A DNA stretch of 64,000 nucleotides, from the NCBI RefSeq assembly GCF_022844465.1, contig NZ_JALHLP010000014.1, positions 47,189 to 111,188 on the forward strand, in the 5' to 3' direction. Source of the stretch: Bradyrhizobium sp. (GTDB lineage Bacteria; Pseudomonadota; Alphaproteobacteria; Rhizobiales; Xanthobacteraceae). The position numbers and the translations under genes are program-made. The notes under the pieces were generated by a model, which saw nothing but the letters and a program-made list of their open reading frames with translations, did not search any database and was not told the DNA's origin. This document shows positions 1 through 64,000 of the stretch, one piece after another. Every line of letters begins with the position of its first letter. Positions within the stretch are counted from its first letter, which is position 1.

Positions 1-1412
<1,412 letters not shown>

Positions 1413-1465
1413 ATCAGGCTCCGGTCGGCAGCAGGAAAATAGCAGGCAGGGGAGCGCGTGGATTG

Positions 1466-1527
1466 CCCCTCTCCCCAACCCCGAGAGCGAGCTTTGCCCG
1501 CCTCGGACCAAGCAAGGGGAGAGGGAG
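1466..1527. repeat. palindromic repeat family C (degenerate copy C1)
   Basis: CCCCTCTCCCCAACCCCGAG...CAAGGGGAGAGGGAG inverted arms between ureC and DUF559. Confidence 0.65.
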
Positions 1528-1556
1528 CCCGACGAGCGTACTTACCTCACGACGCA

Positions 1557-2015
1557 TCACGGCTTGTCCTCTTGGATATCATCAGCATCCGTGAGGGACG
1601 CATTAGCGGAAGGGTTCCCTCCCCCCTTGCGGGGGAGGGTTAGGGAGAGGGGTGCCGCTTGCTCCGCTGCCAGACCAATGGCGATAACAACACCCTCGAG
1701 ATTGTTCAGGACATCGTCATTGGTAAATCGGAGCACTCGATAGCCGCGCGATACAAGCCATTGATCGCGCCTGGCGTCGTGCCGGAGGCGCTCTTCCAAA
1801 TCGTGGCTTTCGCCATCAACCTCGACAACCAGCTTGCAGGAATGTGAAACAAAATCGGCGATGTAGTTGCCCATCGGAGTCTGACGGCGAAAGCGTAGGC
1901 CAACGAGCCGCTTTGCCTTGAGATGACGCCACAGCAACGTCTCCGCACGAGTCATCTCGCGCCTCAGCCGTTTTGCACGATCTCTCTGAACGTTGCTTAC
2001 CTCGTCGTGCGGCAT
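1557..2015 (-). CDS. DUF559 domain protein (Vsr-like / PD-(D/E)XK-type endonuclease fold), inserted between ureB and ureC
   Basis: ORF 1557..2087; likely start MPHDEVSNVQRD at 2015. Contains AETLLWRHLKAKRLVGLRFRRQ..IADFVSHSCKLVVEVDGESH..RDQWLVSRGYRVLRFTNDDVL, typical of DUF559. Confidence 0.85.
   Translation of the reverse strand: MPHDEVSNVQRDRAKRLRREMTRAETLLWRHLKAKRLVGLRFRRQTPMGNYIADFVSHSCKLVVEVDGESHDLEERLRHDARRDQWLVSRGYRVLRFTNDDVLNNLEGVVIAIGLAAEQAAPLSLTLPRKGGGNPSANASLTDADDIQEDKP
1617..1652. repeat. family C repeat C2, left arm of inverted repeat around DUF559
   Basis: CCCTCCCCCCTTGCGGGGGAGGGTTAGGGAGAGGGG; reverse complement of 2017..2052 with one mismatch. Confidence 0.9.
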
Positions 2016-2016
2016 A

Positions 2017-2052
2017 CCCCTCTCCCCAACCCTCCCCCGCAAGGGGGGAGGG
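2017..2052. repeat. family C repeat C3, right arm of inverted repeat around DUF559
   Basis: CCCCTCTCCCCAACCCTCCCCCGCAAGGGGGGAGGG; ends 1 nt before the DUF559 start codon. Confidence 0.9.
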
Positions 2053-2083
2053 AGCCTTGCCAGAGCGCTCCCCTCACGCGCGA

Positions 2084-2389
2084 TCACAGTTTCCCCTGCA
2101 CGTCGCCGCGGAAGCCGTAGATGACGCGCTTGCCAGCGAGCGCGACCAATTGCACGTCCCGGGTCTGGCCGGGCTCAAAGCGGACCGCGGTGCCGGCCGC
2201 GATGTCGAGACGCATGCCGCGGGCCTTCTTCCGATCGAATTTCAGCGCCGGGTTGGTCTCGAAGAAATGGTAGTGCGAGCCGACCTGGATCGGTCGGTCG
2301 CCGCTGTTGGCGACCGTGAGCGTCACGGTCTTGCGGCCGGCGTTGAGTTCGATCTCGCCGCCCTTGATGAAGAGTTCGCCGGGGATCAT
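2084..2389 (-). CDS. ureB: urease subunit beta
   Basis: [49 protein letters not shown]; start placed inside the longer 2084..2527 ORF, whose 5' part is a palindromic repeat. Confidence 0.95.
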
Positions 2390-2400
2390 CTTTCTTCCTC

Positions 2401-2499
2401 CGTCATTCCGGGGCGATGCGCAGCCTCGAACCCGGAATCTCGAGATGAATAACTTCTGGATTCCGGGTTCGGCCGCACAGCGGCCGCCCCGGAATGACG
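2401..2499. repeat. palindromic repeat family A (copy A1)
   Basis: CGTCATTCCGGGG...GAACCCGGAATCTCGAGAT...ATTCCGGGTTC...CCCCGGAATGACG; ureA-ureB junction. Confidence 0.9.
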
Positions 2500-2510
2500 T
2501 GCTCGGTGCA

Positions 2511-2813
2511 TCACCGGATCGGCTCATGCACGGTGACGAGCTTGGTGCCGTCGGGAAACGTCGCCTCGACCTGGATGTCGTGGATCATCTCGGCAATGCC
2601 GTCCATGCACTGCGCGCGGGTGATGACCTGCGCGCCGGATTGCATCAGTTCGGCCACCGTGCGGCCGTCGCGCGCGCCCTCGACGATGAAATCGGAGATG
2701 ATGGCGATCGCCTCGGGGTGATTGAGCTTGACGCCGCGCTCCAGCCGCCGGCGCGCCACCATGGCCGCCATCGAGATCAAGAGCTTGTCCTTTTCGCGGG
2801 GAGACAGGTTCAT
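2511..2813 (-). CDS. ureA: urease subunit gamma
   Basis: [57 protein letters not shown], canonical UreA. Confidence 0.97.
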
Positions 2814-2850
2814 GCGAGCACTCGTGATTGATGGCCCTGCGTCAGGGCCA

Positions 2851-3687
<837 letters not shown>

Positions 3688-3722
3688 CCGTTCCCCAATG
3701 CGTTAGCTCGAGAGCGAGATCG

Positions 3723-4418
3723 CTACAGCGCCATCTGGCGGCTGATCTCGGCCGGATCGAGGTTGGCGCGGTCACAGGCATATTTCACGGCACCGCGATC
3801 CATGACCGCGAAGTTGTCGCCGAGCTCGCAGGCAAAGTCGAGATATTGTTCGACGAGCACGATCGCGATGTTGCCGAGGCTGCGCAGATAGGCGATGGCG
3901 CGGCCGATGTCCTTGATGATCGAAGGCTGGATGCCCTCGGTCGGCTCGTCCAAGAGCAACAGCCTTGGCCGCATCACCAGCGCCCGGCCGATCGCCAGTT
4001 GCTGTTGCTGCCCGCCGGAGAGATCGCCGCCGCGCCGCCCCAGCATCGAGTTCAGCACCGGAAACAGCGAAAACACGTCGTCGGGGATATGGCGGTCCTC
4101 GCGCTTGAGCGGACCGAATCCGGTCTTGAGATTTTCCTCCACCGTCAGCAGCGGAAAGATCTCGCGGCCCTGCGGCACGAAGCCGATGCCGCGGCGCGCC
4201 CGCTCGTAAGGCTTGAGGCCGGTGATGTCGTCGCCGTCCAGCGTGATCGATCCGCCTGAAATCGGGTACTGGCCGACCAGCGCGCGCAGCAGCGAGGTCT
4301 TGCCGACGCCGTTCCGCCCGAGCACACAAGTCACCTTGCCAGGGCCGGCAGACAGCGAAACGCCGCGTAACGCCTGCGCCGCGCCATAGTGAAGGCTGAT
4401 ATTGTTGACCTTCAGCAT
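3723..4418 (-). CDS. urtE: urea ABC transporter ATP-binding protein UrtE
   Basis: Walker A GRNGVGKTS, LSGGQQQQLAIGRAL, LLLDEPTEGIQPSIIKDIG; last gene of the urt set. Confidence 0.93.
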   Translation of the reverse strand: MLKVNNISLHYGAAQALRGVSLSAGPGKVTCVLGRNGVGKTSLLRALVGQYPISGGSITLDGDDITGLKPYERARRGIGFVPQGREIFPLLTVEENLKTGFGPLKREDRHIPDDVFSLFPVLNSMLGRRGGDLSGGQQQQLAIGRALVMRPRLLLLDEPTEGIQPSIIKDIGRAIAYLRSLGNIAIVLVEQYLDFACELGDNFAVMDRGAVKYACDRANLDPAEISRQMAL

Positions 4419-4446
4419 TTGGCACGCCGCTCCGAACGAGAGGTCT

Positions 4447-4545
4447 CGTCATACCCCGCGAAGGCGGGGTATCCAGTACGCCGCGCCTCTGCGGTGAACT
4501 TCACTGTCTCGGAGTACTTGATCGTCCGCCTTCGCGGACGATGAC
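4447..4545. repeat. palindromic repeat family B (copy B1)
   Basis: CGTCATACCCCGCGAAGGCGGGGTATCCAGTACGCC...CGTCCGCCTTCGCGGACGATGAC; urtD-urtE junction. Confidence 0.85.
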
Positions 4546-4575
4546 AACTTTCGCGAGGAACCGTCAGCATGCGCT

Positions 4576-5337
4576 TCATCTTCCCAAATACACTTCGATC
4601 ACCCGCTCGTTCGACGAAACCTGGTCGATGGTCCCCTCCGCCAGCACCGCGCCTTCATGCAGGCAGGTGACCTTGACGCCAAGCTCGCGCACGAAGGCCA
4701 TGTCGTGCTCGACGACCATGACCGTCTTTTCCTTGTTGATTTCCTTGAGCAGTTCCGCGGTCTGCTGGGTCTCGACGTCGGTCATGCCGGCGACCGGCTC
4801 GTCGACCAGCAGCAGTTTGGGGTCCTGTGCCAGCAGCATCCCGATCTCCAGCCATTGCTTCTGGCCGTGCGACAGGCTGCCCGCCAGCCGGCTGCGCGCA
4901 TCCTTCAGCCGGATGGTTTCCAGCACGCGGTCGATCCGTTCGGCTTCCGGCTTGCTACCGCGCCAGAACAGCGTGCCCTTGACGCTGTGGTCGACATTGA
5001 GCGCCAGCAGCAGATTATCCTCGATGGTGTGGCTCTCGAACACCGTCGGCTTCTGGAACTTACGGCCGATGCCGAGTTCGGCGATGCGGGTTTCGTCGAG
5101 CCGCGTCAGGTCGGTGATCCCGTCGAACAGCACCGTGCCCTCGTCCGGCCTGGTCTTGCCGGTGATGATATCCATCATCGTGGTCTTGCCGGCGCCGTTC
5201 GGGCCGATGATCGCGCGCATCTCGCCGGGCTCAAGCGTCAATGACAGATTGTTGATGGCGTGAAAGCCGTCGAACGAAACATGCACGCCGTCCAAATAGA
5301 GCAGCGCGGACGTGACCCTGATCTCCATGGCGTTCAT
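4576..5337 (-). CDS. urtD: urea ABC transporter ATP-binding protein UrtD
   Basis: GPNGAGKTTMMDIITGKTRPDEGTVLFDG, LSHGQKQWLEIGMLL; start MNAMEIRV overlaps the urtC end. Confidence 0.93.
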   Translation of the reverse strand: MNAMEIRVTSALLYLDGVHVSFDGFHAINNLSLTLEPGEMRAIIGPNGAGKTTMMDIITGKTRPDEGTVLFDGITDLTRLDETRIAELGIGRKFQKPTVFESHTIEDNLLLALNVDHSVKGTLFWRGSKPEAERIDRVLETIRLKDARSRLAGSLSHGQKQWLEIGMLLAQDPKLLLVDEPVAGMTDVETQQTAELLKEINKEKTVMVVEHDMAFVRELGVKVTCLHEGAVLAEGTIDQVSSNERVIEVYLGR

Positions 5338-5341
5338 GCGC

Positions 5342-6511
5342 TCACTCCGCCGGCTTTGGTTGGGCGACGCCGCCCTGGCGATCACCGCCTTCGGTTCTGG
5401 CCGACAATGGTTCCGGCTTCCGCCGCTCCCACCACGCGTTGAAGGTGCCGATGATCCCCTTCGGCAGGAGCAGCGTCACCAGGATGAACAGCGCGCCGAG
5501 CATGAACAGCCAGTACGGCGCCAGCGGGCCCGACGTGAAGTAGGTCTTGGCGTAGTTGACGACGACAGCGCCGAGGGCGGCGCCGACCAGCGTGCCGCGA
5601 CCGCCGACCGCGACCCAGATCACGGCCTCGATCGAATTGCCGGGCGCGAACTCGCCGGGATTGATGATGCCGACTTGCGGCACGTAGAGCGCGCCGGCGA
5701 CACCGGCCATGCAGGCCGACAGCGTGAACACGAACAGCTTGTAGGACTCGACGCGGTAACCGAGAAACCTGGTGCGGGATTCAGCGTCGCGGATCGCGAT
5801 CAGGACCTTGCCAAGCTTCGAGGTGACCACGGCCCGGCAGATCAGGAAGGTCAGGATCAGCGCCGCGCAACTGAGCATGAACAGGGTGGCGCGGGTGCCG
5901 TCGACCTGCACGTTGAAGCCCAAAATGTCCTTGAAGTCGGTCAGGCCGTTGTTGCCGCCGAACCCGAAATCGTTGCGGAAGAACGCCAGCAACAATGCAT
6001 AGGTCATGGCCTGGGTGATGATGGAGAGATAGACGCCGGTGACCCGGGAGCGGAACGCCAGCCAGCCGAAGCAGAACGCCAGGAGACCCGGCACGACAAC
6101 GACCATCAGCGCCGCGAACCAGAACATGTCGAATCCGTACCAGTACCAAGGCAGGCCCGGATAATTCAGGAACACCATGAAGTCGGGCAGGACCGGGTTG
6201 CCGTAGACGCCACGGCTGCCGATCTGCCGCATCATGTACATGCCCATCGCGTAACCGCCGAGCGCGAAGAAGGCGCCGTGACCCAGCGAGAGAATGCCGC
6301 AATAACCCCATATCAGGTCGATCGCGAGCGCCAGGATGGCGTAGCAGGCGTATTTTCCAAACAGCGCCACCAGATAGGTCGGCACCTGGAACATCGATCC
6401 GGCCGGCAACAACAGGTTCAATAACGGAATCAGCACGCCGAGGCCGGCGACGACGATGATGAAGATGGTGGCGCTGCGATCCAGCGACCGCGTCAGCACG
6501 TGCGGCGTCAT
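5342..6511 (-). CDS. urtC: urea ABC transporter permease UrtC
   Basis: Polytopic LivM-like permease; start MTPHVLTRSLDRSATIF at 6511, as upstream codons of the ORF lie in a palindromic repeat. Confidence 0.92.
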   Translation of the reverse strand: MTPHVLTRSLDRSATIFIIVVAGLGVLIPLLNLLLPAGSMFQVPTYLVALFGKYACYAILALAIDLIWGYCGILSLGHGAFFALGGYAMGMYMMRQIGSRGVYGNPVLPDFMVFLNYPGLPWYWYGFDMFWFAALMVVVVPGLLAFCFGWLAFRSRVTGVYLSIITQAMTYALLLAFFRNDFGFGGNNGLTDFKDILGFNVQVDGTRATLFMLSCAALILTFLICRAVVTSKLGKVLIAIRDAESRTRFLGYRVESYKLFVFTLSACMAGVAGALYVPQVGIINPGEFAPGNSIEAVIWVAVGGRGTLVGAALGAVVVNYAKTYFTSGPLAPYWLFMLGALFILVTLLLPKGIIGTFNAWWERRKPEPLSARTEGGDRQGGVAQPKPAE

Positions 6512-6516
6512 GATGT

Positions 6517-6666
6517 CCCCTCTCCCGCTTGCGGGGGAGGGTTGGGGTGGGGGTCTGTCCACGAGCGCCAGCGCCCGGTGCAGGCACCCCCACCCGCCGC
6601 GCTCTGACGAGCACGTCGACCTAAGAGCGAGCTTCGCTCGTCTCGACCCCCGCAAGCGGGAGAGGT
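6517..6666. repeat. palindromic repeat family C (copy C4)
   Basis: CCCCTCTCCCGCTTGCGGGGGAGGGTTGGGGTGGGGG...CCCCCGCAAGCGGGAGAGG; urtB-urtC junction. Confidence 0.9.
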
Positions 6667-6710
6667 AAGCAGGCATCGCCCAGGATAGCCGCACATTGCA
6701 AAGTCCGAGA

Positions 6711-8324
6711 TCATGCCTCCACCGCCCGGCCCTTGAGCGCGAACAGCCCGCGCGGCCGCTTCTGGATGAACAGGATGATCAGCACCAGAATGGCGATCTT
6801 GCCGAGCACCGCACCCGCGACCGGCTCCAGGAACTTGTTGGCGATGCCGAGCGTGAAGGCGCCGACCAGCGTGCCCCACAGGTTGCCGACGCCGCCGAAC
6901 ACGACGACCATGAAGGAATCGATGATGTAGCTCTGGCCGAGATTGGGGCTGACATTGTCGATCTGCGACAGAGCCACGCCTGCGATCCCGGCGATGCCCG
7001 AGCCGAGGCCGAAGGTCAGCGCATCGACACGGGAAGTGGCGATTCCCATCGAGGCAGCCATCCGGCGATTCTGGGTCACGGCGCGCATCTCCAGCCCAAG
7101 CGCCGTATAGCGCAGCATGCCGAGCAGGATGGCGAACACGGCCAGCGTGAAGCACAGGATCCAGAGCCGGTTATAGGTGATGGTGATCTGCCCGAGTTCG
7201 AAGGCGCCGCTCATCCAGGAGGGATTGCCGACCTCGCGGTTGGTAGGGCCGAACATAGTGCGTACCGCCTGTTGCAACACCAGAGAGAGGCCCCAGGTCG
7301 CCAGCAGCGTTTCCAGCGGACGGCCATAGAGGAAGCGGATGATGCCGCGTTCAATCAGGACGCCGATGCCGCCGGCAACCAGAAAAGCGAGCGGTGCTGC
7401 GATCAGGAGCGAGTAGTCGAACAGGCCGGGATAGCGGGTACGAATGATCTCCTGGACCACGAAAGTGGTATAGGCGCCAATCATCACCATCTCGCCATGG
7501 GCCATGTTGATGACGCCCATGACGCCGAAGGTGATGGCCAGCCCGATCGCCGCGAGCAGCAGCACCGAGCCGAGCGACAGGCCGTACCACGCATTCTGCA
7601 CCATCGACCACGCCGCAAGATTGCCCTGGATCGAGGTGATGGCGCTGGCGGCGGCCCGCGCGACGTTGGGCGGCACGTCGCCGCCCAATCCGGTCAACAG
7701 CGCCAACGCCTCTTGGTCGCCCCGCGCCCTGACAATGGCGACGGCTTCCAGCTTCTCGGCCTCCGTAGCGTCCGGCTTGTAGAGCAGGATGGCGGCGCGG
7801 GCCTCGGTGAAAGCGGTCCTGGCGCGCTTGTTGGTTTCAGTGGCCAGCGCCCCGTCGATCACGGCAAGCGCGCTCGCGTCATGGCTCTTGAAGACCGATT
7901 GCGCGGCCGCAATCCGCTTCGCGGGGTCGGGGGACAGCAATGTCAGGCCACCGAGAGCGGCCTCCACGGTACGGCGCAGGCGGTTGTTGAGGCGAACGGC
8001 GGCGGCGCCGTCCGGCAGCCTGTCCACGGCCGCGCCGGTCGCGGCATCGATGACCTTGCCATCGCCTTGGGTGACGAAGACTTTGCGGGATTGCGGATCA
8101 GCCGACAACCGGCCCTCCCGCAGCGCGCTGATGATGGCAAGGGCCAGCGGATTTCCCGAGGTTGCGACCGCGCCGATCGCCGCGTCGGTGTCGGAAAACT
8201 CGTCATTGGCGAATTTGGCGACCGCTTCCTCGAACGGACCCCCGAGCGCCGGAGCGGCAAGGGCCACGGACAACAGGATCGCGAGCAAAAACGCGCGAAT
8301 GCGGTCAAGGAAATTGGTAGACAC
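6711..8324 (-). CDS. urtB: urea ABC transporter permease UrtB with N-terminal extracytoplasmic extension
   Basis: C-terminal LivH-like permease (GVMGVINMAHGEMVMIGAYTTF); about 230-aa N-terminal segment after a signal-like sequence. Confidence 0.93.
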   Translation of the reverse strand: MSTNFLDRIRAFLLAILLSVALAAPALGGPFEEAVAKFANDEFSDTDAAIGAVATSGNPLALAIISALREGRLSADPQSRKVFVTQGDGKVIDAATGAAVDRLPDGAAAVRLNNRLRRTVEAALGGLTLLSPDPAKRIAAAQSVFKSHDASALAVIDGALATETNKRARTAFTEARAAILLYKPDATEAEKLEAVAIVRARGDQEALALLTGLGGDVPPNVARAAASAITSIQGNLAAWSMVQNAWYGLSLGSVLLLAAIGLAITFGVMGVINMAHGEMVMIGAYTTFVVQEIIRTRYPGLFDYSLLIAAPLAFLVAGGIGVLIERGIIRFLYGRPLETLLATWGLSLVLQQAVRTMFGPTNREVGNPSWMSGAFELGQITITYNRLWILCFTLAVFAILLGMLRYTALGLEMRAVTQNRRMAASMGIATSRVDALTFGLGSGIAGIAGVALSQIDNVSPNLGQSYIIDSFMVVVFGGVGNLWGTLVGAFTLGIANKFLEPVAGAVLGKIAILVLIILFIQKRPRGLFALKGRAVEA

Positions 8325-8346
8325 AATACGACCCCGGCAGGAGGGT

Positions 8347-8378
8347 GGGAGAAGGCGGCGATGAAGCCGCCTTCTCCC
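8347..8378. promoter_or_regulatory. perfect 13-bp stem-loop in the urtA-urtB junction
   Basis: GGGAGAAGGCGGC-GATGAA-GCCGCCTTCTCCC; no T-tract on the minus strand, so more likely an mRNA-stabilising or attenuating hairpin than a full terminator. Confidence 0.75.
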
Positions 8379-8445
8379 CTCTTTCTTGGTAGTTCAGTGG
8401 GTTAGGTGTTTAATAGGAGGTGATTGTTGCAGTTCAGACTGCGGG

Positions 8446-9762
8446 TCAGGAACCCTGCCCGCCGCACTTCTCGGTCTTGGTGTTGTAGTTGCCGCACTTC
8501 TTGCCAACCCAGTCGCCGATCAGGTCCCTGGATCCCTCGAGCTCCTTCGACCAGGCGTCGCCGGCCACCAGGCCCGGGGTCTTCCACACCACGTCGAACT
8601 GGCCGTTGGCTTTGATTTCGCCAATGAAGACCGGCTTGGTGATGTGATGGTTCGGCAGCATCTTGGAGACGCCGCCGGTCAGGTTCTTGGCTTCGATGCC
8701 GGGCAGCGCGTCGATCACCTTGTCGACGTCGGTCGACTTCACCTTCTCGACCGCCTTGACCCACATTTCGAAGCCGATGACGTGCGCTTCCATCGGGTCG
8801 TTGGTCACCCGCTTCGGATTCTTGGTATAGGCCTGCCAGGCCTTGATGAACTTCTCGTTTTCCGGGTCCTTGATCGACTGGAAATAGTTCCAGGCGGCGA
8901 GATGGCCGAGCAGCGGCTTGGTGTCGATGCCGGCGAGTTCTTCTTCGCCGACCGAAAACGCCACCACCGGGATGTCGGTCGCCTTGACGCCCTGGTTGCC
9001 GAGTTCCTTGTAGAAGGGGACGTTGGCGTCACCGTTGATGGTGGAAACCACCGCGGTCTTCTTGCCGGCCGAGCCGAACTTCTTGATGTCGGCTACGATC
9101 GTCTGCCAGTCGGAATGACCGAACGGCGTATAGTTGATCATGATGTCTTCCTGCTTGACGCCCTTTGACTTCAAGTAGGCTTCGAGAATCTTGTTGGTGG
9201 TGCGCGGATAGACGTAGTCGGTGCCGGCCAATACCCAGCGCGTCACCTTCTCGTCCTTCATCAGATAATCGACCGCGGGAATCGCCTGCTGGTTTGGCGC
9301 GGCGCCGGTGTAAAACACGTTGCGCTCGCTCTCCTCGCCCTCGTACTGCACGGGGTAGAATAGGATGCTGTTCAACTCCTTGAACACCGGAAGCACGGAT
9401 TTGCGCGAAACCGATGTCCAGCAGCCGAACACAACCGAAACCTTGTCCTTGGTGATCAGTTCGCGCGCCTTCTCCGCAAACAGTGGCCAGTTCGACGCCG
9501 GGTCGACCACGACGGCCTCAAGCTTCTTGCCAAGCACGCCGCCCTTCTTGTTCTGCTCGTCGATCAGAAAGAGAACGGTGTCTTTCAGCGTGGTTTCGCT
9601 GATGGCCATGGTGCCGGAAAGCGAGTGCAGGACGCCGACCTTGATGGTCTCTTGCGCCTTAGCGCTGGTGAACGCGGCCAAACCCAGAACCATGCCGGCG
9701 GTCGCCGCCAACCAACGGCGGCGGCTGAGCGTCGCTGTATCGTGAGTGAATTGTATAGGCAT
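8446..9762 (-). CDS. urtA: urea ABC transporter substrate-binding protein UrtA
   Basis: ETIKVGVLHSLSGTMAISETTLKDTVLFLIDEQNKKGGVLGKKLEAVVVDPASNWPLFAEKARELI, typical UrtA. Confidence 0.95.
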   Translation of the reverse strand: MPIQFTHDTATLSRRRWLAATAGMVLGLAAFTSAKAQETIKVGVLHSLSGTMAISETTLKDTVLFLIDEQNKKGGVLGKKLEAVVVDPASNWPLFAEKARELITKDKVSVVFGCWTSVSRKSVLPVFKELNSILFYPVQYEGEESERNVFYTGAAPNQQAIPAVDYLMKDEKVTRWVLAGTDYVYPRTTNKILEAYLKSKGVKQEDIMINYTPFGHSDWQTIVADIKKFGSAGKKTAVVSTINGDANVPFYKELGNQGVKATDIPVVAFSVGEEELAGIDTKPLLGHLAAWNYFQSIKDPENEKFIKAWQAYTKNPKRVTNDPMEAHVIGFEMWVKAVEKVKSTDVDKVIDALPGIEAKNLTGGVSKMLPNHHITKPVFIGEIKANGQFDVVWKTPGLVAGDAWSKELEGSRDLIGDWVGKKCGNYNTKTEKCGGQGS

Positions 9763-9835
9763 GAAATGTCATCTCCCTGACGCAGGCGTTGAAACGCTGC
9801 GAAACGGCCCCACGGCCGCCTGCGTTAACGGAATC

Positions 9836-9850
9836 GCAAGAACCGTGCCA
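9836..9850 (-). promoter_or_regulatory. sigma-54 (-24/-12) promoter candidate upstream of urtA
   Basis: Minus strand TGGCACGGTTCTTGC matches TGGCACG-N4-TTGC with 10 bp between GG and GC; about 75 bp upstream of the urtA start. Confidence 0.8.
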
Positions 9851-10329
9851 CGGCTCAGGCACCGTATAAGCCCATCAAATCGCTTTGGAATCTTCGTCGG
9901 ACACAAAAACGTCGCGGCAGACTGCCTGATATTTGGACGCGAGAATTGTTGGCTTTGGAAGCAAACTGTACTTTTTATAGGCAATCCGAGCAATTTGGCT
10001 AAATTTCTTGCAGACCCTATCAAGCCGATCGTGCAAGCGGGCGCCGAGATTAGTTGGCAAACCTGAGAGTGCCGCCGGTTTTTTAACCTCGCTCGCAGCG
10101 GTTGCGGGATTTAGCTTGAAAGAACAGGCTGGGTACTCCATATGAACGAGGTGACCTTGAGAATCATCAGGTCCTTGCGAGCCGCGTGTTCTGATCCCGT
10201 TCAACGGTTTCTGGCTTGCCCCCTCAGCTAGCAAAACCGACGCCCCAAACACGCGGGTGTCTCTGACACCTCTCGCGCGCTCCTGGCCATGAAGCCGGGC
10301 GCCTGCCTTTTAATGGAAAGAACCCGCTT

Positions 10330-11811
10330 TTGACCTCCTTTCAGGATTTCGGCCTTGCCGATCCGATTTCGCGTGCGCTCAAGGAAGAGAACTATCTCAC
10401 CCCCACGCCGATCCAGACCCAGACCATCCCTCTCGCATTGACCGGCCGTGACGTCGTCGGCATCGCCCAGACCGGCACCGGCAAGACGGCTGCCTTCGCG
10501 CTTCCGATCCTGCACCGCATTCTCGAGAACCGCATCCGCCCGCAGCCCAAGAGCTGCCGCGTGCTGGTGCTCTCGCCCACCCGTGAACTGTCGGGCCAGA
10601 TTCTTGACAGCTTCAACGCCTATGGCCGCCATATCCGGTTGACATCGGCGCTGGCGATCGGCGGCGTGCCGATGGGCCGACAGGTCCGCTCGATCATGCA
10701 AGGCGTCGAGGTGCTGGTGGCGACCCCCGGTCGGCTGCTCGATCTTGTGCAGAGCAACGGGCTCAAGCTCGGCCAGGTCGAATTCCTGGTGCTCGACGAA
10801 GCCGACCGCATGCTCGACATGGGCTTCATCAACGACATCAGGAAGATCGTCGGCAAATTGCCGATCAAGCGGCAGACGCTGTTCTTCTCGGCCACAATGC
10901 CCAAAGACATCGCCGAGCTCGCCGAAGCCATGCTGCGCGATCCCGCCCGCGTGGCGGTGACGCCGGTGGCCTCCACGGTGGATCGGATCACCCAGCGCAT
11001 CATCCAGGTCGATTTCGCAGCCAAATCGGGGGTGCTGGCACAACTCCTGAAACAGGAACCGGTCGACCGCGCGCTGATCTTTACCCGCACCAAGCACGGC
11101 GCCGACAAGGTCGTGAAGACCCTGGAACGGGCCGGCATCGCCGCCAACGCCATTCACGGCAACAAGTCGCAGAACCACAGGGAACGCGTGCTGGCGGCGT
11201 TCCGAACCGGCGAGATCCGCACCCTGGTGGCCACCGACATCGCGGCCCGCGGCATCGACGTCGACGGCATCAGCCATGTCGTCAATTTCGACCTGCCCAA
11301 CGTGCCCGAAACCTATGTCCACCGCATCGGACGCACCGCCCGGGCCGGCGCCGAAGGCATTGCGATCTCGTTGATCGCGGGCGCCGAGGAGATGGGCTAT
11401 CTGCGCGACATCGAGCGGCTCATCCGCATTACCTTGCCTCGGGAAGACCGTCGCACGCCCGGCAGCCGCGACACCGCGCCGGCCCCCGCGTCGCGCCCGG
11501 CGCAACACCGGGGCGGCAGGCCCGCCCCGCGCGCCCACGCCGGCAGGGGCCAGGACCCGCGGGTTCATGAGCCGAGAGGACACGAACCGAGGGGTCATGA
11601 ATCCGCTTCGGCGACAAAAGGCCCTCGCCGTCCCCGGCGCGGTGGTGGTAATAATCCGCCGCCGCCGAGCCGACACGAACAGCCGCGTCCGGTCCAGCAG
11701 GGCGGCAAGAGCCAGGCGGGCCAGAGCGAGGGTATTCAGGGCGTCGCCTTCTTGCATCGCGAGAGCCGTCCGAATACCCAACCGAACCGTACCCACCGAC
11801 CGCAGCGCTAG
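10330..11811 (+). CDS. rhlE: DEAD/DEAH-box RNA helicase (RhlE-like), TTG start
   Basis: Q motif [53 protein letters not shown]; low-complexity basic C-terminal tail. Confidence 0.92.
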
Positions 11812-11834
11812 CCTCGATCGATCTGGAGACAACC

Positions 11835-12119
11835 ATGGCTAAAGAAGAGCTGATCCAGTTCGAAGGACTGGTCACTGAAATCCTTCCCGACGCGCGCTAT
11901 CGTGTGCAGCTGGATGCCGGACACGAGATAGTCGCCTACACCGCAGGCAAGATGAAGAAGAACCGGATCAAGACGCTGGCGGGCGATCGGGTCACGATCG
12001 AGATGTCGCCCTATGACCTGGAGAAGGGCCGCCTGATCTTCCGGCACAAGGACGAGCGTCCCAACACCGGGGCTCCGCGTGGTGGGCCGCCGCGCGGCGG
12101 CCAGTTCCGCCGCCGCTAG
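11835..12119 (+). CDS. infA: translation initiation factor IF-1 with basic C-terminal extension
   Basis: [72 protein letters not shown] plus tail [14 protein letters not shown]. Confidence 0.93.
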
Positions 12120-12389
12120 CTCCCCCGCCAAACGCCGGCGAAGCCGCGCCCGACCTCCGATGTCGCGCGCGATCACGGCCGGCTGGCCGGGCGAATCAAA
12201 AAAACGCGGCTGTCAGGATTGTTTTGGACCCTGCCATGGAATAATATTGTCCATCGATTTTCGGCCGGACGACATTAGCTATCCACCGGTACAGCCGGTT
12301 TAGACGCTGACGACCCTTCCAAAAATTCGATCTCACCAGCCCATCGAAAGGTGGGTTACGACCTGTATATCTGAGAAGGGACTACCCAC

Positions 12390-12602
12390 GTGAGCATGGG
12401 AACCGTGAAGTGGTTTAACGCAACCAAGGGCTATGGCTTCATCCAGCCGGATGACGGCGGCAATGACGTGTTCGTGCACATCAGCGCGGTCGAGCGTGCC
12501 GGCCTTGGGACGCTTCGTGAAGGCCAGAAGATCTCCTACGAGATCGTGGCGGATCGCCGCTCTGGCAAATCTTCGGCCGATAATCTACGCGCCGCCGGGT
12601 AA
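12390..12602 (+). CDS. cspA: cold-shock protein (CspA family)
   Basis: [36 protein letters not shown], canonical CSD. GTG at 12390 or ATG at 12396. Confidence 0.95.
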
Positions 12603-12673
12603 GGCGATTTTCCGCGCGCTCAGCCTCCTGCGCCGGTTGCAGCGCGCCTTGAAGATTGGCTCTGAATGAAGCG

Positions 12674-12703
12674 AGAGGCCGCGCCCATGGTGCGGCCTCT
12701 TTC
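12674..12703. terminator. intrinsic terminator between convergent csp and tadE
   Basis: AGAGGCCGC...GCGGCCTCT followed by TTCCTTCTT. Confidence 0.65.
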
Positions 12704-12707
12704 CTTC

Positions 12708-13286
12708 TTACGTCGTGGTGCAAACTGTCGTGTTGTACATGACGCATTTGGACTGGCGCGGTCGGGTGTAGGTGAAATCGCTGAGCGTGATCCCGGCTTT
12801 GGCCAAGACGTAGCCGATGGTCGGCTCAAACTTGTAGCTGACTTGGCTGTAGATCAGATAGGTGTCGCCGACCTGGAGCGCGGTCGGGATCGGGACCGCG
12901 GTCCCGGCCGTGAGCGGCACCGCGCCCTTGCTCCATTGCACCCGCGCCTGCTTCGTCGCCGGATCCACGTAGAGTTGCGTGATCGTGGATTTCACCGGCG
13001 CCGACGTGTAGGGCGTCATGATGGCGGTGCTGGCATTATAGAAATTGTTCAGTTGGGCGTCCGTGACGGCCATATTCTGCGACGTCAGGTCAGACAGTGT
13101 TCGCGCCATCAGCGTCACCTTGCGCTTCACGGCGACGCCGGTCGAGAACTCTTCGGTTCCGAAGAACAGCACCAGCATCAGCGGGACGATCATGGCAAAT
13201 TCGACCGCCGCGACGCCGCGCTTGTCGTTGAACAGGCCGCACGCCATACGGCGCATGCGGAGCCATATTTTCATCATCGGTTTCAT
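12708..13286 (-). CDS. TadE/TadG-like pilus assembly protein
   Basis: Start MKPMMKIWLRM at 13286; FNDKRGVAAVEFAMIVPLMLVLFFGTEEF TadE-type N-terminus. Longer ORF to 13838 is read out of frame through the next gene. Confidence 0.85.
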   Translation of the reverse strand: MKPMMKIWLRMRRMACGLFNDKRGVAAVEFAMIVPLMLVLFFGTEEFSTGVAVKRKVTLMARTLSDLTSQNMAVTDAQLNNFYNASTAIMTPYTSAPVKSTITQLYVDPATKQARVQWSKGAVPLTAGTAVPIPTALQVGDTYLIYSQVSYKFEPTIGYVLAKAGITLSDFTYTRPRQSKCVMYNTTVCTTT

Positions 13287-13294
13287 GCTCTGCC

Positions 13295-13831
13295 CTAGAA
13301 GGGTTCGTTCTGGAAGGCGGCGGTTGCGGTCAACAGTCGCTGGCTGTTGCCGATATTCGCGACGTTGAAGCCGAGCCCGGTGACGAACAGCGGCCACTTG
13401 TAGAACAGCCGCACTACGACGATGTCGCCGGCGACGCCGGGAAGATAATTGTTCGGAGGCACGAAATTCTTGCCGGCGTCGATCGGGTCGGCAATGTTGA
13501 CGGACGAGAACGCGGGATAGCTCTTCACGTCGATGGAAATTCCGTTCACGCAATCGAACATCACGGTAATCTTGCTGCAAACGAGATTCTTGAACTGCGC
13601 CTGCGTCAGCGACGCGCTCTGCACCTGACCGGTCATGATCAGGCGCGCCGAATCCTGCGCGACGGTCTCGAGCACCTGGCTGGCAAAGAACACCATCGCG
13701 ATCTCGATGATCGCGAACAGCAGGCCGAAGAACAATGGTGCAACCAGCGCGAACTCGACCGCGGCCGAGCCACGCCGGTTGCGGCGGAATCGGCGCAGGA
13801 TGTTTGCCTTGGGAACTCCGGGCGACGGCAT
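13295..13831 (-). CDS. TadE-like pilus assembly protein
   Basis: RRFRRNRRGSAAVEFALVAPLFFGLLFAIIEIAMVFFASQVLE, canonical TadE N-terminus. Confidence 0.88.
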   Translation of the reverse strand: MPSPGVPKANILRRFRRNRRGSAAVEFALVAPLFFGLLFAIIEIAMVFFASQVLETVAQDSARLIMTGQVQSASLTQAQFKNLVCSKITVMFDCVNGISIDVKSYPAFSSVNIADPIDAGKNFVPPNNYLPGVAGDIVVVRLFYKWPLFVTGLGFNVANIGNSQRLLTATAAFQNEPF

Positions 13832-13995
13832 CGAACAAACCTCGGGGCGCGAGAGGGCTACCGGTAGGAATTACCCTGAATCGATTGTCGAAGTGTTGCG
13901 CCGGACCCAGCCAGAGCGGCCCGTTGGGTTAAGCCTGCGTCAACCATGTTGAGCGATCGCCACGCCCGCGAGCGCGGCGCCCTGGTGGCGCTGCT

Positions 13996-14511
13996 TCAGT
14001 TGGGCTTGGCCGCCGCTGCCGCCGCGGCGGCGGATCCGCTGGCCTGGCTGCTGAGTGAGCCGGCCTGATCGATTGCCGCGCGGAAATAGCCGACCCCGTC
14101 GCCGAGGGTGATACGGCGCTGGCAGACCGGCATGCAGCTGTAGGACTCCCGCTCGACGCCGCGATAGACAGTGACGAGTTGATCGCTGGGACCCTCGACC
14201 TGAATCTGACGATCCACCAGCACTTCGCCATTGCGGTCCATGGCGATGAAGTTGGTGGCGCCGTAACCCTTGCCGGTCACCACGACAATGCCGCCGCTCT
14301 GCAGCGTGACGTCCGCGATCAGCGGGTTGCCGACGACGATCGTGGAAACCTTGGCCGGAAGCTTCACGAGCTTGGCCTGATCGACATAGACGGCGATGCG
14401 GTCCGGATCCGGTGCGGCAAGGCAGACGGCCGGCCACAACAGCATGGCCGTTGCGAGGGAACGCAACCCAAACCGCGCACGCGCGCGACTACGCTGGGAC
14501 TTCAACGGCAT
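13996..14511 (-). CDS. stand-alone pilus assembly N-terminal (secretin N0-like) domain protein
   Basis: Signal peptide then IAVYVDQAKLVKLPAKVSTIVVGNPLIADVTLQSGGIVVVTGKGYGATNFIAMDRNG, same domain as the N-terminus of CpaC. Confidence 0.8.
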   Translation of the reverse strand: MPLKSQRSRARARFGLRSLATAMLLWPAVCLAAPDPDRIAVYVDQAKLVKLPAKVSTIVVGNPLIADVTLQSGGIVVVTGKGYGATNFIAMDRNGEVLVDRQIQVEGPSDQLVTVYRGVERESYSCMPVCQRRITLGDGVGYFRAAIDQAGSLSSQASGSAAAAAAAAKPN

Positions 14512-14724
14512 ATTCCAACTCCGGGGCGTTACAAGCCGGCAATAGCGATACGCTGCGGAACCGGCGCCCGACGGGGTGAATCTGACGACAATTCATGAAC
14601 GAAGTGCAAATGGCGGCGAATGAATGGCGCCGTCAGCGGCCGCTAGCTTTTCCTTAAGCATGATTTGCGCGCAAGCACCGGGCCGGAGTCGATCAGACGT
14701 CTGTGGGCGCCAGTTCTGACGCGG

Positions 14725-15561
14725 TTATCGCCGTTGCTTCCGGAACGGATAGACCAGTTGTCCGACGAGGTCGCCGGGGAAAGAGGACGGCTCGTCCAGG
14801 CCATACTGGTCCGGCAGCCGATTAGCCGGCAGCCGGAAGGTTCCGAACAGAATATCCCACACGGGAAAGGTCCCCGCGAAATTGGTGTCGCCACCTTCCA
14901 TGCGGGAGGTGTGGTGCCAACGATGAAACACCGGCGTTGCTACCACGTATTTCAACGGGCCGAGCGTCCAGTTCAGGTTGGCGTGGACGAACGCCGAATG
15001 GAAGATGTTGAACGGCCCGAGCCAGAGCATCACGACCGGCGAAATCCCTGCCAGCAGCAGCGCGGCGTCGATGCCGATGGTTCCCAGCAGCAGGTTCACG
15101 GGGTGAAAGCGCGCCGCGGAAATCCAGTCCACGTCCTGGGATGAATGATGGATGGCGTGGTACTTCCAGAATCCGCCGCCATGAAACATCCGATGCAGCC
15201 AGTACATCATGAAATCGGCCAGCACCAGGAACACGATCGCCTGCAGCCACAATGGCAGCGTCGACAGCGGGCCATGGCCGTTGTCGTAGAAGGCGATCAG
15301 TTCGTCGGCGTCGCTGATCCCGAACAGCAGCCCGCTGCCGAGCACCAGCAGCCCGATCCGGAAGACGCGCGCAAACAACGGCACCAGGAACCAGTAGGAA
15401 ATGTCGGCTATGAGTTCGCGCTTGCGCCACCAGGGCTTGCCGGGATTGCAGGCCCAGAAATGCGTCAACACCGAGAACACCAGCGCCAGCGCAAGCGTCA
15501 CAGGCAGTACCTTGACGAGGGTCTGGCCGAGCATCTCAAGGATTTCCAGGCCCACGGACAT
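14725..15561 (-). CDS. sterol desaturase / fatty acid hydroxylase family protein (copy 1)
   Basis: Histidine clusters WLHRMFH, HAIHHSS, HRWHHTS; membrane segments. Confidence 0.9.
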   Translation of the reverse strand: MSVGLEILEMLGQTLVKVLPVTLALALVFSVLTHFWACNPGKPWWRKRELIADISYWFLVPLFARVFRIGLLVLGSGLLFGISDADELIAFYDNGHGPLSTLPLWLQAIVFLVLADFMMYWLHRMFHGGGFWKYHAIHHSSQDVDWISAARFHPVNLLLGTIGIDAALLLAGISPVVMLWLGPFNIFHSAFVHANLNWTLGPLKYVVATPVFHRWHHTSRMEGGDTNFAGTFPVWDILFGTFRLPANRLPDQYGLDEPSSFPGDLVGQLVYPFRKQRR

Positions 15562-15624
15562 TGCCGCCTCTCGTGATCAGCCTCAAGGCTTTGAAGCACA
15601 ACGTGCAGCGAGCAAATGAGACAG

Positions 15625-17076
15625 TCAATTGGCCTTGCGGGCGTGTACCACGGATGTTTCGTCCACATGGACGCGCTGCCAGCCATCGAGATGATCGAGC
15701 AGCGTGATCGCGGGCGTCCCAGGCGTCAGCAGCACGGCGTCGATGTCGTAGTCCCGGAGAATATCGAGCAACTGGTTGACGTCCTTGAGCTGCAGCGCGC
15801 GAAAATATCTCGTCACGAACTTTTCACCGTATAGTTCGGATCGTCCGTCTATGAACACCGGCATTCCGCGCGCGATGAGGTATCCACCGAACGGAAGATC
15901 GTTGAGGATACGCTTGGCGTTCTCTCGTTTCAGTACGTCCACCGCGGCGGCCGGCGAATGGGCCGGCCTCGGCGTGTACTCACGGTGGGCAACGACCGCC
16001 CCGGTCAGGACCCCGACAGCCGCGGCCAGTGCGACCGCTGACGCGGCCGGAAAGCCGGCTCGCGCCGGCCCCGAGGTCCGCAGGCCGAACTGCTCCACTA
16101 TCGGCTTCAGCACCACCAGCGGCATCAGCAGAGCGAATATCTCGAAGTTCCTGACGTGGGAAAGCGTCATGTGGAGCAGGACCAGCACCAGCAGGATACG
16201 CGGCGGCGACAGCTTGACACCCCAGAACAGGGCGCCGGCGATCGACAGCAGGATCACGCCTTCGAACGGGCTGAAGGAACTGAAATTGGCCGGCATCCAT
16301 TCGGCGATCAGCTGCAACAATTCGCCGAGCTGAAGAATCTTGCGGGAGGCCAGGATGGATTCCCATCCGTAGGGCGTTACGCAGGTGGCGGCCAGCGCGC
16401 AGGCGCCGAACGCAGCCCAGCGCAGCCCCAGCGATACGGGCTGCGAAGATCGCGCATTCCACACCGCATCCAGCGCGAAGGCCCCAACCAAGACCAGTCC
16501 GAGCAGGAATCCGCCATGCAGATTGGTCCACAGCACGATCAGGGGCAGCAGCCAGAATGACGGCGCTTCGCCCCGCTCGCTCGCCGACATCAATCCGTAC
16601 ACCCATGCCAGCATCACCGGCAACGCCAGCACATGCGGCCGGGCGAACGCGTGCCCGATCGAAAGCAGCAACGCCGCGACTGCAATCATGATGACAAAGG
16701 CTGCGGGAACACGTCGGGAAAGAATGTAACAAAGAAGCGCGAAAGTCGCCGCGAACGAAGCCGCGGAGAGAACGACGGGCCCCGCCCAGCCCGCAAGCCG
16801 GTAGGCTCCGGCAAACAGCACTTGCGCAAGCCAGGCGGTTGAGATCCATGCTTCACCCGGCTTTGTGAACGAATAGATGTCGACGCGCGGCAAGGCGCCG
16901 TGATCGAGGACCCAGTTGCCCGTCGCCACATGCCAGTAGGTGTCGGTGTCGTTGAGCAGCAGGTTGCCGTTGATCAGTACGACCACGTACACCCAGATTC
17001 CCATCCAGGCCCAGGCCGGGACGTGCGCGAGGCTGAACGCTTTCGCTGGGCTGCCGGCTGCAACGGTCTCGGTCAT
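15625..17076 (-). CDS. polytopic membrane protein, GT-C-like architecture (function unknown)
   Basis: Multiple hydrophobic segments; NDTDTYWHVATGNWVLDHGALPRVDIYSFTKPGEAWISTAWLAQ; start MTETVAAG at 17076. Confidence 0.75.
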   Translation of the reverse strand: MTETVAAGSPAKAFSLAHVPAWAWMGIWVYVVVLINGNLLLNDTDTYWHVATGNWVLDHGALPRVDIYSFTKPGEAWISTAWLAQVLFAGAYRLAGWAGPVVLSAASFAATFALLCYILSRRVPAAFVIMIAVAALLLSIGHAFARPHVLALPVMLAWVYGLMSASERGEAPSFWLLPLIVLWTNLHGGFLLGLVLVGAFALDAVWNARSSQPVSLGLRWAAFGACALAATCVTPYGWESILASRKILQLGELLQLIAEWMPANFSSFSPFEGVILLSIAGALFWGVKLSPPRILLVLVLLHMTLSHVRNFEIFALLMPLVVLKPIVEQFGLRTSGPARAGFPAASAVALAAAVGVLTGAVVAHREYTPRPAHSPAAAVDVLKRENAKRILNDLPFGGYLIARGMPVFIDGRSELYGEKFVTRYFRALQLKDVNQLLDILRDYDIDAVLLTPGTPAITLLDHLDGWQRVHVDETSVVHARKAN

Positions 17077-17098
17077 CAAGAACGCTTTCCCCGACACG

Positions 17099-17923
17099 CT
17101 ACTGCCGAAACGGATATGCCAGCTGACCACCGATCGCGGTGGGGATCTGATCGCTTACGCCGTAATCGTCCGGCAGCCGGTTCTCCGGCATGCGGAACGT
17201 CCCGAACAGGATATCCCAGAGCGGAAACGTACCGGCGAAATTGCTGTTGCCGCCTTCCTCGAGCGAGGTGTGGTGCCAGCGATGGAAGACCGGCGTGGCG
17301 AGCACGTATTTGAAAGGCCCGAGCGTCCAGTTCAGATTGGCGTGAACGAAGGCGGAGTGAAAGGTGGTGAACGGCCCGACCCACAGCATGATGTTGGGAG
17401 AGATGCCGGCCATCAGCAGGATAGCGTCCACCAGTATCGTTCCGATCAGCAGATTGACCGGATGGAACCGCGCCGCCGAAATCCATTCCAGGTCGGCGGA
17501 GGAGTGATGGATGGCATGATACTTCCAGAAGCCGCCGCGGTGAAACATCCGGTGCAGCCAGTACAGCATGAAGTCGGACGCGACCACAAACAGCACCGCC
17601 TGAATCCAGAGCGGCAGCTGCGCCAGAGGTCCATGGCCGTTATCGTAGAAGGCGATCAACGCGTCGGCATCGTGAATGTCGAAGAGCACCGCAGCGCCCA
17701 GCACCATCAGCCCGATGCGGAAGATGCGGGCGAACACCGGTACGAAGAACCAGTAGCAGACGTCGGTCACCAATTCGCGCTTGCGCCACCACGGCTTGCC
17801 GGGATTGCAGGCCCAGAAGTGCGAGAGAACCGTGAATACCAGCGCGAGCGCGATGGTGACCGGCAGGATCTTCGCCATCGTCTGGCCGACCATCTCGATA
17901 ACTTCAAACGGCAAAGTGGACAT
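17099..17923 (-). CDS. sterol desaturase / fatty acid hydroxylase family protein (copy 2)
   Basis: Closely similar along its length to 14725..15561, including HFWACNPGKPWWRKREL and HAIHHSS. Confidence 0.9.
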   Translation of the reverse strand: MSTLPFEVIEMVGQTMAKILPVTIALALVFTVLSHFWACNPGKPWWRKRELVTDVCYWFFVPVFARIFRIGLMVLGAAVLFDIHDADALIAFYDNGHGPLAQLPLWIQAVLFVVASDFMLYWLHRMFHRGGFWKYHAIHHSSADLEWISAARFHPVNLLIGTILVDAILLMAGISPNIMLWVGPFTTFHSAFVHANLNWTLGPFKYVLATPVFHRWHHTSLEEGGNSNFAGTFPLWDILFGTFRMPENRLPDDYGVSDQIPTAIGGQLAYPFRQ

Positions 17924-18220
17924 GGCGGCCTCGCTGGACGGGACTTCCCAAGCGGTATCTGCTCGCGCTTAAAGAGCCATGAATGCTGTGCGCCCGTTGC
18001 TGCGCCGCGCGGCTAGCAAGCCCGCGTTTCGCAATATACCTCACGCCTTAATCCCGCATTTACTGTGCTCAAGAACAGCGGATTAGGGCTGTCTTTACCT
18101 GATCGAATTAACTGCGTCGAAATTGTCGCAACCTAGGTTACCGCCATGGTCACGGTGCTGAGAACGCCGGGGAGACCAATACTCGTTTGAACAGCCACTG
18201 TGTACACAGGAGCCATATGT

Positions 18221-18385
18221 ATGAAGAACCTCGTTTCGCGTTTCGTGAAGGATGAGTCCGGCGCCACCGCCATCGAGTACGGCCTGATCGCCGCCGGGAT
18301 CGCGATTGCGATCATCACCGCCGTCCGCGGCGTCGGCACCCAGCTGTCCGGCAACTTCGACAAGATCTCGACGTCGCTGAAGTAA
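18221..18385 (+). CDS. flp: Flp/Fap-type pilin
   Basis: MKNLVSRFVKDESGATAIEYGLIAAGIAIAIITAVRGVGTQLSGNFDKISTSLK; G/ATAIEYGLI class IVb pilin processing motif. Confidence 0.95.
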   Translation: MKNLVSRFVKDESGATAIEYGLIAAGIAIAIITAVRGVGTQLSGNFDKISTSLK

Positions 18386-18409
18386 GCGACCGTTCGCGCT
18401 TGTCGTCAA

Positions 18410-18437
18410 AGGCCCCGGCAATGCCGGGGCCTTTTTC
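18410..18437 (+). terminator. intrinsic terminator downstream of flp
   Basis: GGCCCCGGCA-ATGCCGGGGCC-TTTTT. Confidence 0.85.
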
Positions 18438-18560
18438 GTCTTGTTTCCAGCCGGCGGCCCTGCGCAACTGCCGCGCCGCCGTTTCCCGATCATTTACCTG
18501 TCGCCAATAGGCTGCAGCGAAGTCCTGATCGCATCCTTATCCCAACGGACCGGCCGCCCC

Positions 18561-19085
18561 ATGATGCTCGACATTGCGCGCTTGATGCTGTTCCCGGCCC
18601 TGATGGCGTTTGCGGCCTCGAGCGACCTGTTCACGATGACCATCTCGAACCGGATATCGCTGGCGCTGATCGCTGGCTTCCTGGTGCTCGCGTTGCTCGG
18701 CGGCATGAGCGCGCACGCCATGCTGCTGCATGCCGGCGCCGGCGCCGCCGTGCTGGCGGTGGCGTTCGCCTGTTTCGCGATGGGTTGGGTCGGCGGCGGC
18801 GACGCCAAGGTCGCGGCCTGCGTGGCGCTCTGGTTCGGTTTCGACCATCTCTTCAACTTCCTCATCTATGCCTCGCTGTTCGGCGGCGCGCTGACGATGT
18901 TGCTGTTGCAGTTCCGGCAGTGGCCGCTGCCCTACCCGCTTTCTGGTCAACCCTGGCTCAACCGGTTGCACGACAGGCAGAGCGGCATCCCCTACGGCAT
19001 CGCGCTCGCGCTCGGCGCGCTGATGGTCTATCCGGACACCGAGTGGATCAAGGCGATCGACCTCACGCGCCTCGCGATGCGCTGA
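18561..19085 (+). CDS. cpaA: prepilin peptidase (A24 family) CpaA
   Basis: MMLDIARLMLFPALMAFAASSDLFTMTISNRIS...GGGDAKVAA; between flp and cpaB. Confidence 0.88.
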   Translation: MMLDIARLMLFPALMAFAASSDLFTMTISNRISLALIAGFLVLALLGGMSAHAMLLHAGAGAAVLAVAFACFAMGWVGGGDAKVAACVALWFGFDHLFNFLIYASLFGGALTMLLLQFRQWPLPYPLSGQPWLNRLHDRQSGIPYGIALALGALMVYPDTEWIKAIDLTRLAMR

Positions 19086-19094
19086 GTTGTCCTG

Positions 19095-19137
19095 GTAACG
19101 GACTGTTAAGGCAATTTACACACGCCTCATTAACCAT
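19095..19137 (+). promoter_or_regulatory. candidate CtrA-type sites upstream of cpaB
   Basis: GTAA-N7-TTAA at 19095-19109 and TTAACCAT at 19130-19137 in the cpaA-cpaB gap. Confidence 0.4.
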
Positions 19138-19211
19138 GCTTTGACGAATAGCTGGTCAACTCCCGTTTGCGGCGACGGAAGCGTCGCGGCGTAATGTGGA
19201 AAGTGAAGCGT

Positions 19212-19997
19212 ATGAATACCGCACGCATTGTCGTCCTGACCATCGCCGTCGGCGCTGGCGGCATTGCCGCGTATCTCGCCAGCGGGTCGGATCAGGCTGC
19301 GCCGGCCGCGCCCGCCGCCCAGATGCAGACCGTTGAGATCCTTGTTGCAAAATCGGACATTGGCCTCGGCCAGTCGGTCAAGTCCGACGATATGCAATGG
19401 CAGAGCTGGCCGGCCTCGACCGCCAGCAACAATTTCATCAGCCGCGCCAGCAAACCTGACGCCGTGAAGGAAATCACCGGCACGATCGCGCGCGCGCCGT
19501 TCATCGCGGGCGAGCCGATCCGGGAGCAGAAACTCGTGAGAGCCGATGGCTCCGGTTTCATGGCGGCGATCCTGCCGCGCGGGTTCAGGGCCATTTCCAC
19601 CGAGATTTCACCGGAGACCGGCGCCGGCGGCTTCATCCTACCGAACGACCGCGTCGACGTGATCCTCTCCAAGCGCGAGAAGAACCCTGACCGCGCGGGC
19701 GCGGACGTCGTCAGCTCCGAAATCATCATGACCAATATTCGCGTCCTGGCGATCGACCAGGCGCCAAAGGAGAAGGACGGCAGCAGCACGATCGTCGGCA
19801 AGACCGCGACGCTAGAAGTAAAGCCCGAGCAAGCCGAAACGCTGGCGCGTTCGCGCCAGGCCGGCACCATATCGCTGGCGCTGCGCAGCATCGTCGACGT
19901 CAACGCCATCGAGAAGGTGGAAGAGCAGATCAAGCGCGGCGAAAGCCTCAACATCGTTCGCTATGGCGTCGCCATCCCGCAGACGATGCAGAAATGA
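19212..19997 (+). CDS. cpaB: Flp pilus assembly protein CpaB
   Basis: VEILVAKSDIGLGQSVKSDDMQWQSWP SAF domain; DRVDVILSKREKN. Start MNTARIVV; earlier starts possible. Confidence 0.92.
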   Translation: MNTARIVVLTIAVGAGGIAAYLASGSDQAAPAAPAAQMQTVEILVAKSDIGLGQSVKSDDMQWQSWPASTASNNFISRASKPDAVKEITGTIARAPFIAGEPIREQKLVRADGSGFMAAILPRGFRAISTEISPETGAGGFILPNDRVDVILSKREKNPDRAGADVVSSEIIMTNIRVLAIDQAPKEKDGSSTIVGKTATLEVKPEQAETLARSRQAGTISLALRSIVDVNAIEKVEEQIKRGESLNIVRYGVAIPQTMQK

Positions 19998-21493
19998 GCA
20001 ATAGGATGCACGAGATGAAATGCAGGGGAAATCGACCGATGCGGACGTTGGTGGTCCGCGCCCTGTCGTTTTCGGCCGCGGCTGCGCTCACGCTCAATCC
20101 GGCGCTGACGCCGGTCGTGGCCAGCGACTATCGCGCCGTCGCACCTGTCGCCGCCGACGGACAGCTGGGCGCGCGCTCCCTTTCGCTCGGAATCGGAAAA
20201 TCCATCGTGATCGACCTTCCGCGGGACATCAAGGACGTGCTGGTCGCCGATCCAAAGATCGCCAACGCCGTCGTCCGCTCCACCCAGCGGGCCTATATCA
20301 TCGGCGCCGCGGTCGGCCAGACCAACATCATCTTCTTCGACACCGCGGGCCAGCAGATGGCGGCCTATGACATCGCGGTCAAGCGCGACCTCAACGGCCT
20401 TCGCGCCGCGCTGAAGCAGTCGCTGCCCAATTCCGATATCCAGATCGAGGGTGTCGGCGAAGGCGTCGTGCTGAGCGGCACCGCCGCGTCTCCGATCGAA
20501 GCCCAGCAGGCCGCCGACATGGCGACCCGTCTGGTCGGCGGCGGCGACAGGGTCGTCAATTCGATCGCAGTTCGCGGGCGCGACCAGGTGATGCTGAAGG
20601 TGACCGTCGCTGAAGTCGCGCGCAACATCGTCAAACAGATGGGAATCGACCTCACTGCCAGCATGACCTATGGCACGGCGGTCGTGAATTTCAGCAACGC
20701 CAACCCGTTCACCGCCTATGGCCGGTCACTGGTCGGAACCAACAGCTTGAGCGGATCGTTCGGCAGCGTTCCCTCGGTGACCGCAACCCTCCGCGCCATG
20801 GAGAGCGCCGGCGTCGTGCGGACGCTGGCCGAACCCAATCTGACGGCAATCTCCGGCGAATCCGCGACCTTCATCGCCGGCGGCGAGTTTCCGGTGCCCG
20901 CGGGCTATTCCTGCGATCCGGTCACGCGCGTCTGCACCACCCAGATCAACTTCAAGAAATTCGGCATCTCGCTCAACTTCACTCCGGTCGTTCTGACCGA
21001 AGGCCGCATCAGCCTCCGCGTGATGACGGAAGTGTCCGAATTGTCGAACGACAATTCGATCACGCTGTCCCAGGCCGTCAGCGCCACGGCAACGAACTCG
21101 CTCACGATCCCCTCGATCAAGACCCGCCGGGCCGAGACGACCCTGGAGATTCCCTCGGGCGGCTCCATGGCGATGGCCGGCCTGATCGCAGAACAGACCA
21201 AGCAGGCCATCAACGGCCTTCCGGGCATGTCGCAGATTCCGGTTCTCGGCACGCTGTTCCGCAGCCGTGACTACGTCAACAACCAGACCGAGCTGATGGT
21301 CCTGGTCACGCCCTACGTGGTCCGCGCGGTCGCCCAGAAGGACCTGTCGCGTCCTGACGACGGTTTCGCCAGCTCATCGGATCCCCAGGCCGACCTGCTT
21401 GGCAGCATCAACCGGATCTACGGCGTTCCAGGTCGGGCCGAACCGGCGCGGGCACGGAATTATCGCGGCACCTACGGCTTTATTACGGACTGA
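19994..21493 (+). CDS. cpaC: type II/III secretion-system-like secretin CpaC
   Basis: LSLGIGKSIVIDLPRDIKDVLVADPKIANAVVRSTQRAYIIG and secretin C-domain. Confidence 0.93.
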   Translation: MSNRMHEMKCRGNRPMRTLVVRALSFSAAAALTLNPALTPVVASDYRAVAPVAADGQLGARSLSLGIGKSIVIDLPRDIKDVLVADPKIANAVVRSTQRAYIIGAAVGQTNIIFFDTAGQQMAAYDIAVKRDLNGLRAALKQSLPNSDIQIEGVGEGVVLSGTAASPIEAQQAADMATRLVGGGDRVVNSIAVRGRDQVMLKVTVAEVARNIVKQMGIDLTASMTYGTAVVNFSNANPFTAYGRSLVGTNSLSGSFGSVPSVTATLRAMESAGVVRTLAEPNLTAISGESATFIAGGEFPVPAGYSCDPVTRVCTTQINFKKFGISLNFTPVVLTEGRISLRVMTEVSELSNDNSITLSQAVSATATNSLTIPSIKTRRAETTLEIPSGGSMAMAGLIAEQTKQAINGLPGMSQIPVLGTLFRSRDYVNNQTELMVLVTPYVVRAVAQKDLSRPDDGFASSSDPQADLLGSINRIYGVPGRAEPARARNYRGTYGFITD

Positions 21494-21502
21494 GACGGGA
21501 CG

Positions 21503-22255
21503 ATGACAGCACAGACGAGACCCAAGAGACCCGCCGGTCACCTCCGCGCTCCCCGGCTGGCGATAGCGCTGGTCGGCATTGCCGTGGCATTGACAGCCTG
21601 CAAGCATGCCGCCGAGGACCTGACGACCGCTGGCGTGCCGGACGACTACCGCCTGCGGCACCCGATCGCGATCCAGGAGGCCGACCGCTCCATCGTCGTA
21701 TTCGTCGGTCGCGGACGCGGCGGGATTTCCGCCGCGCAGCGCGCTGACGTGATCGGCCTGGCGCAGGCATGGCTTGGCGAAGGCACCGGCGCCATCAGCA
21801 TCGACGTGCCCGTTGATACCCCGAACGCGCGGGCCGCCCAGGATTCCTTGCGGGAGATCCAGGCAACCCTGGCCGCGGCTGGATTGCCGCCGCGCGCGGT
21901 CACTGTCCGCCCTTATCGCCCGGATGATCCGCGGCACATGGCGGCGATCCGGCTGAATTATCCGAAGATTTCTGCAGTGGCCGGCCCGTGCGGCCTGTGG
22001 CCCGAGGATCTCGGTCCCTCGATCAACAACAAGGGCTATTTCGACAACAAGCCGTATTACAATTTCGGCTGCTCCAACCAGCGCAATCTGGCGGCGATGG
22101 TCGACAACCCGTCGGACCTGGTGCAGCCGCGTCCCGAGACACCCGCCTACACGCCGCGGCGCAGCATCGGCTTCGACAAGTATCGCCGGGGCACCACCAC
22201 CGCCACCTCCTATCCCGAGTCCGACAGGGCCAAACTCAGTGACGTCGGCAAATGA
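21503..22255 (+). CDS. cpaD: CpaD pilus assembly lipoprotein
   Basis: Between cpaC and cpaE; DDYRLRHPIAIQEADRSIVVFVGRGRGGIS; C-terminal GPCGLWPEDLG..NFGCSNQRNLAAMVDNPSDLVQPR. Confidence 0.92.
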   Translation: MTAQTRPKRPAGHLRAPRLAIALVGIAVALTACKHAAEDLTTAGVPDDYRLRHPIAIQEADRSIVVFVGRGRGGISAAQRADVIGLAQAWLGEGTGAISIDVPVDTPNARAAQDSLREIQATLAAAGLPPRAVTVRPYRPDDPRHMAAIRLNYPKISAVAGPCGLWPEDLGPSINNKGYFDNKPYYNFGCSNQRNLAAMVDNPSDLVQPRPETPAYTPRRSIGFDKYRRGTTTATSYPESDRAKLSDVGK

Positions 22256-23523
22256 TCAACCACGCGCGCCATAACACGCAATTGCAGGCGGACGGCTCGG
22301 CTCCGGCTACCGACGATCACATCGCGCCAGCGCCGCGGGTGTCGGTTCAGGCGTTCTGCGAGACGGTCGAAACCGCCGCTGCCGTGCAGGCGGCGGGCGA
22401 AGACCGTCGCCTCGGCAAGGCCCATCTCAAGATTCAGATGGGCGGAATGGCCGCCGCCATCGAGGCTTACCGATCGGCGCCGACGCCGAACGTGATCATC
22501 CTGGAAACCGAAGGCCGCACCGAGATTCTCCACGGCCTGGACCAGCTCGCCACCGTGTGCGACGCCGGAACCCGGGTCATCGTGATCGGCCGCATCAACG
22601 ATGTCACGCTCTATCGCGAACTGGTGCGTCGCGGCGTCAGCGACTATGTCATCGCCCCGGTCGCAACCATCGACGTCGTCAGGTCGGTTTGCAACCTGTT
22701 CTCGGCGCCGGAGGCCAAGGCCGTCGGGCGCATCATTGCCATCATCGGCGCCAAGGGCGGCGTCGGCGCGTCCACCATCGCCCATAACGTTGCCTGGGCG
22801 ATCGCACGCGATCTGGCGCTGGATTCCGTAGTTGCCGATCTCGATCTTGCTTTCGGCACCGCGGGCCTCGACTACAATCAGGATCCGGCGCAGGGCATCG
22901 CCGACGCGGTGTTCTCGCCCGACCGCGTCGATACCGCCTTCCTCGACCGCCTGTTATCGAAATGCACCGACCATCTCAGCCTGCTGGCGGCGCCGGCGAC
23001 GCTGGACCGGGTCTACGATTTTGGCGCGGAGGCCTTCGATTCGATCTTCGACACGCTCCGCACCACCATGCCCTGCATCGTGCTCGACATTCCCCATCAA
23101 TGGTCCGGATGGACCAAGCGGGCGCTGATCGCGGCCGACGACATCCTGATCGTCGCGGCGCCCGATCTCGCCAATCTGCGCAACACCAAGAACATATACG
23201 ACCTGCTGAAGGCGGCGCGTCCGAACGACCGCCCGCCGCTCTACTGTCTGAACCAGGTCGGGATACCGAAACGGCCGGAGATCCCGGCCAGCGAATTCGC
23301 CAAGGCGATCGAGAGCCACCCGATCGCCACCATCCCGTTCGAGCCGCAGATCTTTGGTGCGGCCGCCAACAACGGCCAGATGATCGCGGAAATCTCCGCC
23401 ACTCATCGCACCACCGAGATGTTCCTGCAGGTCGCGCAGCGGCTGACCGGGCGCGGCGAGACCAAGAAGCCCAAGAGTTCGTTGTTGTCACCTCTGATCG
23501 CCAAGTTGCGGGCCAAGAAGTAA
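22252..23523 (+). CDS. cpaE: CpaE, MinD/ParA-like pilus localisation ATPase
   Basis: IIGAKGGVGASTIAHNVAWAIA deviant Walker A; receiver-like N-terminus. Confidence 0.92.
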   Translation: MINHARHNTQLQADGSAPATDDHIAPAPRVSVQAFCETVETAAAVQAAGEDRRLGKAHLKIQMGGMAAAIEAYRSAPTPNVIILETEGRTEILHGLDQLATVCDAGTRVIVIGRINDVTLYRELVRRGVSDYVIAPVATIDVVRSVCNLFSAPEAKAVGRIIAIIGAKGGVGASTIAHNVAWAIARDLALDSVVADLDLAFGTAGLDYNQDPAQGIADAVFSPDRVDTAFLDRLLSKCTDHLSLLAAPATLDRVYDFGAEAFDSIFDTLRTTMPCIVLDIPHQWSGWTKRALIAADDILIVAAPDLANLRNTKNIYDLLKAARPNDRPPLYCLNQVGIPKRPEIPASEFAKAIESHPIATIPFEPQIFGAAANNGQMIAEISATHRTTEMFLQVAQRLTGRGETKKPKSSLLSPLIAKLRAKK

Positions 23524-23545
23524 GCAGGCCGGCTGGAGTATCATC

Positions 23546-25012
23546 GTGTTCGGTAAGCGTAGCGGAAATGAAAGTGATACGCGGGTATTGAAGCCCGCGA
23601 TACAGGCGCCGGAACTGGTTTCCAGCGCGCCGGCCGCCGCGCGCGAGGCGGTCGCTCCGACTGTCGTGTCGCCGCCGATCGCTCCCGCGAAATCGCCACC
23701 CGCACCCACCATGGAAGCGCGGCGGTCCGACAACTACTACCAGGTCAAGGCGACGATCTTCGGCGCCCTGATCGAGGCGATCGACCTCGCCCAGCTGGCC
23801 AAGCTCGACGGCGAGTCGGCGCGCGAGGAAATCCGCGACATCGTCAACGAGATCATCGCGATCAAGAACATCGTGATGTCGATTGCCGAGCAGGAAGAGC
23901 TGCTCGACGACATCTGCAACGATGTGCTCGGCTACGGCCCGCTGGAGCCGCTGCTGTCGCGCGACGACATCGCCGACATCATGGTCAACGGCGCCGGCAC
24001 GGTATTCATCGAAGTCGACGGCAAGATCCAGAAAACCGGGATCCGCTTCCGCGACAATCAGCAGCTTCTCAACATCTGCCAGCGCATCGTCAGCCAGGTC
24101 GGACGACGGGTCGACGAATCCTCGCCGATCTGCGACGCGCGGCTTGCCGACGGCAGCCGCGTCAACGCCATCGTCCCGCCGCTGGCGATCGACGGTCCGG
24201 CGCTTACCATTCGAAAATTCAGGAAGGACAAGCTGACGCTCGATCAGCTCGTCAAATTCGGCGCGATCTCGCCGGAAGGGGCCCAGATCCTGCAGATCAT
24301 CGGCCGCGTCCGCTGCAATGTGCTGATTTCCGGCGGCACCGGCTCCGGCAAGACCACGCTGTTGAACTGCCTGACCCAGTTTATCGAGCACGACGAGCGC
24401 GTGATCACCTGCGAGGATGCCGCGGAACTCCAGTTGCAGCAGCCGCATGTGGTACGGCTGGAAACCCGCCCGCCCAACATCGAGGGCGAGGGCCAGGTCA
24501 CGATGCGCGAACTGGTCCGCAACTGCCTGCGTATGCGGCCGGAACGCATCATCGTCGGCGAAGTCCGCGGACCCGAGGCATTCGACCTTCTGCAGGCCAT
24601 GAACACCGGCCACGACGGCTCGATGGGGACGCTGCACGCCAACAACCCCCGGGAAGCCCTGTCGCGCTGCGAATCGATGATCACCATGGGCGGCTTCTCG
24701 CTGCCCTCGCGCACCATCCGCGAAATGATCTGTGCCTCCATCGACGTCATCATCCAGGCAGCGCGCCTGCGCGACGGCTCGCGCCGCATCACCCACATCA
24801 CCGAGGTGATGGGGATGGAAGGCGACACCATCATCACCCAGGACGTGTTCCTCTACGACATGATCGGCGAAGACGCGAACGGCAAGATTGTCGGGCGGCA
24901 CCGCTCGACCGGGATCGGCCGTCCACGGTTCTGGGAACGCGCGCGGTATTACGGCGAAGAGAACCGGCTCGCGGCCGCGCTCGACGCCGCCGAAGTCATC
25001 GTCAAGGATTGA
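23546..25012 (+). CDS. cpaF: CpaF/TadA secretion ATPase (GTG start)
   Basis: ISGGTGSGKTTLLNCLTQFI, RNCLRMRPERIIVGEVRGPEAFDLLQAMNTGHDGSMGTLHAN. Confidence 0.95.
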   Translation: MFGKRSGNESDTRVLKPAIQAPELVSSAPAAAREAVAPTVVSPPIAPAKSPPAPTMEARRSDNYYQVKATIFGALIEAIDLAQLAKLDGESAREEIRDIVNEIIAIKNIVMSIAEQEELLDDICNDVLGYGPLEPLLSRDDIADIMVNGAGTVFIEVDGKIQKTGIRFRDNQQLLNICQRIVSQVGRRVDESSPICDARLADGSRVNAIVPPLAIDGPALTIRKFRKDKLTLDQLVKFGAISPEGAQILQIIGRVRCNVLISGGTGSGKTTLLNCLTQFIEHDERVITCEDAAELQLQQPHVVRLETRPPNIEGEGQVTMRELVRNCLRMRPERIIVGEVRGPEAFDLLQAMNTGHDGSMGTLHANNPREALSRCESMITMGGFSLPSRTIREMICASIDVIIQAARLRDGSRRITHITEVMGMEGDTIITQDVFLYDMIGEDANGKIVGRHRSTGIGRPRFWERARYYGEENRLAAALDAAEVIVKD

Positions 25013-25025
25013 GAGGGCGACCTGC

Positions 25026-25997
25026 ATGCAAACGCTCGCACTGGCCTTCATGGCCGCCACCGCCATCGGCGGCCTGGCATGGGTCTTCATCTATCCCGCG
25101 CTGTCGGGCGAGAGGATGGCTCAATCGCGCCGCGCCTCGATCGCGCGCTCCGAACCCGCCGCGCGCCAGACCGAAAAGAGCCAGCGCTCGCGCCGCGAAC
25201 AGGTCGAAGGATCGCTTAAGGAACTCGACGCCCGCCGCCAGAAGGAAAAGTCCGTTCCCCTCAGCGTCCGGCTTGCCCAGGCCGGTCTGGGATCCTGGAC
25301 GACGCAGAAGTTCTGGATCGCGTCCGGCGTTCTCGCCGCAGCGGCATTCGCTCTCGCGTTCATGGTTGGCGGCGGATTGCCTGGCGCCGCGGCCATGGCC
25401 TTTGCCGCCGGCCTGGGCTTGCCGCGCTGGATCCTGGGCTACCTCAAGAAGCGCCGGGAAAAGGCATTCCTGAAGGCACTTCCCGACGCCGTCGATGTGA
25501 TCGTGCGCGGCATCAAGGCCGGCCTGCCGCTGTTCGAGTCGATCAAGGTGGTCGCGGCCGACGCGCCGGAGCCGCTCAAGAGCGAGTTTCTGGCCATCAT
25601 CGAGACGCAGGCCATAGGCATGCCGCTGGGCGAAGCCTGCGCGCGCCTGTACGAGCGGATGCCGGTGCCGGAGGCGAACTTCTTCGGCATCGTGGTCGCG
25701 ATCCAGCAGAAGTCGGGCGGCAACCTGTCGGAAGCACTCGGCAACCTCTCCAAGGTGCTGCGCGACCGCAAGAAGATGGCGGAGAAGATTCAGGCGATGT
25801 CGATGGAAGCCAAGGCCTCGGCTGGCATCATCGGATCGCTGCCTCCGATCGTGATGCTTCTGGTATGGATTACCACCCCCGACTACATCGCGTTGCTTTG
25901 GACCCATCACATCGGCCAGTTCATGCTCGTTGCCTGCGTCGGCTGGATGACGATCGGCGTCCTGGTAATGAAAAAGATGATCAACTTCGACTTCTGA
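25026..25997 (+). CDS. tadB: TadB, type II secretion F-domain protein
   Basis: LPDAVDVIVRGIKAGLPLFESIKVVAADAPEPLKSEF...QQKSGGNLSEALGNLSKVLRDRKKM; start MQTLALAF. Confidence 0.92.
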   Translation: MQTLALAFMAATAIGGLAWVFIYPALSGERMAQSRRASIARSEPAARQTEKSQRSRREQVEGSLKELDARRQKEKSVPLSVRLAQAGLGSWTTQKFWIASGVLAAAAFALAFMVGGGLPGAAAMAFAAGLGLPRWILGYLKKRREKAFLKALPDAVDVIVRGIKAGLPLFESIKVVAADAPEPLKSEFLAIIETQAIGMPLGEACARLYERMPVPEANFFGIVVAIQQKSGGNLSEALGNLSKVLRDRKKMAEKIQAMSMEAKASAGIIGSLPPIVMLLVWITTPDYIALLWTHHIGQFMLVACVGWMTIGVLVMKKMINFDF

Positions 25998-26006
25998 CGG
26001 TGTGCC

Positions 26007-26984
26007 ATGATTGAACTTATTGTCTCCAAGCTCCACGACGCGCGGTTCATGACGATGCTGCTCGCCGCCATCGCGGCCAGCGCGACCGCTTACACGCTGA
26101 TCATGCCGCTGTTCGCCGGCGAAGGCCTGGCCAAGCGGATGAAGGCGGTCGCCAGCGAGCGCGAACGGCTCCGCCAGCGCGAACGCGACCGTCTCGCCAA
26201 GACGGAGAAGGTGTCGCTGCGGCAGACCCCGAAGCAGCTCGTCTCCAAGGTGGTGGAAGATTTCAACCTGACCAAGTGGCTGGCACAGGAAGCCGCCCGC
26301 GACAAGCTGGTCATGGCGGGCTATCGCGGCCAAGCGCCCTACGTCACCTTCCTGTTTGCCCGCGCGGTGACGCCGATCGCACTGTTTCTTGGCGCAGCCC
26401 TCTACGTGTTCGTCATCACGCCGCTGGACAAATCGCTCGCGATCAAGCTCGGCATCTGTATCGGGGCCGCCTATCTCGGGCTGCAGGCGCCGATGCTGTT
26501 CCTGAAGAACGCCATCGGCAAACGCCAGCTTTCGATCAAGCGCGCCTTTCCGGACGCGCTGGACCTGCTGTTGATCTGCGTCGAGTCAGGCATGTCGGTC
26601 GAGGTCGCCTTCCGCAAGGTGGCTGCCGAAATCGCAGGCCAGTCGATCGCGCTGTCGGAGGAGTTTGCGCTGACGACTGCCGAATTGTCCTATCTGCAGG
26701 ACCGCAAGGTGGCCTACGAAAACCTCGCCAAGCGCACCGGCCTCGAGGGCGTGAAATCGGTCTGCCTGGCGCTGATGCAGTCGGAACGCTACGGAACGCC
26801 GCTCGGCCAGAGCCTGCGCGTGATGGCGCAGGAGAACCGCGACATGCGGATGAACGAGGCCGAGAAGAAGGCGGCCGCGCTGCCGCCGAAGCTCACCGTG
26901 CCGATGATCCTGTTCTTCCTGCCCTGCCTGTTCATCGTCATTCTTGGACCGACCTACATCAAGCTCCAGACGATGCCGCATTAA
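26007..26984 (+). CDS. tadC: TadC, type II secretion F-domain protein
   Basis: FPDALDLLLICVESGMSVEVAFRKVAAEIAGQS..MRMNEAEKKAAALPPKLTVPMILFFLPCLFIVILGP. Confidence 0.92.
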   Translation: MIELIVSKLHDARFMTMLLAAIAASATAYTLIMPLFAGEGLAKRMKAVASERERLRQRERDRLAKTEKVSLRQTPKQLVSKVVEDFNLTKWLAQEAARDKLVMAGYRGQAPYVTFLFARAVTPIALFLGAALYVFVITPLDKSLAIKLGICIGAAYLGLQAPMLFLKNAIGKRQLSIKRAFPDALDLLLICVESGMSVEVAFRKVAAEIAGQSIALSEEFALTTAELSYLQDRKVAYENLAKRTGLEGVKSVCLALMQSERYGTPLGQSLRVMAQENRDMRMNEAEKKAAALPPKLTVPMILFFLPCLFIVILGPTYIKLQTMPH

Positions 26985-27044
26985 GACGTTCGGCGCAGCG
27001 AAGCCGCGCCGGCGAAGTTCCCACAGGTCTGGCGTAGCGGCGGA

Positions 27045-27878
27045 TCAGTTCGGCCGGTCGAGCGCTGCCACCGGCACCGTCGGCCTGCTGCCGGGAGGAC
27101 GCGAATTGTTCTTGTCCTTGCGGCTCAACATCTCCCGAAGGTAAGCGACATTGGCCGCCGCCTCTTCGGCCGGCAGGTCGCCCTTGGCAATGGTCTCGGC
27201 TTCCGCAAAGCGGCCCTGCAGGCCCACCACCAGCGCCAGGTTCTGTCGCACCCGGCCATCGGCCCGCGGATTGCCATGGGCCCTACGCAACGTTTCCTCG
27301 GCCTGCGGCAACTCCCGCGTCAGCATGTAGGAGAGGCCGAGGTTGGACAGCACCGACGGCTCTTCCGGCACGATCTTCAGCGCGCTGGCGTAGTAGCGGC
27401 GGGCGTCCTCATGCTTGCCGAGCTTGTCCAGCGTGGTGCCCTGCACCGACAGAATGCGCCAGTCGGGATTGGCCGGGGTATGGGCACGGGCAAGCACGTC
27501 GAAGGCGGCCTGCGAACTACCGTTGTCGGCGAGCGCGCGGCCGTAAGCGGCCAGCAGCGTCTTGTTGCCGGGATGAGCGATCGTGGCCTGTTCCAGCACG
27601 GCGGAGGCCTGGGCGCGCTGGCCGGAGGCCCGCAGCGCCTGGCCGTACGCCAATGCCGCTTCTGCATCCTTGGGGTTGGCGCGATAGCGCTCGCCATAGA
27701 CTTCCACGGCGCGGCGCGGATCGTCGGGAACAGGTGCTTGCGCCTTCGAGGATGCCAGCGCTCCCGTGACGTCGGATACGGTCTGGCAGCCGCCAAGGCC
27801 CGCAGCGAGAACCGCCGACACGGCAACGGAGCCAAGGAGCCGCGCAAGAACCCGGATATTGCTGGACTGTCGACGCAT
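27045..27878 (-). CDS. tadD: TPR-repeat pilus assembly protein TadD
   Basis: Signal/lipobox LGGCQ; tetratricopeptide pattern; at the end of the Tad locus. Confidence 0.85.
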   Translation of the reverse strand: MRRQSSNIRVLARLLGSVAVSAVLAAGLGGCQTVSDVTGALASSKAQAPVPDDPRRAVEVYGERYRANPKDAEAALAYGQALRASGQRAQASAVLEQATIAHPGNKTLLAAYGRALADNGSSQAAFDVLARAHTPANPDWRILSVQGTTLDKLGKHEDARRYYASALKIVPEEPSVLSNLGLSYMLTRELPQAEETLRRAHGNPRADGRVRQNLALVVGLQGRFAEAETIAKGDLPAEEAAANVAYLREMLSRKDKNNSRPPGSRPTVPVAALDRPN

Positions 27879-28008
27879 GGCACTTCAACTCGGGGATATC
27901 TGGCGAATGGATCGATCCGGACGGACCAGCAATAGACTGTTAACCCTAACGGCCGGTTAATTCGCCGTGCTATGCCAGCGGCGTGACCCCGCCCTTGCGA
28001 GACGCAGC

Positions 28009-29394
28009 ATGCATTCCCTGTTTGAAACCGCTACCGCCTCCACCACCGCCATCCCGATCACCTTCGCCACCAGGACGACATGGGCCGCCATCGCCGACGG
28101 CCTTCCCGCACCGGCGAGGCGGTTTGCGACGGCTAACGGTTTCACCGCCAAGCCCGGCAGGTGCCTGACGTTACCCGGGCCGGACGGGCAGCTCGCCCAT
28201 GTCGTTTTCGGACTCGACGACGAGAGCGACCGGGCGCGCGATCCGTTCCGACCAGGCGCGCTGCCCGGCCTGCTGCCCTCCGGCCTGTACCGTTTTGCCA
28301 ATGCCCCGCATGACGCCCGCCTCGCAACGCTGGCATTCGCGCTAGGCGCCTACCGCTTCGGCCGCTACCGGAAGAACGAGATGCCCGCGGTCCGGCTGGC
28401 GCCGCCCGATGGCGTCGACATCGCCGACGTCGTGAGGATGGCGGCGGCGGCTTCGCTGGCGCGCGACCTGATCAATACGCCGTCGAACGACATGGGCCCG
28501 GAGCAACTGGCGCAGGCCGCGCAAGCGCTGGCTGCGCGCTTTGGCGCGAGCTTCACCTGCATCGTCGGCGATGAACTCGTCAAACAGAACTTCCCGTTGA
28601 TCCACGCGGTCGGCATGGCCTCGACACGCGCGCCGCGCCTGATCGACATCAGCTGGGGCGATCCGTCTCACCCCAGGGTAACGCTGGTCGGAAAAGGCGT
28701 GTGCTTCGATACCGGGGGCCTCGACCTGAAGCCATCCGGCGGCATGCTGATCATGAAAAAGGACATGGGCGGCGCCGCCAACGTGCTGGCGCTGGCGCAG
28801 ATGGTGATGGATGCGAAGCTGAAGATCCGGCTGCGCGTCCTGATTCCGGCGGTGGAGAACGCGGTGGCCGGCAACGCCTTCCGACCGCTCGACGTCTTCA
28901 AGTCGCGCAAGGGACCGACCGTCGAGATCGGCAACACCGACGCCGAGGGGCGGCTGGTGCTGGCGGACGCGCTGGCGCTCGCCGACGAAGAGAAGCCTGA
29001 CCTGCTGATCGATCTCGGCACCCTGACGGGTGCAGCGCGGGTGGCGCTGGGACCGGATTTACCGCCCTTTTACACCCATGATGAGACGCTGGCCGCGAGC
29101 GTCGCAGCCCACGCGAAAACGGAGAACGACCCGTTATGGCGGTTACCGCTTTGGCCGGCTTACGATTCCTGGCTGGATTCGAAAACAGCCGACATCAACA
29201 ACGCGCCGTCCGGCAGCTTTGCCGGCTCGATCACCTGCGCGCTGTTCCTGCAGCGCTTCGTGACCGAGGCGAAGAGCTGGTTGCATGTCGATATCTACGG
29301 CTGGACGCCTTCCGCCAAGCCGGCGCGCCCCGAAGGCGGCGAATGCCAGGCGGCGCGCGCGATCTACAAGCTCTTGAGCGAACGCTATGGATGA
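28009..29394 (+). CDS. leucyl aminopeptidase family protein (M17)
   Basis: NTPSNDMGPEQLA, GKGVCFDTGGLDLKPSGGMLIMKKDMGGAANVLALA, NTDAEGRLVLADAL. Confidence 0.92.
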   Translation: MHSLFETATASTTAIPITFATRTTWAAIADGLPAPARRFATANGFTAKPGRCLTLPGPDGQLAHVVFGLDDESDRARDPFRPGALPGLLPSGLYRFANAPHDARLATLAFALGAYRFGRYRKNEMPAVRLAPPDGVDIADVVRMAAAASLARDLINTPSNDMGPEQLAQAAQALAARFGASFTCIVGDELVKQNFPLIHAVGMASTRAPRLIDISWGDPSHPRVTLVGKGVCFDTGGLDLKPSGGMLIMKKDMGGAANVLALAQMVMDAKLKIRLRVLIPAVENAVAGNAFRPLDVFKSRKGPTVEIGNTDAEGRLVLADALALADEEKPDLLIDLGTLTGAARVALGPDLPPFYTHDETLAASVAAHAKTENDPLWRLPLWPAYDSWLDSKTADINNAPSGSFAGSITCALFLQRFVTEAKSWLHVDIYGWTPSAKPARPEGGECQAARAIYKLLSERYG

Positions 29395-30229
29395 TCCGCG
29401 CCTGACCCCGGCGCGGCCCGATCTCGCCGCGAAATATCTCGAGGGCAAGGTGGAGGCCGCGCGCTTCGTCGCCGGTGAGGAGTTTTGCGTCGCCGCGGCC
29501 CTCGCACCGCTGCGCGGATCGCCCGCGCACGACGCCGTGCTGCTGACCGAGGCGCTGAAAGGCGAGCGCGTCACGATCTACGACCGCAACGGCGAAGGCT
29601 TCGCTTGGGGCCAGTTGCACGGCGACGGCTATGTCGGCTGGATCGCGGATGCCGCGCTGGCAAGGCCCGCGGCCGCACCGACGCACAAGGTTACGGCGCT
29701 GCGGACGTTGGCCTTCCCGGGCCCCTCGATCAAGCTGCCGCCGGTCGAGACGCTGTCGTTCGGCGCTGGGCTGACGGTGGTTCGCGAAGCCGGAGCATTC
29801 GCCGTATCCAGCGAGGGATGGCATCTGCCGAAGCCGCACCTCGGTGCCATCGAGGCGATGGAGACGGATTTCGTTGCGGTCGCCGAGCGTTTCGCCGGCA
29901 CGCCCTATCTGTGGGGCGGCAAAAGCAGCCTCGGGATCGATTGCTCGGGACTGGTGCAGCTGTCGCTGAACGCCGCCGGCACCGGCTGTCCCCGCGACAG
30001 CGACATGCAGCAGGATGGACTGGGCCGAACGTTGAGTCTGGCTGAAACGAAGAAGCTGCAACGCGGCGACCTGATCTTCTGGCAAGGCCACGTCGCCATC
30101 GCCCGCGATGCCGACACCATCGTCCACGCCAATGCGCATCACATGGCCACCGTGATCGAAAGCACGCGCGAGGCAATGGCGCGGATCAAGGCCGCCGGCA
30201 GCGAGGTGACGGCGATCAAGCGGCTATAG
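29387..30229 (+). CDS. NlpC/P60 (C40) family peptidase with SH3-like domains
   Basis: GTPYLWGGKSSLGIDCSGLVQLSLNAAG...HVAIARDADTIVHANAH; overlaps the preceding gene by 8 bp. Confidence 0.9.
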   Translation: MDDPRLTPARPDLAAKYLEGKVEAARFVAGEEFCVAAALAPLRGSPAHDAVLLTEALKGERVTIYDRNGEGFAWGQLHGDGYVGWIADAALARPAAAPTHKVTALRTLAFPGPSIKLPPVETLSFGAGLTVVREAGAFAVSSEGWHLPKPHLGAIEAMETDFVAVAERFAGTPYLWGGKSSLGIDCSGLVQLSLNAAGTGCPRDSDMQQDGLGRTLSLAETKKLQRGDLIFWQGHVAIARDADTIVHANAHHMATVIESTREAMARIKAAGSEVTAIKRL

Positions 30230-30241
30230 CTAGCCCCGCAT

Positions 30242-30341
30242 CGTCATTCCGGGGCACGCGCCAACGCGCGTGAACCCGGAATCCAGAAATTTTATGCGGG
30301 TCGAGATTCCGGGTTCGCGCTGCGCGCGCCCCGGAATGACG
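30242..30341. repeat. palindromic repeat family A (copy A2)
   Basis: CGTCATTCCGGGGCACGCG...GTGAACCCGGAATCCAG...ATTCCGGGTTCGCGCTGCGCGCGCCCCGGAATGACG; convergent junction. Confidence 0.9.
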
Positions 30342-30342
30342 G

Positions 30343-31965
30343 TCAGGTAGCAGGCGCGTCCGGCGCGGCTTCGATCCGGAACGCGGCGGCGAACAGGGCG
30401 CGGGTGTAGTCGCTCCTGGGATTTCTGAACAGTTCGGCGGCCGGCCCCTCCTCCACCACCTTGCCGTGACGCATCACGATCAGGTGGCTCGCCAGCGATG
30501 CCACCACGCGCAGATCGTGCGAGATGAACAAGTAGGTCAGGTCGCGCTGGCGCTGCAGCTCGCGCAACAGATCGACCATCTGGGCCTGGAACAGCATGTC
30601 GAGCGCCGAGGTCGGCTCGTCCAGCACGACGAAATTCGGCTCCAGCACCACCGCGCGCGCGATCGAAATGCGCTGGCGCTGGCCGCCGGAGAATTCATGC
30701 GGGTAGCGGAACCGGGTCCGCGGATCGAGTCCAACATCGTTCAACGCCTTGACCACCCGCGCCTCGCGTGCCTCGTGCGACAGGCCGGGCTGGTGAACGC
30801 TAAGACCCTCGGCGACGATGTCGCCGACCGACATCCGCGGGCTCAGCGCGCCGAACGGATCCTGAAACACGATCTGCATGTCACGCCGGAACGGCAGCAT
30901 GGCCTTGAAGCGCAGGCCCTGAATATTGCTGCCGAGAAACACGATCGGCCCCTCGGAGGAGATCAGCCGCAGCAGCGCCAGGCCCAGCGTGGTCTTGCCG
31001 GAGCCGGACTCACCGACGACGCCGAGGGTTTCGCCCTTGCGTACTGCAATGCTGACGCCGTCCACCGCCTTGATGTGGCCGACGGTCTTGCGCAACAGCC
31101 CCCGCTTGATCGGAAACCAGACCTTGAGATTGTCGGCCGACATCACCACGGGCGAACCCGGTCGCGGCGGCGCCGGGTCGGGCTTCGGCTCGGCCGCCAG
31201 CAGCGCGCGCGTATAGGCGTGCTTCGGCGCGGTGAAGACCTGCTCGACCGGCCCCTGCTCGACGATCTTGCCCGAATTCATCACGCAGACGACGTCGGCG
31301 ATGCGCCGGACGATGCCGAGATCATGGGTGATGAACAGCATGCTCATGCCGAGCCGGGCGCGAATCTCCGCCAGCAGCGCCAGGATCTGGGCTTGCACGG
31401 TAACGTCGAGCGCGGTGGTCGGTTCGTCCGCGATCAGCAGATCCGGTTCGTTGGCGAGCGCCATCGCGATCATGACACGCTGGCGCTGGCCGCCGGACAG
31501 CTGATGCGGATAGCTCTTCAGCCGGGTTTCGGGATCGGGAATTCCGACCTGCGTCAATAGTTCCAGCGTGCGCGCCCGCGCCGTCGCGCCGCCGACACCG
31601 CTATGCAGCAACAGGACCTCGCCGATCTGCGCCTCGATCGTGTGCAGCGGATTAAGCGAGGTCATCGGCTCCTGGAAGATGATCGAGATATCGTTGCCGC
31701 GGATTTCGCGCATCTCGCCTTCCGCCGCCATCAGCAGGTCACGGCCGCGGAAATGGATCTGGCCGGAGGGATGCGAAGCGCTCGGATAGGGCAGCAGCTT
31801 CAGGACCGACAGCGCGCTGACCGATTTTCCGGAACCGGACTCGCCGACCAGTGCGACGCATTCGCCGCGCCTGATGGAAAACGAGACATGATCGACTGCG
31901 AGCGTGTCGCCGAACGCCACCGAGAGATCACGGACATCGAGCAGGGGCTGGTTGATCGCATCCAT
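30343..31965 (-). CDS. yejF: dipeptide/oligopeptide ABC transporter ATP-binding protein (two ATPase domains, YejF-like)
   Basis: Two Walker A motifs ([17 protein letters not shown]) and two signature motifs. Confidence 0.9.
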
Positions 31966-31975
31966 GCCGTGGCCC

Positions 31976-33154
31976 CTACCGGAACGTCTTGCGCGGGTCG
32001 AAGGCGTCGCGCGCCGCCTCGCCGATGAAGATCAGCAGCGACAGCATGATCGCTACCGAGAAGAAGCCGGCGAGACCGAGCCACGGCGCCTGCACGTTGG
32101 CCTTGGCCTGCGACAGCATCTCGCCAAGCGACGGCGAGCCCGGCGGCAGGCCGAAGCCGAGGAAATCCAGCGCCGTCAGCGTCATCACCGAGGACGACAC
32201 GATGAAGGGCAGGAACGTCATGGTTGCCACCATGGCGTTCGGCAGCAGGTGACGGAACATGATCTTGGCGTTGGAAACGCCGAGCGCCCGCGCCGCCTGG
32301 ATATACTCGAAGTTTCGCCCGCGCAGGAATTCGGCGCGCACCAGGCCAACCAGCGACACCCAGGAGAACAGCAAGAGAATGCCGAGCAGGATGAAGAAAC
32401 CGGGCGGAAGCACCGCCGATATGATCAGCAACAGATAGAGCGAAGGGATCGCGTTCCAGACCTCGATGAAGCGCTGGAACAGGAGGTCGACCCAGCCGCC
32501 GAAATAGCCCTGCACGCCGCCGGCGGCGATCCCGATGATGGAGGAGACGATGGTCAGCGTCAGGCCGAACAGCACCGAGATGCGGAAGCCGTAGATCAGG
32601 CGCGCGACCACGTCGCGGCCCTGGTCGTCGGTGCCGAGCCAGTTGTATTCGAGGTCGCGGCAGCCGCTGAGGCCCTTCTTCTGCACCACCTCCCGGCACT
32701 GGGCTTCCGTCAGCATCCAGGTCGGCTTCGACGGCGCCGGCGTCGGCAGGTCGAGATTGTGGGTGGCGTAGGAATAACGGATCAGCGGCCAGATCACGGT
32801 GCCGCCCTTGGCCGCGATCTGCTTCTGCAGGTACGGATCGCGATAGTCGGCGGCGGTCTCGAAGTCGCCGCCGAAGGTGGTTTCCGAATAGCTGACGAAG
32901 GCCGGCCAATAGAGACTGCCATCATACTTGATCAGGAACGGCCGGTCGTTGGCGATCAGCTCGGCAAACAGCGAGACCACGAACAGAACCGTGAAGATCC
33001 AGAACGACCAGTAGCCGCGGCGATTGGCCTTGAAATTCTGCCAGCGGCGGCGGTTGAGCGGCGACGGCGAAAATCGGTGCCGGGTGACCGGCACCGCCTC
33101 GCCGAGCGGCGATTGCGTCGAGGTCTCGACCGGCTGGGGCGCGGTGATCGTCAT
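31976..33154 (-). CDS. yejE: ABC transporter permease YejE-like
   Basis: RHRFSPSPLNRRRWQNFKANRRGYWSFWIF; NYLGTDDQGRD-type motif (NWLGTDDQGRDVVARLIYGFRIS). Confidence 0.9.
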   Translation of the reverse strand: MTITAPQPVETSTQSPLGEAVPVTRHRFSPSPLNRRRWQNFKANRRGYWSFWIFTVLFVVSLFAELIANDRPFLIKYDGSLYWPAFVSYSETTFGGDFETAADYRDPYLQKQIAAKGGTVIWPLIRYSYATHNLDLPTPAPSKPTWMLTEAQCREVVQKKGLSGCRDLEYNWLGTDDQGRDVVARLIYGFRISVLFGLTLTIVSSIIGIAAGGVQGYFGGWVDLLFQRFIEVWNAIPSLYLLLIISAVLPPGFFILLGILLLFSWVSLVGLVRAEFLRGRNFEYIQAARALGVSNAKIMFRHLLPNAMVATMTFLPFIVSSSVMTLTALDFLGFGLPPGSPSLGEMLSQAKANVQAPWLGLAGFFSVAIMLSLLIFIGEAARDAFDPRKTFR

Positions 33155-34263
33155 CAGACCTCGCGCGCCTCGAAATCGATCCGCGGATCGATCCACATGT
33201 AGGCAAGGTCCGAGATCAGGTTGATCACGAGGCCGACCAGCGAAAAGATGAACAGCGTTCCGAACACCACAGGGTAATCGCGGTTCAGGACGCTTTCGAA
33301 GCCGAGCAGGCCGAGGCCGTCGAGCGAGAAGATGGTCTCGATCAGGAGCGAGCCGGAGAAGAAGGCGTGGATGAAAGCGCCCGGAAAGCCCGCGATCACG
33401 ATCAGCATCGCGTTGCGGAAGACGTGGTTGTACAGCACCTGCCGCTCGCTGCAGCCCTTGGCGCGCGCGGTCATGACGTATTGTTTGCGGATCTCATCGA
33501 GGAACGAGTTCTTGGTCAGCAGCGTCATGGTGGCGAAGGCGCCGAGCGCCATCGAGACCAGCGGTAGCGCGAGGTGCCAGAAATAGTCGATGATCTTCCA
33601 GTACCAGGGAAACTGCGCCCAGCCGTCCGAGGTCAGGCCGCGCAGCGGAAAAATGTTGAAGAACGAGCCGCCGGCAAACAGGATGATGAGCAGGATCGCA
33701 AACAGGAAGCCCGGGATCGCGAACCCCACGATGATCACCGCCGACGTCCAGGTGTCCAAGCGCGTCCCGTCCTGCACCGCCTTGCGGATCCCGAGCGGGA
33801 TCGAGATCAGATAGGTCAGAAGCGTCATCCAGATGCCGAGCGACATCGAGACCGGCAGCTTTTCCTTGATCAGCTGGATCACGCTGACGTCGCGGAAGTA
33901 GCTCTTGCCGAAATCAAAGCGCGCAAAATTCCACAGCATCAGCGCGAACCGTTCCGGCGCCGGCTTGTCGAAGCCGAACTGCGTCTCGAGCTTCTTGATG
34001 AATTCGGGATCAAGCCCCTGCGCCCCGCGATATTTCGAACTGACGGCGTCCGCCGACGCGCCGACCTGGGGCCGCGCGCCGAAATCACCGCCGGAGGAGC
34101 CGGAAACGCGGGAGGCCGCGCCGGTGTCGGATCCCGAGAGCTGCGCGATCACGCGCTCGACCGGGCCGCCCGGCGCGAACTGCACCACCACAAAGGACAC
34201 GAACAGGATACCGAGCAGGGTCGGGATCATCAGCAGCACGCGGCGGGCGATATAGGCGGTCAT
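33154..34263 (-). CDS. yejB: ABC transporter permease YejB-like
   Basis: MTAYIARRVLLMIPTLLGILFVSFVVVQFAPGGPVERVIAQL. Confidence 0.92.
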   Translation of the reverse strand: MTAYIARRVLLMIPTLLGILFVSFVVVQFAPGGPVERVIAQLSGSDTGAASRVSGSSGGDFGARPQVGASADAVSSKYRGAQGLDPEFIKKLETQFGFDKPAPERFALMLWNFARFDFGKSYFRDVSVIQLIKEKLPVSMSLGIWMTLLTYLISIPLGIRKAVQDGTRLDTWTSAVIIVGFAIPGFLFAILLIILFAGGSFFNIFPLRGLTSDGWAQFPWYWKIIDYFWHLALPLVSMALGAFATMTLLTKNSFLDEIRKQYVMTARAKGCSERQVLYNHVFRNAMLIVIAGFPGAFIHAFFSGSLLIETIFSLDGLGLLGFESVLNRDYPVVFGTLFIFSLVGLVINLISDLAYMWIDPRIDFEAREV

Positions 34264-34266
34264 GGA

Positions 34267-36129
34267 TTACCTGGCCTGCTCGAGTTTCGCGGCCTTGGCC
34301 TGATCGTACCACCAGGTGTCCGGCGCCCCCCGCGCATAACGCGGCTTGGTCGGCGGGAAACCGAACTGGTCCCAGTAGGCGATCCAGTGCGAAGCCTTGT
34401 TCCAGTGCGGAATCCAGTAACGTCCGGATCGCAGCACGCGGTCAAGGGCGCGGCAGGTGTTGTTGAGGGTTGCCTGCGTCTGCGCGCCCACCGCTTTCTC
34501 GACCAGCGCGTCGACGACAGGGTCGGAAATTCCGGCGAGGTTGCTGGAACCCTTGGTTTTGGCGAAATCGCTCGAAAAATAGTTTCGCAGCGAGCTTCCG
34601 GGAATTTGCGGGAAAATAAACCGCGCAATGGCGATGTCAAAATCGAAATCCTTCAGCCGAGCCTCGGCTTGCGCCGGATCAATCAGCCGAATGTTGGCGT
34701 CGATGCCGAGCACGCGAAGGTTCTTGATGAAGGTGGTGTGATGCGGCTCGAACGACCGCTCGGTCAGCAGGAATTCGACCGCCAATTGCTCGCCCCCGGC
34801 GTTCAGCCGGCGGCCGTCTTTCACGGTCCAGCCCGCGGCATTGAGCAGGTCGCCCGCGCTGCGCAAAAGCTTGCGATCCTGACCCGAGCCGTCGGTCTCC
34901 GGAGGTATCCATGCCTGCCCGAACACTTCCGGCAACACGCGGTCGCGGAACGGCTCCAGCAGCGCCACCTCGTCCGGCGACGGCTCTCCCCGCGCCATCA
35001 TCTCGGAGTTCTGGAACACCGAATGGGTGCGCTGGTAGGACCCGTACATCAGGTTCTTGTTGGTCCATTCGAAATCGAAGGCGATCGTCAGCGCCTCGCG
35101 AACGCGCCGGTCCCTGAACTTTTCCCGCCTGGTATTGAACAGCCAGCCCTGCGCACCGGAGGGCCGCTCGTCGGGAATCACTTCCCGCCTGACGCGGCCG
35201 TCGCGCAGCGCGGGGAATTCGTAACGCGTCGCCCAGACCCGCGAGGTGAACTCTTCCCGGAACAGGTAGTTGCGGCCCGTGAACGCCTCGAAGCCGGCCT
35301 CGCGATCCCGGTAGTATTCGTCCCGCACGACATCGAAATTGTACTGGCCGCGCGATACCGGCAGATTCTCGCCCCACCAGTTCTGGACCCGCTGAAACTC
35401 GGCGAAACGACCCTGCTCGAAACGAGCGAGGCGATAAGGACCCGACCCCAGCGGCGCCTCCAGCGTGGTTTCGTCGAACGACCGCGTCGAATAGTACTTT
35501 TCGGAGAAGATCGGCATCGTGGCGGCGAGCGCCGGCACGTCCAGGCCGCGGGTTGGATGAAAGCGCAGCTGCACCGTCCGCTTGTCCTCGGCCGTTGCTT
35601 CCGCGAGATCGCGGAGCACCGAGGAGAAGGTCGGATGACCCTTGCTCTTCAGCGTCGTCAGCGAGAAGGCGACGTCCGAGGCGTTGATTTCAGAACCGTC
35701 ATGAAAGGCTATTCCCGGCCGCAGCCGGAAGCGAAAGACCAAACCATCGGCGGAAACCGTCAGCTCTTCCGCGGCCAGAGGATAGACCGCGTCCGGTTCA
35801 TCGAGGGCGCGTGCCATCAGCGAGGCGAAAGTGAGATACATCCCGCTCGCCACATCGCCCTTGACAATGTAGGCGTTCAGCGAATTGAAGGTCGAGCCCC
35901 CGGCGCCGACCAGTTGCGAAAACGTCCCGCCTTTCGGGGCGTTGGCGTTGACGTAGCTGAAATGGGGAAAATCCGCCGGATATTTCAGGTCGCCGAATGC
36001 CGAGAGGCCATGCAGCTTCCTGTCGCCGCCCTGCGCCAGCGCCGGGCCGAAACCGGCTGCGCTCAACGCGCCCACGCCGAGACCCAGCACGAGCCGGCGA
36101 TTGAGCTGCGGCATGCGCGATCCCTTCAA
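34267..36129 (-). CDS. extracellular solute-binding protein, family 5 (YejA-like copy 2)
   Basis: HGLSAFGDLKYPADFPHFSYVNANAPKGGTFSQLV; Tat-like RRLVLGLG leader. Confidence 0.9.
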   Translation of the reverse strand: MKGSRMPQLNRRLVLGLGVGALSAAGFGPALAQGGDRKLHGLSAFGDLKYPADFPHFSYVNANAPKGGTFSQLVGAGGSTFNSLNAYIVKGDVASGMYLTFASLMARALDEPDAVYPLAAEELTVSADGLVFRFRLRPGIAFHDGSEINASDVAFSLTTLKSKGHPTFSSVLRDLAEATAEDKRTVQLRFHPTRGLDVPALAATMPIFSEKYYSTRSFDETTLEAPLGSGPYRLARFEQGRFAEFQRVQNWWGENLPVSRGQYNFDVVRDEYYRDREAGFEAFTGRNYLFREEFTSRVWATRYEFPALRDGRVRREVIPDERPSGAQGWLFNTRREKFRDRRVREALTIAFDFEWTNKNLMYGSYQRTHSVFQNSEMMARGEPSPDEVALLEPFRDRVLPEVFGQAWIPPETDGSGQDRKLLRSAGDLLNAAGWTVKDGRRLNAGGEQLAVEFLLTERSFEPHHTTFIKNLRVLGIDANIRLIDPAQAEARLKDFDFDIAIARFIFPQIPGSSLRNYFSSDFAKTKGSSNLAGISDPVVDALVEKAVGAQTQATLNNTCRALDRVLRSGRYWIPHWNKASHWIAYWDQFGFPPTKPRYARGAPDTWWYDQAKAAKLEQAR

Positions 36130-38021
36130 CTACGCCTTCCGATCCTGGCAGCCTTTTCGGCGTCGTACCACCACAGCGACGGGAAAGCGGACTGCCCGTA
36201 TTTCGGCAGTTCGGCCGGACGGCCAAAACGATCCCAGCGCGCGGTGCGGACCTTGGGGTAATTCCACTGCGGCACCACATAGTGGTTCCACAACAACACC
36301 CGGTCGAGCGCCTTGGTGGCTGCGACGAGTTCGTCCCGGTCCTTGGCGAAGATCACGCGCTCGATCAGCTTGTCGACCGCCTTGTTCTTGATACCGATGA
36401 TATTGCGCGACCCCGCCATGTCGGCCGCCTGCGAACCCCAGTATTCGCGCTGTTCGTTGCCCGGCGACAGCGACTGCCCCCAGGAGGAAGTAACAATATC
36501 GAAATCCCAGCTCCGTAGCCGGTTTTCATACTGCGTCGGATCGATCGTGCGCACCCCGACGGTAATGCCGAGCCGCTCCAGCGAAGGCTTGAAGAACAGC
36601 ATGACCCGCTCGAAGCTCGGATCCGCACTGAGCAGTTCGAGCGCGAACGGGGTTCCCGTCTTGCTGTCGATCAGCTTGCGCTCGCGCACTTCGTAGCCGG
36701 CCTCCTTTAGCAGACGCAGCCCCTCGCGCAGGTTTTCGCGCACGGCTTCCGGATTGCCCCCGACCGGGTTGCTGTAGGCTTTCGTGAACACTTCGGCAGG
36801 CACGTCGGCACGGACGGTTTCGAGTATCTCCAGTTCCTTGCCTTGCGGCAGGCCGCTCGAGGCGAGCTCCGTTCCGTCGAAATAACTGCTGATGCGCTTG
36901 TACTGGTCGAAGAAAATCTGCTTGTTCATTTCCTCGAAGTCGAAGGCAAAATTCAGCGCACGACGCACCCGCGGGTCGCTGAATTTCTCACGCCGGATAT
37001 TCAATGCAAAGCCCTGCATGATGCCGGAGCTGCGGTTTGGAAACTCCTCCAGCAGCACGCGCTTGTCGGTGACGGCGGGAAAATCATAGGCCGTTGACCA
37101 GTTCTTTGCGCTGTTCTCGGTGCGCCAGTCCACCTGGTCGCCCTTGAAGGCTTCAAGCGCCACCGACCCGTCGCGAAAATATTCGTAACGCAGTTCGTCG
37201 AAATTGTTGCGCCCGATGGCAAAGCCGAGGTCACGGGCCCAATAGTCCTTGACCCGCTCCAGCGTCACCGTTCGGCCGGCAACGAAATCCTTGATGCGGT
37301 AAGGCGCCGAGCCGAGCGGCTTCTCCAGCGTGGTGACGGAGACATCGCGCTTGCGGCCTTCGCTATCGGTGCCTTCCCACCAGTGCTTCGGCAGGATTGT
37401 CAGCTGCCCCACGATTTGCGGCAGCTCGCGATTGCCGGGGGTATCAAAGGTGAACTTGATGTCACGCTCGCCGATTTTCTCGGCCTTCACGACGTGGCGG
37501 TAATAGGCCGAGTATTGCGGATGGTGCTTCTTGAAGGAATCCAGCGAGAAGATCACGTCTTCCGGCGTCACCGGCTTGCCGTCGTGCCATTTCGCCTGGG
37601 CTCGCAACCGGTAGATCACGAACGAAAAATCATCGGGATGGCTGACCGACTCGGCCAACGCGCCGTACTCGGTCGAGACTTCATCCAGCGCCGGCGTCAT
37701 CAGCGATTCGTAGATCAGGCCAACGGCGGCAGCGAGCGAGCCTTTGACCCCGGCCACCGCGACATTGAAATTGTCGAAGGTCCCGACCAGAATCTGGCGG
37801 GCCAGACCGCCCTTGGGCGCGTCGGGATTGACGTAATCGAAGCGCTTGAAGCCGGCCGGATATTTGACCTCGCCGAACAGCGACAGCGCGTGCCGCCACG
37901 CCGGCTCGCCTGATTGTGCGTAGCCTGGAGCGATCGCCGGTGTGCCGGGGGCGAGCCCGAGCCCCGGAGCCAGGGCGGCTACGGCGCTGCCTTGCAGAAG
38001 GTGTCGTCGGGTAATGGCCAA
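36126..38021 (-). CDS. yejA: extracellular solute-binding protein, family 5 (YejA-like copy 1)
   Basis: HALSLFGEVKYPAGFKRFDYVNPDAPKGGLARQIL; Tat-like TRRHLLQGSAVAALA leader; ATGA overlap with 34267..36129. Confidence 0.9.
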   Translation of the reverse strand: MAITRRHLLQGSAVAALAPGLGLAPGTPAIAPGYAQSGEPAWRHALSLFGEVKYPAGFKRFDYVNPDAPKGGLARQILVGTFDNFNVAVAGVKGSLAAAVGLIYESLMTPALDEVSTEYGALAESVSHPDDFSFVIYRLRAQAKWHDGKPVTPEDVIFSLDSFKKHHPQYSAYYRHVVKAEKIGERDIKFTFDTPGNRELPQIVGQLTILPKHWWEGTDSEGRKRDVSVTTLEKPLGSAPYRIKDFVAGRTVTLERVKDYWARDLGFAIGRNNFDELRYEYFRDGSVALEAFKGDQVDWRTENSAKNWSTAYDFPAVTDKRVLLEEFPNRSSGIMQGFALNIRREKFSDPRVRRALNFAFDFEEMNKQIFFDQYKRISSYFDGTELASSGLPQGKELEILETVRADVPAEVFTKAYSNPVGGNPEAVRENLREGLRLLKEAGYEVRERKLIDSKTGTPFALELLSADPSFERVMLFFKPSLERLGITVGVRTIDPTQYENRLRSWDFDIVTSSWGQSLSPGNEQREYWGSQAADMAGSRNIIGIKNKAVDKLIERVIFAKDRDELVAATKALDRVLLWNHYVVPQWNYPKVRTARWDRFGRPAELPKYGQSAFPSLWWYDAEKAARIGRRS

Positions 38022-38173
38022 GTGCGGAAATCCTGTTGCTGACGAAAGCTAGCCAGCACCCAATATAAGGCAAGGGTTCGACAAATTGCGTTGCTTTTTC
38101 CTCATGATACCAGCCCGTGTGCGGCGGCGCTGCGGCGAAAGGTCCCGATGATGCCGCAGCCCCCAAATGGAAA

Positions 38174-38194
38174 CGGCCAGGCAATGCCTGGCCG
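38174..38194 (-). terminator. probable terminator hairpin downstream of the cytochrome c gene
   Basis: CGGCCAGGC-ATT-GCCTGGCCG followed by TTTCC on the minus strand. Confidence 0.5.
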
Positions 38195-38232
38195 TGATGT
38201 CGCGCAGAAGTCCATGCCGGACTTTCGAAATG

Positions 38233-38781
38233 TTATTTCGCCGCGGTCGGAAGCGGAACCGGACTATCCGCCATCGTGCGCAGATAATTGATGATATCAG
38301 CTCGCTCGCTGTCCTTTGGCACGCCGGCAAAAGCCATCGAGGTGCCGGGGAGGAAGCTTTTTGGACTCGCGATAAACTTGTTCAGATCGTCAAAGGTCCA
38401 CTTGCCGGGCTTGCCCTTCAGCGCGGCCGAATAGTTGAACCCGGCCTCGCTGCCGCGCGCCCGCTCGACAATGCCGAACAGGTTCGGGCCGACGCGGTTC
38501 GGGCCACCCTTCTCGAAGGTATGGCAGGCCGCGCACTTCTTGGCGGCGGCGGCGCCCTTCTCGACGGAGGCTGTCTGCAGCAGCTTTTCGATCGGCTCGG
38601 ACGGTGCCGCGGCTTCCTTGGCCCCGCCGCCTGGCGCCGCTTCCTTCACGGCGATCTCGAACCCGGGCTTGGCCGGCATGACCGGCGTGAAAATCGCGGA
38701 GGCGGCAAAGCTCGTGACCAGGAGGACAAGGCAGGTGGCGAGGATGGCGCCGAGAATCTTGTTGAGTTCGAAGGAGTCCAT
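38233..38781 (-). CDS. cycM: membrane-anchored class I c-type cytochrome (CycM-like)
   Basis: N-terminal TM anchor, CAACH haem motif, GPNLFGIVERARGSEAGFNYSAALK, distal Met region GTSMAFAGV. Confidence 0.85.
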   Translation of the reverse strand: MDSFELNKILGAILATCLVLLVTSFAASAIFTPVMPAKPGFEIAVKEAAPGGGAKEAAAPSEPIEKLLQTASVEKGAAAAKKCAACHTFEKGGPNRVGPNLFGIVERARGSEAGFNYSAALKGKPGKWTFDDLNKFIASPKSFLPGTSMAFAGVPKDSERADIINYLRTMADSPVPLPTAAK

Positions 38782-38993
38782 AGTTGGATCAGGCTCCAGG
38801 CCGGAAGATCGACTTTAAGGCCGGCGAAACGGCCGCGAATTCGCGTCAGGAATCAGGCTTTCGCGCCGCAACCTTCAGCCCGGTTGAGATATCGGTTTGC
38901 CCGCGCTCTGGCAACCCGTATAAACGCGCCGACTTTCCGCCGATCCCCCATTTTTCCTGGCCTGTTTTCGCGAAGGCCCTGGCCCCGTTCCGA

Positions 38994-39734
38994 ATGACCG
39001 AAGCCCGCATCCTGGTGCTGATTCCCGCCCGCATGAAGGCCAGCCGCCTGCCCGGCAAACCGCTGTTGGATATTGGCGGCGTGCCAATGATCGTCCACGT
39101 GTTGCGGCGGGCTGAAGCGGCCGGGATCGGGCGGGTCGCGGTTGCCACCGACACGTCGGAGATCGCGGACGCCGTGCGATCCCATGGCGGCGAGGCGGTC
39201 ATGACGCGGGCCGATCACCCCTCCGGCTCGGACCGGATCCACGAGGCGCTCGGGCGGCTCGACCCGGCGGGCCAGATCGAGATCGTGGTCAATCTGCAGG
39301 GCGACTTCCCGACCATATCGCCCGACAATATCCGGGACGTGTTGCCGCCGCTGGCCGATCCTGCCGTCGATATCGCAACCCTTGCCGCCCGGATCCATTC
39401 CGAGGAGGAGGACCGCAATCCCAACGTGGTCAAGGCGGTCGGCTCGCCGATCGGCCCCCGGCGGCTGCGCGCACTGTATTTTACCCGCGCCACCGCGCCA
39501 CACGGCGATGGGCCGCGCTACCACCACATCGGCCTCTACGCCTATCGCCGCGCCGCGCTGGAGCGGTTCGTGGCGTTGCCGCCCTCCCCGCTTGAGCAGC
39601 AGGAGAAGCTCGAACAGCTCCGGGCGCTGGAAGCCGGCATGCGGATCGACGTCACCATCGTGGACACGGTGCCGCGCGGCGTCGATACCCCCGCCGACCT
39701 CGAAACCGCCCGCCAGATGCTCAGGCCTGCTTGA
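38994..39734 (+). CDS. kdsB: 3-deoxy-manno-octulosonate cytidylyltransferase
   Basis: [51 protein letters not shown]; start MTEARILV. Confidence 0.95.
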
Positions 39735-39840
39735 ACGAGGCTTTAACCTTTGTTTGGACGCGTTTTCCTGCCGCGAAACGCCACCCATTTCGCTTGAAAA
39801 CGCTATAGCCAACGCCTGAACGGCTGATACAAGGCCTCCC

Positions 39841-40701
39841 ATGACCAAGAAGCTCACCATTGCATTCCAGGGCGAGCCCGGCGCGAACTCCCATATCGCC
39901 ATCGTCGAGGCCTATCCGGACGCCGCGCCGCTGCCTTGCCCGACCTTCGAGGACGCGCTGGCCGCGATCTCCGCCGGCGAGGCCGATCTCGGCATGATCC
40001 CGATCGAGAATTCGGTCGCCGGCCGCGTCGCCGACATCCACCATTTGCTGCCGGCATCCGGCCTGTTCATCGTCGGCGAGTGGTTTCTGCCGATCCGCCA
40101 CCAGCTGATGGCGCTGCCGGGGACCCGGCTCACCGACATCAAGACGGTGGAGAGCCACGTCCATGCGCTCGGCCAGTGTCGCCGCATCATCCGCAAGCTC
40201 GGCGTCAAGCCGATTGTCGCAGCCGACACCGCCGGCAGCGCGCGCGACGTCGCCGAACGCGGCGACAAGACGGTGGCCGCGATCGCCTCGCGGCTGGCCG
40301 CCGAAATCTACGGCCTCGAGATCCTGGCCGAGGACGTCGAGGATGAGACCCACAACACCACGCGCTTCGTGGTGCTGGCGCGCGACGCCGATTGGGCCAA
40401 GCAGGGCTCGGGACCGCTGGTCACCAGTTTTGTTTTCCGGGTGCGCAACCTGCCCGCCGCGCTCTACAAGGCGATGGGTGGATTTGCCACCAACGGCGTC
40501 AACATGACCAAGCTGGAAAGCTACATGGTGGACGGCAATTTCTTTGCGACCCAGTTCTATGCCGATGTCGATGGCCATCCCGAGGACAAGGGGCTTGCCT
40601 TTGCGCTGGAGGAACTGAAGTTCTTTTCGCGCGAACTGCGCATCGTCGGCGTCTACCCGGCGCATCCGTTCCGCGCCACGTTCAGCGAGAAGGCCGAGTA
40701 A
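39841..40701 (+). CDS. pheA: prephenate dehydratase
   Basis: IAFQGEPGANSHIAIVEAYPDAAPLPCPTFEDALAAISAGEADLGMIPIENSVAGRV; C-terminal ACT domain GVNMTKLESYMV. Confidence 0.95.
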   Translation: MTKKLTIAFQGEPGANSHIAIVEAYPDAAPLPCPTFEDALAAISAGEADLGMIPIENSVAGRVADIHHLLPASGLFIVGEWFLPIRHQLMALPGTRLTDIKTVESHVHALGQCRRIIRKLGVKPIVAADTAGSARDVAERGDKTVAAIASRLAAEIYGLEILAEDVEDETHNTTRFVVLARDADWAKQGSGPLVTSFVFRVRNLPAALYKAMGGFATNGVNMTKLESYMVDGNFFATQFYADVDGHPEDKGLAFALEELKFFSRELRIVGVYPAHPFRATFSEKAE

Positions 40702-40704
40702 CGC

Positions 40705-40821
40705 TGTCATTCGGGGGCACGCGACGCGTGAACCCGGAATCTCGAGATCGTAGCTCGGCGAGATTCTCAGGTGCGCAATTGCACACCATGGTTCGATGCT
40801 TCGCATCGCCCCGGAATGACG
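40705..40821. repeat. palindromic repeat family A (copy A3)
   Basis: TGTCATTCGGGGGCACGCGACGCGTGAACCCGGAATCTCGAGAT...GCATCGCCCCGGAATGACG; convergent pheA / LLM junction. Confidence 0.88.
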
Positions 40822-40825
40822 GAGA

Positions 40826-41845
40826 CTAAGCAGCCACCTGCTTTGCCAGCCCGAAGGCGTCCGCCAGCAAACTATACGACTTCTTGCGCGCATCGTGGTC
40901 GTAGACGGCGGTGATGATCATCAGCTCATCGGGGCGGCCCGCGTCGATCATCGGCTGCAGCTTCGCGATGATGGTCGCGGGGCTGCCGACGAACAGCCGC
41001 GCGCGGTTGCGGGCGACCGAGGCGCGCTCGGCGTCGGAATAGCGATAGGCCAGCGCTTCCTCCACGCTCGGCAGCGGCAGAAATTGCCCGCGGTCGCGGC
41101 GCAGGCGGTTGAGGTCCATCGACGAGGCCAGCCGTTCCGCCTCCGCATCGGTTTCGGCAGCGACGGCGGCGACCGCGAGAATGCCGTGCGGCGTCGCGCG
41201 CCAGCCCGACGGTTCAAAGCGGCTGCGGTAGTGGGTCAGGGCTTCGATCGCGTCGTATGAGGCGAAATGGTGGGCGAAGGCAAATCCCATCCCGACCTGG
41301 GCGGCGAGTTCCGAACTGTAGTCGGACGAGCCGAGCAGCCAGATCGGCGGCAGGGGCGCGTCGTCCGGCATCGCCACCACGTTGTTGTAGGGATGGCCGG
41401 GCGGGAAATCGCGGGTTTCCCACAGGCACAGTTCATGCAGCCGCTCAAGGAAGTCGTCGCCTTCGCGGCGATCGAGCCGGCTGCGCAGCGCATGCGCAGT
41501 GGCGCCGTCGGTGCCGGGCGCCCGGCCAAGACCGAGATCGATGCGGCCGGGAAACAGCGCCTCCAGCATCTTGAAGCGTTCGGCCACCACCAGCGGCGCG
41601 TGGTTGGGCAGCATCACCCCGCCGGAGCCGACGCGGATGTTCTTCGTGACCGCCGCGATCTGCCCGATCATCAGGTCGGGCGCCGGGCTCGCCACCGACG
41701 CCAGATTGTGGTGCTCGGCAAGCCAGTAGCGGACATAGCCGAGCGCATCGACATGGCGCGCCAGGTCGATGCTGTTGCGCAGCGCCGCGGCGGGCTTCGT
41801 GCCTGTGGTGACGACGGAGAGGTCTAGGACGGAAAGCGGGATCAT
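40826..41845 (-). CDS. LLM class flavin-dependent oxidoreductase
   Basis: [55 protein letters not shown]. Confidence 0.93.
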
Positions 41846-42228
41846 TGCGCTAACCTAGTGCGGCAAGCGGAGGCAACAAAGTCCCGGCTGACGCAGGTCA
41901 GGCCCGCGCGCGCGGGCAATGCAGTACCTTAGCAGATGCCGGAAGGTGGGGCGGTATTCGCAAGATTGCACACTATATCGACCTGCCCCACGCCCACAAA
42001 ACCATCGGATCGCGCTATTCCATAAAAAATACCGCTATTTGTGAGGAATTTCAGGTTATTTTTGTTTGGTAGTCTAGCCCACATATCTGAGCTCCCAGCA
42101 GCTACTCCAGATCTTCTTGATGAAAATGGGCCATTTCCCACTCTTGATGGGCTGTTTGTCTGACCCTGTTTGTCTTATTTTAGCTGATGGGCGCTAGGCC
42201 TGATAGGCGCCGATCTCGATGGAGCCCG

Positions 42229-43152
42229 ATGAGTGCCATGACCGAAGTTACGCCCCCTGCCGGTGACGGCCATCGCGCGCTGCATTCGCCGAAGATTTCC
42301 TTCGAATTCTTTCCGCCCAAGACGGCGGAGATGGAGCGCAGCCTGTGGGAAACCATCAACCGGCTGGCGCCGCTTGCGCCCAGCTTCGTGTCGGTGACCT
42401 ACGGCGCCGGCGGATCGACCCGCGAGCGCACCCATTCGACCATCGCGCGCATCCTCAAGGAGACCCGCCTGACCCCGGCGGCGCACTTGACCTGCGTCGG
42501 CACGCCCAAAGGCGAGATCGACGACGTCGTGGCGCGCTATCACGAGATCGGCGTCCGCCACATCGTCGCCCTGCGCGGCGACCCCACCACCGGCATCGGC
42601 ACCGCCTATCACGCCCATCCCGACGGCTACCAGAGTTCGCCGGAGCTGATCGAAGGCATCAAGCGGCGCTATCCCGACATCGAAATCTCGGTCTCGGCCT
42701 ATCCGGAGAAGCACCCGGAGAGCCCGACGCTTGACGCCGACATCGACACGCTGAAGGCCAAGGTTGACGCTGGCGCGGCGCGCGCCATCACCCAGGTGTT
42801 CTTCGACAATGATCTGTATTTCCGCTACCTCGACCGCGTCCGCGCCCGCGGCATCGACATTCCCGTCATTCCCGGCATCATGCCGATGCACAATTTCAGG
42901 CAGGCGCGCGGCTTCGTGACCCGCGCCGGCACCTCGGTGCCGGAATGGCTGGCGGAAAAATTCGAAGGCCTCGACGACGACGCCGAGACCCGCAAGCTGG
43001 TCGCCGCCACCGTCGCCGCCGGACAGGTCCAAAAGCTCGCCAAGCACGGCGTCGATACTTTTCATTTCTACACCATGAACCGCGCCGACCTCGTGTTCGC
43101 GATCAGCCATCTCCTGGGCATCCGACCCAATGGCGCGCAGAAAGCCGCCTGA
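42229..43152 (+). CDS. metF: 5,10-methylenetetrahydrofolate reductase
   Basis: KISFEFFPPKTAEMERSLWETINRLAPLAPSFVSVTYGAGGSTRERTHSTIARI. Confidence 0.95.
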   Translation: MSAMTEVTPPAGDGHRALHSPKISFEFFPPKTAEMERSLWETINRLAPLAPSFVSVTYGAGGSTRERTHSTIARILKETRLTPAAHLTCVGTPKGEIDDVVARYHEIGVRHIVALRGDPTTGIGTAYHAHPDGYQSSPELIEGIKRRYPDIEISVSAYPEKHPESPTLDADIDTLKAKVDAGAARAITQVFFDNDLYFRYLDRVRARGIDIPVIPGIMPMHNFRQARGFVTRAGTSVPEWLAEKFEGLDDDAETRKLVAATVAAGQVQKLAKHGVDTFHFYTMNRADLVFAISHLLGIRPNGAQKAA

Positions 43153-43155
43153 CCG

Positions 43156-47025
<3,870 letters not shown>

Positions 47026-47035
47026 CGGCTTTCCT

Positions 47036-47157
47036 CCCTTCTCCCCTTGTGGGAGAAGGTGGCGCGCAGCGCCGGATGAGGGGTCTGCATCCGCGGAGAG
47101 AACCCCTCACCCGTCTTCGCTTTGCGAAGCCACCCTCTCCCACAAGGGGAGAGGGGA
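47036..47157. repeat. palindromic repeat family C subtype (copy C6)
   Basis: CCCTTCTCCCCTTGTGGGAGAAGGTGGCGCGCAGCGCCGGATGAGGGG...ACCCTCTCCCACAAGGGGAGAGGGG; metH-maiA junction. Confidence 0.85.
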
Positions 47158-47176
47158 ACAACAGTGCGGGGCGCCG

Positions 47177-47827
47177 ATGAAATTCTTCTCGTTCTGGCGG
47201 TCGCTGGCGAGCTTTCGCCTCCGCATTGCGCTCAACCTGAAAGACCTCCCGGTCGAGGTGGTGTTCGTCGACATCGACGCCAACGCGCACCGCGAACCCG
47301 CCTATCGCGCGGTCAATCCGCAGATGGCGCTGCCGGCGCTGGTGACGGATGACGGCGTCACGCTGTTCCAGTCGCTCGCCATCCTCGAATATCTCGACGA
47401 GAAATATCCGGCGCCGCCGCTGCTGCCCGCCGACCCCGCCGGCCGCGCCCGGGTGCGCGCGCTGGCGCTGATGGTCGCCTGCGAGGGCCACCCGCTGCTG
47501 ACGCCGCGGGTGCGGCGCTACCTCGATCAGGAACTGAATTTGCGCGACGCGCAGCAGGCGGCGTGGCGGCGGCACTGGACGGTGGAGACGCTGGCCGCGC
47601 TGGAAGGCCATCTCGCGGGCCACAAGGACACCGGGCGCTTCTGTCATGGCGACGCGCCGACGATGGCCGATATCTGCATGGTCGGCCACGTCACCGCCGC
47701 CGTGAACCAGCAGATCGAGCTTTCGACCTGGCCGACCGTGAAGCGCATCTTCGAGACCGCAATGGCGCTGCCGGCCTTTGCCAGCGCGCATCCCTTGGCG
47801 CAGCCGGACGCTCCGCGCTCCGCCTGA
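47177..47827 (+). CDS. maiA: maleylacetoacetate isomerase-like / GST zeta-family protein
   Basis: SFRLRIALNLKDLPVEVVFVDI..NPQMALPALVTDDGVTLFQSLAILEYLDEKYP. Confidence 0.8.
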   Translation: MKFFSFWRSLASFRLRIALNLKDLPVEVVFVDIDANAHREPAYRAVNPQMALPALVTDDGVTLFQSLAILEYLDEKYPAPPLLPADPAGRARVRALALMVACEGHPLLTPRVRRYLDQELNLRDAQQAAWRRHWTVETLAALEGHLAGHKDTGRFCHGDAPTMADICMVGHVTAAVNQQIELSTWPTVKRIFETAMALPAFASAHPLAQPDAPRSA

Positions 47828-47899
47828 CAAAAAAAGCGAAAACAACCCCATGCAAAGGCAGATTTCGGGCCTATGGCTCACGCGCAGCCGTACTCCCTT

Positions 47900-47927
47900 A
47901 CCTCACCCCGCTTGCGGGGAGAGGTCG
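47900..47927. repeat. palindromic repeat family C fragment (copy C7)
   Basis: ACCTCACCCCGCTTGCGGGGAGAGGT short hairpin. Confidence 0.6.
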
Positions 47928-47942
47928 GATCACATCGCAGAG

Positions 47943-48046
47943 GTAGGGTGGGCAAAGGCGCGTTTGCCCCGTGCCCACCATCCATCTTCCGATCATCGTG
48001 GATGGTGGGCACGTGGTGGGCACGCTACGCTTTGCCCACCCTACGA
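47943..48046. repeat. palindromic repeat family D (copy D1)
   Basis: GTAGGGTGGGCAAAGGCG...CATCATCGTGGATGGTGGGC...CGCTTTGCCCACCCTAC; convergent maiA / GST junction. Confidence 0.85.
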
Positions 48047-48052
48047 AGCCCT

Positions 48053-48682
48053 CTACCCCTTTGGCGGCGCCAGCGGCTGCACGAAGGCCCGGAACGGCGG
48101 CAGCGCTTCGCAGCGCGCGGCATGCGCCCGCAGCGCCGGATAGCGCGCGTCGAACAGAGCGGGATGGGCCTCGCCGACAAAGCGCAGCACGCAGGCAACC
48201 GCGATGTCGGCATGGCCGATGGTTTCGCCGAACCAGTACGGCGTCGTCACAGCCGCGCGCTCCTTCTCCAGCACATCCAGCACGCCTGAAATCTGTGTCT
48301 TGCAGCGCGCGACCCAGAGGTCAAGCTGCCTGTCCTTGCGCAGCACGCGCTCGTAGAGCAGGCTGACGGCCTTGTCGCCGAGCCCCATCGCCAGCGCCGA
48401 AATCCGCAACTGCCGCCGTCGGACCGCGCCGCTGCGTGGGATCAGCGCCTTGTCGGGGCCGACGCGGTCGTCGAGATAATCCAGGATCACCGCGCTCTCG
48501 ATCAGCGCCTCGCCGTCATCCAACACCAGCGTCGGCACCCGCCGCAGCGGATTGTACGGCGCGATTTTCTCCGCATCGCCGAAGGTCGACCACGGTCTGT
48601 GTTCGAACGGCAGGCCATACAGCCGCATGGCGATGGCGACGCGGCGGACAAAGGGGGAGTCGTACTGGCCGATCAGGAACAT
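48053..48682 (-). CDS. glutathione S-transferase family protein
   Basis: MFLIGQYDSPFVRRVAIAMRLYGLPFEHRPWSTFGDAEKIAPYNPLRRVPTLVLDDGEALIESAVILDYLD. Confidence 0.92.
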   Translation of the reverse strand: MFLIGQYDSPFVRRVAIAMRLYGLPFEHRPWSTFGDAEKIAPYNPLRRVPTLVLDDGEALIESAVILDYLDDRVGPDKALIPRSGAVRRRQLRISALAMGLGDKAVSLLYERVLRKDRQLDLWVARCKTQISGVLDVLEKERAAVTTPYWFGETIGHADIAVACVLRFVGEAHPALFDARYPALRAHAARCEALPPFRAFVQPLAPPKG

Positions 48683-48729
48683 GAGAGATCACCATTTTTC
48701 GGACGGGCGGGGGAGCCAGTGTAACGGAC

Positions 48730-48829
48730 TGTCATGCCCCGCGAAAGCGCGGTATCAGCACGCTGCGACTTCTCGATTCCATCACTGCTGCCTCTGGAAT
48801 ACTGGGTCCCCGCCTTCGCGGGGATGACG
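48730..48829. repeat. palindromic repeat family B (copy B2)
   Basis: TGTCATGCCCCGCGAAAGCGCGGTATC...TACTGGGTCCCCGCCTTCGCGGGGATGACG. Confidence 0.85.
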
Positions 48830-48855
48830 GCCGAGAGTGAGGACGGTTCAGTGCC

Positions 48856-49449
48856 TCACTCTATGACCGGCACATGTTTCGCCACCTCGCGCGGCGCGGT
48901 GCCGTCGAGCCTTGGATCATCGGACACCTCGACCTGGCGGCGGCAGGCGCGAAACCCCGAGCGCTGGTAGAAGGCGAGCGCCGCGGGATGATCGAAGGTG
49001 CAGGTGTGCAGCCAGACGCGCGTGACCGGCCGCGACCATGCGATCTCAAGCGCGCGGTTCATCAGCCAGCGGCCGGCGCCGGTTCCGACCAGTTTTGCGG
49101 TGACGCCGAACATGCCGATCTCGCAGTGGCCGGACTCGCGAAAGTCCAGTTCGAGCAAGCCCTCGTCGCGCCCGCCATCGACGAGCGCATAAACTTCGAC
49201 ATCCGGCGAATGAATCCGCTCCGCCAGTTCAGCGTCGGGCATCCTGATCCGCGAGAACCACAGCCACTCCTCGCCGACGCGCCGGTAGAGATCGCGAAAC
49301 CAGTCGAGCGGCGGCGTCTCGACCCGGCGCAGCGACCAGGCTCGGGGCGGATCGGAGCGCGGCGCCGGGCGAGTCGTCATTTCCAGATGCGTGACGATCG
49401 CGGCGACCTTGCCGGCGGGGACGTCGGAGTATCCGTCGGGCAGGATCAT
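48856..49449 (-). CDS. GNAT family N-acetyltransferase
   Basis: MFGVTAKLVGTGAGRWLMNRALEIAWSRPVTRVWLHTCTFDHPAALAFYQRSGF. Confidence 0.9.
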   Translation of the reverse strand: MILPDGYSDVPAGKVAAIVTHLEMTTRPAPRSDPPRAWSLRRVETPPLDWFRDLYRRVGEEWLWFSRIRMPDAELAERIHSPDVEVYALVDGGRDEGLLELDFRESGHCEIGMFGVTAKLVGTGAGRWLMNRALEIAWSRPVTRVWLHTCTFDHPAALAFYQRSGFRACRRQVEVSDDPRLDGTAPREVAKHVPVIE

Positions 49450-49466
49450 GGCGCACTTCTTCGCAT

Positions 49467-49559
49467 CGTCATGGCCGGGCTTGTCCCACGGCCATCCACG
49501 TTTTCGCTGCAGGCCAGACAAGCACGACGTGGATGCCCGCGACAAGCGTGGGCATGACG
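49467..49559. repeat. palindromic repeat family B subtype (copy B3)
   Basis: CGTCATGGCCGGGCTTGTCCCACGGCCATCCACG...CGTGGATGCCCGCGACAAGCGTGGGCATGACG. Confidence 0.75.
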
Positions 49560-49570
49560 GCGGGACGGAG

Positions 49571-51076
49571 CTACCCCTCCCCCTCGTCGCTCGCCAGCAC
49601 GCCCTTCACCGCGCGCGCCCAGCCGGCGAGCTTTCGTTGCCGCGTCGCCGCGCTCATGACAGGCTTGAAGCGGCGTTCCAGTCGCCAGTTGTCGGCGAAT
49701 CTTGCCGGCTCGGGATAGACGCCGGCCTTCAGCCCGGCGAGATAGGCGGCGCCCAGCGCGGTGGTTTCCTGGATCATCGGGCGGTCAACGGGGGCGTCGA
49801 GCAGATCGGCCAGGCGCTGCATGGTCCAGTCCGAGGCGGTCATGCCGCCATCGACGCGAAGGACGATGTTGGCTCCGTCGGCGTCGGGCCAGTCGGCGCG
49901 CATCGCGGCCCAGAGATCAAACGTCTGGTAGCAGACGCTTTCCAGAGCGGCATGGGCGAGCTCGGCGGGGCCGGTGTTGCGGGTGAGCCCGAACAGCGCG
50001 CCGCGGACGCGGGGATTCCAGTAGGGCGCCCCTAAGCCGACGAAGGCGGGAACGAGATAGACGCTCTGGGTGGAATCGGATTTTTCGGCGAGCGGGCCGG
50101 TCTCGGCGGCCTGCCTGATGATGCCGAGACCATCGCGCAGCCATTGCACGGCGCTCCCTGCGACGAAGATCGAGCCCTCCAGCGCGTAGGTGCGCTTGCC
50201 GCCGAGTTGATAGGCGATGGTGGTGAGCAGCTTGTTGCTTGAAGCCACCGGCGTCGCGCCGGTGTTGAGCAGCGCGAAGCAGCCTGTGCCGTAGGTCGAC
50301 TTCATCATGCCGGGCTCAAAACAGGCCTGGCCGATGGTCGCGGCCTGCTGGTCGCCGGCGATGCCGGAGATGGCGATCGCGCCGCCGAACAGGTCCGGCG
50401 CGCTGTCGCCGAAGCGGGCGGAGGAATCCTTCACCTCAGGGAGCATCGAGCGCGGCACCCGCAGCAGCTTCAACAACTCGTCGTCCCACTGCCCGGTATG
50501 GATGTTGAACAGCAGGGTGCGCGAGGCGTTGGTGGCGTCGGTGGCGTGCACCTCTCCGCCGGTCAGCCGCCACAGCAGATAGCAATCGACGGTGCCGAAC
50601 AGCAGTTCGCCGCGCCCCGCGCGCTCGCGCGCGCCCGGCACGTGGTCGAGGATCCATGCGACTTTGGTGCCGGAAAAATAGGGATCGACGATGAGGCCGG
50701 TCCGGGCCGATATCGCCGGCTCGTGGCCTTCGCTCTTTAACCTGGCGCAGATATCGGCGGTGCGGCGGTCCTGCCAGACGATGGCGCGGTGCACGGCCTG
50801 GCCGGTGGCGCGGTCCCAGACAATAGTGGTCTCGCGCTGGTTGGTGATGCCGATCGCGGCGATGTCTTTGGCGGTGATGCCGGCCTTTTCCAGCGCCGCG
50901 CGGCAGACCGCCACGGTCGAGGTCCAGATGTCCTCCGGCTCGTGCTCGACCCAGCCCGAGGCCGGAAAATGCTGCGGGAATTCCTGCTGCGCGGAGGATG
51001 CGATGGAAATATCGCCGCGGAACACGATGGCGCGCGAAGATGTGGTGCCCTGATCAATGGCCAGCACGTAGGACAT
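49571..51076 (-). CDS. glpK: glycerol kinase
   Basis: [47 protein letters not shown]. Confidence 0.97.
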
Positions 51077-51169
51077 GACGCTGCTTTCCGGGGTTGGCGG
51101 TCAGCGCAGGAGGCAAGCGGATTGGGGGGCGAAGGTCAATATGAGAAGCCTGCCGCGCGTTCGGTGCGC

Positions 51170-51332
51170 TCCCTCTCCCGCTTGCGGGGGAGGGTCGGGG
51201 TGGGGGTGCCGCCGCGGTGATAGCGTCAGAGGTCAAGCGCGGCTGGCGCAAAATAAAGTAGAGACGGATTCGCGGAGATTCCCCCACCCACCTCGCTTTG
51301 CTCGGCACCCTCCCCCGCAAGCGGGAGAGGGA
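51170..51332. repeat. palindromic repeat family C (copy C5)
   Basis: CTCCCTCTCCCGCTTGCGGGGGAGGGTCGGGGTGGGGGTG...CCCCCACCCACCTCG...ACCCTCCCCCGCAAGCGGGAGAGGGA; glpK-SDR junction. Confidence 0.9.
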
Positions 51333-51336
51333 AGAA

Positions 51337-52110
51337 TCACACCGCCGCCGTGGTCACGCCGCCGTCGATCACGATGGTCTGGCCGGTCATGAAGCTGGAG
51401 GCGTCGGAGGCGAGGTAGGCCACGGCGCCGGCAATCTCTTCGGGCTCGCCGATCCGCCGCAGCGGGGTGCTCGCGGTGCGGCGCTTGAGATTGTCAGGGT
51501 CTTCCCACAGCGCGCGGGCGAAGTCGGTCTTGACCAGGCCGGGCGCGACGCAGTTGACGCGGACGCCCTTCGGGCCCCATTCGCCGGCAAGGCTGCGGCA
51601 CAGCGAAAAATCCGCCGCCTTGGAAATCCCGTAGGCGCCGATCACGGTGGAGCCGCGCAGGCCGCCGATCGAGGAGATGATGACGACCGAGCCGTTGCCG
51701 CGCGCGGCCATTGGCGGGATCGCCAGCGCGCAGAGCCAGATGTTGCTCTTGACGTTGGAGCCCATGATCTTGTCGAAGGCCTCGTCCGTGATGTCGAGCA
51801 GCGGGCCGTAATAGGGATTGACCGCGGCGTTGCAGACCAGGATATCGACCTTGCCGTAATGCTTCGTCGCGCCCGAGATCAGCGCCTCGACTTCGTCGCG
51901 GCGCGAGATGTTGCAGGGGATGACGTGGGCGTCGCCGCCGGTCTTCCTGATGCCCTCGGCGACCTCCTGGCAGGCGTCGACCTTGCGGCTGGAGATCACG
52001 ACCTTGGCGCCGAGTTTCGCCATCAGCTCCGCCGAGGAGCGGCCGATGCCGCGGCTGGAGCCGGTGATGACGGCGACTTTTCCGGTGAGGTCGAACGGGG
52101 TGTTTTTCAT
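51337..52110 (-). CDS. SDR family oxidoreductase, in pim-like operon
   Basis: GKVAVITGSSRGIGRSSAELMAKLGAKVVISSR; YGISKAA catalytic motif. Confidence 0.92.
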   Translation of the reverse strand: MKNTPFDLTGKVAVITGSSRGIGRSSAELMAKLGAKVVISSRKVDACQEVAEGIRKTGGDAHVIPCNISRRDEVEALISGATKHYGKVDILVCNAAVNPYYGPLLDITDEAFDKIMGSNVKSNIWLCALAIPPMAARGNGSVVIISSIGGLRGSTVIGAYGISKAADFSLCRSLAGEWGPKGVRVNCVAPGLVKTDFARALWEDPDNLKRRTASTPLRRIGEPEEIAGAVAYLASDASSFMTGQTIVIDGGVTTAAV

Positions 52111-52142
52111 GGTTGTTGGCTCCCTGTTACCATTCATTCAGT

Positions 52143-52246
52143 CGTCATCGCCCGGCTTGGCCGGGCGATCCAGTATTCCAGAGACGGCTGCGCAAGAGTC
52201 GATAGGCCGCGGCGTACTGGATCCCCCGCTTTCGCGGGGGATGACA
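52143..52246. repeat. palindromic repeat family B (copy B4)
   Basis: CGTCATCGCCCGGCTTGGCCGGGCGATCCAGTATTCCAG...TACTGGATCCCCCGCTTTCGCGGGGGATGAC; SDR-pimD junction. Confidence 0.85.
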
Positions 52247-52257
52247 GTCAGCGGGCG

Positions 52258-53400
52258 CTACACCAGCCCGCCGCCTTCGGTGACGCGGCGGAGGTGGTAG
52301 TCGGTGTCGCCGAAGGTGTTCTCGATCATGGTCAGCCGCTTGAAGTAGTGGCCGATCTTGACTTCCTGGGTCATGCCGATGCCGCCGTGGAGCTGGATCG
52401 ACTGCTGGCCGATATATTTGCCTGACTTGCCGATCTGGACCTTGGCGGCCGCGACCGCGGTGGCGCGATCCTTCGCGTTGTCGAAATCGACGGCCATGGT
52501 CGCGAACATCGACATGCTGCGGGCCTGCTCGAGGGCGACGAACATGTCGGCGGCGCGGTGCTGCAGGGTCTGGAAGCTGCCGATGGCGACGCCGAACTGC
52601 TTGCGGGTCTTGAGGTACTCCACCGTCATCTTCAGCGATTCATCCATCGCGCCGACCGCTTCGGCGCACATCGCGGTGCGGGCCTCGTCGACCACGCGCT
52701 CGATCAGCGCCAGGCCGTTGTCGGGATCGCCGATCGCGGCGTCGGCGCCGACCTCGACGCCGGTCAGCGTGATGTCGGCGGCGTGCAGGCCGTCCTGGGT
52801 CGGGTAGCCCTTGCGGGTGACGCCCTTGGCGTCGGCCGGCACCAGAAAGGCGCCGACGCCGGTCCTGTCGCGCTGGCCGCCCCTGGTGCGCGCGGTGACG
52901 ATCAGGGTGTCGGCGTTCTCGCCGTTGAGCACGACGAATTTCTCGCCGTCGATGGTCCAGCCCGCGCCTTTTTTCTTGGCCGTCGTGGAAACGTCGGCGA
53001 GATCGTAGCGCGAGTTCTTTTCGAGCTGCGCGAAGGCGAAGGTCTTGCTGCCGTCGATGATGCCGGGGAGATATTGGGCCTTCTGCGCGGCCGAACCGCC
53101 ATGGCGCAGGAAGCCGCCCGATATCACGACTGTGGCCAGATACGGCTCCAGCACCAGAGCCCTGCCGAGCGCCTCCATCACGATCATGGTTTCGACCGCG
53201 CCGGCGCCGAAGCCGCCGTCGGCCTCCGCGAACGGCAGGCCAAGCAGGCCCTGCTCGGCGAGCTTGCCCCAGACCGCGCGGCTCCAGCCGCCCTTCTCCT
53301 TCATGTACTTCTTGCGCGCATCGAAATCGTAGGCGTCGGTCAACAGACCGTCGATGCTTTCCTTGAGCAGGCGCTGCTCCTCGGACAGGTCAAAATCCAT
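52258..53400 (-). CDS. pimD: acyl-CoA dehydrogenase, PimD-like
   Basis: MDFDLSEEQRLLKESIDGLLTD..; QLHGGIGMTQEVKIGHYFKRLTMIENTFGD; symbol by synteny. Confidence 0.8.
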   Translation of the reverse strand: MDFDLSEEQRLLKESIDGLLTDAYDFDARKKYMKEKGGWSRAVWGKLAEQGLLGLPFAEADGGFGAGAVETMIVMEALGRALVLEPYLATVVISGGFLRHGGSAAQKAQYLPGIIDGSKTFAFAQLEKNSRYDLADVSTTAKKKGAGWTIDGEKFVVLNGENADTLIVTARTRGGQRDRTGVGAFLVPADAKGVTRKGYPTQDGLHAADITLTGVEVGADAAIGDPDNGLALIERVVDEARTAMCAEAVGAMDESLKMTVEYLKTRKQFGVAIGSFQTLQHRAADMFVALEQARSMSMFATMAVDFDNAKDRATAVAAAKVQIGKSGKYIGQQSIQLHGGIGMTQEVKIGHYFKRLTMIENTFGDTDYHLRRVTEGGGLV

Positions 53401-53431
53401 GTTGTTTACTTTCTCAAATCATTCGAACGAA

Positions 53432-53519
53432 CTCGTAGGATGGGTAGAGCGAAGCGAAACCCATCGCACTGTTCGGTCTTGTTATGATGGGTATCGCTTC
53501 GCTCCACCCATCCTACGAA
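53432..53519. repeat. palindromic repeat family D (copy D2)
   Basis: CTCGTAGGATGGGTAGAGCGAAGCGAAACCCATC...GATGGGTATCGCTTCGCTCCACCCATCCTACG; pimC-pimD junction. Confidence 0.88.
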
Positions 53520-53531
53520 CTGACTCTCGAT

Positions 53532-53647
53532 CGTCATCCCCGCGAAAGCGGGGATCCAGTAATCGCCGGCGCGTCGTGAGCCACAACCGCCTCGGCGTAC
53601 CGGGTCCCCCGCCCCAGTGCGCAATCGCGCACAAGGCAGGGGACGAC
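53532..53647. repeat. palindromic repeat family B (copy B5)
   Basis: CGTCATCCCCGCGAAAGCGGGGATCCAGTAATCG...GTACCGGGTCCCCCGCCCC...GGGGACGAC; adjacent to D2. Confidence 0.8.
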
Positions 53648-53671
53648 ACCTCTGTGGTTCGCTGAGCCTTG

Positions 53672-54862
53672 TCAGAGCCCGAGCACCGCCTTGGTGATGA
53701 TGTTGCGCTGGATCTCGTTGGAGCCGCCATAGATCGAGACCTTGCGATTGTTGAAATAGCTTGGCGCGATCTGGGCGGTCCAGTCCATCGCCTCGTTGGA
53801 GCCGTCGTCGCCATGCTCGTCATAGGGTGCGGCGAACGGGCCGATCACTTCCATCAGCAGCTCGGTGGTGGTCTGCTGGATTTCCGATCCCTTGATCTTG
53901 AGCACCGAGGACGCCGGGTTGGGCTTGCCCTTGCCGTGCTTGCCCTCGTCGGCGACGACGCGCAGCTGCGTCAGTTCGAGCGCCTTCAATTCGATCTCGC
54001 AGGCCGCGAGCTTCTCGCGAAAGCCCTGGTCCTGAATGATCGGCTTGCCGCCGGATTCGACCTTGGAGGCGAGATCGCGGATCCGGCGCAGCCGCTCCTT
54101 GGAGACGCCGACGCGGGCGATCCCGGTGCGCTCGTTGCCGAGCAGGAACTTGGCGTAGTCCCAGCCCTTGTTCTCCTCACCGATCAGGTTCTCGACCGGC
54201 ACCTCGACGTCGTCGAGGAACACCTCGTTGACCTCATGGCCGCCGTCGATGGTCTGGATCGGCCGCACGGTGACGCCCTTCGACTTCATGCTGAATACGA
54301 TGAAGGAGATGCCCATCTGCTTCTTGGCGTTGTTGTCCGTGCGGCACAGGCAGAAGATCATGTCGGCATGCTGGGCCAGCGTGGTCCAGGTCTTCTGGCC
54401 GTTGATGATGTACTTGTCGCCCTTGCGCTCGGCCCTGGTTTTCAGCGAGGCCAGATCGGAACCGGAGCCGGGTTCGGAAAAGCCCTGGCACCACCAGTCC
54501 TCGACATTGGCGATCCGCGGCAGATATCGCTTCTTCTGCTGCTCATTGCCGAAGGTATAGATGACCGGACCGACCATGCTGACGCCGAAGGCGAGCGGGG
54601 CCGGCGCCGGGTGCATCTGCAGCTCCTCGTTGAAGATGTAGTGCTGCACCGAGCTCCAGCCGGTGCCGCCATATTCCTTCGGCCAGTGGGTGACGCCCCA
54701 GCCCTTCTTGTTCAGGATGCGCCACCAGGCGACCATCTCGTCCTTGGAGAGGTGACGGCCCTCGACCATCTTGCGCCGCGTGTCCGGCGGCACGTTGTCC
54801 CTGAAGAAAGCCCGCACCTCCTCACGAAACGCCATTTCTTCCTTGCTGAAAGCGAGATCCAT
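53672..54862 (-). CDS. pimC: acyl-CoA dehydrogenase, PimC-like
   Basis: MDLAFSKEEMAFREEVRAFFRDNVP..; CQGFSEPGSGSDLASLKTRAER; IYGGSNEIQRNIITKAVLGL. Confidence 0.82.
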   Translation of the reverse strand: MDLAFSKEEMAFREEVRAFFRDNVPPDTRRKMVEGRHLSKDEMVAWWRILNKKGWGVTHWPKEYGGTGWSSVQHYIFNEELQMHPAPAPLAFGVSMVGPVIYTFGNEQQKKRYLPRIANVEDWWCQGFSEPGSGSDLASLKTRAERKGDKYIINGQKTWTTLAQHADMIFCLCRTDNNAKKQMGISFIVFSMKSKGVTVRPIQTIDGGHEVNEVFLDDVEVPVENLIGEENKGWDYAKFLLGNERTGIARVGVSKERLRRIRDLASKVESGGKPIIQDQGFREKLAACEIELKALELTQLRVVADEGKHGKGKPNPASSVLKIKGSEIQQTTTELLMEVIGPFAAPYDEHGDDGSNEAMDWTAQIAPSYFNNRKVSIYGGSNEIQRNIITKAVLGL

Positions 54863-54915
54863 CGGATCCTCCTGTGAGCGAACTTTGATTCCTTGGTAAC
54901 GCGAAGTCTCAATCT

Positions 54916-55034
54916 CGTCGTCCCTGCGAAAGCAGGGACCCATAGCCACCGGCACCAATTTTACGAAAGCCGTCTCCCCAAGTGCCCCGAACAGAAGCCG
55001 CGGCGTATGGGTCCCTGCTTTCGCAGGGACGACG
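54916..55034. repeat. palindromic repeat family B (copy B6)
   Basis: CGTCGTCCCTGCGAAAGCAGGGACCCATAGCC...GGCGTATGGGTCCCTGCTTTCGCAGGGACGACG; pimA-pimC junction. Confidence 0.88.
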
Positions 55035-55041
55035 GCGAAGT

Positions 55042-56760
55042 TCAGGAACGACCTCCCGTTGCGACGTGTTGCGGTTTGACCGACGCGGCCGGCGGCGGCG
55101 ACTGCCGCTGGCGCAATTCGTGGCGCGAGAGCTTGCCGACGGAGGTGCGCGGCAGCTCATCGACGAAATCAAGCGCGGCCGGAATCTCGTGGCGACCGAG
55201 CTTGCCGGCGAGGAAGGCGCGTAATTCGTCCAGCGTGAAGGCTTTCGCGCCGTTGCGCAGCCTGACGAAGGCCTTGGCGGCCTCGCCGCGGTAGTCGTCG
55301 GGGATGCCGATCACGATCACTTCCTGCACGGCGGGATGGGTGTAGATCGCCTGCTCGATCATCTGCGGATAGACGTTGAAGCCGCCGGAAATGATCATGT
55401 CCTTCTTGCGGTCGACCAGGTAGAAATAGCCGTCGGCGTCCATGTAGCCGATGTCGCCGGTGAGGAAGCGGTCGCCGACAAAGGCCTCGGCGGTTTCCTT
55501 GGGCCGGTTCCAGTAGCCCCTGGTGACGTTGGGGCCGCGAATGCGGATTTCGCCGACCTCGCCAACCGGCATCAGTTGCGTCGGGTCTTCCAGCGACACC
55601 ACGTCGATCTCGATGCCGGGCAGCATCAGGCCGATCGAGCCCGGCTTGTCCGGCCCTTCCTTCGGATGGCCGGTGCCGGGCGAGCAGGTCTCGGTCATGC
55701 CCCAGCCGCTCTTCAGCTTCATGCCGACCTTGCGCTCGAAGATGCGGGCGACCTCGACCGGCAGCGGCGCGCCGCCGGAGCCGCAGGAGACCAGCGAGGA
55801 CAGGTCACGCTTGTCGAGATCGGGAAGTGCTGCGATCGCGATCCACATCGTCGGCACGCCGGGGAAAGCCGTGGCGCGCTTGACCTCGATATCGCGCATC
55901 ACGGCCTCGACGTCGAAGCGCTGGTGCAGCGAAATCAGATGGCCGCGCCGGATCGACGACAGCAGCACGACCGTCAGCGCGAAGATGTGAAACAGCGGCA
56001 GCACGCAGATCACCCGCTCGACCGCGTTGCGCTCGGCGCGCGCAGGCTTGCCCCAGACATCATAGACCGACACCGCCGCGGTCAGATTGCCGTGGCTGAG
56101 CATCGCGCCCTTCGGCAGTCCGGTGGTGCCGCCGGTATATTGCAGCAGCGCGACGTCGTCGGCCGATATCGCGGGCCACCGCAAAGGCCTTTCCGCGCCG
56201 GCGGTGAACTGCGCGGCGGTGACGATCCTCGGATCATCCGGCAGCGGCGTCTGCGGCGTGCCGGCCCTGCCCCAATGGTCGTCCTCGCAGACGATCAGCC
56301 GGTCGAGCAGGCCGCCTGCGAGGAATTTCAGCGCGGTCGGCAGCAGCGCCGACAAATTGCTGGTGACGAGCACGCGCGCGCCGGAATCGGCGAGCTTGTG
56401 CGACAGCGCGATCTCGCCGTCGAGCGGCGACAGATGCACCACGCGGGCGCCGGCCTTGAGCGCGCCAAAGAAATGGACGGGATGGTCAGGCGTATTGCCG
56501 AGGAACAGCGCGACCGAACGATCCCTGCCGTAGCCGGCGCGCAGGAAGGCGGCAGCCGCATTCTCCGCCAGCGCTTCAAGCTCGCCATAGCTGATCGGGC
56601 GGTCGCGAAATTCGATCGCCGGCTGCGCGCCGAATTCAGCGGCGGCCTGCGACAGCAGATCCGGCAGCGTGCCGCGCGCGATCGGATCGTCCCAGCGGAC
56701 GCCTTGCGGATAGAACTGCTCGCCGGGGTGGGTCATGGAAGCTTTCGGCCAGTCCCACAA
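55042..56760 (-). CDS. pimA: AMP-binding acyl-CoA (dicarboxylate-CoA) ligase, PimA-like
   Basis: YTGGTTGLPKGAMLSHGNL, adenylation-domain motifs, VDRKKDMIISGGFNVYP. Confidence 0.83.
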   Translation of the reverse strand: MWDWPKASMTHPGEQFYPQGVRWDDPIARGTLPDLLSQAAAEFGAQPAIEFRDRPISYGELEALAENAAAAFLRAGYGRDRSVALFLGNTPDHPVHFFGALKAGARVVHLSPLDGEIALSHKLADSGARVLVTSNLSALLPTALKFLAGGLLDRLIVCEDDHWGRAGTPQTPLPDDPRIVTAAQFTAGAERPLRWPAISADDVALLQYTGGTTGLPKGAMLSHGNLTAAVSVYDVWGKPARAERNAVERVICVLPLFHIFALTVVLLSSIRRGHLISLHQRFDVEAVMRDIEVKRATAFPGVPTMWIAIAALPDLDKRDLSSLVSCGSGGAPLPVEVARIFERKVGMKLKSGWGMTETCSPGTGHPKEGPDKPGSIGLMLPGIEIDVVSLEDPTQLMPVGEVGEIRIRGPNVTRGYWNRPKETAEAFVGDRFLTGDIGYMDADGYFYLVDRKKDMIISGGFNVYPQMIEQAIYTHPAVQEVIVIGIPDDYRGEAAKAFVRLRNGAKAFTLDELRAFLAGKLGRHEIPAALDFVDELPRTSVGKLSRHELRQRQSPPPAASVKPQHVATGGRS

Positions 56761-56764
56761 ACAT

Positions 56765-56868
56765 CGTCATTCCGGGGCGCTCGCGACCAGCGAGCGAACC
56801 CGGAATCTCGAGATTCCCCGATGCGCATAGCGCATCTGAGGTTCGCGCTGCGCGCGCCCCGGAATGAC
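56765..56868. repeat. palindromic repeat family A (copy A4)
   Basis: CGTCATTCCGGGGCGCTCGCGACCAGCGAGCGAACCCGGAATCTCGAGATTCC...GGTTCGCGCTGCGCGCGCCCCGGAATGAC; pimF-pimA junction. Confidence 0.9.
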
Positions 56869-56890
56869 AGAGAGAGAGTGCGCCGCCCCA

Positions 56891-58987
<2,097 letters not shown>

Positions 58988-59102
58988 GGCACTCTCCCTG
59001 GATGCTTGTTCTTGAATCGGTTTCTTGAATCAGTTTCCCGGATTCGCTTCTCGACTTTTTGCCCTGCGACTTGCGTTCAGTCGCTACGTTCGCTTTTTAT
59101 CG

Positions 59103-59119
59103 ATTTCGCACTGCGAAAT
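59103..59119. promoter_or_regulatory. palindromic operator candidate in the pimF / iclR divergent region
   Basis: ATTTCGC-ACT-GCGAAAT, perfect 7-bp arms, between divergent pimF and an IclR-family gene. Confidence 0.6.
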
Positions 59120-59192
59120 TTAATTCCACGTCTTGACAGCGAGGGTTATTTTGAAGCACGTCCGTTGTCAACGAGCTCATCAGCAGCAGGCA

Positions 59193-60059
59193 ATGAAGCG
59201 TTCCGGGAAGAAAACGGCGACCGATCGCAGCTTCGTCGTCGCGCTCTCCCGCGGACTTGATGTGTTGCGCGCATTCCATCCCAATGACGGGCTTCTTGGC
59301 AATCAGGAGATCGCCGCCCGCACCAAATTACCCAAGCCGACCGTTTCCCGGATGACCTACACTCTGACCAAGCTCGGCTACCTTACACCGGTTCCGCGGT
59401 TCGAGAAGTACCAGCTCGCGCCATCAGCCATGGCGCTGGGGTATGCCGCGCTGGCCAATCTCGGCGTGCGGCATTTGTCGGAACCCTATCGCGAGGAAGT
59501 GATGCGCGCGACCGGCGGCGCGGTAGCGGTCGGCGGGCGCGACCGTCACAGCATGATCTATTTCGGGCAAAGCCGGAACGGGCTGACGCTGGGCGTGCAG
59601 CTCGACGTCGGTTCGCGGGTACCGATTGCGACCTCGGCGATGGGACGCGCCTATATCTGGGCTTTGCCCGACGACGAGCGCGCCGCCTTGCTGCGCGAAT
59701 TGCGCGACCACTACGGCAGCCGCTGGTCGCGGATGCGCGACGGCATCGAGCGTTCCGGCGAGACGGTGGCCAAGCACGGATTCTCCATCTCGGCGGGCGA
59801 ATGGCAGAGCGATGTGCACGCAGTAGGTGTGGCGCTGAAGCTCAATGACGGAACCGGACCGTACGCCTTCAACTGCGGCGCGCCCGCATTCCGTTTCACG
59901 GAAGACCGCTTGATGAACGATATTGGACCTCGTCTGGTGGCGATGGTAAGGAACATCGAGACCGCGCTGGGCGGCGCAGTACCGGCTTCCAAAAATGCAG
60001 AGAACAAGAAGTTGAAAGCAGGAGGGAAAGTTGCACGTTTGGCCGAGGGAATCAGGTAG
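59193..60059 (+). CDS. IclR family transcriptional regulator
   Basis: VVALSRGLDVLRAFHPNDGLLGNQEIAARTKLPKPTVSRMTYTLTKLGYL wHTH plus IclR effector domain. Confidence 0.93.
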   Translation: MKRSGKKTATDRSFVVALSRGLDVLRAFHPNDGLLGNQEIAARTKLPKPTVSRMTYTLTKLGYLTPVPRFEKYQLAPSAMALGYAALANLGVRHLSEPYREEVMRATGGAVAVGGRDRHSMIYFGQSRNGLTLGVQLDVGSRVPIATSAMGRAYIWALPDDERAALLRELRDHYGSRWSRMRDGIERSGETVAKHGFSISAGEWQSDVHAVGVALKLNDGTGPYAFNCGAPAFRFTEDRLMNDIGPRLVAMVRNIETALGGAVPASKNAENKKLKAGGKVARLAEGIR

Positions 60060-60119
60060 CCTTCATCATGACCGGCGCGAATTGCGCGGTGCTTGCCGCT
60101 CCATGACGGGCGCGACGTG

Positions 60120-60917
60120 ATGGCGCAGGCACAGCTCGCGCAGGGAAATGCTCCCCTGCTCGCGGTTCGCGACGTCAGCGTCGTGTTCGGCGGCATCATC
60201 GCGTTGAACGGCGTGTCCTTTGACATGCACAAGGGCGCCATCCTCGGCCTGATCGGACCGAACGGCGCCGGCAAGACGACGCTGTTCAACTGTCTCTCCA
60301 GGCTCTACCAGCCGAGTTCCGGCGATATCCTGATGGAAGGCGCGAGCATCCTGACGCGGCCGCCGCACCGGATCGCCGAGATCGGCATCGGCCGAACCTT
60401 CCAGAACGTGGCGCTGTTTCCCAACCTGTCGGTGCTGGACAATGTCCGCGTCGGCACCCACTCGCGTACCTCCAGCGACATCATCTCGGACTCCCTGCAG
60501 CTCGGCTGGGTCCGGCGCGGCGAGGCCGAGATCAACAGGAAAGTGGTCGATATCCTCGACTATCTGAACCTCGGCAGCGTCGCTCACACCGTGGTTTCTG
60601 GCCTGCCTTTCGGCACCCAGAAGCGCGTCGAGCTGGCGCGCGCGCTCGCCGCCGATCCGAAGATCCTGCTGCTGGACGAACCCGCCGGCGGCCTCAACCA
60701 CGAGGAAGTGCACGTTCTCGGCGATCTGATCCGCCGGGTGCGCGACGAGCGCCACGTCACGGTGCTGCTGGTCGAACATCACATGGGCCTGGTGATGTCG
60801 ATCGCCGACCACGTCGTCGCGCTCAATTTCGGCCGCAAGCTCGCCGAGGGCACCCCGGCCCAGGTCCAGGCCGACCCCGATGTCATCAAGGCCTATCTGG
60901 GGAGCAAGGACCAATGA
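60120..60917 (+). CDS. liv-type ABC transporter ATP-binding protein (LivG-like)
   Basis: GPNGAGKTTLFNCLSRLYQPSSGDILMEGASILTRPPHRIAEIGIGRTFQNVALF. Confidence 0.93.
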   Translation: MAQAQLAQGNAPLLAVRDVSVVFGGIIALNGVSFDMHKGAILGLIGPNGAGKTTLFNCLSRLYQPSSGDILMEGASILTRPPHRIAEIGIGRTFQNVALFPNLSVLDNVRVGTHSRTSSDIISDSLQLGWVRRGEAEINRKVVDILDYLNLGSVAHTVVSGLPFGTQKRVELARALAADPKILLLDEPAGGLNHEEVHVLGDLIRRVRDERHVTVLLVEHHMGLVMSIADHVVALNFGRKLAEGTPAQVQADPDVIKAYLGSKDQ

Positions 60918-61627
60918 CCGCGATGCTCAACGTCAAGGACCTCCGTGCGTATTACGGCCAGGTTCAGGCGCTTCATGGCTTGAGTTTCGCCCTCGACGAG
61001 GGCAGCCTGACCACGCTGCTCGGCGCCAACGGCGCCGGCAAGACCACCACCCTGCGGGCGATCTGCAACATGGTGCGCTCGACCGGCGCCATCGAGTTCG
61101 AAGGCAAGCCGCTCACCGGCCGCTCGACCGAAAACATCGTCCGCCTCGGCATCGCGCACGTACCGCAGGGGCGCGGGACCTTCACCACCATGACGGTGGA
61201 GGAAAACCTGCAGCTGGGGGCGATCTCGCGCAACGACAGGAAGAACGTGGTTGCCGACATCGAGCGCATGTACGAGCACTTTCCGGTGCTGAAGGAGCGG
61301 CACACCCAGCAAGCCGGCACGCTGTCCGGCGGCGAGCAGCAGATGCTTGCGGTCGCCCGCGCGCTGATGCTGCGCCCGCGGCTGATGCTGCTGGACGAGC
61401 CTTCCTTCGGCCTGGCGCCGCTGATCGTGCGCGAACTGTTCAAGATTCTGGGCAAGATCAACCGCGAGGACAAGGTGACCATCCTGGTGGTCGAGCAGAA
61501 CGCGCAACTGGCGCTTGAGCTCGCCGACCAGGCCTATGTCATCGAAACCGGGCGGATCGTGATGTCGGGCGACGCCAAGGACATCGCGACCAACGAAGAC
61601 GTCCGCAAATCCTATCTGGGCTACTGA
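60914..61627 (+). CDS. liv-type ABC transporter ATP-binding protein (LivF-like)
   Basis: GANGAGKTTTLRAICN, LSGGEQQMLAVARALMLRPRLMLLDEPSFGLAPLIV. Confidence 0.93.
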   Translation: MTAMLNVKDLRAYYGQVQALHGLSFALDEGSLTTLLGANGAGKTTTLRAICNMVRSTGAIEFEGKPLTGRSTENIVRLGIAHVPQGRGTFTTMTVEENLQLGAISRNDRKNVVADIERMYEHFPVLKERHTQQAGTLSGGEQQMLAVARALMLRPRLMLLDEPSFGLAPLIVRELFKILGKINREDKVTILVVEQNAQLALELADQAYVIETGRIVMSGDAKDIATNEDVRKSYLGY

Positions 61628-61638
61628 GGAGCACGGCC

Positions 61639-62517
61639 ATGGAACTGTTTACCAACCAAGTCCTGGCCGGCATCGCCACGGGCGCGATCTACGCCTGCAT
61701 GGCGCTCGCCGTGGTGATGATCTACCAGGCGATCGACCATCTCAATTTCGCCCAGGGCGAAATGGCGATGTTCTCGACCTTCATTTCCTGGCAGTTGATG
61801 CAGTGGGGCGTCCCCTACTGGTGGGCCTTCCCGATCACGCTGATAATCTCCTTTGCCGGCGGCATCGCCATCGAGCGGTTGCTGTTCAAGCCGCTCGCCA
61901 AGGCGCCGGTCCTGACCAACGTCGCCGGCTTCATCGCGCTGTTCGCCATCGTCAACTCCGTGGCCGGGCTGATCTGGGACTTCACCATCAAGCAGTATCC
62001 GACCCCGTTCGGAACCTCGCCCTTCCTCGGCAGCCAGCTGATCTCGACCCACCAGGCCGGGATGATCGGCGTCACGCTGGTGCTGCTGATCGCCCTTTAC
62101 TTCTTCTTCCAGTTCACGCGCATCGGGCTTGCAATGCGGGCCGCCGCCGCGCTGCCCGAATCGGCCCGCCTCGTCGGCATCAACACCTCGTGGATGATCG
62201 CACTGGGCTGGGGCATGGCGTCGGCCATCGGCGCGATCGCCGGCATCCTGATCGCGCCCGTCGTGTTCCTGGAGCCGAACATGATGGGCGGCGTGCTGGT
62301 CTACGGATTTGCCGCAGCGGTGCTCGGCGGGCTGTCCAGCCCGCTCGGCGCTGTCATCGGCGGCTTCCTGGTCGGCGTCTTCGAGAACCTCGCCGGAACC
62401 TACATTCCCGGCATCGGTAACGAGCTGAAACTGCCGATCGCGCTTGCGCTGATCATCACCGTACTGGTTGTCAAACCGGCTGGACTCCTGGGCCGGCCCA
62501 TTGTGAAGCGAGTTTGA
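61639..62517 (+). CDS. liv-type ABC transporter permease (LivH-like)
   Basis: LAGIATGAIYACMALAVVMIYQAIDHLNFAQGEMAMFSTF. Confidence 0.93.
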   Translation: MELFTNQVLAGIATGAIYACMALAVVMIYQAIDHLNFAQGEMAMFSTFISWQLMQWGVPYWWAFPITLIISFAGGIAIERLLFKPLAKAPVLTNVAGFIALFAIVNSVAGLIWDFTIKQYPTPFGTSPFLGSQLISTHQAGMIGVTLVLLIALYFFFQFTRIGLAMRAAAALPESARLVGINTSWMIALGWGMASAIGAIAGILIAPVVFLEPNMMGGVLVYGFAAAVLGGLSSPLGAVIGGFLVGVFENLAGTYIPGIGNELKLPIALALIITVLVVKPAGLLGRPIVKRV

Positions 62518-63533
62518 TCATGAGCGCTGCTGAGGAAGTCATCACAAAAGCACCGGCTGTCGAGGCCGTCCCGAAGCGAGGCATGACGCTCGGCCTGGGC
62601 GCCTCGCTGGTGATGCTGGCCGCGCTGATCATCGGACCGCTGTTCCTCAAGAACTTCATCATCTTCCAGATGACGATGCTCCTGATCTACGGGCTGGCGG
62701 TTCTCGCACTCAACATCCTGACCGGCGGCAGCGGACAGTTCTCGCTCGGCCAGAGCGCGTTCTACGCGGTCGGCGCCTATACGTCGGCGATCCTGATGGA
62801 ACATGCTGGCGTGAATTACGCGCTGACGCTACCGGTCGCGGGTCTTATCTGCTTTGGCTTCGGGTTTGCGTTCGGCCAGCCCGCGCTGCGACTGAGCGGG
62901 ATCTACCTCGCGCTGGCGACCTTCGCGCTGGCGGTCGCCATGCCGCAACTCCTTAAGCTAGGCTTTTTCGAGCATTGGACCGGCGGCGTGCAGGGACTGG
63001 TCGTTACCAAGCCAGACCCGCCGTTCGGCCTGACGATGTCGCAGGACATGTGGCTGTATTATTTCACACTGGCGATCAGCCTCGGGATCTATATCGCCTC
63101 GGTCAACCTGCTGCGGTCGCGCTCGGGCCGCGCCTTCATGGCGATCCGCGACAACGAGATCGCCGCGTCCGCGATGGGGGTCGACGTCGCGCTGTACAAG
63201 ACGCTGGCGTTCGGCGTCTCCGCCGGCGTCACCGGCGTCGCCGGCGGTCTCGGCGCCATTGCGGTGCAGTTCGTGGCACCGGACAGCTACACCGTCACGC
63301 TCGCGATCTCGCTGTTCGTCGGCATGGTCATCGGCGGCGTCGGCTGGCTGCCGGGGTCGATCGTTGGCTCGGCCTTCATCATCTTCGTGCCCAATATCGC
63401 CGAACACATCTCCAAGGGTCTCTCCGGCGCGGTGTTCGGCGTGCTGCTGTTCCTTGCCATCTTCCTGGTGCCGCACGGCGCAAGGCAGGTTGCGATCGTC
63501 GCCGAGCAACTCGTCCGTAAACTGAAGAAGTAG
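62514..63533 (+). CDS. liv-type ABC transporter permease (LivM-like)
   Basis: LLIYGLAVLALNILTGGSGQFSLGQSAFYAVGAYTSAILM; ATGA overlap with livH-like gene. Confidence 0.93.
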   Translation: MIMSAAEEVITKAPAVEAVPKRGMTLGLGASLVMLAALIIGPLFLKNFIIFQMTMLLIYGLAVLALNILTGGSGQFSLGQSAFYAVGAYTSAILMEHAGVNYALTLPVAGLICFGFGFAFGQPALRLSGIYLALATFALAVAMPQLLKLGFFEHWTGGVQGLVVTKPDPPFGLTMSQDMWLYYFTLAISLGIYIASVNLLRSRSGRAFMAIRDNEIAASAMGVDVALYKTLAFGVSAGVTGVAGGLGAIAVQFVAPDSYTVTLAISLFVGMVIGGVGWLPGSIVGSAFIIFVPNIAEHISKGLSGAVFGVLLFLAIFLVPHGARQVAIVAEQLVRKLKK

Positions 63534-63648
63534 TTCGCGCCGGGCGGTCAGAAATGGTAGGTTCCGGCGACGTCGTCAGCGACAGGGCCGGCATTTGGTT
63601 AATATTCCGCTCCCCGGACTGTCGCCCCGGGGGTGCGGTAAATACCCT

Positions 63649-63671
63649 CCCCGCGACACCGTCACGCGGGG
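63649..63671 (+). terminator. possible terminator/attenuator hairpin between livM-like and binding-protein genes
   Basis: CCCCGCG-N9-CGCGGGG followed by GGCTTGTTGTTG; T-run is weak. Confidence 0.35.
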
Positions 63672-63784
63672 GGCTTGTTGTTGCTGCACGCCGTTGAAAG
63701 GTATTGAATGCTGCCAAGAGCCGCCAAGCGCTCACGGCAGAAAGACCACACCGCATTCATTCACGATCCCAGGGAGAGAAAAGA

Positions 63785-64000
63785 ATGTCCGTTATCAACT
63801 TGCGTTTGGGAGCCGTTTCGGCCGCCCTCGCATTGCTTGCCGCAACCAGCAGCGGCGCGTTTGCGCAGAAGAAATACGACACCGGCGCCACCGATACCGA
63901 AATCAAGATCGGCAATATCATGCCCTACAGCGGACCGGCCTCCGCCTATGGCGTGATCGGCAAGACCGCGGAGGCGTACTTCAAGAAGATCAACGCCGAA
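63785..64000 (+). CDS. liv-type ABC transporter substrate-binding protein (partial, runs off right edge)
   Basis: MSVINLRLGAVSAALALLAATSSGAFAQKKYDTGATDTEIKIGNIMPYSGPASAYGVIGKTAEAYF; signal peptide. Confidence 0.9.
   Translation, partial: MSVINLRLGAVSAALALLAATSSGAFAQKKYDTGATDTEIKIGNIMPYSGPASAYGVIGKTAEAYFKKINAE

Follow-up and report, generated by a model that had tools for sequence, protein, structure and literature searches.

DUF559 endonucleases as candidate cognate enzymes of untagged, hairpin-forming REPs in Bradyrhizobium and other bacteria

On balance, we consider it probable that the DUF559 endonuclease encoded between ureB and ureC in a Bradyrhizobium genome is the cognate enzyme of its own REP family, which it would recognize, cut, and spread from a gene that has become domesticated. 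The evidence comprises the framing of the gene by inverted repeats, sequence-class specificity, copy number covariation, dispersal of the repeats, a fold and residues compatible with a nuclease, and gene-free sites, all as read from sequence comparisons and a structure model. REP-type repeats are common among bacteria, and to our knowledge, a dedicated REP enzyme is known only for the GTAG-tagged families. If a large untagged class also had its enzymes, from an unrelated family, the origin of those repeats would be accounted for, and a DUF whose members include E. coli YcjD would gain a function.

A framed nuclease gene in the urease operon

In the window (the whole 64,000-nucleotide stretch of Bradyrhizobium DNA that was analyzed), a gene for a DUF559 endonuclease of the Vsr/EDxHD-type PD-(D/E)XK group occupies positions 1557 to 2015 of the minus strand, starting with ATG and encoding 152 amino acids. 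This open reading frame matches Pfam DUF559 (PF04480) with an E value of 2e-38 (131 bits versus a cutoff of 20.6) and lies between the two repeat arms, with UreB upstream and UreC, read from the sequence, downstream. The preliminary description had reported 36-bp inverted arms around the gene between ureB and ureC, and these are indeed present: the arms at 1608 to 1653 (minus strand) and 2016 to 2061 (plus strand) are inverted over 46 nt with 91% complementarity and a separation of 362 nt, and their 36-nt core has a single mismatch position. Each arm folds into a 9-bp GC hairpin with an unpaired C-rich head in front. The inverted-repeat score at this locus was 74, and all control windows in that same scan scored below 40.

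As the same description had noted, the left arm, on the 3' side of the gene, is translated in frame as part of the DUF559 C terminus (PLSLTLPRKGGGN), and the right arm, on the 5' side, touches the start codon (ATG, 2015 to 2013). The end of the right arm (ggagaggggt on the minus strand) stands immediately before the ATG and could serve the gene as a ribosome-binding site. Farther out are short extensions, both given on the plus strand, at 2071 to 2078 on the right (CCCTCACG; relatives retain GTGAGGTGAGCAC there on the gene strand) and at 1590 to 1597 on the left (CGTGAGGG; relatives retain GCGTCCCTCAC there on the gene strand). A third REP, previously missed, lies at about 1464 to 1532 on the plus strand in the orientation of the right arm, turning the locus into a +/-/gene/+ array; its computed partial match covers 1466 to 1481 only, and the remainder was read from the sequence. 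Inside its hairpin loop is a small palindrome (about 27 bp, GAGCGAGCTTCGCTCGC-like), which was also seen in REP loops at L140 and L151; a REP at L156 has a different palindromic insert. Between the genes for the beta and gamma urease subunits (2400 to 2490), the window contains a CGTCATTCCGGGGC-type repeat resembling the CGTC/Br-REP families (PMC3733652, PMC5082802).

The solo copies described at 6517 and 51170 were recovered by sequence match at 6517 to 6554 and 51169 to 51208, both on the minus strand. The first is a solo dispersed REP, and the second forms a REPIN-like dimer with a degenerate inverted partner, also a sequence match, at 51307 to 51332 (plus strand). In the 5.0-Mb source genome, DUF559 was matched four times and the left arm 23 times (BLAST), with several of the arm matches forming inverted pairs 50 to 100 bp apart; two of its DUF559 genes are framed by the window's REP and a third by a different inverted repeat.

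Among 35 loci with class A genes, nearly all read the downstream REP in frame, and in most the REP end touches the ATG. Such an arrangement is what would be expected if the REPs were passive, serving DUF559 expression (as ribosome-binding site or terminator) or accumulating there while the protein acts in, for example, very-short-patch repair or defense, and the ties of VsrA, a Caulobacter DUF559 protein, to cytosine methylation and DNA damage (PMC12907096) likewise speak for this view and against a role on REPs. We regard this explanation as improbable, as neither the class-specific covariation of genes with dispersed REPs nor the E. coli pattern, both described below, would be expected under it, and the same geometry is built from repeats of unrelated sequence in other phyla.

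The encoded enzyme

The structure model is confident at residues 8 to 120, the conserved core, and the REP-encoded tail (residues 122 to 152) is predicted to be disordered. The best structural matches are 3hrl and I-Bth0305I (Foldseek TMt of 0.79 for the latter), with Vsr weaker. Residues E25, E65, D67, and H71 are invariant and D54 and D80 nearly so, a set that would fit an EDxHD-type site, and the conserved nuclease residues together with the fold place the protein in DUF559. The Vsr model TIGR00632 gave 18.5 bits on the window protein, far under its cutoff of 97.85. The window gene matched only DUF559 and a restriction endonuclease (REase) model below cutoff, and the Y1/HuH transposase domain was absent from it.

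Framing as a general property of DUF559 genes

The framing of DUF559 genes by repeats is a rule and no local accident. In a set of 36 loci, nearly all from Bradyrhizobium and gathered by similarity to the window's DUF559 protein, 90 REPs fall in the 21 kb within 300 bp of DUF559 versus 10 in the remaining 301 kb, a density about 126 times that elsewhere, and 29 of the 36 loci have an inverted REP pair within 100 bp of the gene. The genome-wide association of DUF559 with the repeats that the preliminary description had envisaged is thus supported. When Bradyrhizobium loci were chosen by HMM score instead, 27 of 29 in one sample and 25 of 40 in another had inverted-repeat scores of at least 40, a value that none of the control windows beside the first sample attained.

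Across a Pseudomonadota sample, 13 of 28 DUF559 loci scored at least 40, with one control window at 44. Framing repeats were found at 12 of 36 scored distant loci, including those of Planctomycetota, Poribacteria, Bacteroidota, and Bacillota, and no framing repeat was found at the other 24; about half of the sampled DUF559 genes outside Bradyrhizobium were without one. In the four further phyla, the repeats have other sequences and the same design, namely, a CCCC(T/C)C-type head and a GC hairpin. One Poribacteria genome contains 74 dispersed copies of its DUF559-framing repeat (reversed-pattern control, 0). A phage collection yielded five weak DUF559 matches, and plasmid-borne matches pointed mainly to E. 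coli and Neisseria. At one Neisseria gonorrhoeae locus, REP-like repeats flank the DUF559 gene on both sides in direct instead of inverted orientation.

One site per subgroup

Bradyrhizobium DUF559 subgroups have mean identities of about 66 to 88% within and about 38 to 60% between them, and every subgroup has one conserved genomic site and its own REP type; one flank cluster contains two protein types, B and C. The 30 ureB-ureC junctions compared include 11 with DUF559 and REP, 3 with REP only, 4 of 0 to 31 bp, 10 with other content, and 2 without resolution; the site is gene-free in many relatives. At two loci (L151 and L162), there is a second unit in which the REPs remain together with the final portion of the gene. 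Different genes sit in the interval at five others (L141, L146, L152, L153, and L163), the product at L153 being similar to an HD-domain protein, as judged by eye.

The idea of a mobile cassette, raised in the preliminary description, survives in part: the spread of REPs and REP dimers is plausible from their dispersal, and a hopping gene is rejected because each subgroup sits at one conserved site. That the whole REP-DUF559-REP unit moves as an element would be in line with the many relatives whose ureB-ureC interval has no unit, with inverted ends that reach further outward, and with the nearly identical inverted arms of about 100 bp around a DUF559 gene at L233. The L233 unit is possibly young, and another DUF559 copy lies 5 kb off. 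Set against these points, each subgroup has a single conserved set of flanks genus-wide, and the target duplication that had been suggested was not seen in clean form around a gene unit; we judge such movement very unlikely. By the same two observations, the unit does not qualify as an insertion sequence or transposon.

Repeat copy number follows the cognate gene class

Because the framing REPs are inherited along with the gene, dispersed copies were used to examine covariation across 100 Bradyrhizobium genomes, with framing copies subtracted from the REP counts and with separate search patterns, one counting REP-B and palindromic forms and a second run for REP-A. REP-A/C counts tracked class A/C genes (P value = 5e-4) and not class B genes (P value = 0.16), and REP-B counts tracked class B genes (P value = 2e-4) and not class A/C genes (P value = 0.56). 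Tree-aware regression over 30 genomes kept the same pattern (t = 4.8 and 2.7 versus 0.4 and 0.7). Three genomes (G002, G050, and G089) depart from this pattern, being rich in REPs although no cognate gene was found in them; gene loss or assembly gaps might explain these cases. In genome G082, REP-B occurs with another REP type in dozens of similar dimers dispersed at unrelated sites, and the repeats have the makeup of REPINs, that is, two inverted REPs with a short spacer in many dispersed copies. DUF559 may be the cause of REP dispersal.

A RAYT (Y1 transposase) of the same genome could in principle move these REPs, with DUF559 as a bystander, and Y1_Tnp matches do occur in 62 of the 100 Bradyrhizobium genomes. 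Yet true RAYT loci of the genus (L179 to L183) have their own, different frame of GTAG-type REPs (GTGGGCACGC..GCCCACCCTACG), in agreement with PMC3733652, and some of the 38 genomes without a Y1_Tnp match are rich in REPs (G004, G060, G095, G010, G077, and G062). A RAYT as the mover of the CCCCTC-type REP is contradicted by these two observations, and we give it next to no credence. The RAYT loci constitute a parallel REP system within the same genus.

E. coli ycjD

YcjD is a DUF559 member earlier assigned to PD-(D/E)XK beside Vsr (PMC1189080). Downstream of ycjD in E. coli come REPs built on the same plan as well as a duplicate of the gene's 3' end. In a spread sample of 60 rows, the 37 genomes with ycjD had 11 to 28 REP places (median, 19) and the 22 without it had 1 to 14 (median, 4), with the presence and absence of ycjD clustered by lineage and therefore representing few independent events. 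A control scan for PF04480 had no E. coli in its list, though K-12 ycjD is annotated as DUF559.

The sole clean filled/empty REP site found is pstB-pstA, where E. coli strains differ by 92 bp with AACCGTGT repeats at the edges and where either direction of change is possible. Among other E. coli REP sites at which clean target duplications were sought, yihR-yihS is too diverged and zntA-tusA is filled in nearly all sampled genomes. At cpxA-yiiM and ypfG-tkt, the intergenic sequence, itself bearing repeats, is exchanged for another such sequence, with no insertion; whole REP types differ there between the intergenic alleles of the strains (L298 and L304 to L308).

Such swaps are what a homing-type or gene conversion enzyme might produce, with REPs as targets and existing repeat alleles converted or replaced instead of transposed to new sites. 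The match in sequence and fold to the EDxHD homing endonuclease I-Bth0305I points the same way, as do the 3'-terminal remnants of the gene itself that adjoin REPs at L151 and L162 in Bradyrhizobium and in E. coli K-12. Against this, the dozens of G082 dimers, similar to one another yet located at unrelated sites, and the 74 copies in the Poribacteria genome suggest spread to new sites, and we consider conversion alone rather unlikely, if less so than the other alternatives.

A putative mechanism and comparison with known systems

For DUF559 as the cognate enzyme, what we infer is REP binding, REP cutting, and dispersal driven by cutting. The EDxHD/Vsr-type endonuclease would recognize the C-rich head and hairpin of its REP and nick or cut there, and subsequent repair or reinsertion would maintain and spread copies of the REP and of its REPIN-like dimers. 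The gene would be domesticated, with one site per class, vertical inheritance, and boundaries formed by the repeats that it serves, like RAYTs. On the reading that fits best, DUF559 may be the domesticated, cognate partner to an extensive superfamily of untagged REPs and so a RAYT analogue based on a different kind of enzyme, unrelated to the Y1 transposase. More broadly, there is perhaps an even chance that a whole bacterial superfamily of hairpin repeats with CCCC(T/C)C heads, distributed over five phyla or more, owes its spread to dedicated DUF559 nucleases, E. coli YcjD among them, acting without a Y1 transposase. A report linking DUF559 or Vsr with REPs was not found in the literature searched, a search whose reach did not extend to bioRxiv and most subscription journals.

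The resemblance to RAYTs noticed in the preliminary description is reinforced by the inverted framing, the class-specific covariation with REP number, the E. coli data, and the gene-free ureB-ureC sites. Like RAYT/TnpA-REP systems, DUF559 is a small lone gene within inverted REPs at a fixed site and vertically inherited, as RAYTs are (PMC8049555), and it is accompanied by dispersed cognate REPs and inverted REP dimers whose copy number is tied to the presence of the gene. In contrast, the enzyme is a Vsr/EDxHD PD-(D/E)XK nuclease and not a Y1 HuH transposase, and the GTAG tag is missing from the repeats, whose head is C-rich. I-Bth0305I and other EDxHD homing endonucleases share the catalytic fold and similar conserved acidic and histidine residues, whereas the window gene has no intron or intein context and sits among genome-dispersed repeats. 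From the Vsr mismatch endonuclease, the protein is set apart by its score far below the TIGR00632 cutoff. Finally, CGTC-tagged and untagged palindromic repeats have been reported as REP families without a dedicated transposase (Rocco 2013, PMC3733652). The DUF559-linked repeats are likewise a REP class without a dedicated transposase, but they are distinguished by the CCCC(T/C)C head and by a candidate enzyme that can now be named.
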